Source of the DNA: Candidatus Nitrosocosmicus sp.
GTDB taxonomy: Archaea; Thermoproteota; Nitrososphaeria; Nitrososphaerales; Nitrososphaeraceae
Assembly: GCA_031177355.1 (NCBI GenBank)
Contig: JAPSGR010000019.1
Coordinates: 1 to 36,400 of the forward strand
Direction: 5' to 3'
Length of the DNA stretch: 36,400 bases
The translations under genes and the position numbers were made by a program. The notes under the pieces were generated by a model, which was not told the DNA's origin, did not search any database, and worked only from the letters and a program-made list of their open reading frames with translations. Below, piece after piece: positions 1 to 36,400 of this stretch (the stretch's first letter is position 1; each line of letters begins with the position of its first letter).

Positions 1-399
1 GGATACAGTATAGGAATTTTGACTACCATTAGCAAGAACGTAACTGATTTGACCTACATTTTGCTGTACGTAACCGGTCCCGTTATATAACGAATATAAC
101 ATAAAAGGCTTAAACCCATCAATCGATAGGTGAGATATAGTCTTTGTTCGCAACAGTTCGTTTGCGTGAGATTGGGCAGCCGTATTATTACTTAAAAAGA
201 GTGGAGAAAGATCGTATTTCTTACGATCATCATTAACTTTTGTTAAAGCAAAATTCTTTAAGTCTTTGAGGGTTTTTGAAAACGAGAGAGTATTATTCGT
301 GTTCAAGAACTCAGAAGCGAATGACAAAGTAATACTATTGAAAGATAAAATAATAATTGAAAATAAACCAACTGATAATGGTTGGTATTTTATTAACAT
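1..399 (-). CDS. Exported CAP-domain (SCP-like) protein, C-terminus cut off by the window edge
   Basis: An open frame runs from an ATG at 399 off the left edge of the window: 133 codons and no stop. Residues 8-27 form a hydrophobic signal segment ending near SFASEF. The rest reads as the first half of a CAP (CRISP/antigen 5/PR-1, SCP) domain: a helix ending in NDDRKKYDLSPL, then AAQSHANELL with the family's first conserved His, then ISHLSIDGFKP and QQNVGQ. That order is typical of the extracellular CAP family. Such proteins are secreted or surface-bound; a substrate cannot be named. The second half, with the remaining conserved His and Glu, lies outside the window. Confidence in the fold is good; the function is unknown. 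Confidence 0.75.
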   Translation of the reverse strand, partial: MLIKYQPLSVGLFSIIILSFNSITLSFASEFLNTNNTLSFSKTLKDLKNFALTKVNDDRKKYDLSPLFLSNNTAAQSHANELLRTKTISHLSIDGFKPFMLYSLYNGTGYVQQNVGQISYVLANGSQNSYTVS

Positions 400-775
400 A
401 GATATAAAAATTTCTTGACATTATTTTTATTTTTTTTGTGTTAATCATAGGGTAAATTCTTTCTAACATTTTTACATAAAAGCCGTAGGGCCATGGTGAT
501 CCCAATTTCAGGTCTACTGTTTTAACCCACTATTTCAGCCATTTTGATGGCGTCTCGGCATTTACATTCGTGAAAGTCGCATTCTTTTAAATATTACAGA
601 TTTCCGATGCAAAATAACCTGACCTGTCAAGATTATGATGGGCAATACTGAAACATTCTTAGATGAATGTTCTGTGATGTGATTAACTCGAAGTGCTTTT
701 GTATAAAACCCACATATGTTTATTATTGATGTCCTAACAGAGAATAAATTTCAAACTTTACATTCGAATGCAACC
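400..775. other. Intergenic stretch with two stem-loops
   Basis: No convincing gene lies between the CAP gene and the VOC gene. It holds a long imperfect stem (482-559) and a perfect 7-bp hairpin, arms 652-658 and 665-671 with a 6-nt loop. The hairpin lies just downstream of the VOC gene on the transcribed minus strand, but I see no T-run suited to termination. Confidence 0.4.
482..559. other. Imperfect long stem, possible structured RNA
   Basis: GCCG at 482-485 can pair with CGGC at 556-559, AGG (487-489) with TCT (553-555), and GCCAT at 490-494 with ATGGC at 547-551. That gives about 12 pairs, one of them G-U, broken only by two single-base bulges. The 52-nt interior also has a short GGT/ACC pairing. 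GC content is locally higher than in the flanks. It could be a small RNA, a remnant of a coding sequence, or chance. No known RNA family was recognised. Confidence 0.3.
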
Positions 776-1159
776 TTATTTTTTTTCGATACGTTCCATC
801 ACAAGATATTCATTTCCCTCGTTATCCTGAAACATCATGTATTTTCCTAGATCTGATTTGAGGGGCCCATGGGAAAAGATAACACCTTTATTTTTTAGTT
901 GTTTTGAAGTCATTTCAATATCATTAGTTTCAAATATGACTACGGGTATTGGCTTTGATTCCTTGACTGATATCAGTGATTTTGGGTATAGTATAATCGA
1001 AGTAACGTTCGAATCAGATGGGGCAAGCTGAATCCAATGGATTTTTGAATCTAATTTCATATCTTTTATAATTTTGAAATCTAATTTTTCAACCCAAAAA
1101 CTCAGCGATTTCTGAGGGTCATTCACAAAAATCATGATGGATGAAATATTAGTAATCAT
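776..1159 (-). CDS. VOC (glyoxalase/bleomycin-resistance fold) protein
   Basis: A 127-aa protein with one vicinal-oxygen-chelate module pair. The N-terminal half has the pattern IMIFVNDPQKSLSFWVEKL, which is the usual VOC beta-alpha start. The C-terminal half contains the alternate motif with GPLKSDLGKYMMFQDNEGN and ends ...YLVMERI, typical of the second strand set carrying the metal-binding Glu. Single-domain VOC proteins of this length dimerise to form a metal site. The substrate cannot be deduced: lactoylglutathione-like, dioxygenase-like and resistance functions all occur. It is a stand-alone minus-strand gene next to the ComA-like gene, with an 80-bp gap and no sign of an operon. The first ATG fits the domain start exactly. 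Confidence 0.8.
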   Translation of the reverse strand: MITNISSIMIFVNDPQKSLSFWVEKLDFKIIKDMKLDSKIHWIQLAPSDSNVTSIILYPKSLISVKESKPIPVVIFETNDIEMTSKQLKNKGVIFSHGPLKSDLGKYMMFQDNEGNEYLVMERIEKK

Positions 1160-1239
1160 GACAGAGTCATTTACTTCTCAATCCTACTAATATGCTGTTT
1201 GTATATAATTTGCAATCGCATTCAATGTTTGTAATAATC

Positions 1240-2226
1240 CTAGATCCATTCGTCGTTCACAATATGATAAATTTTTTTTCGAATGTCATCTAGGTTTGTC
1301 TTTTCAACAATTAACCCCTGCTCTTTGAGCTCTTCTAGTCCGGTTTGGACTGTCCTACGAGGCAAATTTGTGATGTGAATTATCTCACTCTGCTCCATGG
1401 AGTTCCGATTCTTTATAACGTAATAAATAAACTTAGTAGCAGGGCTACCCTTTGCAATCTTCTTCATACTAGAGATACCATAGCTTGATCGGGATAGGAA
1501 GCCTTTTCTTTGTGACTCTATTGACACGACGTTTTCTATATTGATTTCACCAAGATTTACTCTTTGGCCAAATTCCGCTATAAGGGCAGATTGTTGGATT
1601 TCTAGAGGAGCTTCGAAGATGATCTTATTTGGTGAAATTTTAGATGTTACTGCACCAACTACATTCCACTTGATATTACCCTTCTCATCATAGATACTTA
1701 CTGCATATCCCAAATTACCCTCTAATAGAATTTTTTCGGCCCCCACATTAAGCGCTTCATGAATTTTTCTAATGGTCTGATCAAAAGAAAGTTGTCGTCG
1801 TGGATCTTTTTTACCTATTTTCCAAAGAGGTACGAGATTCTTTGACCTTAATTTGTCTGTTATCTGTTTCTTTTTTTCAGTTGGCAGTTCTATATTATTC
1901 TCTCCTATCTCAATTATGTCGAAGCCTAACCTGTGTGCATCTTCAATATATGTATCAAAAGATTTTTCGAGCAATGCATATTCTGTGAGGGTACTTCCTA
2001 CAGATACTAAAATATCATGATCATGATAAAATCTTATCCGATTGGCTAATTGATCATCTGATATAAGCAAAGGCAAAGCTCCATATATCTTGACCATGTC
2101 AATAAGTGGAGATATTATCTTAAAATTTCCACTATCAAATCCCTGAAATTTATCTACAATATATGTGATCCCCTCTTTGCGAGGTTTACGCCAATCAATC
2201 CGCGGGGCTGATAAATGGTCTAGCAT
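1240..2226 (-). CDS. Phosphosulfolactate synthase (ComA)-like barrel fused to a C-terminal winged helix
   Basis: A 328-aa protein. Residues about 18-255 follow the ComA/YitD TIM-barrel family: ITYIVDKFQG near the start, the GKKDP stretch, the EG strand, and NKIIFEAPLEIQQ followed by a VNLGEI...SIESQRKG ending. ComA adds sulfite to phosphoenolpyruvate in coenzyme M synthesis. Two loops differ from the enzymes as I remember them: the usual GWGT after strand 2 is YGAL here, and the usual PGGT is VGST. Residues about 265-328 are an extra winged-helix domain (SEIIHITNLPRRTVQTGLEE, then a wing ending IYHIV), which the roughly 250-aa enzymes lack. It could be a diverged enzyme with DNA binding, or a regulator using the barrel as a sensor. 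The fold assignment is strong; catalysis is doubtful. Confidence 0.75.
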   Translation of the reverse strand: MLDHLSAPRIDWRKPRKEGITYIVDKFQGFDSGNFKIISPLIDMVKIYGALPLLISDDQLANRIRFYHDHDILVSVGSTLTEYALLEKSFDTYIEDAHRLGFDIIEIGENNIELPTEKKKQITDKLRSKNLVPLWKIGKKDPRRQLSFDQTIRKIHEALNVGAEKILLEGNLGYAVSIYDEKGNIKWNVVGAVTSKISPNKIIFEAPLEIQQSALIAEFGQRVNLGEINIENVVSIESQRKGFLSRSSYGISSMKKIAKGSPATKFIYYVIKNRNSMEQSEIIHITNLPRRTVQTGLEELKEQGLIVEKTNLDDIRKKIYHIVNDEWI

Positions 2227-2415
2227 CTTTATTAATAAAATTTCCTATCTATTGAACTATTCCAAATTAATGAACATAACTAGTATCATCGATCTTTAAT
2301 TAGGCGGATTTAATTTTCCATTTGGCTAAGAAACATAAATCTAAATGTCTTCTTGGTTCGACTTCTTAATATCAAAATGATCATTATCGAAGTGAATAGT
2401 TAACCAACTTTATTC

Positions 2416-2766
2416 TTATATAACTTCAATAGACTCTTCAGAAAATCCTTTTGATATCAAAAAATCTGTGACCTTTGAACGATGATCGCCTTGTAATACA
2501 ATTATACCGTTTTTTGCAGTTCCACCTGTTCCTATAGTCTTTTTTAACTCATGAGCAATCGACTCCATTTGTTCTTGATCGGTAAATCCCTTGATGTTGG
2601 TTACTCTTTTTCCTCTTTTGATTACATAGAGCTGAACGGTTATTTTTAATTCATCTTCATCAAGTCTTTTTAATAGATCCCCAAATGAGTTATCATCTTC
2701 TAAAGGATAGGATTCAATTTTATTTTTCTTCGAACCTGTCGGTTTCTCTTTTTTTATCTCTGATAT
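2416..2766 (-). CDS. SUI1-family translation initiation factor (aIF1), apparently with a near-cognate start codon
   Basis: The frame closing with TAA at 2416 encodes an unmistakable SUI1 domain. It begins at ITVQLYVIKRGKRVTNIKGF, continues with the family signature GTGGTAKNGIIVLQGDHR, and ends GFSEESIEVI. aIF1/eIF1 binds the small ribosomal subunit and checks start-codon pairing. The frame opens after a stop at 2791-2793 and contains no ATG, GTG or TTG before the SUI1 domain. Candidate starts are ATA at 2766 (giving I/M-SEIKKEKP), ATA at 2757 or 2790, and ATT at 2718. I give 2766 because an AT-rich TATA-like sequence (2788-2799) lies about 25 nt upstream, as expected for leaderless mRNA. A start-codon mutation or sequence error is the alternative. 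Confidence 0.75.
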   Translation of the reverse strand: MSEIKKEKPTGSKKNKIESYPLEDDNSFGDLLKRLDEDELKITVQLYVIKRGKRVTNIKGFTDQEQMESIAHELKKTIGTGGTAKNGIIVLQGDHRSKVTDFLISKGFSEESIEVI

Positions 2767-2787
2767 AGAGTAGTTATTTAATAATGA

Positions 2788-2799
2788 TATTTAATTTTT
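2788..2799 (-). promoter_or_regulatory. Possible TATA box for the SUI1 gene
   Basis: On the minus strand this reads AAAAATTAAATA. Its centre lies about 25 nt before the proposed ATA start at 2766, the spacing of archaeal TATA boxes from leaderless start sites. The match is weak and the region is AT-rich. Confidence 0.25.
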
Positions 2800-2968
2800 G
2801 TTATTATTATTGAACCTAGATGAATTCCTTATGGGAGTATAATTTACATTCGAAGATATTTTGATATTACTGAAGGAAATACATAACTATATTGTCCAAA
2901 TATGATCCTATATCAAAACCTTTGGTTATCAGGCTCACCTTCAACATAATTTAAGAAAAAACGGTATA

Positions 2969-3337
2969 TTAGGTTTGTATTGCTATTACAACATATTTGC
3001 CTTTATTAAAGCTGATTAAATTAGCAATTTTAGACTTGAAGCCATATTTCTTATTTCTTGTATCCAGAATTTCTTTTTGTTTATGAGCATCGACAATGTA
3101 TGCCTCTCCCTGTATCCAATCCCCCTTTAAAGTCCCTCTAAAATCACATGGAGCTATTTTGACATCACTGTTGTTTCTGATTCGTTTTACTTTGCCGGTT
3201 TTTTCTCTAGTTACTATGAATATAGTGTCATGCTCTTGAACGAACCATACCGGAGTTCTTACACCCTGTTTATTCTTTCTGTAAGTTTCAAGATTTAAGT
3301 AAGACGCATTTTCAAAAGGGGAACTATTTAAGGTCAT
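2969..3337 (-). CDS. PPOX-class (split beta-barrel) F420- or flavin-dependent oxidoreductase
   Basis: A 122-aa split-barrel protein of the pyridoxamine-5-phosphate-oxidase superfamily, in the small class whose actinobacterial and archaeal members bind F420. The N-terminus FENASYLNLETYRKNKQGV, the strand TPVWFVQEHDTIFIVT and the SGKVKR-like loop (TGKVKRIRNNSDVKIAPC) match the PPOX F420 pattern closely, and a GTLKGDWIQGEA strand follows. These enzymes reduce small molecules with F420H2 or bind heme or flavin; the substrate is unknown here. It has the usual length for the family. The gene stands alone, and an F420:NADP oxidoreductase is encoded at 34137-34814, so F420 use in this organism is consistent. 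Confidence 0.8.
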   Translation of the reverse strand: MTLNSSPFENASYLNLETYRKNKQGVRTPVWFVQEHDTIFIVTREKTGKVKRIRNNSDVKIAPCDFRGTLKGDWIQGEAYIVDAHKQKEILDTRNKKYGFKSKIANLISFNKGKYVVIAIQT

Positions 3338-4137
3338 ATTATTTATAAATATTCACAAGTTATAAACAATTTTCAAACTAGACTTTTGTAAAAGAAAATT
3401 ACAAAGTTATGAATTGTCTATCGTTTTTATTTATTTATTGAGTGAAAAAGAATAAAACCCAGATAAAACTCAAACAACTAAACCATTAATGAAATATAGG
3501 AATAATAAAAACTTATCTAAAAAACAAGAAAAATCAATATAATGGATGAAATCTACAATGCAGTTTATTACGTTCTAGATTTGTCCGAGTCATGGTATGG
3601 AAGAATGTAGCTGTGATAATAATGACCGCATAATAAATCGGATTAGAGAAAACCAATTATAAGTTCATGAGAAAACATAAATTTTTCTTATGAGACTTGA
3701 ATATACAGATTAAGTTCATGAGTCTTAGCCGAATTTAAAAAAAATTGGGAAGCTAATAATTGAAGAAGTAAATTATTTTGCTAACTAGGACGTAACTATA
3801 TTATTTTAGATTGTGGAAAATAATGCTCCATTCTTGGTAATCTAACCAGATTTAATAGGTCAACAACAAAAGCTATATGAAACAATAATACAAATAAATT
3901 GAATGTACGTGAAGCTTCAATTAAGTGGGCAACGCAAAATATTGCTAACGCCTTACTATTAGAAATTTCATTTTGTAGAATTCGACTTGTCACAATACTA
4001 ATGTACAAACAAACCCAACAAAACATTCTCTTGATTATCTCATTAACATACTGCAATTAGTTTAAAATAAATAATTGAGAGATTTCATATCCAATATCAA
4101 CATATATACTTATTTTCGTTGAAATTAATATAGATTT
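3338..4137. other. 800-bp AT-rich intergenic spacer with a hairpin and broken short frames
   Basis: No gene of standard size is supported. There is an 11-bp hairpin (3665-3693) and a direct repeat of TAAGTTCATGAG (about 3659-3670 and 3712-3723). Short plus-strand frames lie at 3542-3607 (MDEIYNAVYYVLDLSESW..) and, one frame over, at 3597-3662 (MEECSCDNNDRI..); they could be one small gene broken by a frameshift. A hydrophobic 86-codon minus-strand frame at 3796-4056 has no recognisable homology and probably arises from AT-rich sequence. Confidence 0.35.
3665..3693. other. 11-bp inverted repeat
   Basis: TCATGAGAAAA (3665-3675) pairs with TTTTCTTATGA (3683-3693) across a 7-nt loop with one G-U pair. 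No T-run follows on either strand, so a terminator role is not supported. One copy of the TAAGTTCATGAG direct repeat overlaps its left arm. Confidence 0.3.
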
Positions 4138-5463
4138 ATGCCGTCGTTTAATTTTTTTAAGAGAAAGGGCAAAGACGTTTCAAAATTAAGCAATAAACAA
4201 AACAATATTCAAGCAACCAATCCAGTCTCGATTTCAAGAAATTTAGATGACAGATTAACAATTGAAGATGCACTAAATTTGTTAGACAGAATAGAGAATA
4301 CAATAACTCGTAACCTCTTGACTGAATTGGGTAAGACTTTTGAAGATACAAATCTAATTTTTCAACATATCAACAATATTGCAGAGGATCTTGAAAGCGA
4401 GGAAATAGACATAGAAGAAGAGAAACTTGCACCCCTTGTAAAGAATACTAAAAACACTATAGTTAGGGCATTGAAGCGAGAGTCTTCAAATATTTTAACA
4501 ATTCCTAAGACGTTCGACGAATTTGTAAAGTTCAAAGAATCTCTTGATGCATCTATTAATAGGTTTGGTGAAGTAACGAGTTCTCATAGTCGAATTGTAA
4601 ATACATTCATGAAAAAGCATGCAAATAGTCTTAGAGGAGATTTAAAGAAAATAAGTGACATTTCTGGAAAATTGAGTAATGGATTTGATGAGTTGTCGAT
4701 GGAAAAAAAGGTTGTGGAAGAATGTAGAGTAAACCTTTCAACTTTAAAGGCCAATATAGATGAAAAAGAAAAATCCGAACAAGATCTCAAATCCATAGAT
4801 AACGAATGCATTAAATTGGATGAGGAAATTAAATTAAAAGAAATAGAAATAGATGATCTAAAATCATCTTCAGATTATTCAAAAGGTTTAAAATATTTAC
4901 ATGAAAGAGAACGAATAAACAATGAGAGAAAAATACTCATAGATAAATTAAATCAAATATCAAGTCATTTAACTAAGGCAGCAAACAAATACTCATACGG
5001 TTTAACAAAGGCAACAGTTGAAAAAATTGATACTATCGTAAATAAACCATCAGAAATAGCTTATAAATCAGACATTTCAGATTACTTGCACCTCCTAAAG
5101 GAAATGAAAGAGTCTGTGACGTCGAACAAGGTTATCATAAAGGATTCTAATAAGATTTTGCAATACTTTGACATACTTGCAAGTGAATTACCAAATTTCA
5201 AAAAAGAAATCTTAAAACTAGACTCACTAATAGATAAGTTAAAGGATAAGGAAAAGGCAACTATTTTGGATAAATTAGATCAAAAAGAAGAGGAGAAAAA
5301 GAAAGCCAATGAATACCTAATAGCACAAAACCAAAAAAGGGATGAAATTATTAAAGATAAGATGAAAATTGAAGAACAAATAAAAACAATATTAAAGGTT
5401 ATTGAAGAACAGTTACAAAGATTATCTACAAAAAAATATAAAATAATGACAAGTCCAGAATAA
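4138..5463 (+). CDS. Large coiled-coil protein of unknown function
   Basis: A 441-aa, Lys/Glu-rich, strongly helical protein with no signal peptide or membrane segment. The N-terminus is short and basic (FNFFKRKGKDVSK). A helical region follows (residues about 40-180), then a long coiled coil (about 185-285) with charged heptads such as KLDEEIKLKEIEIDDLKSS, then a linker, and a second coiled coil (about 345-430). It resembles the structural or SMC-like helical proteins that pipelines often mislabel as SbcC, but no Walker motif is present, so it is not an ATPase. No enzymatic motif was seen. The 33-aa CxxC ORF beginning 3 nt after its stop is probably co-transcribed. A cytoskeletal, scaffolding or cell-division role is possible but unsupported. 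Confidence 0.7.
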   Translation: MPSFNFFKRKGKDVSKLSNKQNNIQATNPVSISRNLDDRLTIEDALNLLDRIENTITRNLLTELGKTFEDTNLIFQHINNIAEDLESEEIDIEEEKLAPLVKNTKNTIVRALKRESSNILTIPKTFDEFVKFKESLDASINRFGEVTSSHSRIVNTFMKKHANSLRGDLKKISDISGKLSNGFDELSMEKKVVEECRVNLSTLKANIDEKEKSEQDLKSIDNECIKLDEEIKLKEIEIDDLKSSSDYSKGLKYLHERERINNERKILIDKLNQISSHLTKAANKYSYGLTKATVEKIDTIVNKPSEIAYKSDISDYLHLLKEMKESVTSNKVIIKDSNKILQYFDILASELPNFKKEILKLDSLIDKLKDKEKATILDKLDQKEEEKKKANEYLIAQNQKRDEIIKDKMKIEEQIKTILKVIEEQLQRLSTKKYKIMTSPE

Positions 5464-5465
5464 TC

Positions 5466-5567
5466 ATGAGTAGATGTTCAACATGTTACATAAAGGCATT
5501 TAAGGATCCTGAAATGCTCACATTAAATCATTACATTAGTATAGTAAAGAAATTTCAAGAAGTATAG
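5466..5567 (+). CDS. Putative 33-aa CxxC microprotein
   Basis: An ATG lies 2 nt after the coiled-coil gene's stop codon and opens a 33-codon frame: MSRCSTCYIKAFKDPEMLTL, then NHYISIVKKFQEV, then TAG. The composition looks coding: a CSTC pair, a DPE turn and an amphipathic helix. The tight spacing suggests translation coupled to the upstream gene. With a single CxxC it could bind metal as a dimer or carry a disulfide. No family was recognised. Because it is so short, chance cannot be excluded without comparison to relatives. Confidence 0.45.
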   Translation: MSRCSTCYIKAFKDPEMLTLNHYISIVKKFQEV

Positions 5568-5599
5568 CAACGAAGGAACATATAATCAAAGTTTTAGAT

Positions 5600-6148
5600 T
5601 TATTTTGCGAACTTTTCGATTATCGAGGTATATTGGGGATATTGAAGTAATAGATCAGTTTTGTTTCCCAATTGAAAATCTTCAAAATCAAATCCAGGTG
5701 ATACGGTACATCCTACCAGAGAGAAAGATTCCTTGTTGTAAACCTCTGCACAGAACCAAGAGTTTTTTTTAATCGCATAGTTAAGGCATGATTCATCATC
5801 ATCTTTTAAATTATTTCCCAATTTTACTATAGTGGGATTCTGTTCTTCGTTTAATATGTACATGATTAATGGGCTTCCCAAATAGAAATGCCAAATTTCA
5901 TCATTTTTAACCCTATGGATTGGTGAAATTTGATTTTTGTTTAACAAGTAATAGATCATGGTAGAAGCAGGACGCGTTTGTGTTACAAAATTTTTCTTGC
6001 TCATTATTGAAGAATGAGTTTGATTTGACAATAGCGATTCAGTATATGAAACTAAATCGGTGGCTCGATATATCTCTTTAAAATATCCCCCTTCATAGGG
6101 ATGTGCCCTCAAATTTAATTTCTTAATTAAGAATTCTGCATCGATCAA
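5600..6148 (-). CDS. DUF985 cupin-family protein
   Basis: A 182-aa protein matching the Cupin_5/DUF985 family over its full length. It starts with ...KLNLRAHPYEGGYFKEIYR and has TMIYYLLNKNQISPIHRVKN, then DEIWHFYLGSPLIMYIL. It ends with the family signature VGCTVSPGFDFEDFQLG. The family is a single cupin barrel; the conserved His and Glu of HRVKNDEIWHFY are in the expected places for a metal or sugar site. Structures of relatives resemble epimerases or sugar-binding cupins, but no reaction is established. The gene converges on the 33-aa ORF from the other side, with only 32 bp between, and its upstream side is a 389-bp spacer. The ATG at 6148 fits the usual family start. Confidence 0.85.
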   Translation of the reverse strand: MIDAEFLIKKLNLRAHPYEGGYFKEIYRATDLVSYTESLLSNQTHSSIMSKKNFVTQTRPASTMIYYLLNKNQISPIHRVKNDEIWHFYLGSPLIMYILNEEQNPTIVKLGNNLKDDDESCLNYAIKKNSWFCAEVYNKESFSLVGCTVSPGFDFEDFQLGNKTDLLLQYPQYTSIIEKFAK

Positions 6149-6537
6149 TGCATTATTGATAAATTTTACTTAATTAAAAATATTCTTTGTAGATCACATT
6201 ATCTTCGGCCATTACGGCAAGAAAATGACTCATTAACGAAATAGGATCAACGTTCCAATATGTCTAAGTAATATTTAAACGCAGAGATAAGACATACGCA
6301 TATACTGTGGAGTAAATCATTAGCTTAATTAGAAATAAGCTATTTGTTGTCTATATAACAATTATATCTCCTTTAAACCCATGCAACAATCTCTTTTTGA
6401 GTCCATAAAATTATCTTGTAGTATATTTTATTAATTTTATATCACATAATATTACCTAACATAGTATCATTAATAAAATATTTGAATACTCATTTGCAAA
6501 ATACTTTAGCATTATTCTTAAAATTGTGAACCTAATA
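6149..6537. other. AT-rich intergenic spacer with one hairpin
   Basis: No gene is seen. A perfect 7-bp inverted repeat TAGCTTA (6321-6327) / TAAGCTA (6336-6342) with an 8-nt loop lies about 200 bp past the end of the exported-protein gene. The part next to 6148 presumably carries the promoter of the DUF985 gene, but AT-richness prevents naming a box. Confidence 0.4.
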
Positions 6538-7566
6538 TTATTCCTCGATATTAGATATAGTAATGTCATGTTTGCCCTGAGGTATTGACAATTCTATCAA
6601 TGTTTTGTTATCCACATTCCTTGTACTTACTGTTTGGAGGGGCGATCCGTCAATTGATATCGAGAGAGGATCATTTTGAAGGGGCATCAATTCTAATGAT
6701 AACGACCCGGGATATGGATAGATATTGTTAATCGAGAAACTGAATTGGTTGCTACTACTGTTGTAGTTTAAATAATCGATTTGAACTAGGCTAGAGAACT
6801 TGTATCCCAAAACTTTTGAAGATGATATGTTTACTATTTGAAGATCATTTATTTTCATATCATTTATATCGCCACCTACACAACTATAGAAGTAAACACT
6901 ATTCTGTATAGCAGGATCTGGAATAAATGTAAAATTAAGGGTTTGATATGGTTTCAAGTTTGGGATAACGGTCTTTACAGAATCGATTTGAGTACTATTT
7001 CTGTCATTAACAATTGCAAAGAGAGTTATATTCTTTAATGGAATAGGGCCAATATTTGTTATATTGCCATATAACTCTTTATTGGCACCTTGAGGAATAA
7101 CCGGGTATTTTAATTCTATAGTATTTAGTTTAGTGATAGGTAAACTAACATTTTGACTTTTAAATACAAAAGGTTCTTCATTTATTGCATCTGGAAACAA
7201 TGTAGAATTGATTTTAAATTTGAATGGAAAGGGCTCATTATCTCTATATAGAATAGAGTTATATGGTTTTTCAGTAAGGATTTCATGACTATTTGTTATA
7301 CTATTGTAAGCTCTAACGCCAATCAAAACATTTTGAGGAAAATCTTGGTAATCAGATTTAGCTACAGAACCAACTATTATTGTGTTATTATAACCATCAT
7401 AATATGAGGTATAATTCTTTATAAAAGATCTAGGATTTTCAGCAATATTAAATCCGGACTCGTTTGATTTAGCAAGGATTTGGGACGGATAAAACAAGAT
7501 CACCACAATTGTAACCATACCAATAATCGAAAGAGTAACAAAATCATGATTGCAGGTCTTTGACAA
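6538..7566 (-). CDS. Exported protein with FxLYD/CARDB-like beta domains, function unknown
   Basis: A 342-aa protein. Residues about 9-32 are a hydrophobic signal or anchor segment ending at SQILA, and the mature part is rich in Asn, Ser and Thr sequons (NYT, NNT, NIT, NISS). Residues about 55-120 (NTIIVGSVAKSDYQDFPQNV, then GVRAYNS, then EPFPFKFKIN) and 165-215 (LYGNITNIGPIPLKNITLFA, then NLKPYQTLNFTF) each look like an immunoglobulin-like repeat of the FxLYD/CARDB kind. Such modules are common in thaumarchaeal surface proteins. There is no transmembrane helix after the signal, so it is secreted or attached by its N-terminus. It stands alone and is divergent from the stress-protein gene, sharing a 207-bp promoter region. 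No enzymatic motif was seen. Confidence 0.6.
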   Translation of the reverse strand: MSKTCNHDFVTLSIIGMVTIVVILFYPSQILAKSNESGFNIAENPRSFIKNYTSYYDGYNNTIIVGSVAKSDYQDFPQNVLIGVRAYNSITNSHEILTEKPYNSILYRDNEPFPFKFKINSTLFPDAINEEPFVFKSQNVSLPITKLNTIELKYPVIPQGANKELYGNITNIGPIPLKNITLFAIVNDRNSTQIDSVKTVIPNLKPYQTLNFTFIPDPAIQNSVYFYSCVGGDINDMKINDLQIVNISSSKVLGYKFSSLVQIDYLNYNSSSNQFSFSINNIYPYPGSLSLELMPLQNDPLSISIDGSPLQTVSTRNVDNKTLIELSIPQGKHDITISNIEE

Positions 7567-7773
7567 TTATACGAAGGTATTTGAAATCAAAATTTAAGTG
7601 TTATTATCGGTGATATGTAAAAAAGGAAACGTGATCTTAATTTGCATATTTTTCTTAGACGATCTACACATTAAACTAATTAAACAGTGGCCACATTTGC
7701 CAAAAAAAAAGACTTTTAGTTTTAGAATTTGTATTGGAAATAGTTTAACTAGTAATTTGACTTCATAAAAAAT

Positions 7774-8250
7774 GTGAATTATAATAGCACCAAAAGGTTC
7801 ACCAAAATTTTAGTTCCTATAGATGGCTCTAAAAGTTCAATTAAGGCGGCCGAATTGGGTACAGATATCGCTCAAATATATGGATGTGACTTAGTAGCCC
7901 TACATGTAATGTTTTCTCAAAGCGGATTTGCATTTCACACAGAGACAGTTACAGGAACTATAACAACGAGTTCTTTAAACGATTTGAACACGGAAGCAAG
8001 ACAGGAAGCAGAAAAATGGTTCGAAGAGGTCAAAAAAATATCGGAAAGGAGTAGAATAAAAGTCAAGACAGAGGTAGTTCTGACGGTAATTTCGATTGTG
8101 GAAGCTATTTTATCCTATGCAGGTAAGGAAAGTATAGATCTGATTGTTGTTGGTTCAAAGGGGAAATCAGGCTTGAAAAAATTGATACTAGGAAGCGTTG
8201 CATCAGGAATCTCAACCTATGCTCATTGTCCAGTATTGATAGTAAAATAG
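7774..8250 (+). CDS. Universal stress protein (UspA family)
   Basis: A 158-aa cytoplasmic single-domain Usp. It has the N-terminal FTKILVPIDGSKSSIKAAEL with the nucleotide-contacting Asp. It also has the C-terminal ATP-binding motif G-2x-G-9x-G-S, read here as GSKGKSGLKKLILGS, then SGISTYAHCPVLIVK. The complete motif suggests an ATP-binding rather than an ATP-independent Usp. Role: a small stress-response or signalling protein that dimerises and binds ATP or AMP; partners are unknown. The start is a GTG; an overlapping ATG two bases earlier is out of frame. The ORF lies alone between divergent and convergent neighbours. Thaumarchaeal genomes usually carry several Usp paralogs. Confidence 0.9.
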   Translation: MNYNSTKRFTKILVPIDGSKSSIKAAELGTDIAQIYGCDLVALHVMFSQSGFAFHTETVTGTITTSSLNDLNTEARQEAEKWFEEVKKISERSRIKVKTEVVLTVISIVEAILSYAGKESIDLIVVGSKGKSGLKKLILGSVASGISTYAHCPVLIVK

Positions 8251-8359
8251 CCTCAAAAATGAGCACTATGCCATTGATGATGGCAATGGCGATGATGGAA
8301 AATACACCCGATAATAAGTAAAGGTGACTGTAATGGTTGTTGTCAGGATTTTAGTTACT

Positions 8360-8803
8360 TTATAAAACCACTATCCTAGATGCAATTACCATAAAAATCA
8401 TTGTTGTAGTGAGGAGACCAAACATCACATGTGGTAAAAATTTAATGAAGTCTATATTTATATGAATATTTTTAGTCAATGAACTAGTATATGTTCCGCG
8501 CAATACGTGATAATAAACAATTAAAGATAGAGATCCGAATAACAATATGAGAACGCCCTTTGCGGTATAAACAAAATTTGGAACCTCGAAATTAAATAAC
8601 ATTACGAATAAAATTAAACCACTAGTTAAAGAAATTGTAGAAGTAAAGATTATAATCCTGCGGATTTTTGGCAATACGATAGACAAATTTCCTGTCCTAT
8701 TGGAAGGTCTAATTATAAAGATTACTAAAAAAGTTACACTCCACCATACAATAGAGAAGATCATGTGAATACCTTGGAGTAGTGCAACAATATCGCTAAT
8801 CAA
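8360..8803 (-). CDS. Four-helix integral membrane protein (CopD/DUF2269-like), function unknown
   Basis: A 147-aa protein with four hydrophobic spans, at about residues 5-30, 48-70, 78-100 and 120-145. The first span, LQGIHMIFSIVWWSVTFLVI, has the His-x(n)-Trp pattern common at the start of CopD-like, DUF2269-like and other small heme- or copper-associated membrane proteins, and GVLILLFGSLSLIVYYHVL lies in the third. A further His lies at KFLPHVMFGLL before the fourth helix. The paired His could bind heme or metal, but that is inference. It lies 64 bp downstream of ksgA on the same strand, where archaea often carry a prmC/hemK-like methyltransferase, so it may be the last gene of that operon. 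Confidence 0.6.
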   Translation of the reverse strand: MISDIVALLQGIHMIFSIVWWSVTFLVIFIIRPSNRTGNLSIVLPKIRRIIIFTSTISLTSGLILFVMLFNFEVPNFVYTAKGVLILLFGSLSLIVYYHVLRGTYTSSLTKNIHINIDFIKFLPHVMFGLLTTTMIFMVIASRIVVL

Positions 8804-8867
8804 GATAAGACACGATATCTAATTTTAACAAATTTCTAAATGTTTCTGAGATCAATTTAGAGTAGTT

Positions 8868-9635
8868 TTAGGAGTATTTAGAAGATAGATTATTGTTCAA
8901 GCTCTCATTTAGACGTAGTACTTCAGTGGGTGATAATTGCGCAATTCTATTTGACGCGATACCCTTTAGATCGGATGTGCCAAAATCGCACCCATAATAT
9001 TTCCTATAATAATTAAACACAAAGGAAACGGTTTTTTTTCGGAAAGAGAATAAGGATTGTATATCCTTTATGACCTGTAAGGATAAAGGCGGAGATTTAG
9101 GACGTAATTCAATTAGAAGAGAATCAACCTTGGGTCTTGGTGAAAACGAAGCGGGAGAAACTTTGAGCAATATATTAATGAAAAACCTAAATTGAGATAA
9201 AACAGAGATGGCCCTATAATTACTATTTCCGGGTTTAGATATTAGTTTTTCAACAAATTCCCGTTGAAGCAAGACAATTCCTCTTTTAAACTGCTTTTGA
9301 CATAACCAGGATAATGCCTTGCGACTTTCATAATAAGGCAAACTTGATAAGAAAACATCAAATTCTACTCGAAGATTTCTATCTAATCCGTCTGAGTTTA
9401 AAAGTTGCAGATTCCCAAAGTGCAAATATTCCTTGGATTGGCGGTATAGCTCGGGATCTAATTCGAATGAATAAACATATTTAGCAATTCTACAAAGCTC
9501 CTCCGTTAGAATCCCTTTGCCTGTACCTACTTCATAAACTACTTCATTTCTACAAATTCGAGAAAGTTCAATTATTTTCTCCACAGTTTTTGTATCTACG
9601 AGAAAATTCTGTCCCAACTTTGACTGGTTCTTCAT
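8868..9635 (-). CDS. ksgA: 16S rRNA (adenine-N6,N6)-dimethyltransferase KsgA/Dim1
   Basis: A 255-aa SAM-dependent Rossmann methyltransferase that dimethylates two adjacent adenosines near the 3' end of 16S rRNA during small-subunit assembly. It begins with the family hallmark LGQNFLVDTKTVEKII. The SAM loop is YEVGTGKGILTEEL, and motif II is YSFELDPEL. The C-terminal substrate region includes FSPRPKVDSLLIEL, the classical KsgA signature. Motif IV, normally N-[IL]-P-Y, reads SLPYYESRKAL here, so the Asn that contacts the target adenine is replaced by Ser. It is the fourth gene of the run rpl21e-rpo4-DUF655-ksgA, 60 bp after DUF655, an order well known in archaea. Length and start are normal. 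Confidence 0.9.
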   Translation of the reverse strand: MKNQSKLGQNFLVDTKTVEKIIELSRICRNEVVYEVGTGKGILTEELCRIAKYVYSFELDPELYRQSKEYLHFGNLQLLNSDGLDRNLRVEFDVFLSSLPYYESRKALSWLCQKQFKRGIVLLQREFVEKLISKPGNSNYRAISVLSQFRFFINILLKVSPASFSPRPKVDSLLIELRPKSPPLSLQVIKDIQSLFSFRKKTVSFVFNYYRKYYGCDFGTSDLKGIASNRIAQLSPTEVLRLNESLNNNLSSKYS

Positions 9636-9695
9636 TGGAATCTGAAAATTATTTAATAAAAAACTATATTTTAAGTAGATAATAAGTATGAGAAA

Positions 9696-10301
9696 TTATG
9701 TTTTCCTTACAAAAATATTCATTCGTGTTTCACCTGAAATCTCATCATAAATTCTTTTTGCTATTAGCTTTGATGCATCTCGCAATCCGGCTCTTTCTTG
9801 GATATCTAGAAAGGAACTAAAATTGCGTTTTTCCCTCTCTTCTAAGATAGATTTCATATATGTTTTTCCTATACCAGGAATAAGCTCCAAAGAATGAACA
9901 CGTGGTGTCATGGGTTGAGCAAAATTGAAGTAATCAACAAATCGTTTTTCATTAACATTTACAATTTTTTCAATTACTGAGGGCAATTCATTTTTGGCGG
10001 ATTGAGATATGTGATTGTAATCTAGTCTCCCCAATACACTTACAATTTTCTCTCTTCCATTCTTTCCGATATAAACACGTTCACCAATACTAAATTCCTC
10101 ATTATTAATTCCTAGTAATTCTAACAAGGTCAAATGTTCCTCGCCAATTGCATGGATAATTACCCCCTCTCTCATCCTTACAATTGAAGATTTACCATTT
10201 TGGATATAATCAAGAATATAGGCATATTCCTCGAACTTACGAGGAGCAAAATTATCACCGTATCTACCATAATTACCTCTATTTGAATTAAACCTTGACA
10301 A
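9696..10301 (-). CDS. DUF655 archaeal RNA-associated protein (OB-like plus helix-hairpin-helix)
   Basis: A 201-aa protein of the DUF655 family, conserved across archaea and usually encoded between rpo4 and ksgA, as here. The basic N-terminus (SRFNSNRGNYGRYGDNFAPR) precedes a beta-barrel region with EYAYILDYIQNGK and GERVYIGKNGREKI. Residues about 135-185 hold a helix-hairpin-helix nucleic-acid-binding motif, LELIPGIGKTYMKSILEERE followed by LDIQERAGLRDASKLIAKRI. The biochemical role is not established; its place among ribosome and RNA polymerase genes suggests RNA binding. It is 44 bp after rpo4 and 60 bp before ksgA, so most likely in one operon. Confidence 0.85.
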   Translation of the reverse strand: MSRFNSNRGNYGRYGDNFAPRKFEEYAYILDYIQNGKSSIVRMREGVIIHAIGEEHLTLLELLGINNEEFSIGERVYIGKNGREKIVSVLGRLDYNHISQSAKNELPSVIEKIVNVNEKRFVDYFNFAQPMTPRVHSLELIPGIGKTYMKSILEEREKRNFSSFLDIQERAGLRDASKLIAKRIYDEISGETRMNIFVRKT

Positions 10302-10345
10302 GATATATTTTACCTTTACAATTATATTTAGAGACGACTTTTTAT

Positions 10346-10720
10346 TTAACTTTCAATATCAGATGGAGTTTTTACGTGCTCGTCTTCCTCACTTTTTGAG
10401 AGCAAAATAGACTTTATTTTTTCTAGTTTCTCTGTTACTATCAATTTTTTCCAACCGAAAGTAAAAGCTCTCAATTCCTCGATTGATCTGGGCATAACAT
10501 TCACCAATTCAACCGATTCCTCGCTTGTTAAATCCCCTTCTGAAACAAGTTTTTCAACCATTTCTTTAGCATGCTCATAGTCAACCTTGGAAAATTTTTT
10601 AGAATAATCATAGGTCCATCTTTGAATTTGATCCATTTCATCAACTGGAATAACCTCTAAAATCTTTTTTACCTCTGATAAAGTTACTATCTCCCTTTTT
10701 ATTACTTCAGTCATGTCCAA
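10346..10720 (-). CDS. rpo4: DNA-directed RNA polymerase subunit Rpo4 (RpoF)
   Basis: A 124-aa protein of the RPB4/RpoF family. With Rpo7 it forms the stalk of archaeal RNA polymerase that binds emerging RNA and aids open-complex formation. The N-terminal part REIVTLSEVKKILE and the HRDC-like C-terminal helices, including SEGDLTSEESVELVNVMPRS and IEELRAFTFGW, match the family. The acidic tail is short and probably disordered. It starts 15 bp after rpl21e and is followed at 44 bp by DUF655, the classic archaeal order. Either the first ATG or the second (10714, MTEVIKRE) could be used; the difference is two residues. Confidence 0.9.
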   Translation of the reverse strand: MDMTEVIKREIVTLSEVKKILEVIPVDEMDQIQRWTYDYSKKFSKVDYEHAKEMVEKLVSEGDLTSEESVELVNVMPRSIEELRAFTFGWKKLIVTEKLEKIKSILLSKSEEDEHVKTPSDIES

Positions 10721-10735
10721 TACACACTTTTATAT

Positions 10736-11020
10736 TTAGCCTGCTATTGGTCGAATATGATTAAACTTGGTCTGTAAGTATTTTGGCTTGCTGCCAAACT
10801 TTACCATCACCCTCAACGTACGTCTGCCGACTTCTTCGACTATTCCCACTTTACCCTGAAATCGCCTATGTGGCATTGTATTATGCTCAGTTGGGTCGAT
10901 ATCTACAACCACTTTATCACCGGGTTTGTATTCAATCAACAGGTAAGAAACACCGGTTATCTTATTAGTTTTGGTTAGTATCGATCTAGATTTTCTCCTA
11001 GTTCCGTGAGATGAAGGCAT
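10736..11020 (-). CDS. rpl21e: Large-subunit ribosomal protein eL21
   Basis: A 94-aa protein of the eukaryotic-archaeal L21e family. It starts PSSHGTRRKSRSILTK and has the SH3-like barrel segments EYKPGDKVVVDIDPTEHNTM and PHRRFQGKVGIVEEVGRRTL. It ends TKFNHIRPI, as in other archaeal eL21 proteins. It is a structural component of the 50S subunit. It lies between radA (53 bp upstream) and rpo4 (15 bp downstream) on the same strand, and is probably transcribed with them. Length and start are normal. No zinc motif is expected or seen. Confidence 0.95.
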   Translation of the reverse strand: MPSSHGTRRKSRSILTKTNKITGVSYLLIEYKPGDKVVVDIDPTEHNTMPHRRFQGKVGIVEEVGRRTLRVMVKFGSKPKYLQTKFNHIRPIAG

Positions 11021-11073
11021 GAGAATCTATTGTATATATGCCCTAATAAATATTATTTACAATAATTTCGCCA

Positions 11074-12093
11074 TTATTCCTTTTGAGGGTCAGTAATTCC
11101 TGATTCGCCTATAGAAAACACAGTTTCACTTTCAGGATGGTTAGGTGAATCCACCATTCTGGCAATTCTGTTTCTGTTAGATTTCCTGAGATAAATTCTA
11201 TAAGTACTTGAATGAGCAAAGATATTTCCACCAGCTGCTTTGAACGATAGGTTTGCAAATCCTGTCTCTGGAGAGGATTGTACTTGATTAGTAAGTAAAA
11301 CTGCGATTTGATGTGTCTGTGCAATTCTCATTATAGAGTGTATTAATTTGTTCAATCGTTGTTGTCTTAATGAGAGCGAAGATAATCCAAGAAACTCTGA
11401 ACGGTATAACGAAATTGCAGAATCGAATATTAGAAGCTTTATATTTTGAGATTCAATTATTCTACTAGATTCCGATAATATAAGTTCCTGGTGAGAGCTA
11501 CTATATGCTCTAGCAACTACAATATTATCAAGTATCTGTTTTGGATTTTGGTGCCTAGCTTTGCTTATTGTCTCAATTCTTTCGGGTCTAAAGGTGTTTT
11601 CAGTATCAATATATAAAGCGCCACCGTCAAGTCCACCTTGAGAATAGCTTAGCTGGACCATAACGCATGCAGTATGACACAATTGAGTTTTTCCTGTGCC
11701 AAATTCTCCATATACTTCTGTGATGGCGTTAGTTTCTATTCCACCACCAAGAAGTTTATTGAAATTTTGAGATCCGGTAGATATTCTCCCAATTCTTTTT
11801 CTCTTATCGTACAAAGTAGTTGCGGGCGTAAACCGCATATCAATTACTCCAATATCTTCAAGGAATGTGATAGTTTGATTATAAATGAAATTTGAATCAT
11901 CCATGCTAATTCCACACCGTGTGGATAATTCTAAAGGCCCTTCTATTATTACATCTTTAAGGGATAAAAATCCACCTTCCTTTAACTGAGAGAGCAAATC
12001 GATAGACAAGTCACTTAGGAGATCAATAGACAGAAAATCCTTATTTGATTTCTGATTAACGGATGAGTATTCAGGGTCTACACTATGATTCAA
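11074..12093 (-). CDS. radA: DNA repair and recombination protein RadA
   Basis: A 339-aa archaeal recombinase that forms ATP-dependent filaments on single-stranded DNA for strand exchange. Residues about 25-85 are the N-terminal helix-hairpin-helix-like domain. The FTPA at about residue 87 matches the FxxA polymerisation motif. The core starts at GRISTGSQNFNKLLGGGIET. Walker A is GEFGTGKTQ, Walker B is KLLIFDSA, and the L1/L2 region includes LLTNQVQSSP and FKAAGGNIFAHSSTYRIYLR. It ends GESGITDP, as in typical RadA. The N-terminus has about 20 extra poorly conserved residues, so a slightly later start is possible. It is divergent from the tetrapyrrole operon across 174 bp and leads the ribosomal/RNA polymerase block. 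Confidence 0.95.
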   Translation of the reverse strand: MNHSVDPEYSSVNQKSNKDFLSIDLLSDLSIDLLSQLKEGGFLSLKDVIIEGPLELSTRCGISMDDSNFIYNQTITFLEDIGVIDMRFTPATTLYDKRKRIGRISTGSQNFNKLLGGGIETNAITEVYGEFGTGKTQLCHTACVMVQLSYSQGGLDGGALYIDTENTFRPERIETISKARHQNPKQILDNIVVARAYSSSHQELILSESSRIIESQNIKLLIFDSAISLYRSEFLGLSSLSLRQQRLNKLIHSIMRIAQTHQIAVLLTNQVQSSPETGFANLSFKAAGGNIFAHSSTYRIYLRKSNRNRIARMVDSPNHPESETVFSIGESGITDPQKE

Positions 12094-12231
12094 AGTACTA
12101 CATAGTAGTTTTGCTTAACCCGATATTTCAATAATACTAAGCAAAAAGATTGAACATTTTATCGAACAATTAAGCAGAAATTGATATTATAAATATGTAC
12201 TATAATAAGCTCCGGTTGTTGAGAAATAAAC

Positions 12232-12240
12232 TATATTTAA
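12232..12240 (+). promoter_or_regulatory. TATA box of the tetrapyrrole operon
   Basis: TATATTTAA is centred at 12236, 32 nt before the preferred ATG of the first gene at 12268. With the usual 25-nt distance the transcript would begin near 12261, giving a leader of a few bases and favouring ATG 12268 over the GTG at 12259. Confidence 0.45.
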
Positions 12241-12267
12241 TCAGTGTAGTAACATTGAGTGCTAGAT

Positions 12268-12942
12268 ATGATAGTTGACTTGAACTTAAAACACAGAAAT
12301 GTTATAGTTATTGGTGCAGGACAAGAAGGTACTAAAAGAATATCTAGCCTTTCAAATGAAGGTTGTCAAATCATAGTCATAAGTGATAAAGTCAACGAGG
12401 CGCTTTATGAGATAGAAGGAAGCACATATCCAATTATATTAATAAGAAGAAGAATCACGGATATTAAATTTTTACACACATTCGATAATATTTTTCTGAT
12501 TCTTGCAGCTACAGATGATCCATGTCTAAATGAAGCTATAGTAGAAGAGGCTAAAAAGAAGAAGATTCTATCATATACTATTAATGGCTCAACTTTAGGT
12601 GATCTTTTTTTTACATCAATAATAAATATCGAAGAGACCATTCAGATATCAATTTCCACCGCAGGGAAAAGTCCTTTGATGAGTAAGATTATAAAAGACA
12701 AGGTTGAGAATACTATAAAAAATATAATAGGCCCTACAGATATTGAAAATATAAGAATTCAGGAATTTGCTAGAGAGAAGGTAAAAAAGTATATAAAGAA
12801 TCAACAAGAAAGAAGGAAATTTTTATATAGTTTAGTTAAAGACCAGGAGATTCAAGAATTAATAATAAAAAAAAACATTGATAAGGTCAAAGAAAGAATC
12901 ATAAAGATATTAGACAAATGGGAGGGCAATAAGATCGGATGA
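12268..12942 (+). CDS. Precorrin-2 dehydrogenase / sirohydrochlorin-forming protein (CysG N-terminal type)
   Basis: A 224-aa NAD-dependent enzyme that oxidises precorrin-2 to sirohydrochlorin, the branch point to siroheme, cobalamin and, in archaea, heme. It begins MIVDLNLKHRNVIVIGAGQE; the dinucleotide loop GAGQEG is at residues 16-21. It continues with ILAATDDPCLNEAIVEEAKK (the family's ATDD) and the ISISTAGKSPLMSKIIKDKV signature. A GTG at 12259 would add three residues, but the MIVDLNL start matches relatives and fits the TATA box. The C-terminal 70 residues are Lys-rich helices. Its stop overlaps the hemA start as ATGA, so the two are translationally coupled. It could also chelate metal, as yeast Met8p does; that is not visible from sequence. 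Confidence 0.88.
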   Translation: MIVDLNLKHRNVIVIGAGQEGTKRISSLSNEGCQIIVISDKVNEALYEIEGSTYPIILIRRRITDIKFLHTFDNIFLILAATDDPCLNEAIVEEAKKKKILSYTINGSTLGDLFFTSIINIEETIQISISTAGKSPLMSKIIKDKVENTIKNIIGPTDIENIRIQEFAREKVKKYIKNQQERRKFLYSLVKDQEIQELIIKKNIDKVKERIIKILDKWEGNKIG

Positions 12943-14225
12943 CGCTATATTTGGGAGCACTATCATCACAATTTCTCAATTTTAGAGTAACCTTCAGGAA
13001 CTCCCCTATTCACATATTAGAAAAATTTGCATTTAAGGACATATTTGGTGCGCACCAGTATTTATTGGAATCATCTGAATTACAAGAGTGTATAATCTTG
13101 CAAACGTGTAATCGTGTAGAGGTTTATGGAGTAGGACAAAATCCACGACCTGAGAACATTATAAAAAGGTGGTCAGATCTAATAGATTTATCAATAGAAG
13201 AGGTTAAAAATGACATTATAATCAGCAATGGAGAGGACGCAGTGAGACATTTGGTAAAACTAACATCGGGTTTAGACTCCCTAGTAGTTGGAGAGGATCA
13301 AATTTTGGGGCAAGTAAAAAGATCTCTGGAATTTTCCCGAAAAAACGGTTTTGCAGGTCCGAACTTGAATGTTTTGTTTGACAAAACGATTAAAATAGGA
13401 AGTCGCGTCCGTGCTCTTACAGGTATAAACAAAGGAAGTACTTCTGTTGGATCTATGGCAGTAAATTTAGCTTGCGAATATTTTGATGATATGAAGCAAA
13501 AAGAGATTTTACTCATAGGATCAGGGGAAGGAGCTAGTTTGATCGCAAAGTCTTTGAAACAACGAAATATGAAATTTTTCATTACTAGTCGAACCTTTGA
13601 AAGAGCTCGTTCCTTTGCAGACACGGTAGCTGGATTACCCATACCGTTTGAAGCTGCATTAGAGAAATTAAATGAAAATATCGACATAGTGTTCATCTCT
13701 ACGGTAGCGCCATACTATTTGCTAACATATGAAAGGATATCTAGAATGATAAAGAATCGGAATAAAGGATTAATGATTTTCGATTTATCAAATCCGAGAA
13801 CTGTTGAGGAGAAGATTGCTACATTGAACAACATCAAATTAGTTAACATAGATCAAATATCAGAAATAGTTGAAAAAAATGTCGGAAGGAGAAAAAGAGA
13901 AATTCAGTCTGCAGAAAAAATAATTGATGATGAGATAATCACGATAAAAGAAATGTTAAAAAGAAAGAGCTCTGAGCCAGCCATAATAACGATCTTTAAG
14001 AATGCTGATTTGATAAGGAACAAGGAATTAAAAAAAGCTTTATCGTTAATTGGCAATAGAATGAGCGAAAATGACGTCAAAATATTGGAACAATTTTCCT
14101 ATGCGTTAGTGGAAGGAATTCTATCAACTCCTATGAATAATTTAAGAAAAGAATTTTCTAATAACAAAAATGAAAATGAGTTAATAAACTTGGCTCTAAA
14201 ATTATTCAATTATGAAAAAGCATAG
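12939..14225 (+). CDS. hemA: Glutamyl-tRNA reductase
   Basis: A 428-aa enzyme that reduces glutamyl-tRNA(Glu) with NADPH to glutamate-1-semialdehyde, the first committed step of C5-pathway tetrapyrrole synthesis. The catalytic Cys57 lies in LQTCNRVEVYGV. The next hallmark, GLDSLVVGEDQILGQVK, is intact, and the NADPH domain contains ILLIGSGEGASLIAKSL. The C-terminal helical dimerisation domain (about 310-425) is full length. It overlaps the preceding dehydrogenase gene by 4 nt (ATGA) and is followed by hemB after 8 nt, so the three form an operon. Heme feedback through the N-terminal region is known in bacteria but cannot be judged here. Confidence 0.95.
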   Translation: MTLYLGALSSQFLNFRVTFRNSPIHILEKFAFKDIFGAHQYLLESSELQECIILQTCNRVEVYGVGQNPRPENIIKRWSDLIDLSIEEVKNDIIISNGEDAVRHLVKLTSGLDSLVVGEDQILGQVKRSLEFSRKNGFAGPNLNVLFDKTIKIGSRVRALTGINKGSTSVGSMAVNLACEYFDDMKQKEILLIGSGEGASLIAKSLKQRNMKFFITSRTFERARSFADTVAGLPIPFEAALEKLNENIDIVFISTVAPYYLLTYERISRMIKNRNKGLMIFDLSNPRTVEEKIATLNNIKLVNIDQISEIVEKNVGRRKREIQSAEKIIDDEIITIKEMLKRKSSEPAIITIFKNADLIRNKELKKALSLIGNRMSENDVKILEQFSYALVEGILSTPMNNLRKEFSNNKNENELINLALKLFNYEKA

Positions 14226-14233
14226 TCTATAAA

Positions 14234-15298
14234 ATGTCTAAGAAAAATAAAGAAAGTTTGGGCAATAGTCTGGAAATCAATTCAAGTTCGTTAAAGAGTA
14301 GTTACCAGTACAGCTACAACTTTTTTCCAAAAATGCGATTAAGGAGATTAAGGAAAAACTCTGCCATTCGAGATCTTTTCCAAGAGGTTCGCTTATCTGC
14401 AAAAGATTTAGTATTGCCTTTATTTATTCAAGAAGGCATAAAGAACAATTTACCGATAGATGCTATGCCAGGTGTTTCTAGATTTTCACCTAACTTGATT
14501 TTACAAGAAATTGAAGAATGTGTAAATATAGGAATTAGTGCCATAATTCTGTTTGGGCTACCCAAAACAAAGGATACACTCGGAAAAAGTTCATACGACG
14601 ACAAAGGAATCGTTCAACGTACAATTAAATCGATTCGAGATAATTTTGGGGATAAAATAGTAATAATTACAGATGTATGTTTATGTCAATATACATCGCA
14701 TGGACATTGTGGAATAGTACATAATAATCAAATAGACAATGACAAAACATTAAACGTGTTAGGAAATACAGCACTAAGTCATGCAAGAGCAGGAGCAGAC
14801 ATGGTAGCCCCATCGGCAATGATGGATGGTCAGGTAAAAAGAATAAGAGATCTTTTAGATGATAATGATTATATTAATACTCTTATAATGGGATACTCGG
14901 CTAAACAGGCTTCTTCATTTTTCTCACCTTTTAGAGATGCAGCACATTCTAAACCAAGTTTTGGTAACAGGCAAACATATCAAATGAGTTTTTCCAATCC
15001 CAGGGAAGCAAATAGGGAAATAGAAGGGGATATAGAGGAAGGCGCCGATGTCTTAATGATAAAACCTGCACTCTCGAATCTAGACTTGATTTATGAAGCA
15101 AAAAAAAATACCTTGCATCCAATTGCAGCATATAGTGTGTCTGGAGAATATTCCATGATAAAAGCCGCGGCCATTAACCAGTGGATCGACGAGGATTTGG
15201 CTGTTACGGAATCCATAACTGCCATAAAACGCGCAGGTGCCAATATAATTATATCGTATTATGCTAAAAGAATGGCGGAAATTTTAAACACTAATTAA
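14234..15298 (+). CDS. hemB: Porphobilinogen synthase (delta-aminolevulinic acid dehydratase)
   Basis: A 354-aa enzyme that condenses two 5-aminolevulinate molecules to porphobilinogen. The Schiff-base lysines are Lys224 in YSAKQASSFF and Lys277 in MIKPA. The zinc-type cysteine cluster is complete: Cys149, Cys151 and Cys159 in DVCLCQYTSHGHCG, so this is a zinc-dependent form. APSAMMDGQV and the FRDAAHSKPSFGNRQTYQ stretch are typical. The first 33 residues are a polar extension; most HemB proteins begin near MRLRRLRKN, so ATG 14333 is an alternative start. The annotated ATG lies 8 nt after hemA. The gene ends the first half of the split cluster and converges on the propeller gene. Confidence 0.95.
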   Translation: MSKKNKESLGNSLEINSSSLKSSYQYSYNFFPKMRLRRLRKNSAIRDLFQEVRLSAKDLVLPLFIQEGIKNNLPIDAMPGVSRFSPNLILQEIEECVNIGISAIILFGLPKTKDTLGKSSYDDKGIVQRTIKSIRDNFGDKIVIITDVCLCQYTSHGHCGIVHNNQIDNDKTLNVLGNTALSHARAGADMVAPSAMMDGQVKRIRDLLDDNDYINTLIMGYSAKQASSFFSPFRDAAHSKPSFGNRQTYQMSFSNPREANREIEGDIEEGADVLMIKPALSNLDLIYEAKKNTLHPIAAYSVSGEYSMIKAAAINQWIDEDLAVTESITAIKRAGANIIISYYAKRMAEILNTN

Positions 15299-15356
15299 AT
15301 TAGTAAGAAGTCAAATAACGATCTATATCGAAATTAATATTTAATTAAAAAAAGAG

Positions 15357-16337
15357 TTAGGGAATTGGATAGAATACATGTACATCAGCATCTCGTCCAT
15401 CCGCGACGTATACAGCTCCTTGTGAATTTATGGCTATTCCAACAGGACTTTCAATCAATTCATGCGCTGCCCCACTATTGCCGAATTGGGTAAGATAATT
15501 ACCATTATTGTCGAAAACTTGAATCCTGTTATTGCCACTGTCAGATACATATACATTATTTGAAGGATCAATTGCCACATCGACTGGGTACCTAAACTGT
15601 CCGTTACCTGATCCGAACGTGCCAAACTTCATCAGGAAATTACCGGAAGCATCAAATTTTTGTACTCTATTGTTACTATAGTCAGTAACAAATATATTGC
15701 CGTTTGAATCCACAGCCACATCAGCTGGATTATTAAATTGACCATTGCCGGTTCCAGGAGAACCGATACTCATCATGAAATTACCGGAAGCATCAAATTT
15801 TTGTACATTAGTATTTTCACCAAAATCGGTGACATATAGATTATTTTCTTTGTCTACACCTACCCCACCTGGGCTAATGAACATTCCCGGTCCCAAACCA
15901 AATGAACCAATAGATCGAATAAAAGTTCCATTAGAAGTAAACTCTTTTACAGCATAAGTTGGGTTTCCGAAATCAGCAATAAATACAGTGTCATTTGAGT
16001 TCACTGCAATACCAGAAGGATTTGTAAAGTACTGTGGTCCATTACCAAATGTGCCAAAACCTAAGATAAATGTTCCATTAGGAGTAAACTTTTGAATCAT
16101 ATGTGTAGTATAACCGGCAAAGTCTGAAACGTAAACATTATCTTCAGAATCAATTCCTATTCCAGATACCTGATTAAACTGACCCTGGGATACACCCCTT
16201 TCACCCCACATAGTCAAATGAACGAATTCAAGTGCAAATGCAGAGGAATGATAGGTAGGTAATAACATCAAATTAAATCCCACAAAACAAAATAAAACAA
16301 ATCGAGATATCCTCATCTCGTAATATGAGACTATCAT
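15357..16337 (-). CDS. Exported NHL-repeat beta-propeller protein
   Basis: A 326-aa protein. Residues about 10-36 are a signal peptide or anchor (FVLFCFVGFNLMLLP..). The remainder is five or six NHL repeats of about 47 residues, each built on [FYW]-x-x-P-x-G-[IV]-A-[IV]-[DN] and [VI]-[YF]-V-[ATS]-D. Examples are FNNPADVAVDSNGNIFVTD, FRYPVDVAIDPSNNVYVSD and ESPVGIAINSQGAVYVAD. The fold is a six-bladed propeller, usually a binding scaffold outside the cell; no catalytic residues can be named. Two blades share a 36-bp nearly identical DNA segment, so at least one blade arose by recent duplication. Together with the next gene it splits the tetrapyrrole cluster, on the opposite strand. Confidence 0.85.
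   Translation of the reverse strand: MIVSYYEMRISRFVLFCFVGFNLMLLPTYHSSAFALEFVHLTMWGERGVSQGQFNQVSGIGIDSEDNVYVSDFAGYTTHMIQKFTPNGTFILGFGTFGNGPQYFTNPSGIAVNSNDTVFIADFGNPTYAVKEFTSNGTFIRSIGSFGLGPGMFISPGGVGVDKENNLYVTDFGENTNVQKFDASGNFMMSIGSPGTGNGQFNNPADVAVDSNGNIFVTDYSNNRVQKFDASGNFLMKFGTFGSGNGQFRYPVDVAIDPSNNVYVSDSGNNRIQVFDNNGNYLTQFGNSGAAHELIESPVGIAINSQGAVYVADGRDADVHVFYPIP
15630..15806. repeat. 36-bp direct repeat, two copies, marking a duplicated propeller blade
   Basis: 15630-15665 and 15771-15806 are identical except for one base. They are 141 nt (47 codons) apart, one NHL blade, so they mark a blade-sized duplication in the propeller gene. Confidence 0.8.
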
Positions 16338-16381
16338 TATTTAAATAGTTTTTTAAAAAGACAATTTCTAAAAAAATAAGT

Positions 16382-16978
16382 CTAGTATGCAAGAGAGCTA
16401 TTCTGTGTTTTGTTGTTCATTGAAACTGAGTTCTTTATGGATTGGTCAAATTCAGGACTAGCGACAATACCGAATATGGTGGAAGATTCACCAAAATGTC
16501 TATCTACACTTTCAGGATCCATCCATATATTTACTATGTTATCATTTGACAATTTAATAGAAGTTGGAATATCTAGTGCTGGGCCATTGGCAAGGCTAAC
16601 GGTAGATGTTCCATTGAAATGGGTAGAATTAGTCCCAGATGGTGATGAAGAATTTAACAAGACGAAATCAGTTACAGTATGAGTATGTCTAGCCGTGCCA
16701 TCAGGTCGCATCATATCTATAGCAGCGTTAAATGTACCGGCACTCGCATTACTACTTGAAGTTTCTGTTGAATTTGAAAGACTCGATCGCCATATTCCTG
16801 CTAATACCCAGTCGGTATTATCGTTTTCATCCTCAGTTATTCCAGTAATTGGTCCAAATACATACGTTCTATCAAGAAAATCCAGTGGTAAAGCCATAGC
16901 AACATTGGAAACAAGGCCTACAAAAGCAAAACCACTTATCAACATAAATACAAAGATGAATGTTACATAATTTTGCAT
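16382..16978 (-). CDS. Exported protein of unknown function
   Basis: A 198-aa protein with a clear signal peptide (residues 1-29: a hydrophobic run VTFIFVFMLISGFAFVGLV, then a cleavage-like VAMALPLD). The mature part has WVLAGIWRSSLSN, then a Ser/Asn-rich stretch, then AAIDMMRPDGTARHTHTVTD, STVSLANGPALDIPTSIKLS and IWMDPESVDRHFGESSTIFG. The His pairs (RHTHT, DRHFG) might bind metal, but nothing proves it. I associate this arrangement with exported thaumarchaeal proteins that occur as several paralogs; I cannot name a family. It precedes the propeller gene on the same strand by 44 bp, so the two probably form an operon inserted between the halves of the hem cluster. Confidence 0.7.
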   Translation of the reverse strand: MQNYVTFIFVFMLISGFAFVGLVSNVAMALPLDFLDRTYVFGPITGITEDENDNTDWVLAGIWRSSLSNSTETSSSNASAGTFNAAIDMMRPDGTARHTHTVTDFVLLNSSSPSGTNSTHFNGTSTVSLANGPALDIPTSIKLSNDNIVNIWMDPESVDRHFGESSTIFGIVASPEFDQSIKNSVSMNNKTQNSSLAY

Positions 16979-17279
16979 ATTTATTATGCACAGGTGCCTT
17001 TATTATCTTTTATGAAAATACATCAAGATTTGCGATAAAGATAATATATGATTAACTCGAAGATCAACAAAAATTTTGTAATTTGAGAAAAAATTATATA
17101 TTTAGTTAAATTGTTTGTTTGTATTAACAATTACGAAGACCTCAGGTTAGTAATTGTAACTGATCTTTTGAGTCCTGAAAAAGATGACGATTTCATTCTG
17201 ATAATAATAAAATGAAACCTTAAGTTCACAGACTGCTTTCTTAATCTTTACTATCCCAAATCCCTACCTTCTCCAAGAC
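16979..17279. other. AT-rich spacer, no gene seen
   Basis: About 300 bp with no supported reading frame. A short inverted repeat (CAGGTTA ... TAACTG, about 17143-17162) is present. No T-run or RNA gene signature was recognised. Confidence 0.4.
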
Positions 17280-17369
17280 TCAATAGTAAGTCAATGTCTG
17301 ATTAAAAAAAAGAGATACTATGAACAAGGCTGCAATTATTCCAGCAAGAAAAAGGGTTATTTGCCTCAG
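17280..17369 (-). CDS. Putative 29-aa single-span membrane protein, possible CTG start
   Basis: A minus-strand frame reads (L/M)RQITLFLAGIIAALFIVS then LFFNQTLTYY and TGA. It is a textbook positively charged start plus a single transmembrane helix. No ATG, GTG or TTG precedes it in frame; CTG at 17369 is the best candidate, and an upstream stop closes the frame. A good TATA-like box (minus-strand AATATATAAAG, about 17402-17412) lies 30-40 nt upstream. It may be a genuine tiny membrane protein or the left-over signal peptide of a decayed exported gene, like its neighbours at 15357-16978. Confidence 0.35.
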   Translation of the reverse strand: MRQITLFLAGIIAALFIVSLFFNQTLTYY

Positions 17370-18012
17370 AAAGCTTAACTATAATTCAATAAATCTCACA
17401 CTTTATATATTATCATAAACAAAGGTTTTGGTCTAATCCTTATATCATCACATAAATTAATTCAAGAAGATATTCTTCCAGTTGGTATGTGTTTGTTAAA
17501 TGGAAATATATCTACCTATAACACCGGAACGTCAAAATGTAATAAGTGAGAGACATTAATCAAGAGGTCGGTTGATTATTATAGAATTAGCGGGTAATAT
17601 GCACTATGTGTATAATAATTTATACAGATCGAAGATTCGGCAACAAAAATAGATAGAGATTCTTTATAAGAATTATTATTGTTTAATAATAGGACAAATG
17701 AATATCTTTTTTTCTAAAAACATGTTGTATTATTTTTACCCAAAATTGACACATAACAAGAAACTATGATTTGTTGAACGATAAAGATAAGACAATATTC
17801 TTTTACTTTGATATGTGTTTATAATCCATTTAAGTTACATATATAATATTAGAATAAGCCAAGTTAAAGGAATTTGACTCTTAATTGTCATATTATAGAT
17901 GTGATAATTATAGATCAAAATTGTTTAAATTAACAACCTTTGTTTAGATAACATCATCTGAGTTTGATAACGTATATCTAGAACAACATATAATTATATA
18001 TAATTACACTTT
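17370..18012. other. AT-rich intergenic region upstream of hemL
   Basis: About 640 bp with no supported gene. Its right end must contain the hemL promoter: GTATATC at 17974-17980 is placed to give a start about 10 nt before the ATG, while the stronger-looking TATATAA near 18000 is too close to it. The rest is low-complexity AT sequence. Confidence 0.35.
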
Positions 18013-19311
18013 ATGGCCGATATAAATTTTAATCAATCACGTCATTTGTTTGAAAGAGCCACAAAAGTAATTCCGGGTGGTGTTAATAGTCCAGTAAGGT
18101 ACTTTCAGCCCTATCCATTCTTCGTAGAATCTGCAAATGGAAGCAAATTATTTACCAATGACGGAAATGTATTAATTGATTATTGCTTAGGTTATGGATC
18201 AGTTTTTCTAGGACATGGTAATCAAGAGGTCGGTACAGAAGTAAAGTATCAAATGGATAAAGGAAACTTATTTTGTACACCAACTGAAAAAGAAGTTCAG
18301 TTAGCAGAAACATGTACAAAAATAATTCCTTGTGCAGAGATGGTAAGGATAATGAACACGGGAGCAGAAGCTACAATGCATTCGATAAGACTGGCCAGAT
18401 CTTTTACAAATAAAACTAAATTAATTAAGTTTGAAGGTGGATATCACGGAGCTTTTGACTATGTTCTAAACAAGGCTGGGTCGGCGGCGGCGGCCAAGGA
18501 TTATACAGACGGAATATTAACTGAAAGTGCATCCAAAACGATCACTATACCTTTTAATGATATTGAAGTTGTTCAAGATATCATAAGTAAAAGGGAGAAT
18601 CATAATGACATTGCTTGTATTATAGTTGAGCCGGTTTTGGCTAATACAGGACTAGTTCTCCCAGAAAAAGAGTATCTCAACAGTTTACGAAACATAACTA
18701 AAGAAAATGGAATTGTATTAATCTTTGACGAAGTAGTTACAGGCTTCAGATTGGCATTGGGAGGAGCAAGTGAGTTCTTTGGAATTAAACCAGATATTGC
18801 CACATTTGCCAAAACGCTTGGAAATGGATATCCAATTTCATTGGTGGCAGGAAACAGAGAAATAATGTCTGGACTTGCACCATGTGGATCGGTATATCAA
18901 GCAAGTACTTTTGCAGGTAATCCTGTTTCAGTAACTGCAGCACTAAAAACCCTCGAAATACTCACCAAAGAAAAAAATACAATCTATCCAAAAGTTGCTA
19001 TATCATGTGATAAATTGGTTGATGCAATCAGGGATATTGTGTCTGATAAACAATTAGACGTTATGTTAAATTCAATAGGTTCTATGTTTCAACTTTTTTT
19101 TACAAACAAACTGATCAGAGATTATGATTCAGTAAAATCAACAGACACCGAATCTTTCAATAAATTATTCAGAATACTCTTAAAGAAGAACATATTTATC
19201 CCACCTTCTCCATATGAAACATGTTTCATCTCGACAATGCATAATGAAGAGGATATTGAAAAAACAATAGATGCCTACGAATCTGCATTATCCACGGTGA
19301 GGGATTTTTAA
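18013..19311 (+). CDS. hemL: Glutamate-1-semialdehyde 2,1-aminomutase
   Basis: A 432-aa PLP enzyme that turns glutamate-1-semialdehyde into 5-aminolevulinate, after HemA. It has the class III aminotransferase fold, starting with FERATKVIPGGVNSPVRYF. The PLP-binding motifs are NTGAEATMHSIRLAR, GGYHGAFDY and IFDEVVTGFR. The Schiff-base lysine is Lys267 in IATFAKTLGNGYP. Full length. It begins the second half of the tetrapyrrole cluster. Its last codons are GAT TTT TAA, and the reading frame of hemC begins inside its 3' end, overlapping by about 8 nt, so expression of hemL and hemC is tightly linked. Confidence 0.95.
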   Translation: MADINFNQSRHLFERATKVIPGGVNSPVRYFQPYPFFVESANGSKLFTNDGNVLIDYCLGYGSVFLGHGNQEVGTEVKYQMDKGNLFCTPTEKEVQLAETCTKIIPCAEMVRIMNTGAEATMHSIRLARSFTNKTKLIKFEGGYHGAFDYVLNKAGSAAAAKDYTDGILTESASKTITIPFNDIEVVQDIISKRENHNDIACIIVEPVLANTGLVLPEKEYLNSLRNITKENGIVLIFDEVVTGFRLALGGASEFFGIKPDIATFAKTLGNGYPISLVAGNREIMSGLAPCGSVYQASTFAGNPVSVTAALKTLEILTKEKNTIYPKVAISCDKLVDAIRDIVSDKQLDVMLNSIGSMFQLFFTNKLIRDYDSVKSTDTESFNKLFRILLKKNIFIPPSPYETCFISTMHNEEDIEKTIDAYESALSTVRDF

Positions 19312-20275
19312 ACAAATAGTAGTTGCCACCAGAGCGAGCAAACTCGCTACAAGACAAACCGATTTAGTAGTTTCGTCAATAAAGAGGATCAAGGTTGATC
19401 TTAAAATTAGCATCGACAAGATTATTACTCAAGGTGACCGGGACAACAGACCATTTTTTGTAATGAATAGGATAGGCGTTTTTGAAAAGGAAGTTAATGA
19501 AAGATTGTTAAAATATGAAGCGGATTTTGCAGTTCACAGTCTAAAAGATCTTCATGCAGGAATATCAGATAAACTGGTTATTGCATGTATACCAAAGAGA
19601 GAAAGGCCTAATGATGTATTTATAAATAGTATCGATGGAAAATTACTCAATCAACTTCCTCCTACCTCCATAATAGGAACTAGTAGTATTAGAAGGGCTA
19701 TTCAAATTAAAACCAAGTATCCTCATCTCAAAATTAAATCTATTAGAGGAAATGTAGAAACAAGACTTGATAGATCGAAAGAGAATAAATACTCAGGAAT
19801 AATCTTAGCTGAGGCTGGAATAGATAGATTAGGATTAGCTAATCAGATTACTCAAAGGTTAAATATTCGCAGTTTTACTCCAGCACCAGGCCAAGGAGCA
19901 TTGGCAATTGTTTGTAGAAAAGACGATACAGATCTTTTGAAATTATTGAAAAAAATAGAGGATGTAAATTCACTAAGAGAGGTTCAAGCAGAAAGAACTT
20001 TAACGGATGCAATTGGGGCAGGATGTACTGTTCCTTTAGGCGCATGTGCATATTCAAAAATTAAGGAGAAACGGATCTCACTTTTTGCAGTTATTTATTC
20101 TTTAGATGGAAAAAAATCCATTAAAGCAGCCCTACAGCATAGTATCGATCATCCGCAAAAGTTGGGTAAGATGGTTGCAGAGGAATTGATTTCAAAGGGT
20201 GCAAAAGAAATAACAAAGGATTGGGATAATAATACTAATATGAATATCGATGTACTAAATAAGTTGATAGAATGA
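19304..20275 (+). CDS. hemC: Hydroxymethylbilane synthase (porphobilinogen deaminase), probable ATT start
   Basis: Joins four porphobilinogens into hydroxymethylbilane. The first conserved strand IVVATRASKLATRQTDLVV and the ITQGDRDNRPF segment lie upstream of the first ATG in frame (19463), so that ATG cannot be the start. Between the in-frame stop TGA (19298) and this strand there is no ATG, GTG or TTG. ATT at 19304 gives MFKQIVVATR and is preceded by GGTGA (19296-19300), complementary to the CACCUCC tail of archaeal 16S rRNA; ATA at 19316 is an alternative. Numbering from 19304 (323 aa), Asp82 is in HSLKDL and the dipyrromethane Cys241 is in GAGCTVPLG. Its TGA overlaps the SUMT start as ATGA. 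Confidence 0.9.
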   Translation: MFKQIVVATRASKLATRQTDLVVSSIKRIKVDLKISIDKIITQGDRDNRPFFVMNRIGVFEKEVNERLLKYEADFAVHSLKDLHAGISDKLVIACIPKRERPNDVFINSIDGKLLNQLPPTSIIGTSSIRRAIQIKTKYPHLKIKSIRGNVETRLDRSKENKYSGIILAEAGIDRLGLANQITQRLNIRSFTPAPGQGALAIVCRKDDTDLLKLLKKIEDVNSLREVQAERTLTDAIGAGCTVPLGACAYSKIKEKRISLFAVIYSLDGKKSIKAALQHSIDHPQKLGKMVAEELISKGAKEITKDWDNNTNMNIDVLNKLIE

Positions 20276-21057
20276 AAATTAAACACAGCTCTGTAGGTAT
20301 GGTCTACATTTGTGGTGCTGGGCCGGGTGATCCAAGATTATTAACATTGAGAGCCTTGGACTTGATCAAACAGGCAGACGTAATTCTTTATGATAGATTA
20401 GTAGGAGGTGAGATAATTGAATTATTTCCGCCCTCCTCAGAAAAAATTTATGTTGGAAGAAATGTTAGAGACCCAACAACACATCAAAATAGAACAAATG
20501 AATTGATGTTGAAATACGCTACAATGGGTAAATCGGTTTTGCGACTGAAAGGAGGTGATCCATTTATTTTCGGAAGGGGAGGTGAGGAAGCAGAGATCCT
20601 GATGGAAAATAACATACCATTTGAGATCATCCCAGGTATTACTTCAGGAATAGGTGCAGCTATTTATTCAGGGATACCTCTTACACATAGAAAATATGGG
20701 TCTGCGGTTGCATTTGTTACCGGCCATGAAGATCCAGATAAAAAGACACCAGAGGTCAACTGGGAAAAATTATTTGATGCAGTAGATACCGTTGTCGTGT
20801 ATATGGGAACAGAGAAGTTAGAGATAATTATTGACAAGATTAAGAAAGGTAAAAACGATGGCAATAAACCAGTTGCAATAATTGAGAACGGAACCTTGAA
20901 AAGCCAAAAGGTGATTGTAGGAGATTTAGGCAACATTGTTATGCTATCAAAACAAGCAAATGTAAAACCTCCTGCTATTGTAATTCTTGGTGACGTAGTC
21001 AAGCTCAATAAGAAATTGGAATGGTTTGTCCCAAAAATAGAAAATAAAGAAAACTAA
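20272..21057 (+). CDS. Uroporphyrinogen-III C-methyltransferase (SUMT)
   Basis: A 261-aa SAM-dependent enzyme that methylates uroporphyrinogen III at C2 and C7 to give precorrin-2. The first motif VYICGAGPGDPRLLTLRA (GAGPGD at residues 15-20), YDRLV, VLRLKGGDPFIFGRGGEE, IIPGITSGIGAA, PLTHR and VVYMGTEKLEIII are all typical of the tetrapyrrole methylase family. It is stand-alone (CobA type), not fused to the dehydrogenase, whose gene opens the cluster at 12268. It overlaps hemC by 4 nt, showing translational coupling. With the dehydrogenase it commits uroporphyrinogen III to the sirohydrochlorin branch, which archaea use for siroheme, B12 and the alternative heme route. Confidence 0.93.
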   Translation: MKIKHSSVGMVYICGAGPGDPRLLTLRALDLIKQADVILYDRLVGGEIIELFPPSSEKIYVGRNVRDPTTHQNRTNELMLKYATMGKSVLRLKGGDPFIFGRGGEEAEILMENNIPFEIIPGITSGIGAAIYSGIPLTHRKYGSAVAFVTGHEDPDKKTPEVNWEKLFDAVDTVVVYMGTEKLEIIIDKIKKGKNDGNKPVAIIENGTLKSQKVIVGDLGNIVMLSKQANVKPPAIVILGDVVKLNKKLEWFVPKIENKEN

Positions 21058-21102
21058 ACACAATGTTGTGACATCTATATTTGCAGAAGGGATCTCATCT
21101 AT

Positions 21103-21966
21103 TTGGATAACATAAATATCATTATTAGTCGAGAAGAGGTATTAAGAGACGACATTCCAAATAATGTGAAAGAAAAACTAGAAAATGTTAATTGGATAAG
21201 TCTACCGACCATTGATTTTCGAAAGATATACTCTAAGGAAGTAAAAGAAGCCTTAGAAAGAATCACAAATTTATACTATCACTACTGTATTTTTCTAAGC
21301 TCAAACTCCGTACATTTATTTTTTGAAATAGCAAGTGATGAGAAGAAGTTGACCGAAACTTTACATGCTCTTTCTAAAATGAAAATTGTTGTAATAGGTC
21401 CCAAAACTAAAGAAACATTGAAAAATTATGGATTTGATTCTGAGGAAGCAAACAATCACAAAAATAATAATTACTCTATAATAGATATAAAGAACTTCCT
21501 TCATAAATTAGATCTAGAAAATAAAAAGCAACCTCAAATTATTCCTGTAAGGATATTGATACCAAGAAGTGCGCAATCAATAAAGTCAAATAATTTTATT
21601 GATACTAATTTTGACAGTATTGAACTGAACCAGGTTTTCTTTTATGATATTAGTGAAAAAAAAGATATATCTAATTCATCTCAATGGAAAAAATTAAATA
21701 AATTATCGAGTTATTCGGGGAAAACATTTTTAATTTTTACTAGTCCATCGACAGTAAAATCATTTTTCAAGATAATTTACCAACTTTCATCCTATCATTT
21801 TGATGATAAGAGCGAAAGGGATATAATTCAAGATATGAAGATTCATAAAGTAATTTCCATTGGACCGACAACTTCCAGAGTACTGATTGAAAAAAATATT
21901 GATCATATAGAATCTTCAGTACATACAGTGAAGGGTACATTAGAGGTAGTGTTTGATTTAGTTTAA
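21103..21966 (+). CDS. hemD: Uroporphyrinogen-III synthase
   Basis: A 287-aa protein of the poorly conserved HemD family, which cyclises hydroxymethylbilane with inversion of ring D. It has two alternating alpha/beta domains: INIIISREEVLRDDI at the start, YHYCIFLSSNSVHLFFEIAS, KIVVIGPKTKETLKNYGFDS, then the second domain with LIPRSAQSIK, TFLIFTSPSTVKSFFKI and HKVISIGPTTSRVLIEKNI. The paired FLSSNSV / FTSPSTV and VIGPKT / SIGPTT motifs are the HemD hallmarks. The start is TTG at 21103; no ATG is available upstream in frame. It follows SUMT after 45 bp and closes the cluster, converging with sufD across 457 bp. Confidence 0.88.
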   Translation: MDNINIIISREEVLRDDIPNNVKEKLENVNWISLPTIDFRKIYSKEVKEALERITNLYYHYCIFLSSNSVHLFFEIASDEKKLTETLHALSKMKIVVIGPKTKETLKNYGFDSEEANNHKNNNYSIIDIKNFLHKLDLENKKQPQIIPVRILIPRSAQSIKSNNFIDTNFDSIELNQVFFYDISEKKDISNSSQWKKLNKLSSYSGKTFLIFTSPSTVKSFFKIIYQLSSYHFDDKSERDIIQDMKIHKVISIGPTTSRVLIEKNIDHIESSVHTVKGTLEVVFDLV

Positions 21967-22423
21967 AGATAATCTCCAGATTTTGAATTCTAAACAACCG
22001 TCTGATTCCAATGAATTTCTTTCTTAATAAAATTAATAATTTGACTTTTTCTTATCACTTTTTATGAACTTGAATGGCGTTTTTTAAATAAGCAGATTTA
22101 AAGGAACATTATCATTTAAATCAATATGATAGGTGCAGAGCACAAGTAAAAGTTCTTGTGAACCCATTTACAGAAAAACTTGTCAAATCAACTAATGCGT
22201 ATACATACCTGTTTGTTCTGATGCGAGGGATTTACTATTGGGATTAACAGCCATCTTATTCATCATTACCAAAACCAATCATCTCTCGCTTATTTAGTTT
22301 AATAATTGAAATACATCAACTTTTTGTTGTTCACTTGACAATCTACTAAAGTCTTTTTATGGTTAAAAAAATGTGATACGATACTTTTTTGATTGTTTGA
22401 AAAAAAAACTCTTTGGACGGATA
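21967..22423. other. Intergenic region between convergent hemD and sufD, with a long stem-loop
   Basis: No gene of normal size. Contains the nested stem at 22223-22289. A 23-codon minus-strand frame (MNKMAVNPNSKSLASEQTGM, then YTH) runs through it and has plausible composition but no recognised relatives. T-runs near 22320 and 22385 could stop transcription from either side. Confidence 0.4.
22223..22289. other. Nested inverted repeat, possible structured RNA or bidirectional terminator
   Basis: GCGAGGGA (22223-22230) pairs with TCTCTCGC (22282-22289) with one G-U. Inside it ATTGG (22237-22241) pairs with CCAAT (22275-22279). The outer arms are GC-rich against an AT-rich background. The position between two convergent genes fits a terminator or a small RNA; neither was recognised as a known family. 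Confidence 0.3.
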
Positions 22424-23911
22424 TTATCTGTACTTGTAATGTTTTTCAAAAATATCCGCGGTTTCCTTGTATCTAGATTTTTCCACCTCAAGAATCTGTT
22501 CCATTACTTCGTCTCCTTTTAATAATAACGGTTTTCCGGTCCACTTGTTCTCAAATAAGTAACTAATCCATGCACGGATAAATGGACCCATTTTTCGAGA
22601 CAATGGTTCTACAAAGCCATTAATAATCTCACGCTTAGCCCCCTCTCTATCTAATCCTTTGCACATAAGATAAAATATTTTTTCCTCATCAATCTGTGAA
22701 ACAGATGCAGAATGCGTCGCCTTAACCTCATTAGTTTCAATTTCCAAACCGGGTATAGCATCAGCCTGTGCACCCTTATTCAACAAAATGGCATGTCCGG
22801 CTAAATATGCTTCAGAAGTTTGTGCATTTTTACGGATCTTTATCATACCTTTAAATAGAGATTTAGCAGCATCTTTTACAATTGATTTAACTAATACTTT
22901 TCCACGCGTACTAAAGCCTATATGATCAAGATTGGAAGTAATATCAAATAGCTGATTATTTGTACCAAAAACTATCTGGACGTCTTCTGATTGTGCACCA
23001 GAACCATTCATAACACTGTCAGTCTTGAACCTACAAAGTTGAGAACCAAACATGCCAGAATACCAAGACATTTTAGCATCTTTTTCGATGAAAGCTTTTC
23101 TGTTTGATATACATATAGTATCCAAGTTCATCGCTTGGAGTGTAATAAATTCCAACTCGGAAGACGGTTTAAGATTACATTCAAGAAACTCAAAATAGCA
23201 TTCCTGTTGCTTTTTAGCTTCGGCGATAATAGATTTTTTGTTATTGTCACTAATAGGATTATTCCCATCTGAAGTAGAAATCAGAGATGATGAGGAGTAT
23301 AGTTCCTGCACAATTGTTGCTTTGGATCCTTCCTCAGAAATAACAATATTTCTACATATAGAGGAAGTGCCATCATCTTTAAGAGAATACACGATTCTAA
23401 TAGGATCTTCAATCATTATATTTCTTGGAATATAAATGAAAAATCCCGATTGGAATGCAGATGATCCTAATACAAGAAATCGATCTTCCTCGTAATTGAT
23501 TGAGTTATCACTGAAATATTTTTTTACTAATTCAGGATAATTATTCACAGCGTCCTGAATAGTAGATATAATTAAACCTTTTTTGGATAACGCTGGTGGA
23601 ACAAATATGTGCACAACCGTTGAACCTATTAATAGTACACTTGGAGAGGACTTTATTTCTTCCAATCGAATTTTTAAGTCTTCAGAAACTGAAATATTTT
23701 CCTCATCAGAGAAATAAACGTTTTCGGGCTTTAACATAGTTAATCCAGTATATTTGGAATATAGTGGAGAAACTTCAGATGGTAGACTCGAGAATTTAGA
23801 TAAGATTTCCTTTCTAGTAGACGATACCCATACAGGTTCGACATTTTTTTTAGGGAGTATTTTTTGTATATTATTTCCCGAGAGTGAAGAAAGTGTTATC
23901 ATCTGCATCAT
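22424..23911 (-). CDS. sufD: Fe-S cluster assembly protein SufD
   Basis: A 495-aa beta-helix protein of the SufB/SufD scaffold family. With SufB and the ATPase SufC it assembles Fe-S clusters. The N-terminal helical part (VWVSSTRKEILSKFSSLPSE) precedes the right-handed beta-helix; the core includes FIYIPRNIMIEDPIRIVY and SAFQSGFFIYIP. The C-terminus contains AIPGLEIETNEVKATHSASV, whose His corresponds to the conserved SufD His, then the hallmark IDEEKIFYLMCKGLDREGAK. It follows sufB by 37 bp in the same direction and is a paralog of it. No sufC is present in the window. Either of the first methionines could be the start. Confidence 0.92.
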   Translation of the reverse strand: MMQMITLSSLSGNNIQKILPKKNVEPVWVSSTRKEILSKFSSLPSEVSPLYSKYTGLTMLKPENVYFSDEENISVSEDLKIRLEEIKSSPSVLLIGSTVVHIFVPPALSKKGLIISTIQDAVNNYPELVKKYFSDNSINYEEDRFLVLGSSAFQSGFFIYIPRNIMIEDPIRIVYSLKDDGTSSICRNIVISEEGSKATIVQELYSSSSLISTSDGNNPISDNNKKSIIAEAKKQQECYFEFLECNLKPSSELEFITLQAMNLDTICISNRKAFIEKDAKMSWYSGMFGSQLCRFKTDSVMNGSGAQSEDVQIVFGTNNQLFDITSNLDHIGFSTRGKVLVKSIVKDAAKSLFKGMIKIRKNAQTSEAYLAGHAILLNKGAQADAIPGLEIETNEVKATHSASVSQIDEEKIFYLMCKGLDREGAKREIINGFVEPLSRKMGPFIRAWISYLFENKWTGKPLLLKGDEVMEQILEVEKSRYKETADIFEKHYKYR

Positions 23912-23948
23912 TATTTACGGAAAAGTAAGACAAAAATAGAAATGAACA

Positions 23949-25349
23949 TTAACCTACTGATCCTTCCATTTCCATTTTTACTAATCTGTTAAGTTCAACT
24001 GCATATTCCATTGGCAGTTCTTTGGTAAAAGGTTCCATGAATCCTCCAATAATCATGCTCAATGCATCAGATTCAGAATATCCTCTACTCATCAGGTAGA
24101 ATATTTGCTCATCCCCTATCTTTCCTACCGTTGCCTCATGAGTGATTGTCGCATCATCTTCATTAACCTCAACATACGGATAAGTATCTGTCCTAGAAAA
24201 CTCGTCTAGTAATAATGCATCACACCTAACGTTAGATTTTACACCATAGGCCCCTTTGGCTACATGCAGTAAACCTCTATAGGTCGTTCTGCCAGAATCC
24301 TTGCTAACAGACTTGCTTGTTATCCTTGAGGTAGTGTTAGGAGCAAGATGAACTACTTTGGCACCTGCATCTTGATGTTGAGATTTACCGGCGAAAGCAA
24401 CAGATACAATTTCTGCATGCGCATTTTTACCAAGCATGTAAACGCCTGGATATTTCATAGTCAGTTTGCTTCCCAAGTTACCATCGATCCATTCAACTGA
24501 TGCGTTTTCATAAGCATAGGCTCTTTTTGTAACCAAATTGTAGACATCTTTACTCCAATTTTGAATTGTTGTATATCTTATTTTAGCTCCTCTTTTAGCA
24601 ATTAACTCAACAACGGCAGAATGTAGAGACTCTGTTGAGTAAACTGGTGCAGTGCAACCCTCTATGTAATGGACGTCTGCGCCTTCATCAGCAATGATCA
24701 GTGTTCTTTCAAATTGCCCTATGTTTTCTGCATTTATCCTGAAATATGCTTGTAGTGGCAAATCTACCTTTACATTTGGTGGAATATATATGAAAGAACC
24801 CCCTGACCAAACGGCGCTATTAAGGGCGGCAAATTTGTTATCCTCTGGAGGGATAACCTTTCCAAAATATTTTTTAACCAAATCTGGAAACTTTTTAATA
24901 GCTGTATCAGTATCTAAAAATATAACTCCCTGTTGCTCCAAATCTTCTCTCAAATTATGATAAACCACTTCTGATTCATATTGTGCACCCACACCTGCCA
25001 AGAACTTTCTCTCTGCTTCTGGAATACCCAATTTTTCAAACGTATTCCTAACTGATTCTGGAACATCCTCCCAGTTTTTACTTTGCTTTTCAGAAGCTCT
25101 AGCGTAGTAGTATATATTCTGAAAATCAATATGAGATAAATCACCACCCCAGTTAGGCATAGGTTTACTCATAAAAACGTCATAAGATCTCAATCTAAAA
25201 TCACGCATCCAATCGGGTTCACCTTTCATTTTGCTGATTTCCTCCACAGTGCCCCTGGAGAGACCCTTTTTACTCAAATAGACATAAATCTCAGTTGAAT
25301 CCTTAAAGTCATATTTACTATAATCCATATTCAATTCTTTCGCGGTCAT
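23949..25349 (-). CDS. sufB: Fe-S cluster assembly protein SufB
   Basis: A protein of about 466 aa, the SufB scaffold on which clusters form. It starts [20 protein letters not shown], then [20 protein letters not shown] (the typical SufB head). It continues with [20 protein letters not shown], the loop HYIEGCTAP, the C-terminal [14 protein letters not shown] with a conserved Cys, and [21 protein letters not shown] frame extension to an ATG at 25406 adds a hydrophobic AT-rich stretch not expected in SufB. ATG 25349 (or 25358) matches the family start and lies about 26 nt from a TATA box, so I use 25349. It is upstream of sufD in one operon and divergent from serA. Confidence 0.93.
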
Positions 25350-25370
25350 ACTGTTCATAACGGCGTTATT

Positions 25371-25380
25371 GATTATAAAT
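25371..25380 (-). promoter_or_regulatory. TATA box of the sufBD operon
   Basis: Minus-strand ATTTATAATC, close to the archaeal TTTATATA consensus. Its centre is about 26 nt before ATG 25349, consistent with a leaderless or nearly leaderless sufB message. Confidence 0.45.
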
Positions 25381-25526
25381 ATTTTTGTTAAAAATATTAA
25401 AAACAATCAAATATATATAAACAATTGTTGAATTGGTCCAAAATGGTTAGTCTAGCCTAACCTTACAGACATAGCTAGATCAACTAAAAGTAATCAATAT
25501 ATTCCTACAAAAAAAAGTCCCTTTAT

Positions 25527-26477
25527 ATGCAGATTGAAGGAAATGTAATAGTATGTGATTCTATTGATGAAAAAGGTATAGAAATTCTAAAAAATGCTGG
25601 TTTAAATGTGGAATATTACCCAGAAATTTCAAAACAAGAGTTAATCACCAGGGTAAAAGATTATGACGTAATAATTGTACGTAGTAGAACAAAGATCACA
25701 AAAGAAGTGATTGATAATGCTGCCCAGGCAAAGATAATTGCTAGAGTAGGGGTAGGATTAGACAATATAGACACCGTAGAAGCGCAAAAGAAGAATATAG
25801 AAGTGATAAACGCGGGTGAGGCATCTGTCAATGCAGTTTCAGAATTGGTATTAGGATTTATGTTCTCATTAAGTAGAAATATACCTATAGCAAATAGTGC
25901 TACCAAGCAAGGCAAATGGATCAAAAAAGATCTGATAGGAATGGAACTTAAAGGAAAATATTTGGGTATAATTGGATTAGGAAAAATAGGAAGAAATGTA
26001 GCAAGATTAGCAAGAGGATTGAGAATGAATTTAATAGGTTATGATGTGATTCCTATAGATAAGAACTTTGTTCAAGAAGTCTCACTTATTACAACGGATT
26101 TGAGAACCTTAATAGAGAGCTCAGATTACATAACCTGTCATGTACCGTTTACAGAACAAACACGACATTTGATCAACAAAGAAATGCTGTCAAGAATGAA
26201 AAATGGCTCATTTCTGATAAATACATCAAGAGGAGAAGTAATCGATGAACAGGCACTTGTAGATTGTCTAAAACATAAAAGAATAGGTGGTGCTGCTTTA
26301 GATGTTTATGAAACAGAACCTCCCACAAACAAAGAGATGTTGGAATTAGATAATTTAATTTGTACTCCACATATTGGTGCTCAAACCAAAGAAGGGCAAG
26401 AATTGGCCTCAACTGTGATCGCAGAAAAAATTATTCAAAAATTATTAGAAAAGCAGGCAGACAATCAATCAATATAA
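25527..26477 (+). CDS. serA: D-3-phosphoglycerate dehydrogenase (short form)
   Basis: A 316-aa NAD-dependent D-2-hydroxyacid dehydrogenase, the first step of serine synthesis (3-phosphoglycerate to 3-phosphohydroxypyruvate). The NAD motif is GLGKIG (residues 150-155) in LGIIGLGKIGRNVARLA. The catalytic triad is Arg235 (INTSRGEVID), Glu264 (YETEPP) and His282 (CTPHIGAQ). RVGVGLDNID near residue 73 is typical of SerA. It lacks the C-terminal ACT and intervening domains, so serine feedback of the usual kind is not expected; this short form is common in archaea. Other D-2-hydroxyacid dehydrogenases are possible, but the motif spelling favours SerA. Divergent from sufB; followed by a hairpin terminator. 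Confidence 0.88.
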   Translation: MQIEGNVIVCDSIDEKGIEILKNAGLNVEYYPEISKQELITRVKDYDVIIVRSRTKITKEVIDNAAQAKIIARVGVGLDNIDTVEAQKKNIEVINAGEASVNAVSELVLGFMFSLSRNIPIANSATKQGKWIKKDLIGMELKGKYLGIIGLGKIGRNVARLARGLRMNLIGYDVIPIDKNFVQEVSLITTDLRTLIESSDYITCHVPFTEQTRHLINKEMLSRMKNGSFLINTSRGEVIDEQALVDCLKHKRIGGAALDVYETEPPTNKEMLELDNLICTPHIGAQTKEGQELASTVIAEKIIQKLLEKQADNQSI

Positions 26478-26489
26478 TATAAATACAAA

Positions 26490-26525
26490 ATACTTCGGTG
26501 AAGTATGTATCCTTTTCTTTTGATT
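26490..26525 (+). terminator. Hairpin plus T-rich tract after serA
   Basis: A perfect 7-bp stem ATACTTC / GAAGTAT (26490-26496 and 26500-26506) with a 3-nt loop is followed by the T-rich CCTTTTCTTTTGATTTT. It sits 13 nt after the serA stop and is the clearest terminator-like structure in the window. Confidence 0.6.
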
Positions 26526-26668
26526 TTCAATATCATTTTGATACCAATCAACTAATTATACTCATACCAGAAACAAAATGAACAATTAAAAATTGATCTT
26601 CATGTTCTAGGTTTCGCGGTCAATCTACAGTTAATCATCAACATTCAACTTAAGTAATTTCAATAAAT

Positions 26669-26821
26669 TTAGTTTTTAAGACAACCTAATGCTATTTTTA
26701 CATTCTCTGGTTCCACATTGAAATATTTTGCCACTGCCCCAATTATTATCTTATTGACTCTGCCTTTATTTGGTAACTCATTTATTGAAATGGTGATTAT
26801 ATTACTGCCTTCATCTTCCAC
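26669..26821 (-). pseudogene. DUF167 (YggU-like) remnant or 50-aa mini-protein
   Basis: A minus-strand frame from GTG 26821 to TAA 26669 reads VEDEGSNIITISINELPNKG then RVNKIIIGAVAKYFNVEPEN and VKIALGCLKN. This matches the middle of the DUF167/YggU fold (strand, Pro-x-x-Gly-x-[AV]-Asn, helix with [LV]AK[YF][FL][NG]V, then [VI]-x-[IL]-x-x-G). The usual C-terminal G-x-x-S-x-x-K strand is absent, and the N-terminal strand appears to lie in another frame (FYTVRLS). The frame is bounded upstream by TAG. It is probably a decayed copy, or an unusually short functional one. No partner is evident. Confidence 0.5.
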
Positions 26822-26947
26822 AATATGCTCAATCTAACTGTATAGAACCTTAACAAAGAAAAGTCGGGTGATTAAAACGAGATTCCATAAAAAAAGTAAA
26901 TAGTATAATCAATATAAAAGTAAAAATATAGTTCTTTTGCAAGCACT

Positions 26948-27406
26948 TTGAACTATACTGCTAAAGAAATTATTCTAACATGGGAAGACATCCTTGCTTT
27001 AATAAAAAAAATATTAGATGAAATAAAAGAGGCAAAACTAGCTACTCCGGCTGAAGATTTCGAAATAATTGCCATCGCAAATGGAGGAATTATACCCGCA
27101 GCAATAATTTCATACTTTACAGGCATCAAGCCAATCAACATATTTCCAGTGATAAATAAACGAGTTTTTCGATGCAATGTACCAACTTTAAATCCAAAAA
27201 AAAAATACTTGTTAATAGACGAAATATATGATACTGGAAAGACGATTTATTTGGTAGAGCGCTATCTAAAAGGTATAGATTATTTACGAATTTTCTTATT
27301 AAAAAGATATGATACAGACTCGTTACTAGGGAATCACTTATTCGGTAGAATTCTTAATGATCCGCGTTGGGTAGTTTTTCCTTGGGAAAAGCAAACGGTT
27401 TATTAA
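26948..27406 (+). CDS. Purine-type phosphoribosyltransferase
   Basis: A 152-aa type I phosphoribosyltransferase. The PRPP-binding motif is YLLIDEIYDTGKT (residues about 87-99), with the two acidic residues DE and the DTGKT loop. Upstream, the flexible-hood strand IIAIANGGIIPAAIIS precedes it, and WVVFPWEK near the C-terminus resembles archaeal and bacterial xanthine/guanine phosphoribosyltransferases. It transfers phosphoribosyl from PRPP to a base, most likely a purine in salvage; the exact base cannot be fixed. The start is a TTG at 26948, the first usable start that keeps the IILTWEDI helix. It converges with the tiny membrane gene (2 bp apart). Confidence 0.85.
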   Translation: MNYTAKEIILTWEDILALIKKILDEIKEAKLATPAEDFEIIAIANGGIIPAAIISYFTGIKPINIFPVINKRVFRCNVPTLNPKKKYLLIDEIYDTGKTIYLVERYLKGIDYLRIFLLKRYDTDSLLGNHLFGRILNDPRWVVFPWEKQTVY

Positions 27407-27408
27407 GA

Positions 27409-27615
27409 TTATTTGAGGGTATCCAACAAGTCTTTTCTTAATGATTGACGAGCATAGTTTAGATATAAGTAAAAAATTGCCATGCCAAAGCTTGATATTC
27501 CACCTATCATAAAAACAGGATTTAATGTAACCAATGCAAGGCTCGCAATACTCAAGTTTATAAATATAAAAATCAAGGATATTTTCCTTAATTTGTTCAC
27601 AGAAATATAATTCAC
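27409..27615 (-). CDS. Small two-span membrane protein
   Basis: A 68-aa protein with two hydrophobic spans (about residues 12-30 and 34-54: ISLIFIFINLSIASLALV, then FMIGGISSFGMAIFYLYL) and a basic tail (YARQSLRKDLL). The start is GTG at 27615 and overlaps the stop of the upstream tiny frame as GTGA, a typical coupling junction that supports both being translated. No family recognised. A longer frame on the same strand (27338-27622) overlaps the phosphoribosyltransferase and was not preferred. Confidence 0.5.
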   Translation of the reverse strand: MNYISVNKLRKISLIFIFINLSIASLALVTLNPVFMIGGISSFGMAIFYLYLNYARQSLRKDLLDTLK

Positions 27616-27701
27616 GATACACTCATATAAACCGTTCTTGATAATCCTTTTTTCAATACATAATTACCGTTTATTCCAAAGAGATGTATTAGTCCCATCA
27701 T
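27612..27701 (-). CDS. Putative 29-aa peptide coupled to the small membrane protein
   Basis: ATG ATG at 27701 opens MMGLIHLFGINGNYVLKKGL then SRTVYMSVS and TGA at 27612. The stop overlaps the next gene's GTG by the GTGA arrangement. The frame could extend upstream to a TTG, adding 15 residues (MFSCSFCLCRILFPA). It is hydrophobic at the N-terminus and basic in the middle. It may be a leader peptide for translational control or a real microprotein; the overlap is the main evidence. Confidence 0.4.
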   Translation of the reverse strand: MMGLIHLFGINGNYVLKKGLSRTVYMSVS

Positions 27702-27963
27702 AGCAGGGAACAGTATCCGACAAAGACAAAATGAACAACTAAACAATCAGCAAACAAATGTTCATGTTAGAAGTATCATTCAATATCTAAATTTTTAAAT
27801 AAGACAAACCTATTCTCCATTAAAGTATATGTAACTATTTACTGGTTTAGAAGACACATCTAGTTTCATCTTAATTAGGCTATGAAGAAATGATCTATAG
27901 ATTCTTGAATGGGTTGTAACAATATTCTTATATAAATACAGGGATCAATTTAGGAGTATTGGA

Positions 27964-28572
27964 TTACATAGATTTGGAAGACTGTCTGTTTTTTCTTCTT
28001 TTCAATAGTATCCAGACAATTACAACTCCTGATAGTATAATCGCACTTAGGATTATTGCGTACAAAGTCAGAGAAAAAATTAATCCATAAGTTTCAGATA
28101 TAGCGATATTAAATACCGCTCTCTCACAATTACAATTTAGATTATCTGTAAGAATAGTCCGTGTTGGAGGCATTGTATCTGATTCAAGAGGTCTGGCAAT
28201 TCCTTCGTTTAGTATACTTAATACAACTTGATAATTGCCATTCTTCTCAAATGTATAGGGGATCTCAAAATCGCCGATTGCAAGATTAGTCCATGGAAAG
28301 ACATATATACGCTCTCCTGCTGCGGTATAGATTTCAACCATCACATTAACGTTATGAATGTCGTCACCGTTTTTGTCTTGTATACTAAACATAATATTTG
28401 CCAATTCATTAGGTTTGGCATATTCGGGTCTTAATGCCTGATCGATAAAATATTTGTTACCAATACCCATGCTCTCACTATTATAATATGAGAGATGGTT
28501 AAGATGACCGTTAACTGGAACAGGCAAGACAAATATTATTGAAGGGGAATATAATAATATAATTATTGCCAT
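27964..28572 (-). CDS. Membrane-anchored exported protein of the oxidase operon
   Basis: A 202-aa protein: an N-terminal signal segment (residues 1-20), an exported beta domain (about 45-130: KPNELANIMFSIQDKNGDDI, YTFEKNGNYQVVLSILNE) and a C-terminal transmembrane helix (about 165-190) with a basic tail RRKNRQSSKS. The beta domain resembles the YtkA/FixH kind of immunoglobulin-like modules found beside oxidase genes. A CNC pair (residues about 148-150) sits before the helix and might bind copper. The ATG at 28572 leaves a signal with no basic residues. An in-frame ATT at 28599 preceded by GGTGA would give a better one (MKINLNYFLMAIIILL). Last gene of the oxidase operon; function unproven, possibly metal delivery. 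Confidence 0.65.
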   Translation of the reverse strand: MAIIILLYSPSIIFVLPVPVNGHLNHLSYYNSESMGIGNKYFIDQALRPEYAKPNELANIMFSIQDKNGDDIHNVNVMVEIYTAAGERIYVFPWTNLAIGDFEIPYTFEKNGNYQVVLSILNEGIARPLESDTMPPTRTILTDNLNCNCERAVFNIAISETYGLIFSLTLYAIILSAIILSGVVIVWILLKRRKNRQSSKSM

Positions 28573-28656
28573 TAAAAAATAATTTAAATTTATTTTAATT
28601 TCACCATTATAATTATGATATTTTAATTGAGTAGAATGTGATCGTTTCTAAATTTC

Positions 28657-29163
28657 CTACTTGTTTGAAAAGCTCACCTTAGAGTTATTATCCGGAGAGG
28701 ATGTGCTTGAGGTTTTTAATGATTTTAGATTGAGATTCGTATAGAATATGTTGACTACTACAAAGATCATGCTGCTAAATAATATCAATCCTAATCCCAA
28801 GTGTGCAGTAACCAAATCAGCGTGTAGCTTTTCATTGATAACAATAGCACCCAGAGTTATCTGACCTACAACAGCTGCAGAAGCTACAATTGATGAAACT
28901 TTTGTGGATTTGAGAGAATTTCTCCCCTTCAATACAAATGCCATAGTCAAAAATACCAATAGTCCAGTAGTCGCTGCAACTGTTCTATGAATATATTCTA
29001 TCAAGAACTCATTAGAGGGAACTAGCCCCTGTGGACACAATGGCCATTGAGGACAAGACAGTCCTACACCTGTTGCGCTAACATACCCACCTAGGGTCAT
29101 CAATCCAAATAGAATACATAGAGTTACTATTGAAAAAGCTTGAAGGAATTTATCATAATTCAT
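28657..29163 (-). CDS. ctaA: Heme A synthase, half-size CtaA/Cox15 type
   Basis: A 168-aa membrane protein that hydroxylates the C8 methyl of heme O on the way to heme A. It has four transmembrane helices, at about residues 8-28, 60-78, 88-108 and 118-140. Its length is half that of bacterial CtaA, as known in some archaea, where dimers replace the fused form. The first-loop cysteines lie in GVGLSCPQWPLCPQG, and the heme-ligand His motif is EYIHR, with ADLVTAHLGLG carrying the second His. The C-terminal 25 residues are Ser-rich and polar. It sits between the cupredoxin gene and the membrane-anchored exported gene in the oxidase operon, supplying heme to subunit I. No heme O synthase (ctaB) is present in the window. 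Confidence 0.9.
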   Translation of the reverse strand: MNYDKFLQAFSIVTLCILFGLMTLGGYVSATGVGLSCPQWPLCPQGLVPSNEFLIEYIHRTVAATTGLLVFLTMAFVLKGRNSLKSTKVSSIVASAAVVGQITLGAIVINEKLHADLVTAHLGLGLILFSSMIFVVVNIFYTNLNLKSLKTSSTSSPDNNSKVSFSNK

Positions 29164-29203
29164 TTGTAATATCTACTTATTTTTTGTTTATTGAAAAAAT
29201 AGG

Positions 29204-29776
29204 TTACTGAACTGTGATCAAACCTTTCATAAACGGATGCACAGTACAGTAATATTGATACTCTCCTGCTTCTAATGAAGCGGTATCAATCTCTGCTGAT
29301 TCGCCTGCCATGATAATACTAGTATCAAATAACTGTGCTGAGTTTGGATCCTCCGGTCCAGAACCACTGGTAACAGTATGCGGTTGTGGATCATCGTTTG
29401 TTACGGTGATCACATCCCCTTGAGACACTGTAAGTGAGTCTGGGGCATATGCAGGATTACCAGGTGTCGAGGCCCCTACAGGAATCGATATCGCAGTAGA
29501 AGACGTTGCAGCAGGGCTTGAAGCTGGAGCTCCTGTCGAGTCTGGCGGGGTGCCTGAAGTCTGCGATGAAGCAGAATCAGGAGTTCCAGGAGTTGGTTGA
29601 GCTGGAGGCGGAGCAGACACCGGGGGAGGAATGCTTGCTGTATCATCCCAGTGAACAATTGTAATGTATCCCAGGACTATGAGAGGTACGATAATTATTA
29701 TCAACCCCTTCATAAACCGGGCTGGCGATGTTCTAGTGATGTGGGTCTCGTCGTGCGTAGTCATAGTAATATTCAA
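29204..29776 (-). CDS. Membrane-anchored plastocyanin-like blue copper protein
   Basis: A 190-aa protein: a short cytoplasmic N-terminus, one transmembrane anchor (residues 24-41), a Pro/Ser/Ala-rich linker (about 47-95) and a type-1 copper domain (about 96-190). The copper ligands are His133 (PHTVTSG), Cys177, His180 and Met183 (YYCTVHPFM). Such cupredoxins probably carry electrons to the oxidase in ammonia-oxidising archaea, which rely on copper carriers in place of cytochrome c. The start overlaps the coxA 3' end by 44 nt; a second ATG at 29764 also overlaps. The copper domain is nearly the same as the C-terminal domain of the subunit II protein at 31446-32411, so one arose from the other. 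Confidence 0.93.
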   Translation of the reverse strand: MNITMTTHDETHITRTSPARFMKGLIIIIVPLIVLGYITIVHWDDTASIPPPVSAPPPAQPTPGTPDSASSQTSGTPPDSTGAPASSPAATSSTAISIPVGASTPGNPAYAPDSLTVSQGDVITVTNDDPQPHTVTSGSGPEDPNSAQLFDTSIIMAGESAEIDTASLEAGEYQYYCTVHPFMKGLITVQ

Positions 29777-31265
29777 CTCCTTTTCCTAATTCGAATGGAT
29801 CCTTTGGATCTGCAGGTTTACCAAACATTGCGGACTTTATCATATTATATAGGAAGAGTATAAACGACGTTCCAATAGCCCATCCTCCGAAGCTAGCTAT
29901 CTGGTTCATAATGATCAGCTCAGAAATTGGGAGATAATCTATAACTCTTCTGGGCATACCGTACAAACCCAATATGTGTTGAACCCCAAATATTAGGGCA
30001 ATACCCACAAAGGTAAGCACAAAGTGGATTTTCGCCAACCGCTGATCATACATGCGCCCTGTAATTAATGGGAATAGATAGTAGATAAACCCAATAAACG
30101 CCAGCGTTATAGTTCCCATTATAAACAGGTGCATGTGTCCAACGACCCAATAACTATCGTGCGTTAAAAAGTCTAATGGCATTGCAGTATTTACTACACC
30201 ACCTGCTCCTGCAGAGAAGAAGAGCAAGATACCCCCTACACTAAACAACATGGGTGCAGCGAACTTTATTCTTCCACCCCACATAGTTGCCAAAAAGTTA
30301 AACACATGCATGGCCGATGATGGTACAGCAGCTAAGGTTCCCACCATGAATACAGTCTTTTCAGTAAAACTCATTCCAACTGCGAACATATGGTGAGCCC
30401 ATGAGCCAAATCCGATCACCGCTATCACTATCAGGGCTATAACTCCAGAGTAATAGCTAAATAGAGGTTTCCTTGAGAATGTGGGAATCATCTCATACAT
30501 CATACCTATGGCTGGAAGGACGAAGATATAGACCTCCGGATGGAATGTAAACCAGAACAAGTGCTGATATGCAATAGGATCACCACCCATTTCTGGATTA
30601 AAGAAGCCACTGACTCCCAATCTGTCGGTATAAAGCATAACCAAAGACGCAGCAAATGTAGGAATTGCTACAATTATCATTAGAGATGTCACTAGGGTTG
30701 CCCAACTAAACAAAGACATTTTCATTAATGGTAGGTCGGGATGTTTCATTTTTAATATGGTAACGGTGAAATTTATGGCTCCAAGTACAGACGATAAGCC
30801 CAATAACTTTAATGCAACAATCCACATATCAGCCGCTGGACCAGGTGCCTTTAATGTGGAATATGGCGGATAAGCATTCCAAGTAGTATCAGCAAATCCT
30901 CCCCAAAGTAAGAACATGCATGGCGGAATCATCCAGAAAGCGACTGCGTTGAGCTTTGGCCAGGCCATATCCTTGTATCTGACCATAATTGGAATAAGGT
31001 AATTACCAGCACCTGCTCCAAATGGAATAAGCCACAAAAACAATAATGTTGTTCCATGGACTGTGAAAAAACGTGCAAAATCTGCTTGGCCCTCAAAGAT
31101 CTGTACACCTGGGATAAATAATTCAGCTCTGATAGCCATAGCTAAACCACCTCCAGCAAACAGCGCCACCATTGAAGCTATGATATATAGTAAACCAATA
31201 TCAGTATGGTGAGTTGAAAATATAATCTCCCACATGGGACGAGGTTTTTTTAATTCTAAAACCAT
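29733..31265 (-). CDS. coxA: Heme-copper oxidase subunit I
   Basis: A 510-aa, 12-helix subunit that binds the low-spin heme, the high-spin heme and CuB, and reduces O2 to water. The heme and CuB ligands are visible. An early His lies in FFTVHGTTLLFLW. CuB ligands lie in TFHPEVYIFVLP (with the cross-link Tyr) and GSWAHHMFAVG, and the paired heme ligands lie in VVGHMHLFIMGT. The HPEVY spelling points to A-family oxidases; the usual Gly before HPEVY is Phe here. It is preceded by a 180-bp gap after subunit II and overlaps the cupredoxin gene. It is the terminal oxidase core of the window. Confidence 0.95.
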   Translation of the reverse strand: MVLELKKPRPMWEIIFSTHHTDIGLLYIIASMVALFAGGGLAMAIRAELFIPGVQIFEGQADFARFFTVHGTTLLFLWLIPFGAGAGNYLIPIMVRYKDMAWPKLNAVAFWMIPPCMFLLWGGFADTTWNAYPPYSTLKAPGPAADMWIVALKLLGLSSVLGAINFTVTILKMKHPDLPLMKMSLFSWATLVTSLMIIVAIPTFAASLVMLYTDRLGVSGFFNPEMGGDPIAYQHLFWFTFHPEVYIFVLPAIGMMYEMIPTFSRKPLFSYYSGVIALIVIAVIGFGSWAHHMFAVGMSFTEKTVFMVGTLAAVPSSAMHVFNFLATMWGGRIKFAAPMLFSVGGILLFFSAGAGGVVNTAMPLDFLTHDSYWVVGHMHLFIMGTITLAFIGFIYYLFPLITGRMYDQRLAKIHFVLTFVGIALIFGVQHILGLYGMPRRVIDYLPISELIIMNQIASFGGWAIGTSFILFLYNMIKSAMFGKPADPKDPFELGKGVEYYYDYARRDPHH

Positions 31266-31310
31266 TTTGTTACGATTAACACCCCTATGATCATAAAATT
31301 GAAATAAGTC

Positions 31311-31317
31311 TATAAAA
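31311..31317 (-). promoter_or_regulatory. Probable TATA box for an internal coxA promoter
   Basis: Minus-strand TTTTATA lies about 46 nt before the coxA ATG, giving a predicted start near 31288. It sits in the 180-bp gap between the subunit II gene and coxA, so coxA and the downstream genes may have their own promoter. Confidence 0.35.
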
Positions 31318-31445
31318 GTATTTGGATTAGACCTTTGAGTAAAAGATGCGAAATTATAAAAAAAGGTATTAATGTGAGAAATATTTTAAAATAAAGCCCA
31401 TTTTTATTATAAGACTTGTACTATAGTTATATAAAAAAAGTGAAT

Positions 31446-32411
31446 TTATTGTACTGTAAGAGTGCCCGTCATAAATGGATGAACAGTACAATGATAGGTG
31501 TATTCTCCCGGGTCTATTGTCGAAGTATCAATGTCAGCAGTTCCTGCAGGCATCATTATACTGGTATCAAATAGCTGACCTGCATCAGCATCACCTGGAG
31601 AGGCCCCACTAGTGACAGTATGGGGAGCGGTATCATCATTTGAAACAGTAATTACTTCACCCTTTGATACAGTTAATGGATCGGGAGAATAGGCAGGGTT
31701 TCCTGGAGTTGCAGCACCTACAGGTATAGACAGAGTGACAGAGGATCCAGCTGCAGAAGTTCCATTGGCTGAGCCTGCACCTGTTCCAGGAGTGGTGGCG
31801 TTAGATGTATTGCCAGTGCGAACATTACTACTGCTTTCTGATTGTGTTAGGTTGCCAGGTTCTACAACTCTCATAGTTCCTGTTCCTGAAGATCCTACTT
31901 GACTACCACCCGGTGCTATAACAGTAGCAGTTCCAGTGCCTTGAGAAATAGTTGGTTCTGACTCGGATTGAGAGGTAGCTGTAGTGTTTCCAGTATTTGG
32001 CTCAACAAACAATCGTGCTCTCATATCTTGGTGAAGCAAGCCACAGTACTCTCGACATTCAATTAAATATTCACCAGGCTCATCAAAGATATTCCACATT
32101 GTATTAACTCGGCCTGGTACCGCATCCATTAGCATTGCAAAATCAGGGATATTAAAACTGTGAATAACATCAGTTGAAACTATTTCAAATCTATAAGGTA
32201 CACCCTCTTTGACATGAAGTTCATTAATTTCTTGAGTACCATCCGCATGTTGAAATGACCAAAACCATTGCTGGCCTACTACTCTTATAGTCTCTGAATT
32301 AGGGGGAGCATATTCCAGTGCATGTTCAACATTCCATGCTTCTGCACCTACCCAAATTAAAATAGCAACTACTACACCAATAAATATCCATTCTGGAGTC
32401 CCGTGTCCCAC
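31446..32411 (-). CDS. coxB: Oxidase subunit II C-terminal part (CuA domain) fused to a type-1 copper domain
   Basis: A 321-aa protein. Residues 8-24 are a single membrane helix, equal to the second helix of normal subunit II. The CuA domain follows (about 40-136): VGQQWFWSFQHADGTQE, His84 in DVIHSFNIPD, and Cys119, Glu121, Cys123, His127 and Met130 in ECREYCGLLHQDM, a complete binuclear CuA site. A Ser/Thr/Gly-rich linker (about 137-222) leads to a plastocyanin-like domain (about 226-321) with His264, Cys308, His311 and Met314. The start is GTG at 32411, sharing its G with the TAG stop of the preceding gene. That gene supplies the missing first helix. The fused blue-copper domain may pass electrons straight to CuA; that is inference. 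Confidence 0.95.
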   Translation of the reverse strand: MGHGTPEWIFIGVVVAILIWVGAEAWNVEHALEYAPPNSETIRVVGQQWFWSFQHADGTQEINELHVKEGVPYRFEIVSTDVIHSFNIPDFAMLMDAVPGRVNTMWNIFDEPGEYLIECREYCGLLHQDMRARLFVEPNTGNTTATSQSESEPTISQGTGTATVIAPGGSQVGSSGTGTMRVVEPGNLTQSESSSNVRTGNTSNATTPGTGAGSANGTSAAGSSVTLSIPVGAATPGNPAYSPDPLTVSKGEVITVSNDDTAPHTVTSGASPGDADAGQLFDTSIMMPAGTADIDTSTIDPGEYTYHCTVHPFMTGTLTVQ

Positions 32412-32689
32412 TAAACCTGACCTCCAGGATTATTATTTATATTCTTAAATCTTGGATGAGATTCCCTAAATCGCCATGAAATATACACATTCAAACCCTG
32501 TACCACGGCTCCTACAATAAATGCTGCAACCATCATCCTGTAAAACAGACCCCAAATCTCTACTCTTCGTATGACAGCTTCACCCCCTTCCGCAGCAAAA
32601 GCTATTTCAACTATACTTTGGACACCTATGACTGCCATAGAACTAAACATGAAAATCAACAACAGTTTGTTAATAGAGGAAAAAGCCAT
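32411..32689 (-). CDS. Oxidase subunit II N-terminal helix protein (split CoxB)
   Basis: A 92-aa protein with a signal-like or first hydrophobic segment (residues about 7-32, ending AFAAEGG) and one transmembrane helix (about 47-70: YRMMVAAFIVGAVVQGLNVY). A basic loop SWRFRESHPRF follows, the pattern seen at the first helix and loop of subunit II. The next protein begins with the second helix and CuA domain, so the two together equal one CoxB. The genes share one base (TAGTG), consistent with coupled translation and 1:1 assembly. A TATA-like sequence AAATATAT (minus strand, about 32773-32780) could start the operon. It could also be an independent small subunit, but position and topology favour the split-subunit reading. 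Confidence 0.75.
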   Translation of the reverse strand: MAFSSINKLLLIFMFSSMAVIGVQSIVEIAFAAEGGEAVIRRVEIWGLFYRMMVAAFIVGAVVQGLNVYISWRFRESHPRFKNINNNPGGQV

Positions 32690-32822
32690 AATCCTTAATC
32701 TCCACTCTCTTGGAATTTGTGAATCTTTCTGTCATTTAAGGTTTTTGTCGTCTCCTGTTTGAGAATTTCCATCATATATTTTTTACAAGTTAAACAAATA
32801 ATAACCTATCAAAAATTAAAAA

Positions 32823-33455
32823 TTAGAATTCAGTTAGAAATCGTTTCATATTTAGGATATTCATTCCACATAGAGTAAGACTATTTTCATGGCTTTTTAA
32901 TACATTAATGGATGCATTAGGAACTTGAACATTATATACCGAAGAGGGTTTGATGTTCATAGCAAGAGAAATGGCTGCCTTTATTGGATCCAAATGAGAA
33001 ATAAAAAGAATATTTTCATTTTTATGTTTCTTAACCATTTCTTGCATTAAATGTCGGATTCTTTCCCTAACAGAGCCAAAAGATTCCACCTCAAATTCGA
33101 GTAGGGAGTTTTCGTTATCATTATCAGAATAGAATTTTGCAAATAGATCACCATGAGTGGAAATTACATCGTCATAGTATAATCCTACAAGTTTTCCTAA
33201 TTCTATCTCAAATAATCTTTCGTCTAATTCGAATGTCAATCCCAAAGTCTTTGAAGCAATCTCTGCCGTTTCTACTGTCCTAATTACAGGACTAGAATAT
33301 ATCTTGTGGATAGGGATAGATTTTAATAATTCACTGCTTTGACGCACTTGCTCTCTTCCGATATCTGTTAAGTGAGATTCAAGATTCCTTCCAACAAGCA
33401 ATCTTTTTACATTATTGTACGCCTGACCGTGTCTCATAAATATAAGAAGCGACAT
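32823..33455 (-). CDS. Histidine phosphatase (phosphoglycerate-mutase-like)
   Basis: A 210-aa protein of the histidine phosphatase superfamily. The nucleophile His9 lies in LIFMRHGQAYNN. The second phosphate pocket is YSSPVIRTVETAE with Arg, and the late His is in FISHLDPIKAA. Length and the sequence LTDIGREQVRQSSELL are typical of the broad-specificity cobC/PhoE/GpmB branch. Candidate reactions include phosphoglycerate mutation, alpha-ribazole phosphate removal in B12 assembly, or general phosphatase; the sequence does not decide. Nothing nearby identifies the substrate. It is the first gene after a large AT-rich spacer (33456-34136), on the minus strand, with 133 bp to the oxidase operon promoter side. 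Confidence 0.85.
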   Translation of the reverse strand: MSLLIFMRHGQAYNNVKRLLVGRNLESHLTDIGREQVRQSSELLKSIPIHKIYSSPVIRTVETAEIASKTLGLTFELDERLFEIELGKLVGLYYDDVISTHGDLFAKFYSDNDNENSLLEFEVESFGSVRERIRHLMQEMVKKHKNENILFISHLDPIKAAISLAMNIKPSSVYNVQVPNASINVLKSHENSLTLCGMNILNMKRFLTEF

Positions 33456-33550
33456 GATATAATAGGAATATATTAAAAATTATTTCAATATTAAACTATT
33501 CATGCACACTTATTATTATTATTATTAATCTTCATAAACCTAATCCTTTT

Positions 33551-33592
33551 ATCAGCCAACGGACTCTAACTTTATAGAGCATTGGCGCTGAT
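33551..33592. other. Compound stem-loop in the histidine phosphatase / npdG spacer
   Basis: ATCAGCCAA (33551-33559) pairs with TTGGCGCTGAT (33582-33592) with a 2-nt bulge. Inside, CTCTA (33564-33568) pairs with TAGAG (33575-33579). It is the only GC-richer patch in the spacer. It could be a small RNA, a protein-binding palindrome or a remnant; no known RNA was recognised. Confidence 0.3.
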
Positions 33593-34052
33593 CAAAAGTT
33601 AATCAAACTATTATTACATAGAATGAACATGACCGTTATAAGAAAAAAATTCACCTTTATAAATATAATTGTCCTACAATAATACATCAGTATAATTACG
33701 CCAAAATTAATTTTAGATAATTATAGTTACAGAGATAAAATTTCCACTATTTGTAGACAATGTTTCATATAGTTATATCTCTATGTTATCACTTGAGATT
33801 AGGTAGAAGAAACTCAATTTAAGAAAATAAACAGAAGGGTTTCAAACAGATATTGTAATCTCAATAGTCGACTGGAAGGAATATTCTCTAAAATAGAATT
33901 AAAAATCACAAATTTTATTTGATATGGAATTTGTTACCATTCCACATCTTTGGATATTAACTCATGTAAGATTTAAGAACATTCTAAATATACCAGGGAA
34001 TTGTTTCGATTTTTTTTTAAAATGTCAATGTAGATATAAGGTATGATAAGAA

Positions 34053-34075
34053 ATTGATCCTTCGTCAAGATCAAT
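34053..34075. promoter_or_regulatory. Inverted repeat upstream of npdG, possible operator
   Basis: ATTGATC (34053-34059) and GATCAAT (34069-34075) are exact inverted copies 9 nt apart, ending 61 nt before the npdG ATG. The size fits a dimeric regulator site, but no regulator is linked to it and AT-rich DNA produces such repeats by chance. Confidence 0.25.
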
Positions 34076-34136
34076 ATTTACCATTTTAGATTAAACGTGC
34101 TTTAATATATCAGGATACAATATTAAACAAGTTAAT

Positions 34137-34814
34137 ATGAAAATTGGAATTATTGGTGGAACAGGCGGAATGGGCGAAGGTTTTGCCCTACGATGGTGTA
34201 TTAATCACGACGTTATATTGGGTTCAAGAGATAAACAAAGGGCTCAAAGTGTAGCTGAAAATCACATGCAAACGATAAAGAATACAAGTTTTTCAGAAAA
34301 ATTGAATGGGAGTATCAGAGGTGACGATAATTTATCAGTAGCTAAAGATAGTGAAATATTGATTCTTTCAATCCCTTATGAGAATATTCAAAGTACTTGC
34401 AAGGATATTGAGAACATCATAAGTGACGATTGCATAGTAGTTTCTCCCATTGTGCCTATGAGCAGAAATGAAGATGGTTTTTATTACATTCCATTCGTCG
34501 ATGGAAAAAAATCAGCTGGGACGCTGGTAGCTGAAAATCTTCCGCACTGTAATAAGATTATTTCTGCATTCCATACAATTTCAGAAGTAAAGCTCAAAAA
34601 TATAGAATCATCATTGAATGCTGATACGTTTATTTGTACAAACAATAAAGATTCATTACATATTCTTAATAGTTTGATATCAGAAATAGAAGGTCTAAGA
34701 TCGATATACCTAGGACCGTTATCACTATCCTATCAAGCAGAAGTATTGACTCCTATGATCTTAAATTCATCTAAACAAAACAAATTAAAACATCCTGGTA
34801 TCAAGCTAGTGTAA
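34137..34814 (+). CDS. npdG: F420H2:NADP+ oxidoreductase (F420-dependent NADP reductase)
   Basis: A 225-aa enzyme that exchanges hydride between cofactor F420 and NADP+, linking the two pools. The NADP motif is at the very N-terminus: KIGIIGGTGGMGEGFALRW, then GSRDKQRA, which selects the 2'-phosphate. Further family marks are ILILSIPYENI, SPIVPMSRNEDG, AENLPHCNKIISAFHTISEV and a C-terminal IYLGPLSLSYQAEVLTPMIL. It matches archaeal Fno in length. It is consistent with the PPOX-type F420 enzyme at 2969-3337. It probably leads a two-gene unit with the small membrane protein 13 bp downstream. Confidence 0.9.
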   Translation: MKIGIIGGTGGMGEGFALRWCINHDVILGSRDKQRAQSVAENHMQTIKNTSFSEKLNGSIRGDDNLSVAKDSEILILSIPYENIQSTCKDIENIISDDCIVVSPIVPMSRNEDGFYYIPFVDGKKSAGTLVAENLPHCNKIISAFHTISEVKLKNIESSLNADTFICTNNKDSLHILNSLISEIEGLRSIYLGPLSLSYQAEVLTPMILNSSKQNKLKHPGIKLV

Positions 34815-34827
34815 GAAAATTTTAAAA

Positions 34828-35106
34828 ATGGATTTTGATAAAATAGACAAAAGGATAAGAGACAGGGATAGACGTAAGGAATGGATGTTCCCACTGGGAA
34901 TATTATTCATTGTTATGGCATCCATAATTTTGATTAGAAACCTCATTTTAATTTCTACCGAATTCGGAGCAGAATTTTTTGTAGATAATTTTTTTAATTC
35001 AGAGATAACAAACGAAAAATTTGCAATAGTCATGTATGGAATTGGCTTGACACTTGTTTATTTTGGAAAAAGAAAAAGGCAAGACAGTTATCGACCTAGA
35101 ACATAA
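34828..35106 (+). CDS. Small two-span membrane protein
   Basis: A 92-aa protein with a charged cytoplasmic N-terminus (DKIDKRIRDRDRRKEW), a first helix (residues about 21-42: FPLGILFIVMASIILIRN), an outside loop of about 25 residues, a second helix (about 65-80: FAIVMYGIGLTLVYFG) and a basic tail KRKRQDSYRPRT. Topology by the positive-inside rule is both ends in the cytoplasm. No family was recognised. It starts 13 nt after npdG in the same direction, probably co-transcribed, and converges on the aminotransferase gene (9 bp gap). Confidence 0.6.
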   Translation: MDFDKIDKRIRDRDRRKEWMFPLGILFIVMASIILIRNLILISTEFGAEFFVDNFFNSEITNEKFAIVMYGIGLTLVYFGKRKRQDSYRPRT

Positions 35107-35115
35107 AGAAGAAAA

Positions 35116-36300
35116 TCAACTTTTATCTTTGACAAATCTTTCGATCTTATCCATTGACTTATTCAAGATTTCTTCTCTTGGAAGATAAACAATCCTGAAA
35201 TGGCCTGTTCCCATTTTACCAAATCCTGATCCATGTACTGTTAAAACACCTGTAGAATTCAATAACTCAATTACAAATTCTAAATCATTCTTCCATTTAT
35301 TTTTAAGATCTATCCATGGGAACATATAAAATGCACCCTTTGGTTTGGTACACTCCAAGCCTTCAATTTCATTTAATCTCTTATAGACTAGGTCCCTTCT
35401 ACTCTTTAATTTTTGTACCATGATTGGTAAATGATCCTGTGGACCATTTAACGCAGCGTTTGCAGCTATTTGAACTGGAAAGTTGGACGCGATTCTAACC
35501 CGAGCGAGTTTGAAAATATTCTGTCTCAAAGGATCGAGTTGCCTTGAATTGTTATTCATGCATACGTATCCACACCTTAATCCTGTCATTAGATACGTCT
35601 TTGAAAAGCCGTTTAATAGAATAACTGGGGCATCCTTTGCCATATTACCTATCCCATTAAAATTCTCGTCAAATACTATTTCATCGTAAATTTCATCACA
35701 AATAACATAGAGATTATTTTCTGCAGCTATATCGACTATTGATTTTAAACTTTTATAGCTAAAAACTTCGCCCGTTGGATTATTAGGGTTAATAATGCAA
35801 ATGGCTTTTGAGTTTGACGAAATTTTTTTTCGTATATCATCTAAATTTGGAGTACCATCATCATAGATAGCGAATTCAGATATACTGCCTCCATAAAATT
35901 TTGCATATGAAGAATAGGGAGGATAATAGGGCCCAGGCAAAAGTACTTGGTCACCATCCTCAACGATCGAACCCATAACCATGTCTAATCCTTCAGATAC
36001 TCCATTCGTAACCAAAACATCCTCTGGGGCCAAATCAAGTCCCTTCCGCTCCTTTTCTTTTCTCACTATAGACTTTCTAAGTTCAGTCCAACCTTCAGAA
36101 TCAGTATAATAATCATTATCCTTTGCTAGTGCGTCAGCCAGAGCTCCTTTAATGTGTTCAGGAGTTTTAAAATCAAAAGCTACAGGATCGCCTATGTTTA
36201 GATACATTATTTCTTTGCCTGTTTTTTCATATTCTCTCGCATGAAGCATCACGTCTCGAATTGCATATTCGACGCGACTAATCCTATCGGATACTCTCAT
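35116..36300 (-). CDS. Class I/II PLP-dependent aminotransferase (alanine/aspartate type)
   Basis: A 394-aa fold-type I aminotransferase. The N-terminal region IMYLNIGDPVAFDFKTPEHI and DNDYYTDSEGWTELRKSIV bind substrate. NPNNPTGEVF supplies the Asn that holds PLP, and ICDEIYDEIVFD has the pyridine-N Asp. The Schiff-base Lys234 lies in NGFSKTYLMTGLRCGY, and FRIVYLP near the end holds the substrate-carboxylate Arg. The spelling is closest to archaeal alanine or aspartate aminotransferases (AlaT/AspB group); the donor cannot be fixed. Full length, stand-alone, with its promoter in the last 100 bp of the window. Confidence 0.9.
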   Translation of the reverse strand: MRVSDRISRVEYAIRDVMLHAREYEKTGKEIMYLNIGDPVAFDFKTPEHIKGALADALAKDNDYYTDSEGWTELRKSIVRKEKERKGLDLAPEDVLVTNGVSEGLDMVMGSIVEDGDQVLLPGPYYPPYSSYAKFYGGSISEFAIYDDGTPNLDDIRKKISSNSKAICIINPNNPTGEVFSYKSLKSIVDIAAENNLYVICDEIYDEIVFDENFNGIGNMAKDAPVILLNGFSKTYLMTGLRCGYVCMNNNSRQLDPLRQNIFKLARVRIASNFPVQIAANAALNGPQDHLPIMVQKLKSRRDLVYKRLNEIEGLECTKPKGAFYMFPWIDLKNKWKNDLEFVIELLNSTGVLTVHGSGFGKMGTGHFRIVYLPREEILNKSMDKIERFVKDKS

Positions 36301-36400
36301 TGACCATCTAGTTCCAATAATAACTTAAAGTGATTTGATATTTGTATTTTATTAATACTAGAAAAATATCTGATGATATGATATGAAAGTTTTTTATCAG

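Follow-up and report, generated by a model that had tools for sequence, protein, structure and literature searches.

Which codon starts translation of a gene whose reading frame offers no standard start? The question is raised by a SUI1 frame on the reverse strand (2416-2793) of the 36,400-nucleotide stretch of Candidatus Nitrosocosmicus sp. DNA analyzed here (the window). The frame opens after a TAA at 2793-2791 and contains no ATG, GTG, or TTG upstream of the SUI1 core, its earliest standard start being an intradomain ATG at 2568 (the M of 'QEQMESIAHELKK'). Our re-reading of the frame agrees on this point with the original prediction, and also with the positions given there for the non-standard candidates, i.e. 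ATA 2790, ATA 2766, ATA 2757, and ATT 2718; ATA 2790 falls within the TATA box described below. The original prediction took the gene for archaeal aIF1 and suggested that it limits its own synthesis through a poor start codon. Here, we propose that the locus is probably functional, that it encodes a second SUI1 (aIF1-like) protein of Nitrososphaeraceae, one without a zinc ribbon, and that this protein would be translated from the 5'-terminal AUA of a leaderless message. The features on which this proposal rests are collected in Table 1.

Table 1 Positions of the features discussed, numbered from the first letter of the window
Feature	Position	Strand	Evidence
CDS, second SUI1/aIF1-like paralog from proposed AUA start, 116 codons + stop	2416..2766	-	Conserved coding, dN/dS, SUI1 Pfam match
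Proposed AUA start codon	2764..2766	-	ATA in 14/14 Nitrosocosmicus; 28-29 nt past TATA-box start
TATA box TTAAATAT, proposed leaderless promoter	2787..2794	-	First conserved upstream block (14-genome alignment); position -28
A-rich BRE-like stretch AACAAAAA preceding TATA box	2795..2802	-	Kept in clade A genomes
SUI1 domain core	2443..2646	-	PF01253 profile search of genome, E 1e-15
hemC	19316..20275	+	Second window gene without ATG/GTG/TTG start; homology from ~19316 (ATA 19316-19318)

The locus encodes a second SUI1 paralog

The source genome (97% complete) contains two SUI1 genes, the one in the window and a copy on contig C11. The C11 copy is the canonical aIF1: it has a zinc ribbon (MAVICKKCGLPDDLCAC), begins with ATG, and passes the NCBIfam model NF002096 with 122.2 bits (cut-off 98). 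By contrast, the protein encoded in the window lacks the zinc ribbon of the canonical copy, has no cysteine at all, and with 73.1 bits fails the same model. It passes the Pfam SUI1 model (58.9 bits; cut-off 25.5), and its nearest sequence matches among solved structures are SUI1/aIF1 proteins from archaea (E 5e-14 for the best PDB match). Thus, the part of the original prediction that placed the gene in the SUI1 family holds, while its identification as the canonical aIF1 does not. The canonical aIF1 starts with ATG in every Nitrososphaeraceae genome examined; in an outgroup genome from another family (G052) it shows TTG.

Of 15 Nitrosocosmicus genomes, 14 carry the second paralog; many other Nitrososphaeraceae have it too, and some related genomes lack it or have a broken copy. 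In a tree of both paralogs, which was built from few columns and has weak inner forks, the Nitrosocosmicus sequences of the second paralog cluster with a support of 100/99, and these sequences and the canonical copies are each split off by a strongly supported branch. The second SUI1 gene of G043 starts with ATG and sits on a long branch, so that its membership in this paralog is unsure. Separately, we observed in-frame stops in the paralog of G036 (contig C262, locus L057) and of G033 (contig C64); because of these stops, the paralog is probably dispensable in some lineages.

An ATA codon is invariant in 14 Nitrosocosmicus genomes

To locate the start, we aligned the 14 Nitrosocosmicus loci, complete chromosomes among them. 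Between TATA box and core, none of the 14 genomes shows a standard start that is conserved. Standard codons occur in this interval only as an unconserved TTG (G003), an unconserved GTG (G012/G013), and an ATG that the four genomes of clade B carry at the border of the core, within 'GGMLKRLDED'. Because a conserved standard start is missing in all 14, its absence from the window is not an error. Instead, the TATA-like block is followed by a spacer of ~20 nt, then ATA, then TCN, CCA, or TTC, and then GAR. The start codon column is ATA in every one of the 14 genomes, while each of the seven columns that encode Ile in all 14 varies in codon (ATA/ATT/ATC). This is the outcome that the original prediction had looked for among orthologs, i.e. 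a near-cognate start kept across relatives (ATA within the genus, mostly GTG in other genera); an ATG at the matching position, named there as a sign of mutation or sequence error, is absent from all 14. Taken together, the alignment supports a near-cognate start as the best reading of the SUI1 frame.

Synonymous changes are found from codon 2 on, with codons 2 and 3 both showing them, and in clade A dN/dS is ~0.14-0.17 in the N-terminal part (0.14 for codons 2-35) and ~0.05 in the core. These values bear on the explanation that the locus is a pseudogene or the product of a sequencing error, with which the in-frame stops in the paralog of G036 and G033 would be in keeping. Against it stand the low dN/dS of the core and an architecture shared by all 14 genomes, some of them complete chromosomes; a pseudogene was rejected on the evidence of purifying selection, and we regard this explanation as extremely improbable.

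Initiation could also take place at another non-standard codon downstream, or at a non-conserved site. AUA 2757 and AUU 2718 do exist in the source genome; however, G005 has TTT and G003 has ATT in place of AUA 2757, and relatives have ATA, ATC, or TTT in place of AUU 2718, which makes use of such a site unlikely. Because the conserved first residues are few, the assignment of the start to AUA 2766 rests mainly on spacing and on the invariance of the codon, and part of this invariance could stem from promoter (initiator-element) constraint.

A predicted promoter would put the ATA first in a leaderless message

Conservation in the 14 loci begins at the TATA-like block, and nothing upstream of it could be aligned. 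In most clade A genomes the block reads AAAAATTAAATATCAT; its clade B counterpart is TTATATAG. The block starts at -28/-29 from the A of the ATA, by motif match in 11 genomes and by eye in G001, G004, and G008, where it reads TTATATA. The base at -1 is T or C and the base at +1 is A in all 14 loci. As a calibration, we used the conserved genes of two complete relatives, G005 and G007, in which TATA-like motifs are most frequent between -35 and -28, with 12 at -28 and a fall to 3 at -27, the pattern expected of leaderless and short-leader transcripts. Because the TATA spacing at the SUI1 paralog fits this calibration, we predict that the message begins with the ATA at 2766; this promoter assignment was made from consensus and spacing. 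In sequence, the locus therefore has what is expected of a leaderless transcript, namely a TATA box ~28 nt before the start, a pyrimidine at -1, and a purine at +1.

The same alignment speaks to splicing. Archaeal mRNAs with introns exist, and removal of a BHB intron might join the N-terminal part to an upstream exon that has a standard start. The 14 genomes, however, have no conserved block above the TATA box, and the TATA box itself occupies the site where the intron would be. An upstream exon was rejected on the lack of any conservation above the TATA box, and we consider this alternative very improbable.

We infer the following sequence of events from features read directly in the genomes, i.e. 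the missing standard start, the promoter spacing, the codon invariance, the purifying selection, and the recurrence of similar starts in other genes (see below). The TATA promoter would drive the paralog with a predicted transcription start at or adjoining the A of the AUA, and the mRNA would therefore be leaderless. Translation would then initiate at the 5'-terminal AUA, presumably by means of the ordinary CAU initiator tRNA, and the AUA start may result in low or conditional synthesis of the protein. An altered initiator tRNA was also considered and rejected: we found a single initiator-type anticodon arm with CAU and no UAU version, and an Ile(UAU) call by ARAGORN looks by eye like an intron-containing tRNA-Asn.

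Most other genera carry GTG at the homologous position

In the 30 outgroup genomes scanned for it, the homologous codon is GTG, in most with TCN as the next codon; in genus g11 it looks like TTG. The GTG usually lies 30-31 nt past a CTTTTSAR-like box (e.g. L050, L060), which is probably a promoter element of those other Nitrososphaeraceae genera. In 11 of the 30 outgroup genes, an in-frame ATG is found one to five codons upstream of the conserved GTG, in no consistent place. Because most other genera carry GUG at a similar distance from the promoter, we suggest that the weak start is old and that AUA is its Nitrosocosmicus state.

Other Nitrosocosmicus genes lack standard starts

The window contains a second gene of this kind. 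The hemC frame opens at 19301 on the forward strand and overlaps the hemL stop (19309-19311), and the listed ORF, which begins at ATG 19463, misses the first ~50 residues. In 12 of 13 readable Nitrosocosmicus genomes, hemC has no standard codon near its N-terminus; the exception, G006, has a GTG two codons past the ATA. The codon three before the ATR is ATA in 11 of the 13 and CTG in G008 and G010. The start of hemC may be ATA 19316 or an NTT codon overlapping with the stop of hemL, 6-7 nt past GGTGA. In other genera, hemC mostly has ATG, TTG, or GTG near the matching site.

We then surveyed 414 conserved ORFs in a comparison of G005 and G007 (0.8 Mb each). Of these, 36 were flagged, most of them ordinary genes with conserved promoter DNA; upon reading, ~7 look real (1-2% of the 414), comprising the SUI1 paralog, hemC, and genes for a class III cyclase-like protein, an FAD oxidoreductase, a helicase-like protein, a 208-aa secreted protein, and a small HMA-like protein. 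Eight clade A genomes have an FAD oxidoreductase gene (L361-L368) that lacks any standard start and has ATA or ATT at the matching codon. The HMA-like gene (L347, L348) has ATT (G005) or ATC (G007) at TATA+28 and no standard start near its N-terminus, and the gene for the secreted protein has ATA at TATA+30. The latter gene (L343-L345) occurs in four genomes, and the ATA near the predicted leaderless position is kept in the three that were read. In the class III cyclase-like gene (L145-L159), a GTG or TTG lies ~28 nt past the TATA box; relative to the conserved body, it is out of frame in most clade A genomes, whereas G002 and two genomes of clade B have it in frame. A frameshift, an AUU start, or another cause are candidates to account for the offset. 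As a control, a genome of another genus (G064) was compared with G005, and among the 56 pairs two cases turned up in G005 and none that convinced in G064, numbers too small to establish genus specificity.

Nitrosocosmicus thus seems to tolerate AUA and AUU starts in a handful of unrelated genes. Because starts of this type also occur in these unrelated genes, the SUI1 paralog is best seen as one case of a relaxed start codon repertoire, and we hold a leaderless AUA start that belongs to such a repertoire to be the likely explanation of the locus.

Possible start-fidelity autoregulation

Why would a weak start be retained? In bacteria, infC starts with AUU and IF3 regulates its own synthesis; eukaryotic eIF1 is likewise autoregulated, through an AUG in poor context. 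By analogy, the AUA (GUG elsewhere) might be kept because the paralog or the canonical aIF1 rejects near-cognate starts and so exerts feedback on synthesis of the paralog. This idea is compatible with the leaderless AUA explanation and would supply a reason for the AUA. It is favored by the retention, across most of the sampled Nitrososphaeraceae genera, of a non-AUG start at a fixed distance from the promoter, in contrast to the constant AUG of the canonical paralog, and by the finding that aIF1 of Sulfolobus favors discrimination against non-canonical starts (PMC6237735). On the other hand, the gene with the AUA start is the paralog and not the canonical factor. Moreover, of two traits that would be expected of an infC/eIF1-type system, a conserved poor start codon is found (ATA in all 14 Nitrosocosmicus genomes, GTG or TTG in the majority of other genera), whereas a poor start peculiar to the factor gene is not, with hemC, the FAD oxidoreductase gene, and others sharing the lack of a standard start. 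Because unrelated genes have similar starts, the poor start alone is no sign of start-fidelity autoregulation. On this evidence from sequence, autoregulation by start codon stringency is possible and not specifically supported, and we consider it doubtful that feedback is what keeps the codon weak. More speculatively, and with somewhat less confidence still, AUA, AUU, and AUC might be regular conserved starts of a small set of Nitrosocosmicus genes, several of them leaderless, with the AUA-start paralog tuning the leniency of start selection along with its own synthesis.

If our main proposal is correct, a conserved AUA opening a leaderless mRNA, found in 14 species and echoed in other genes of the genus, would widen the archaeal start repertoire, and it would bring to light genes, hemC among them, that gene callers cut short or overlook. 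It would also offer a natural setting in which to test how start codon stringency is set by aIF1-type proteins on messages without a leader. The same data advise caution, in that an initiation-factor gene with a poor start need not imply autoregulation if unrelated genes share such starts.

Comparison with known systems

Compared with described archaeal leaderless mRNAs, the paralog is alike in having a TATA box ~28 nt before the start codon and mostly T at -1; the start codons reported there for all leader types are AUG, GUG, and UUG, and the AUA of the paralog is not among them (PMC7531240). Our literature search, which covered part of the literature, found no papers on AUA starts in archaea. 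With archaeal aIF1 (PDB 5zcy, of the Pyrococcus type, and 4mo0), the paralog shares the SUI1 domain and the GGT-K-G and LQGDHR motifs, and it differs from the canonical aIF1 of its own lineage in lacking the zinc ribbon, in scoring below the NF002096 cut-off, and in its proposed AUA start. Like infC, it is related to start selection and has a near-cognate start that is conserved; unlike infC, it is archaeal, is predicted to be leaderless, does not encode the main factor, and belongs to a genus with similar starts elsewhere. Finally, it resembles eIF1 in encoding a SUI1-family protein from a persistently weak start; the AUG of eIF1 is weak by its context and is read by scanning, whereas in the paralog the codon itself would be non-AUG and would lie at the predicted 5' end of the mRNA.
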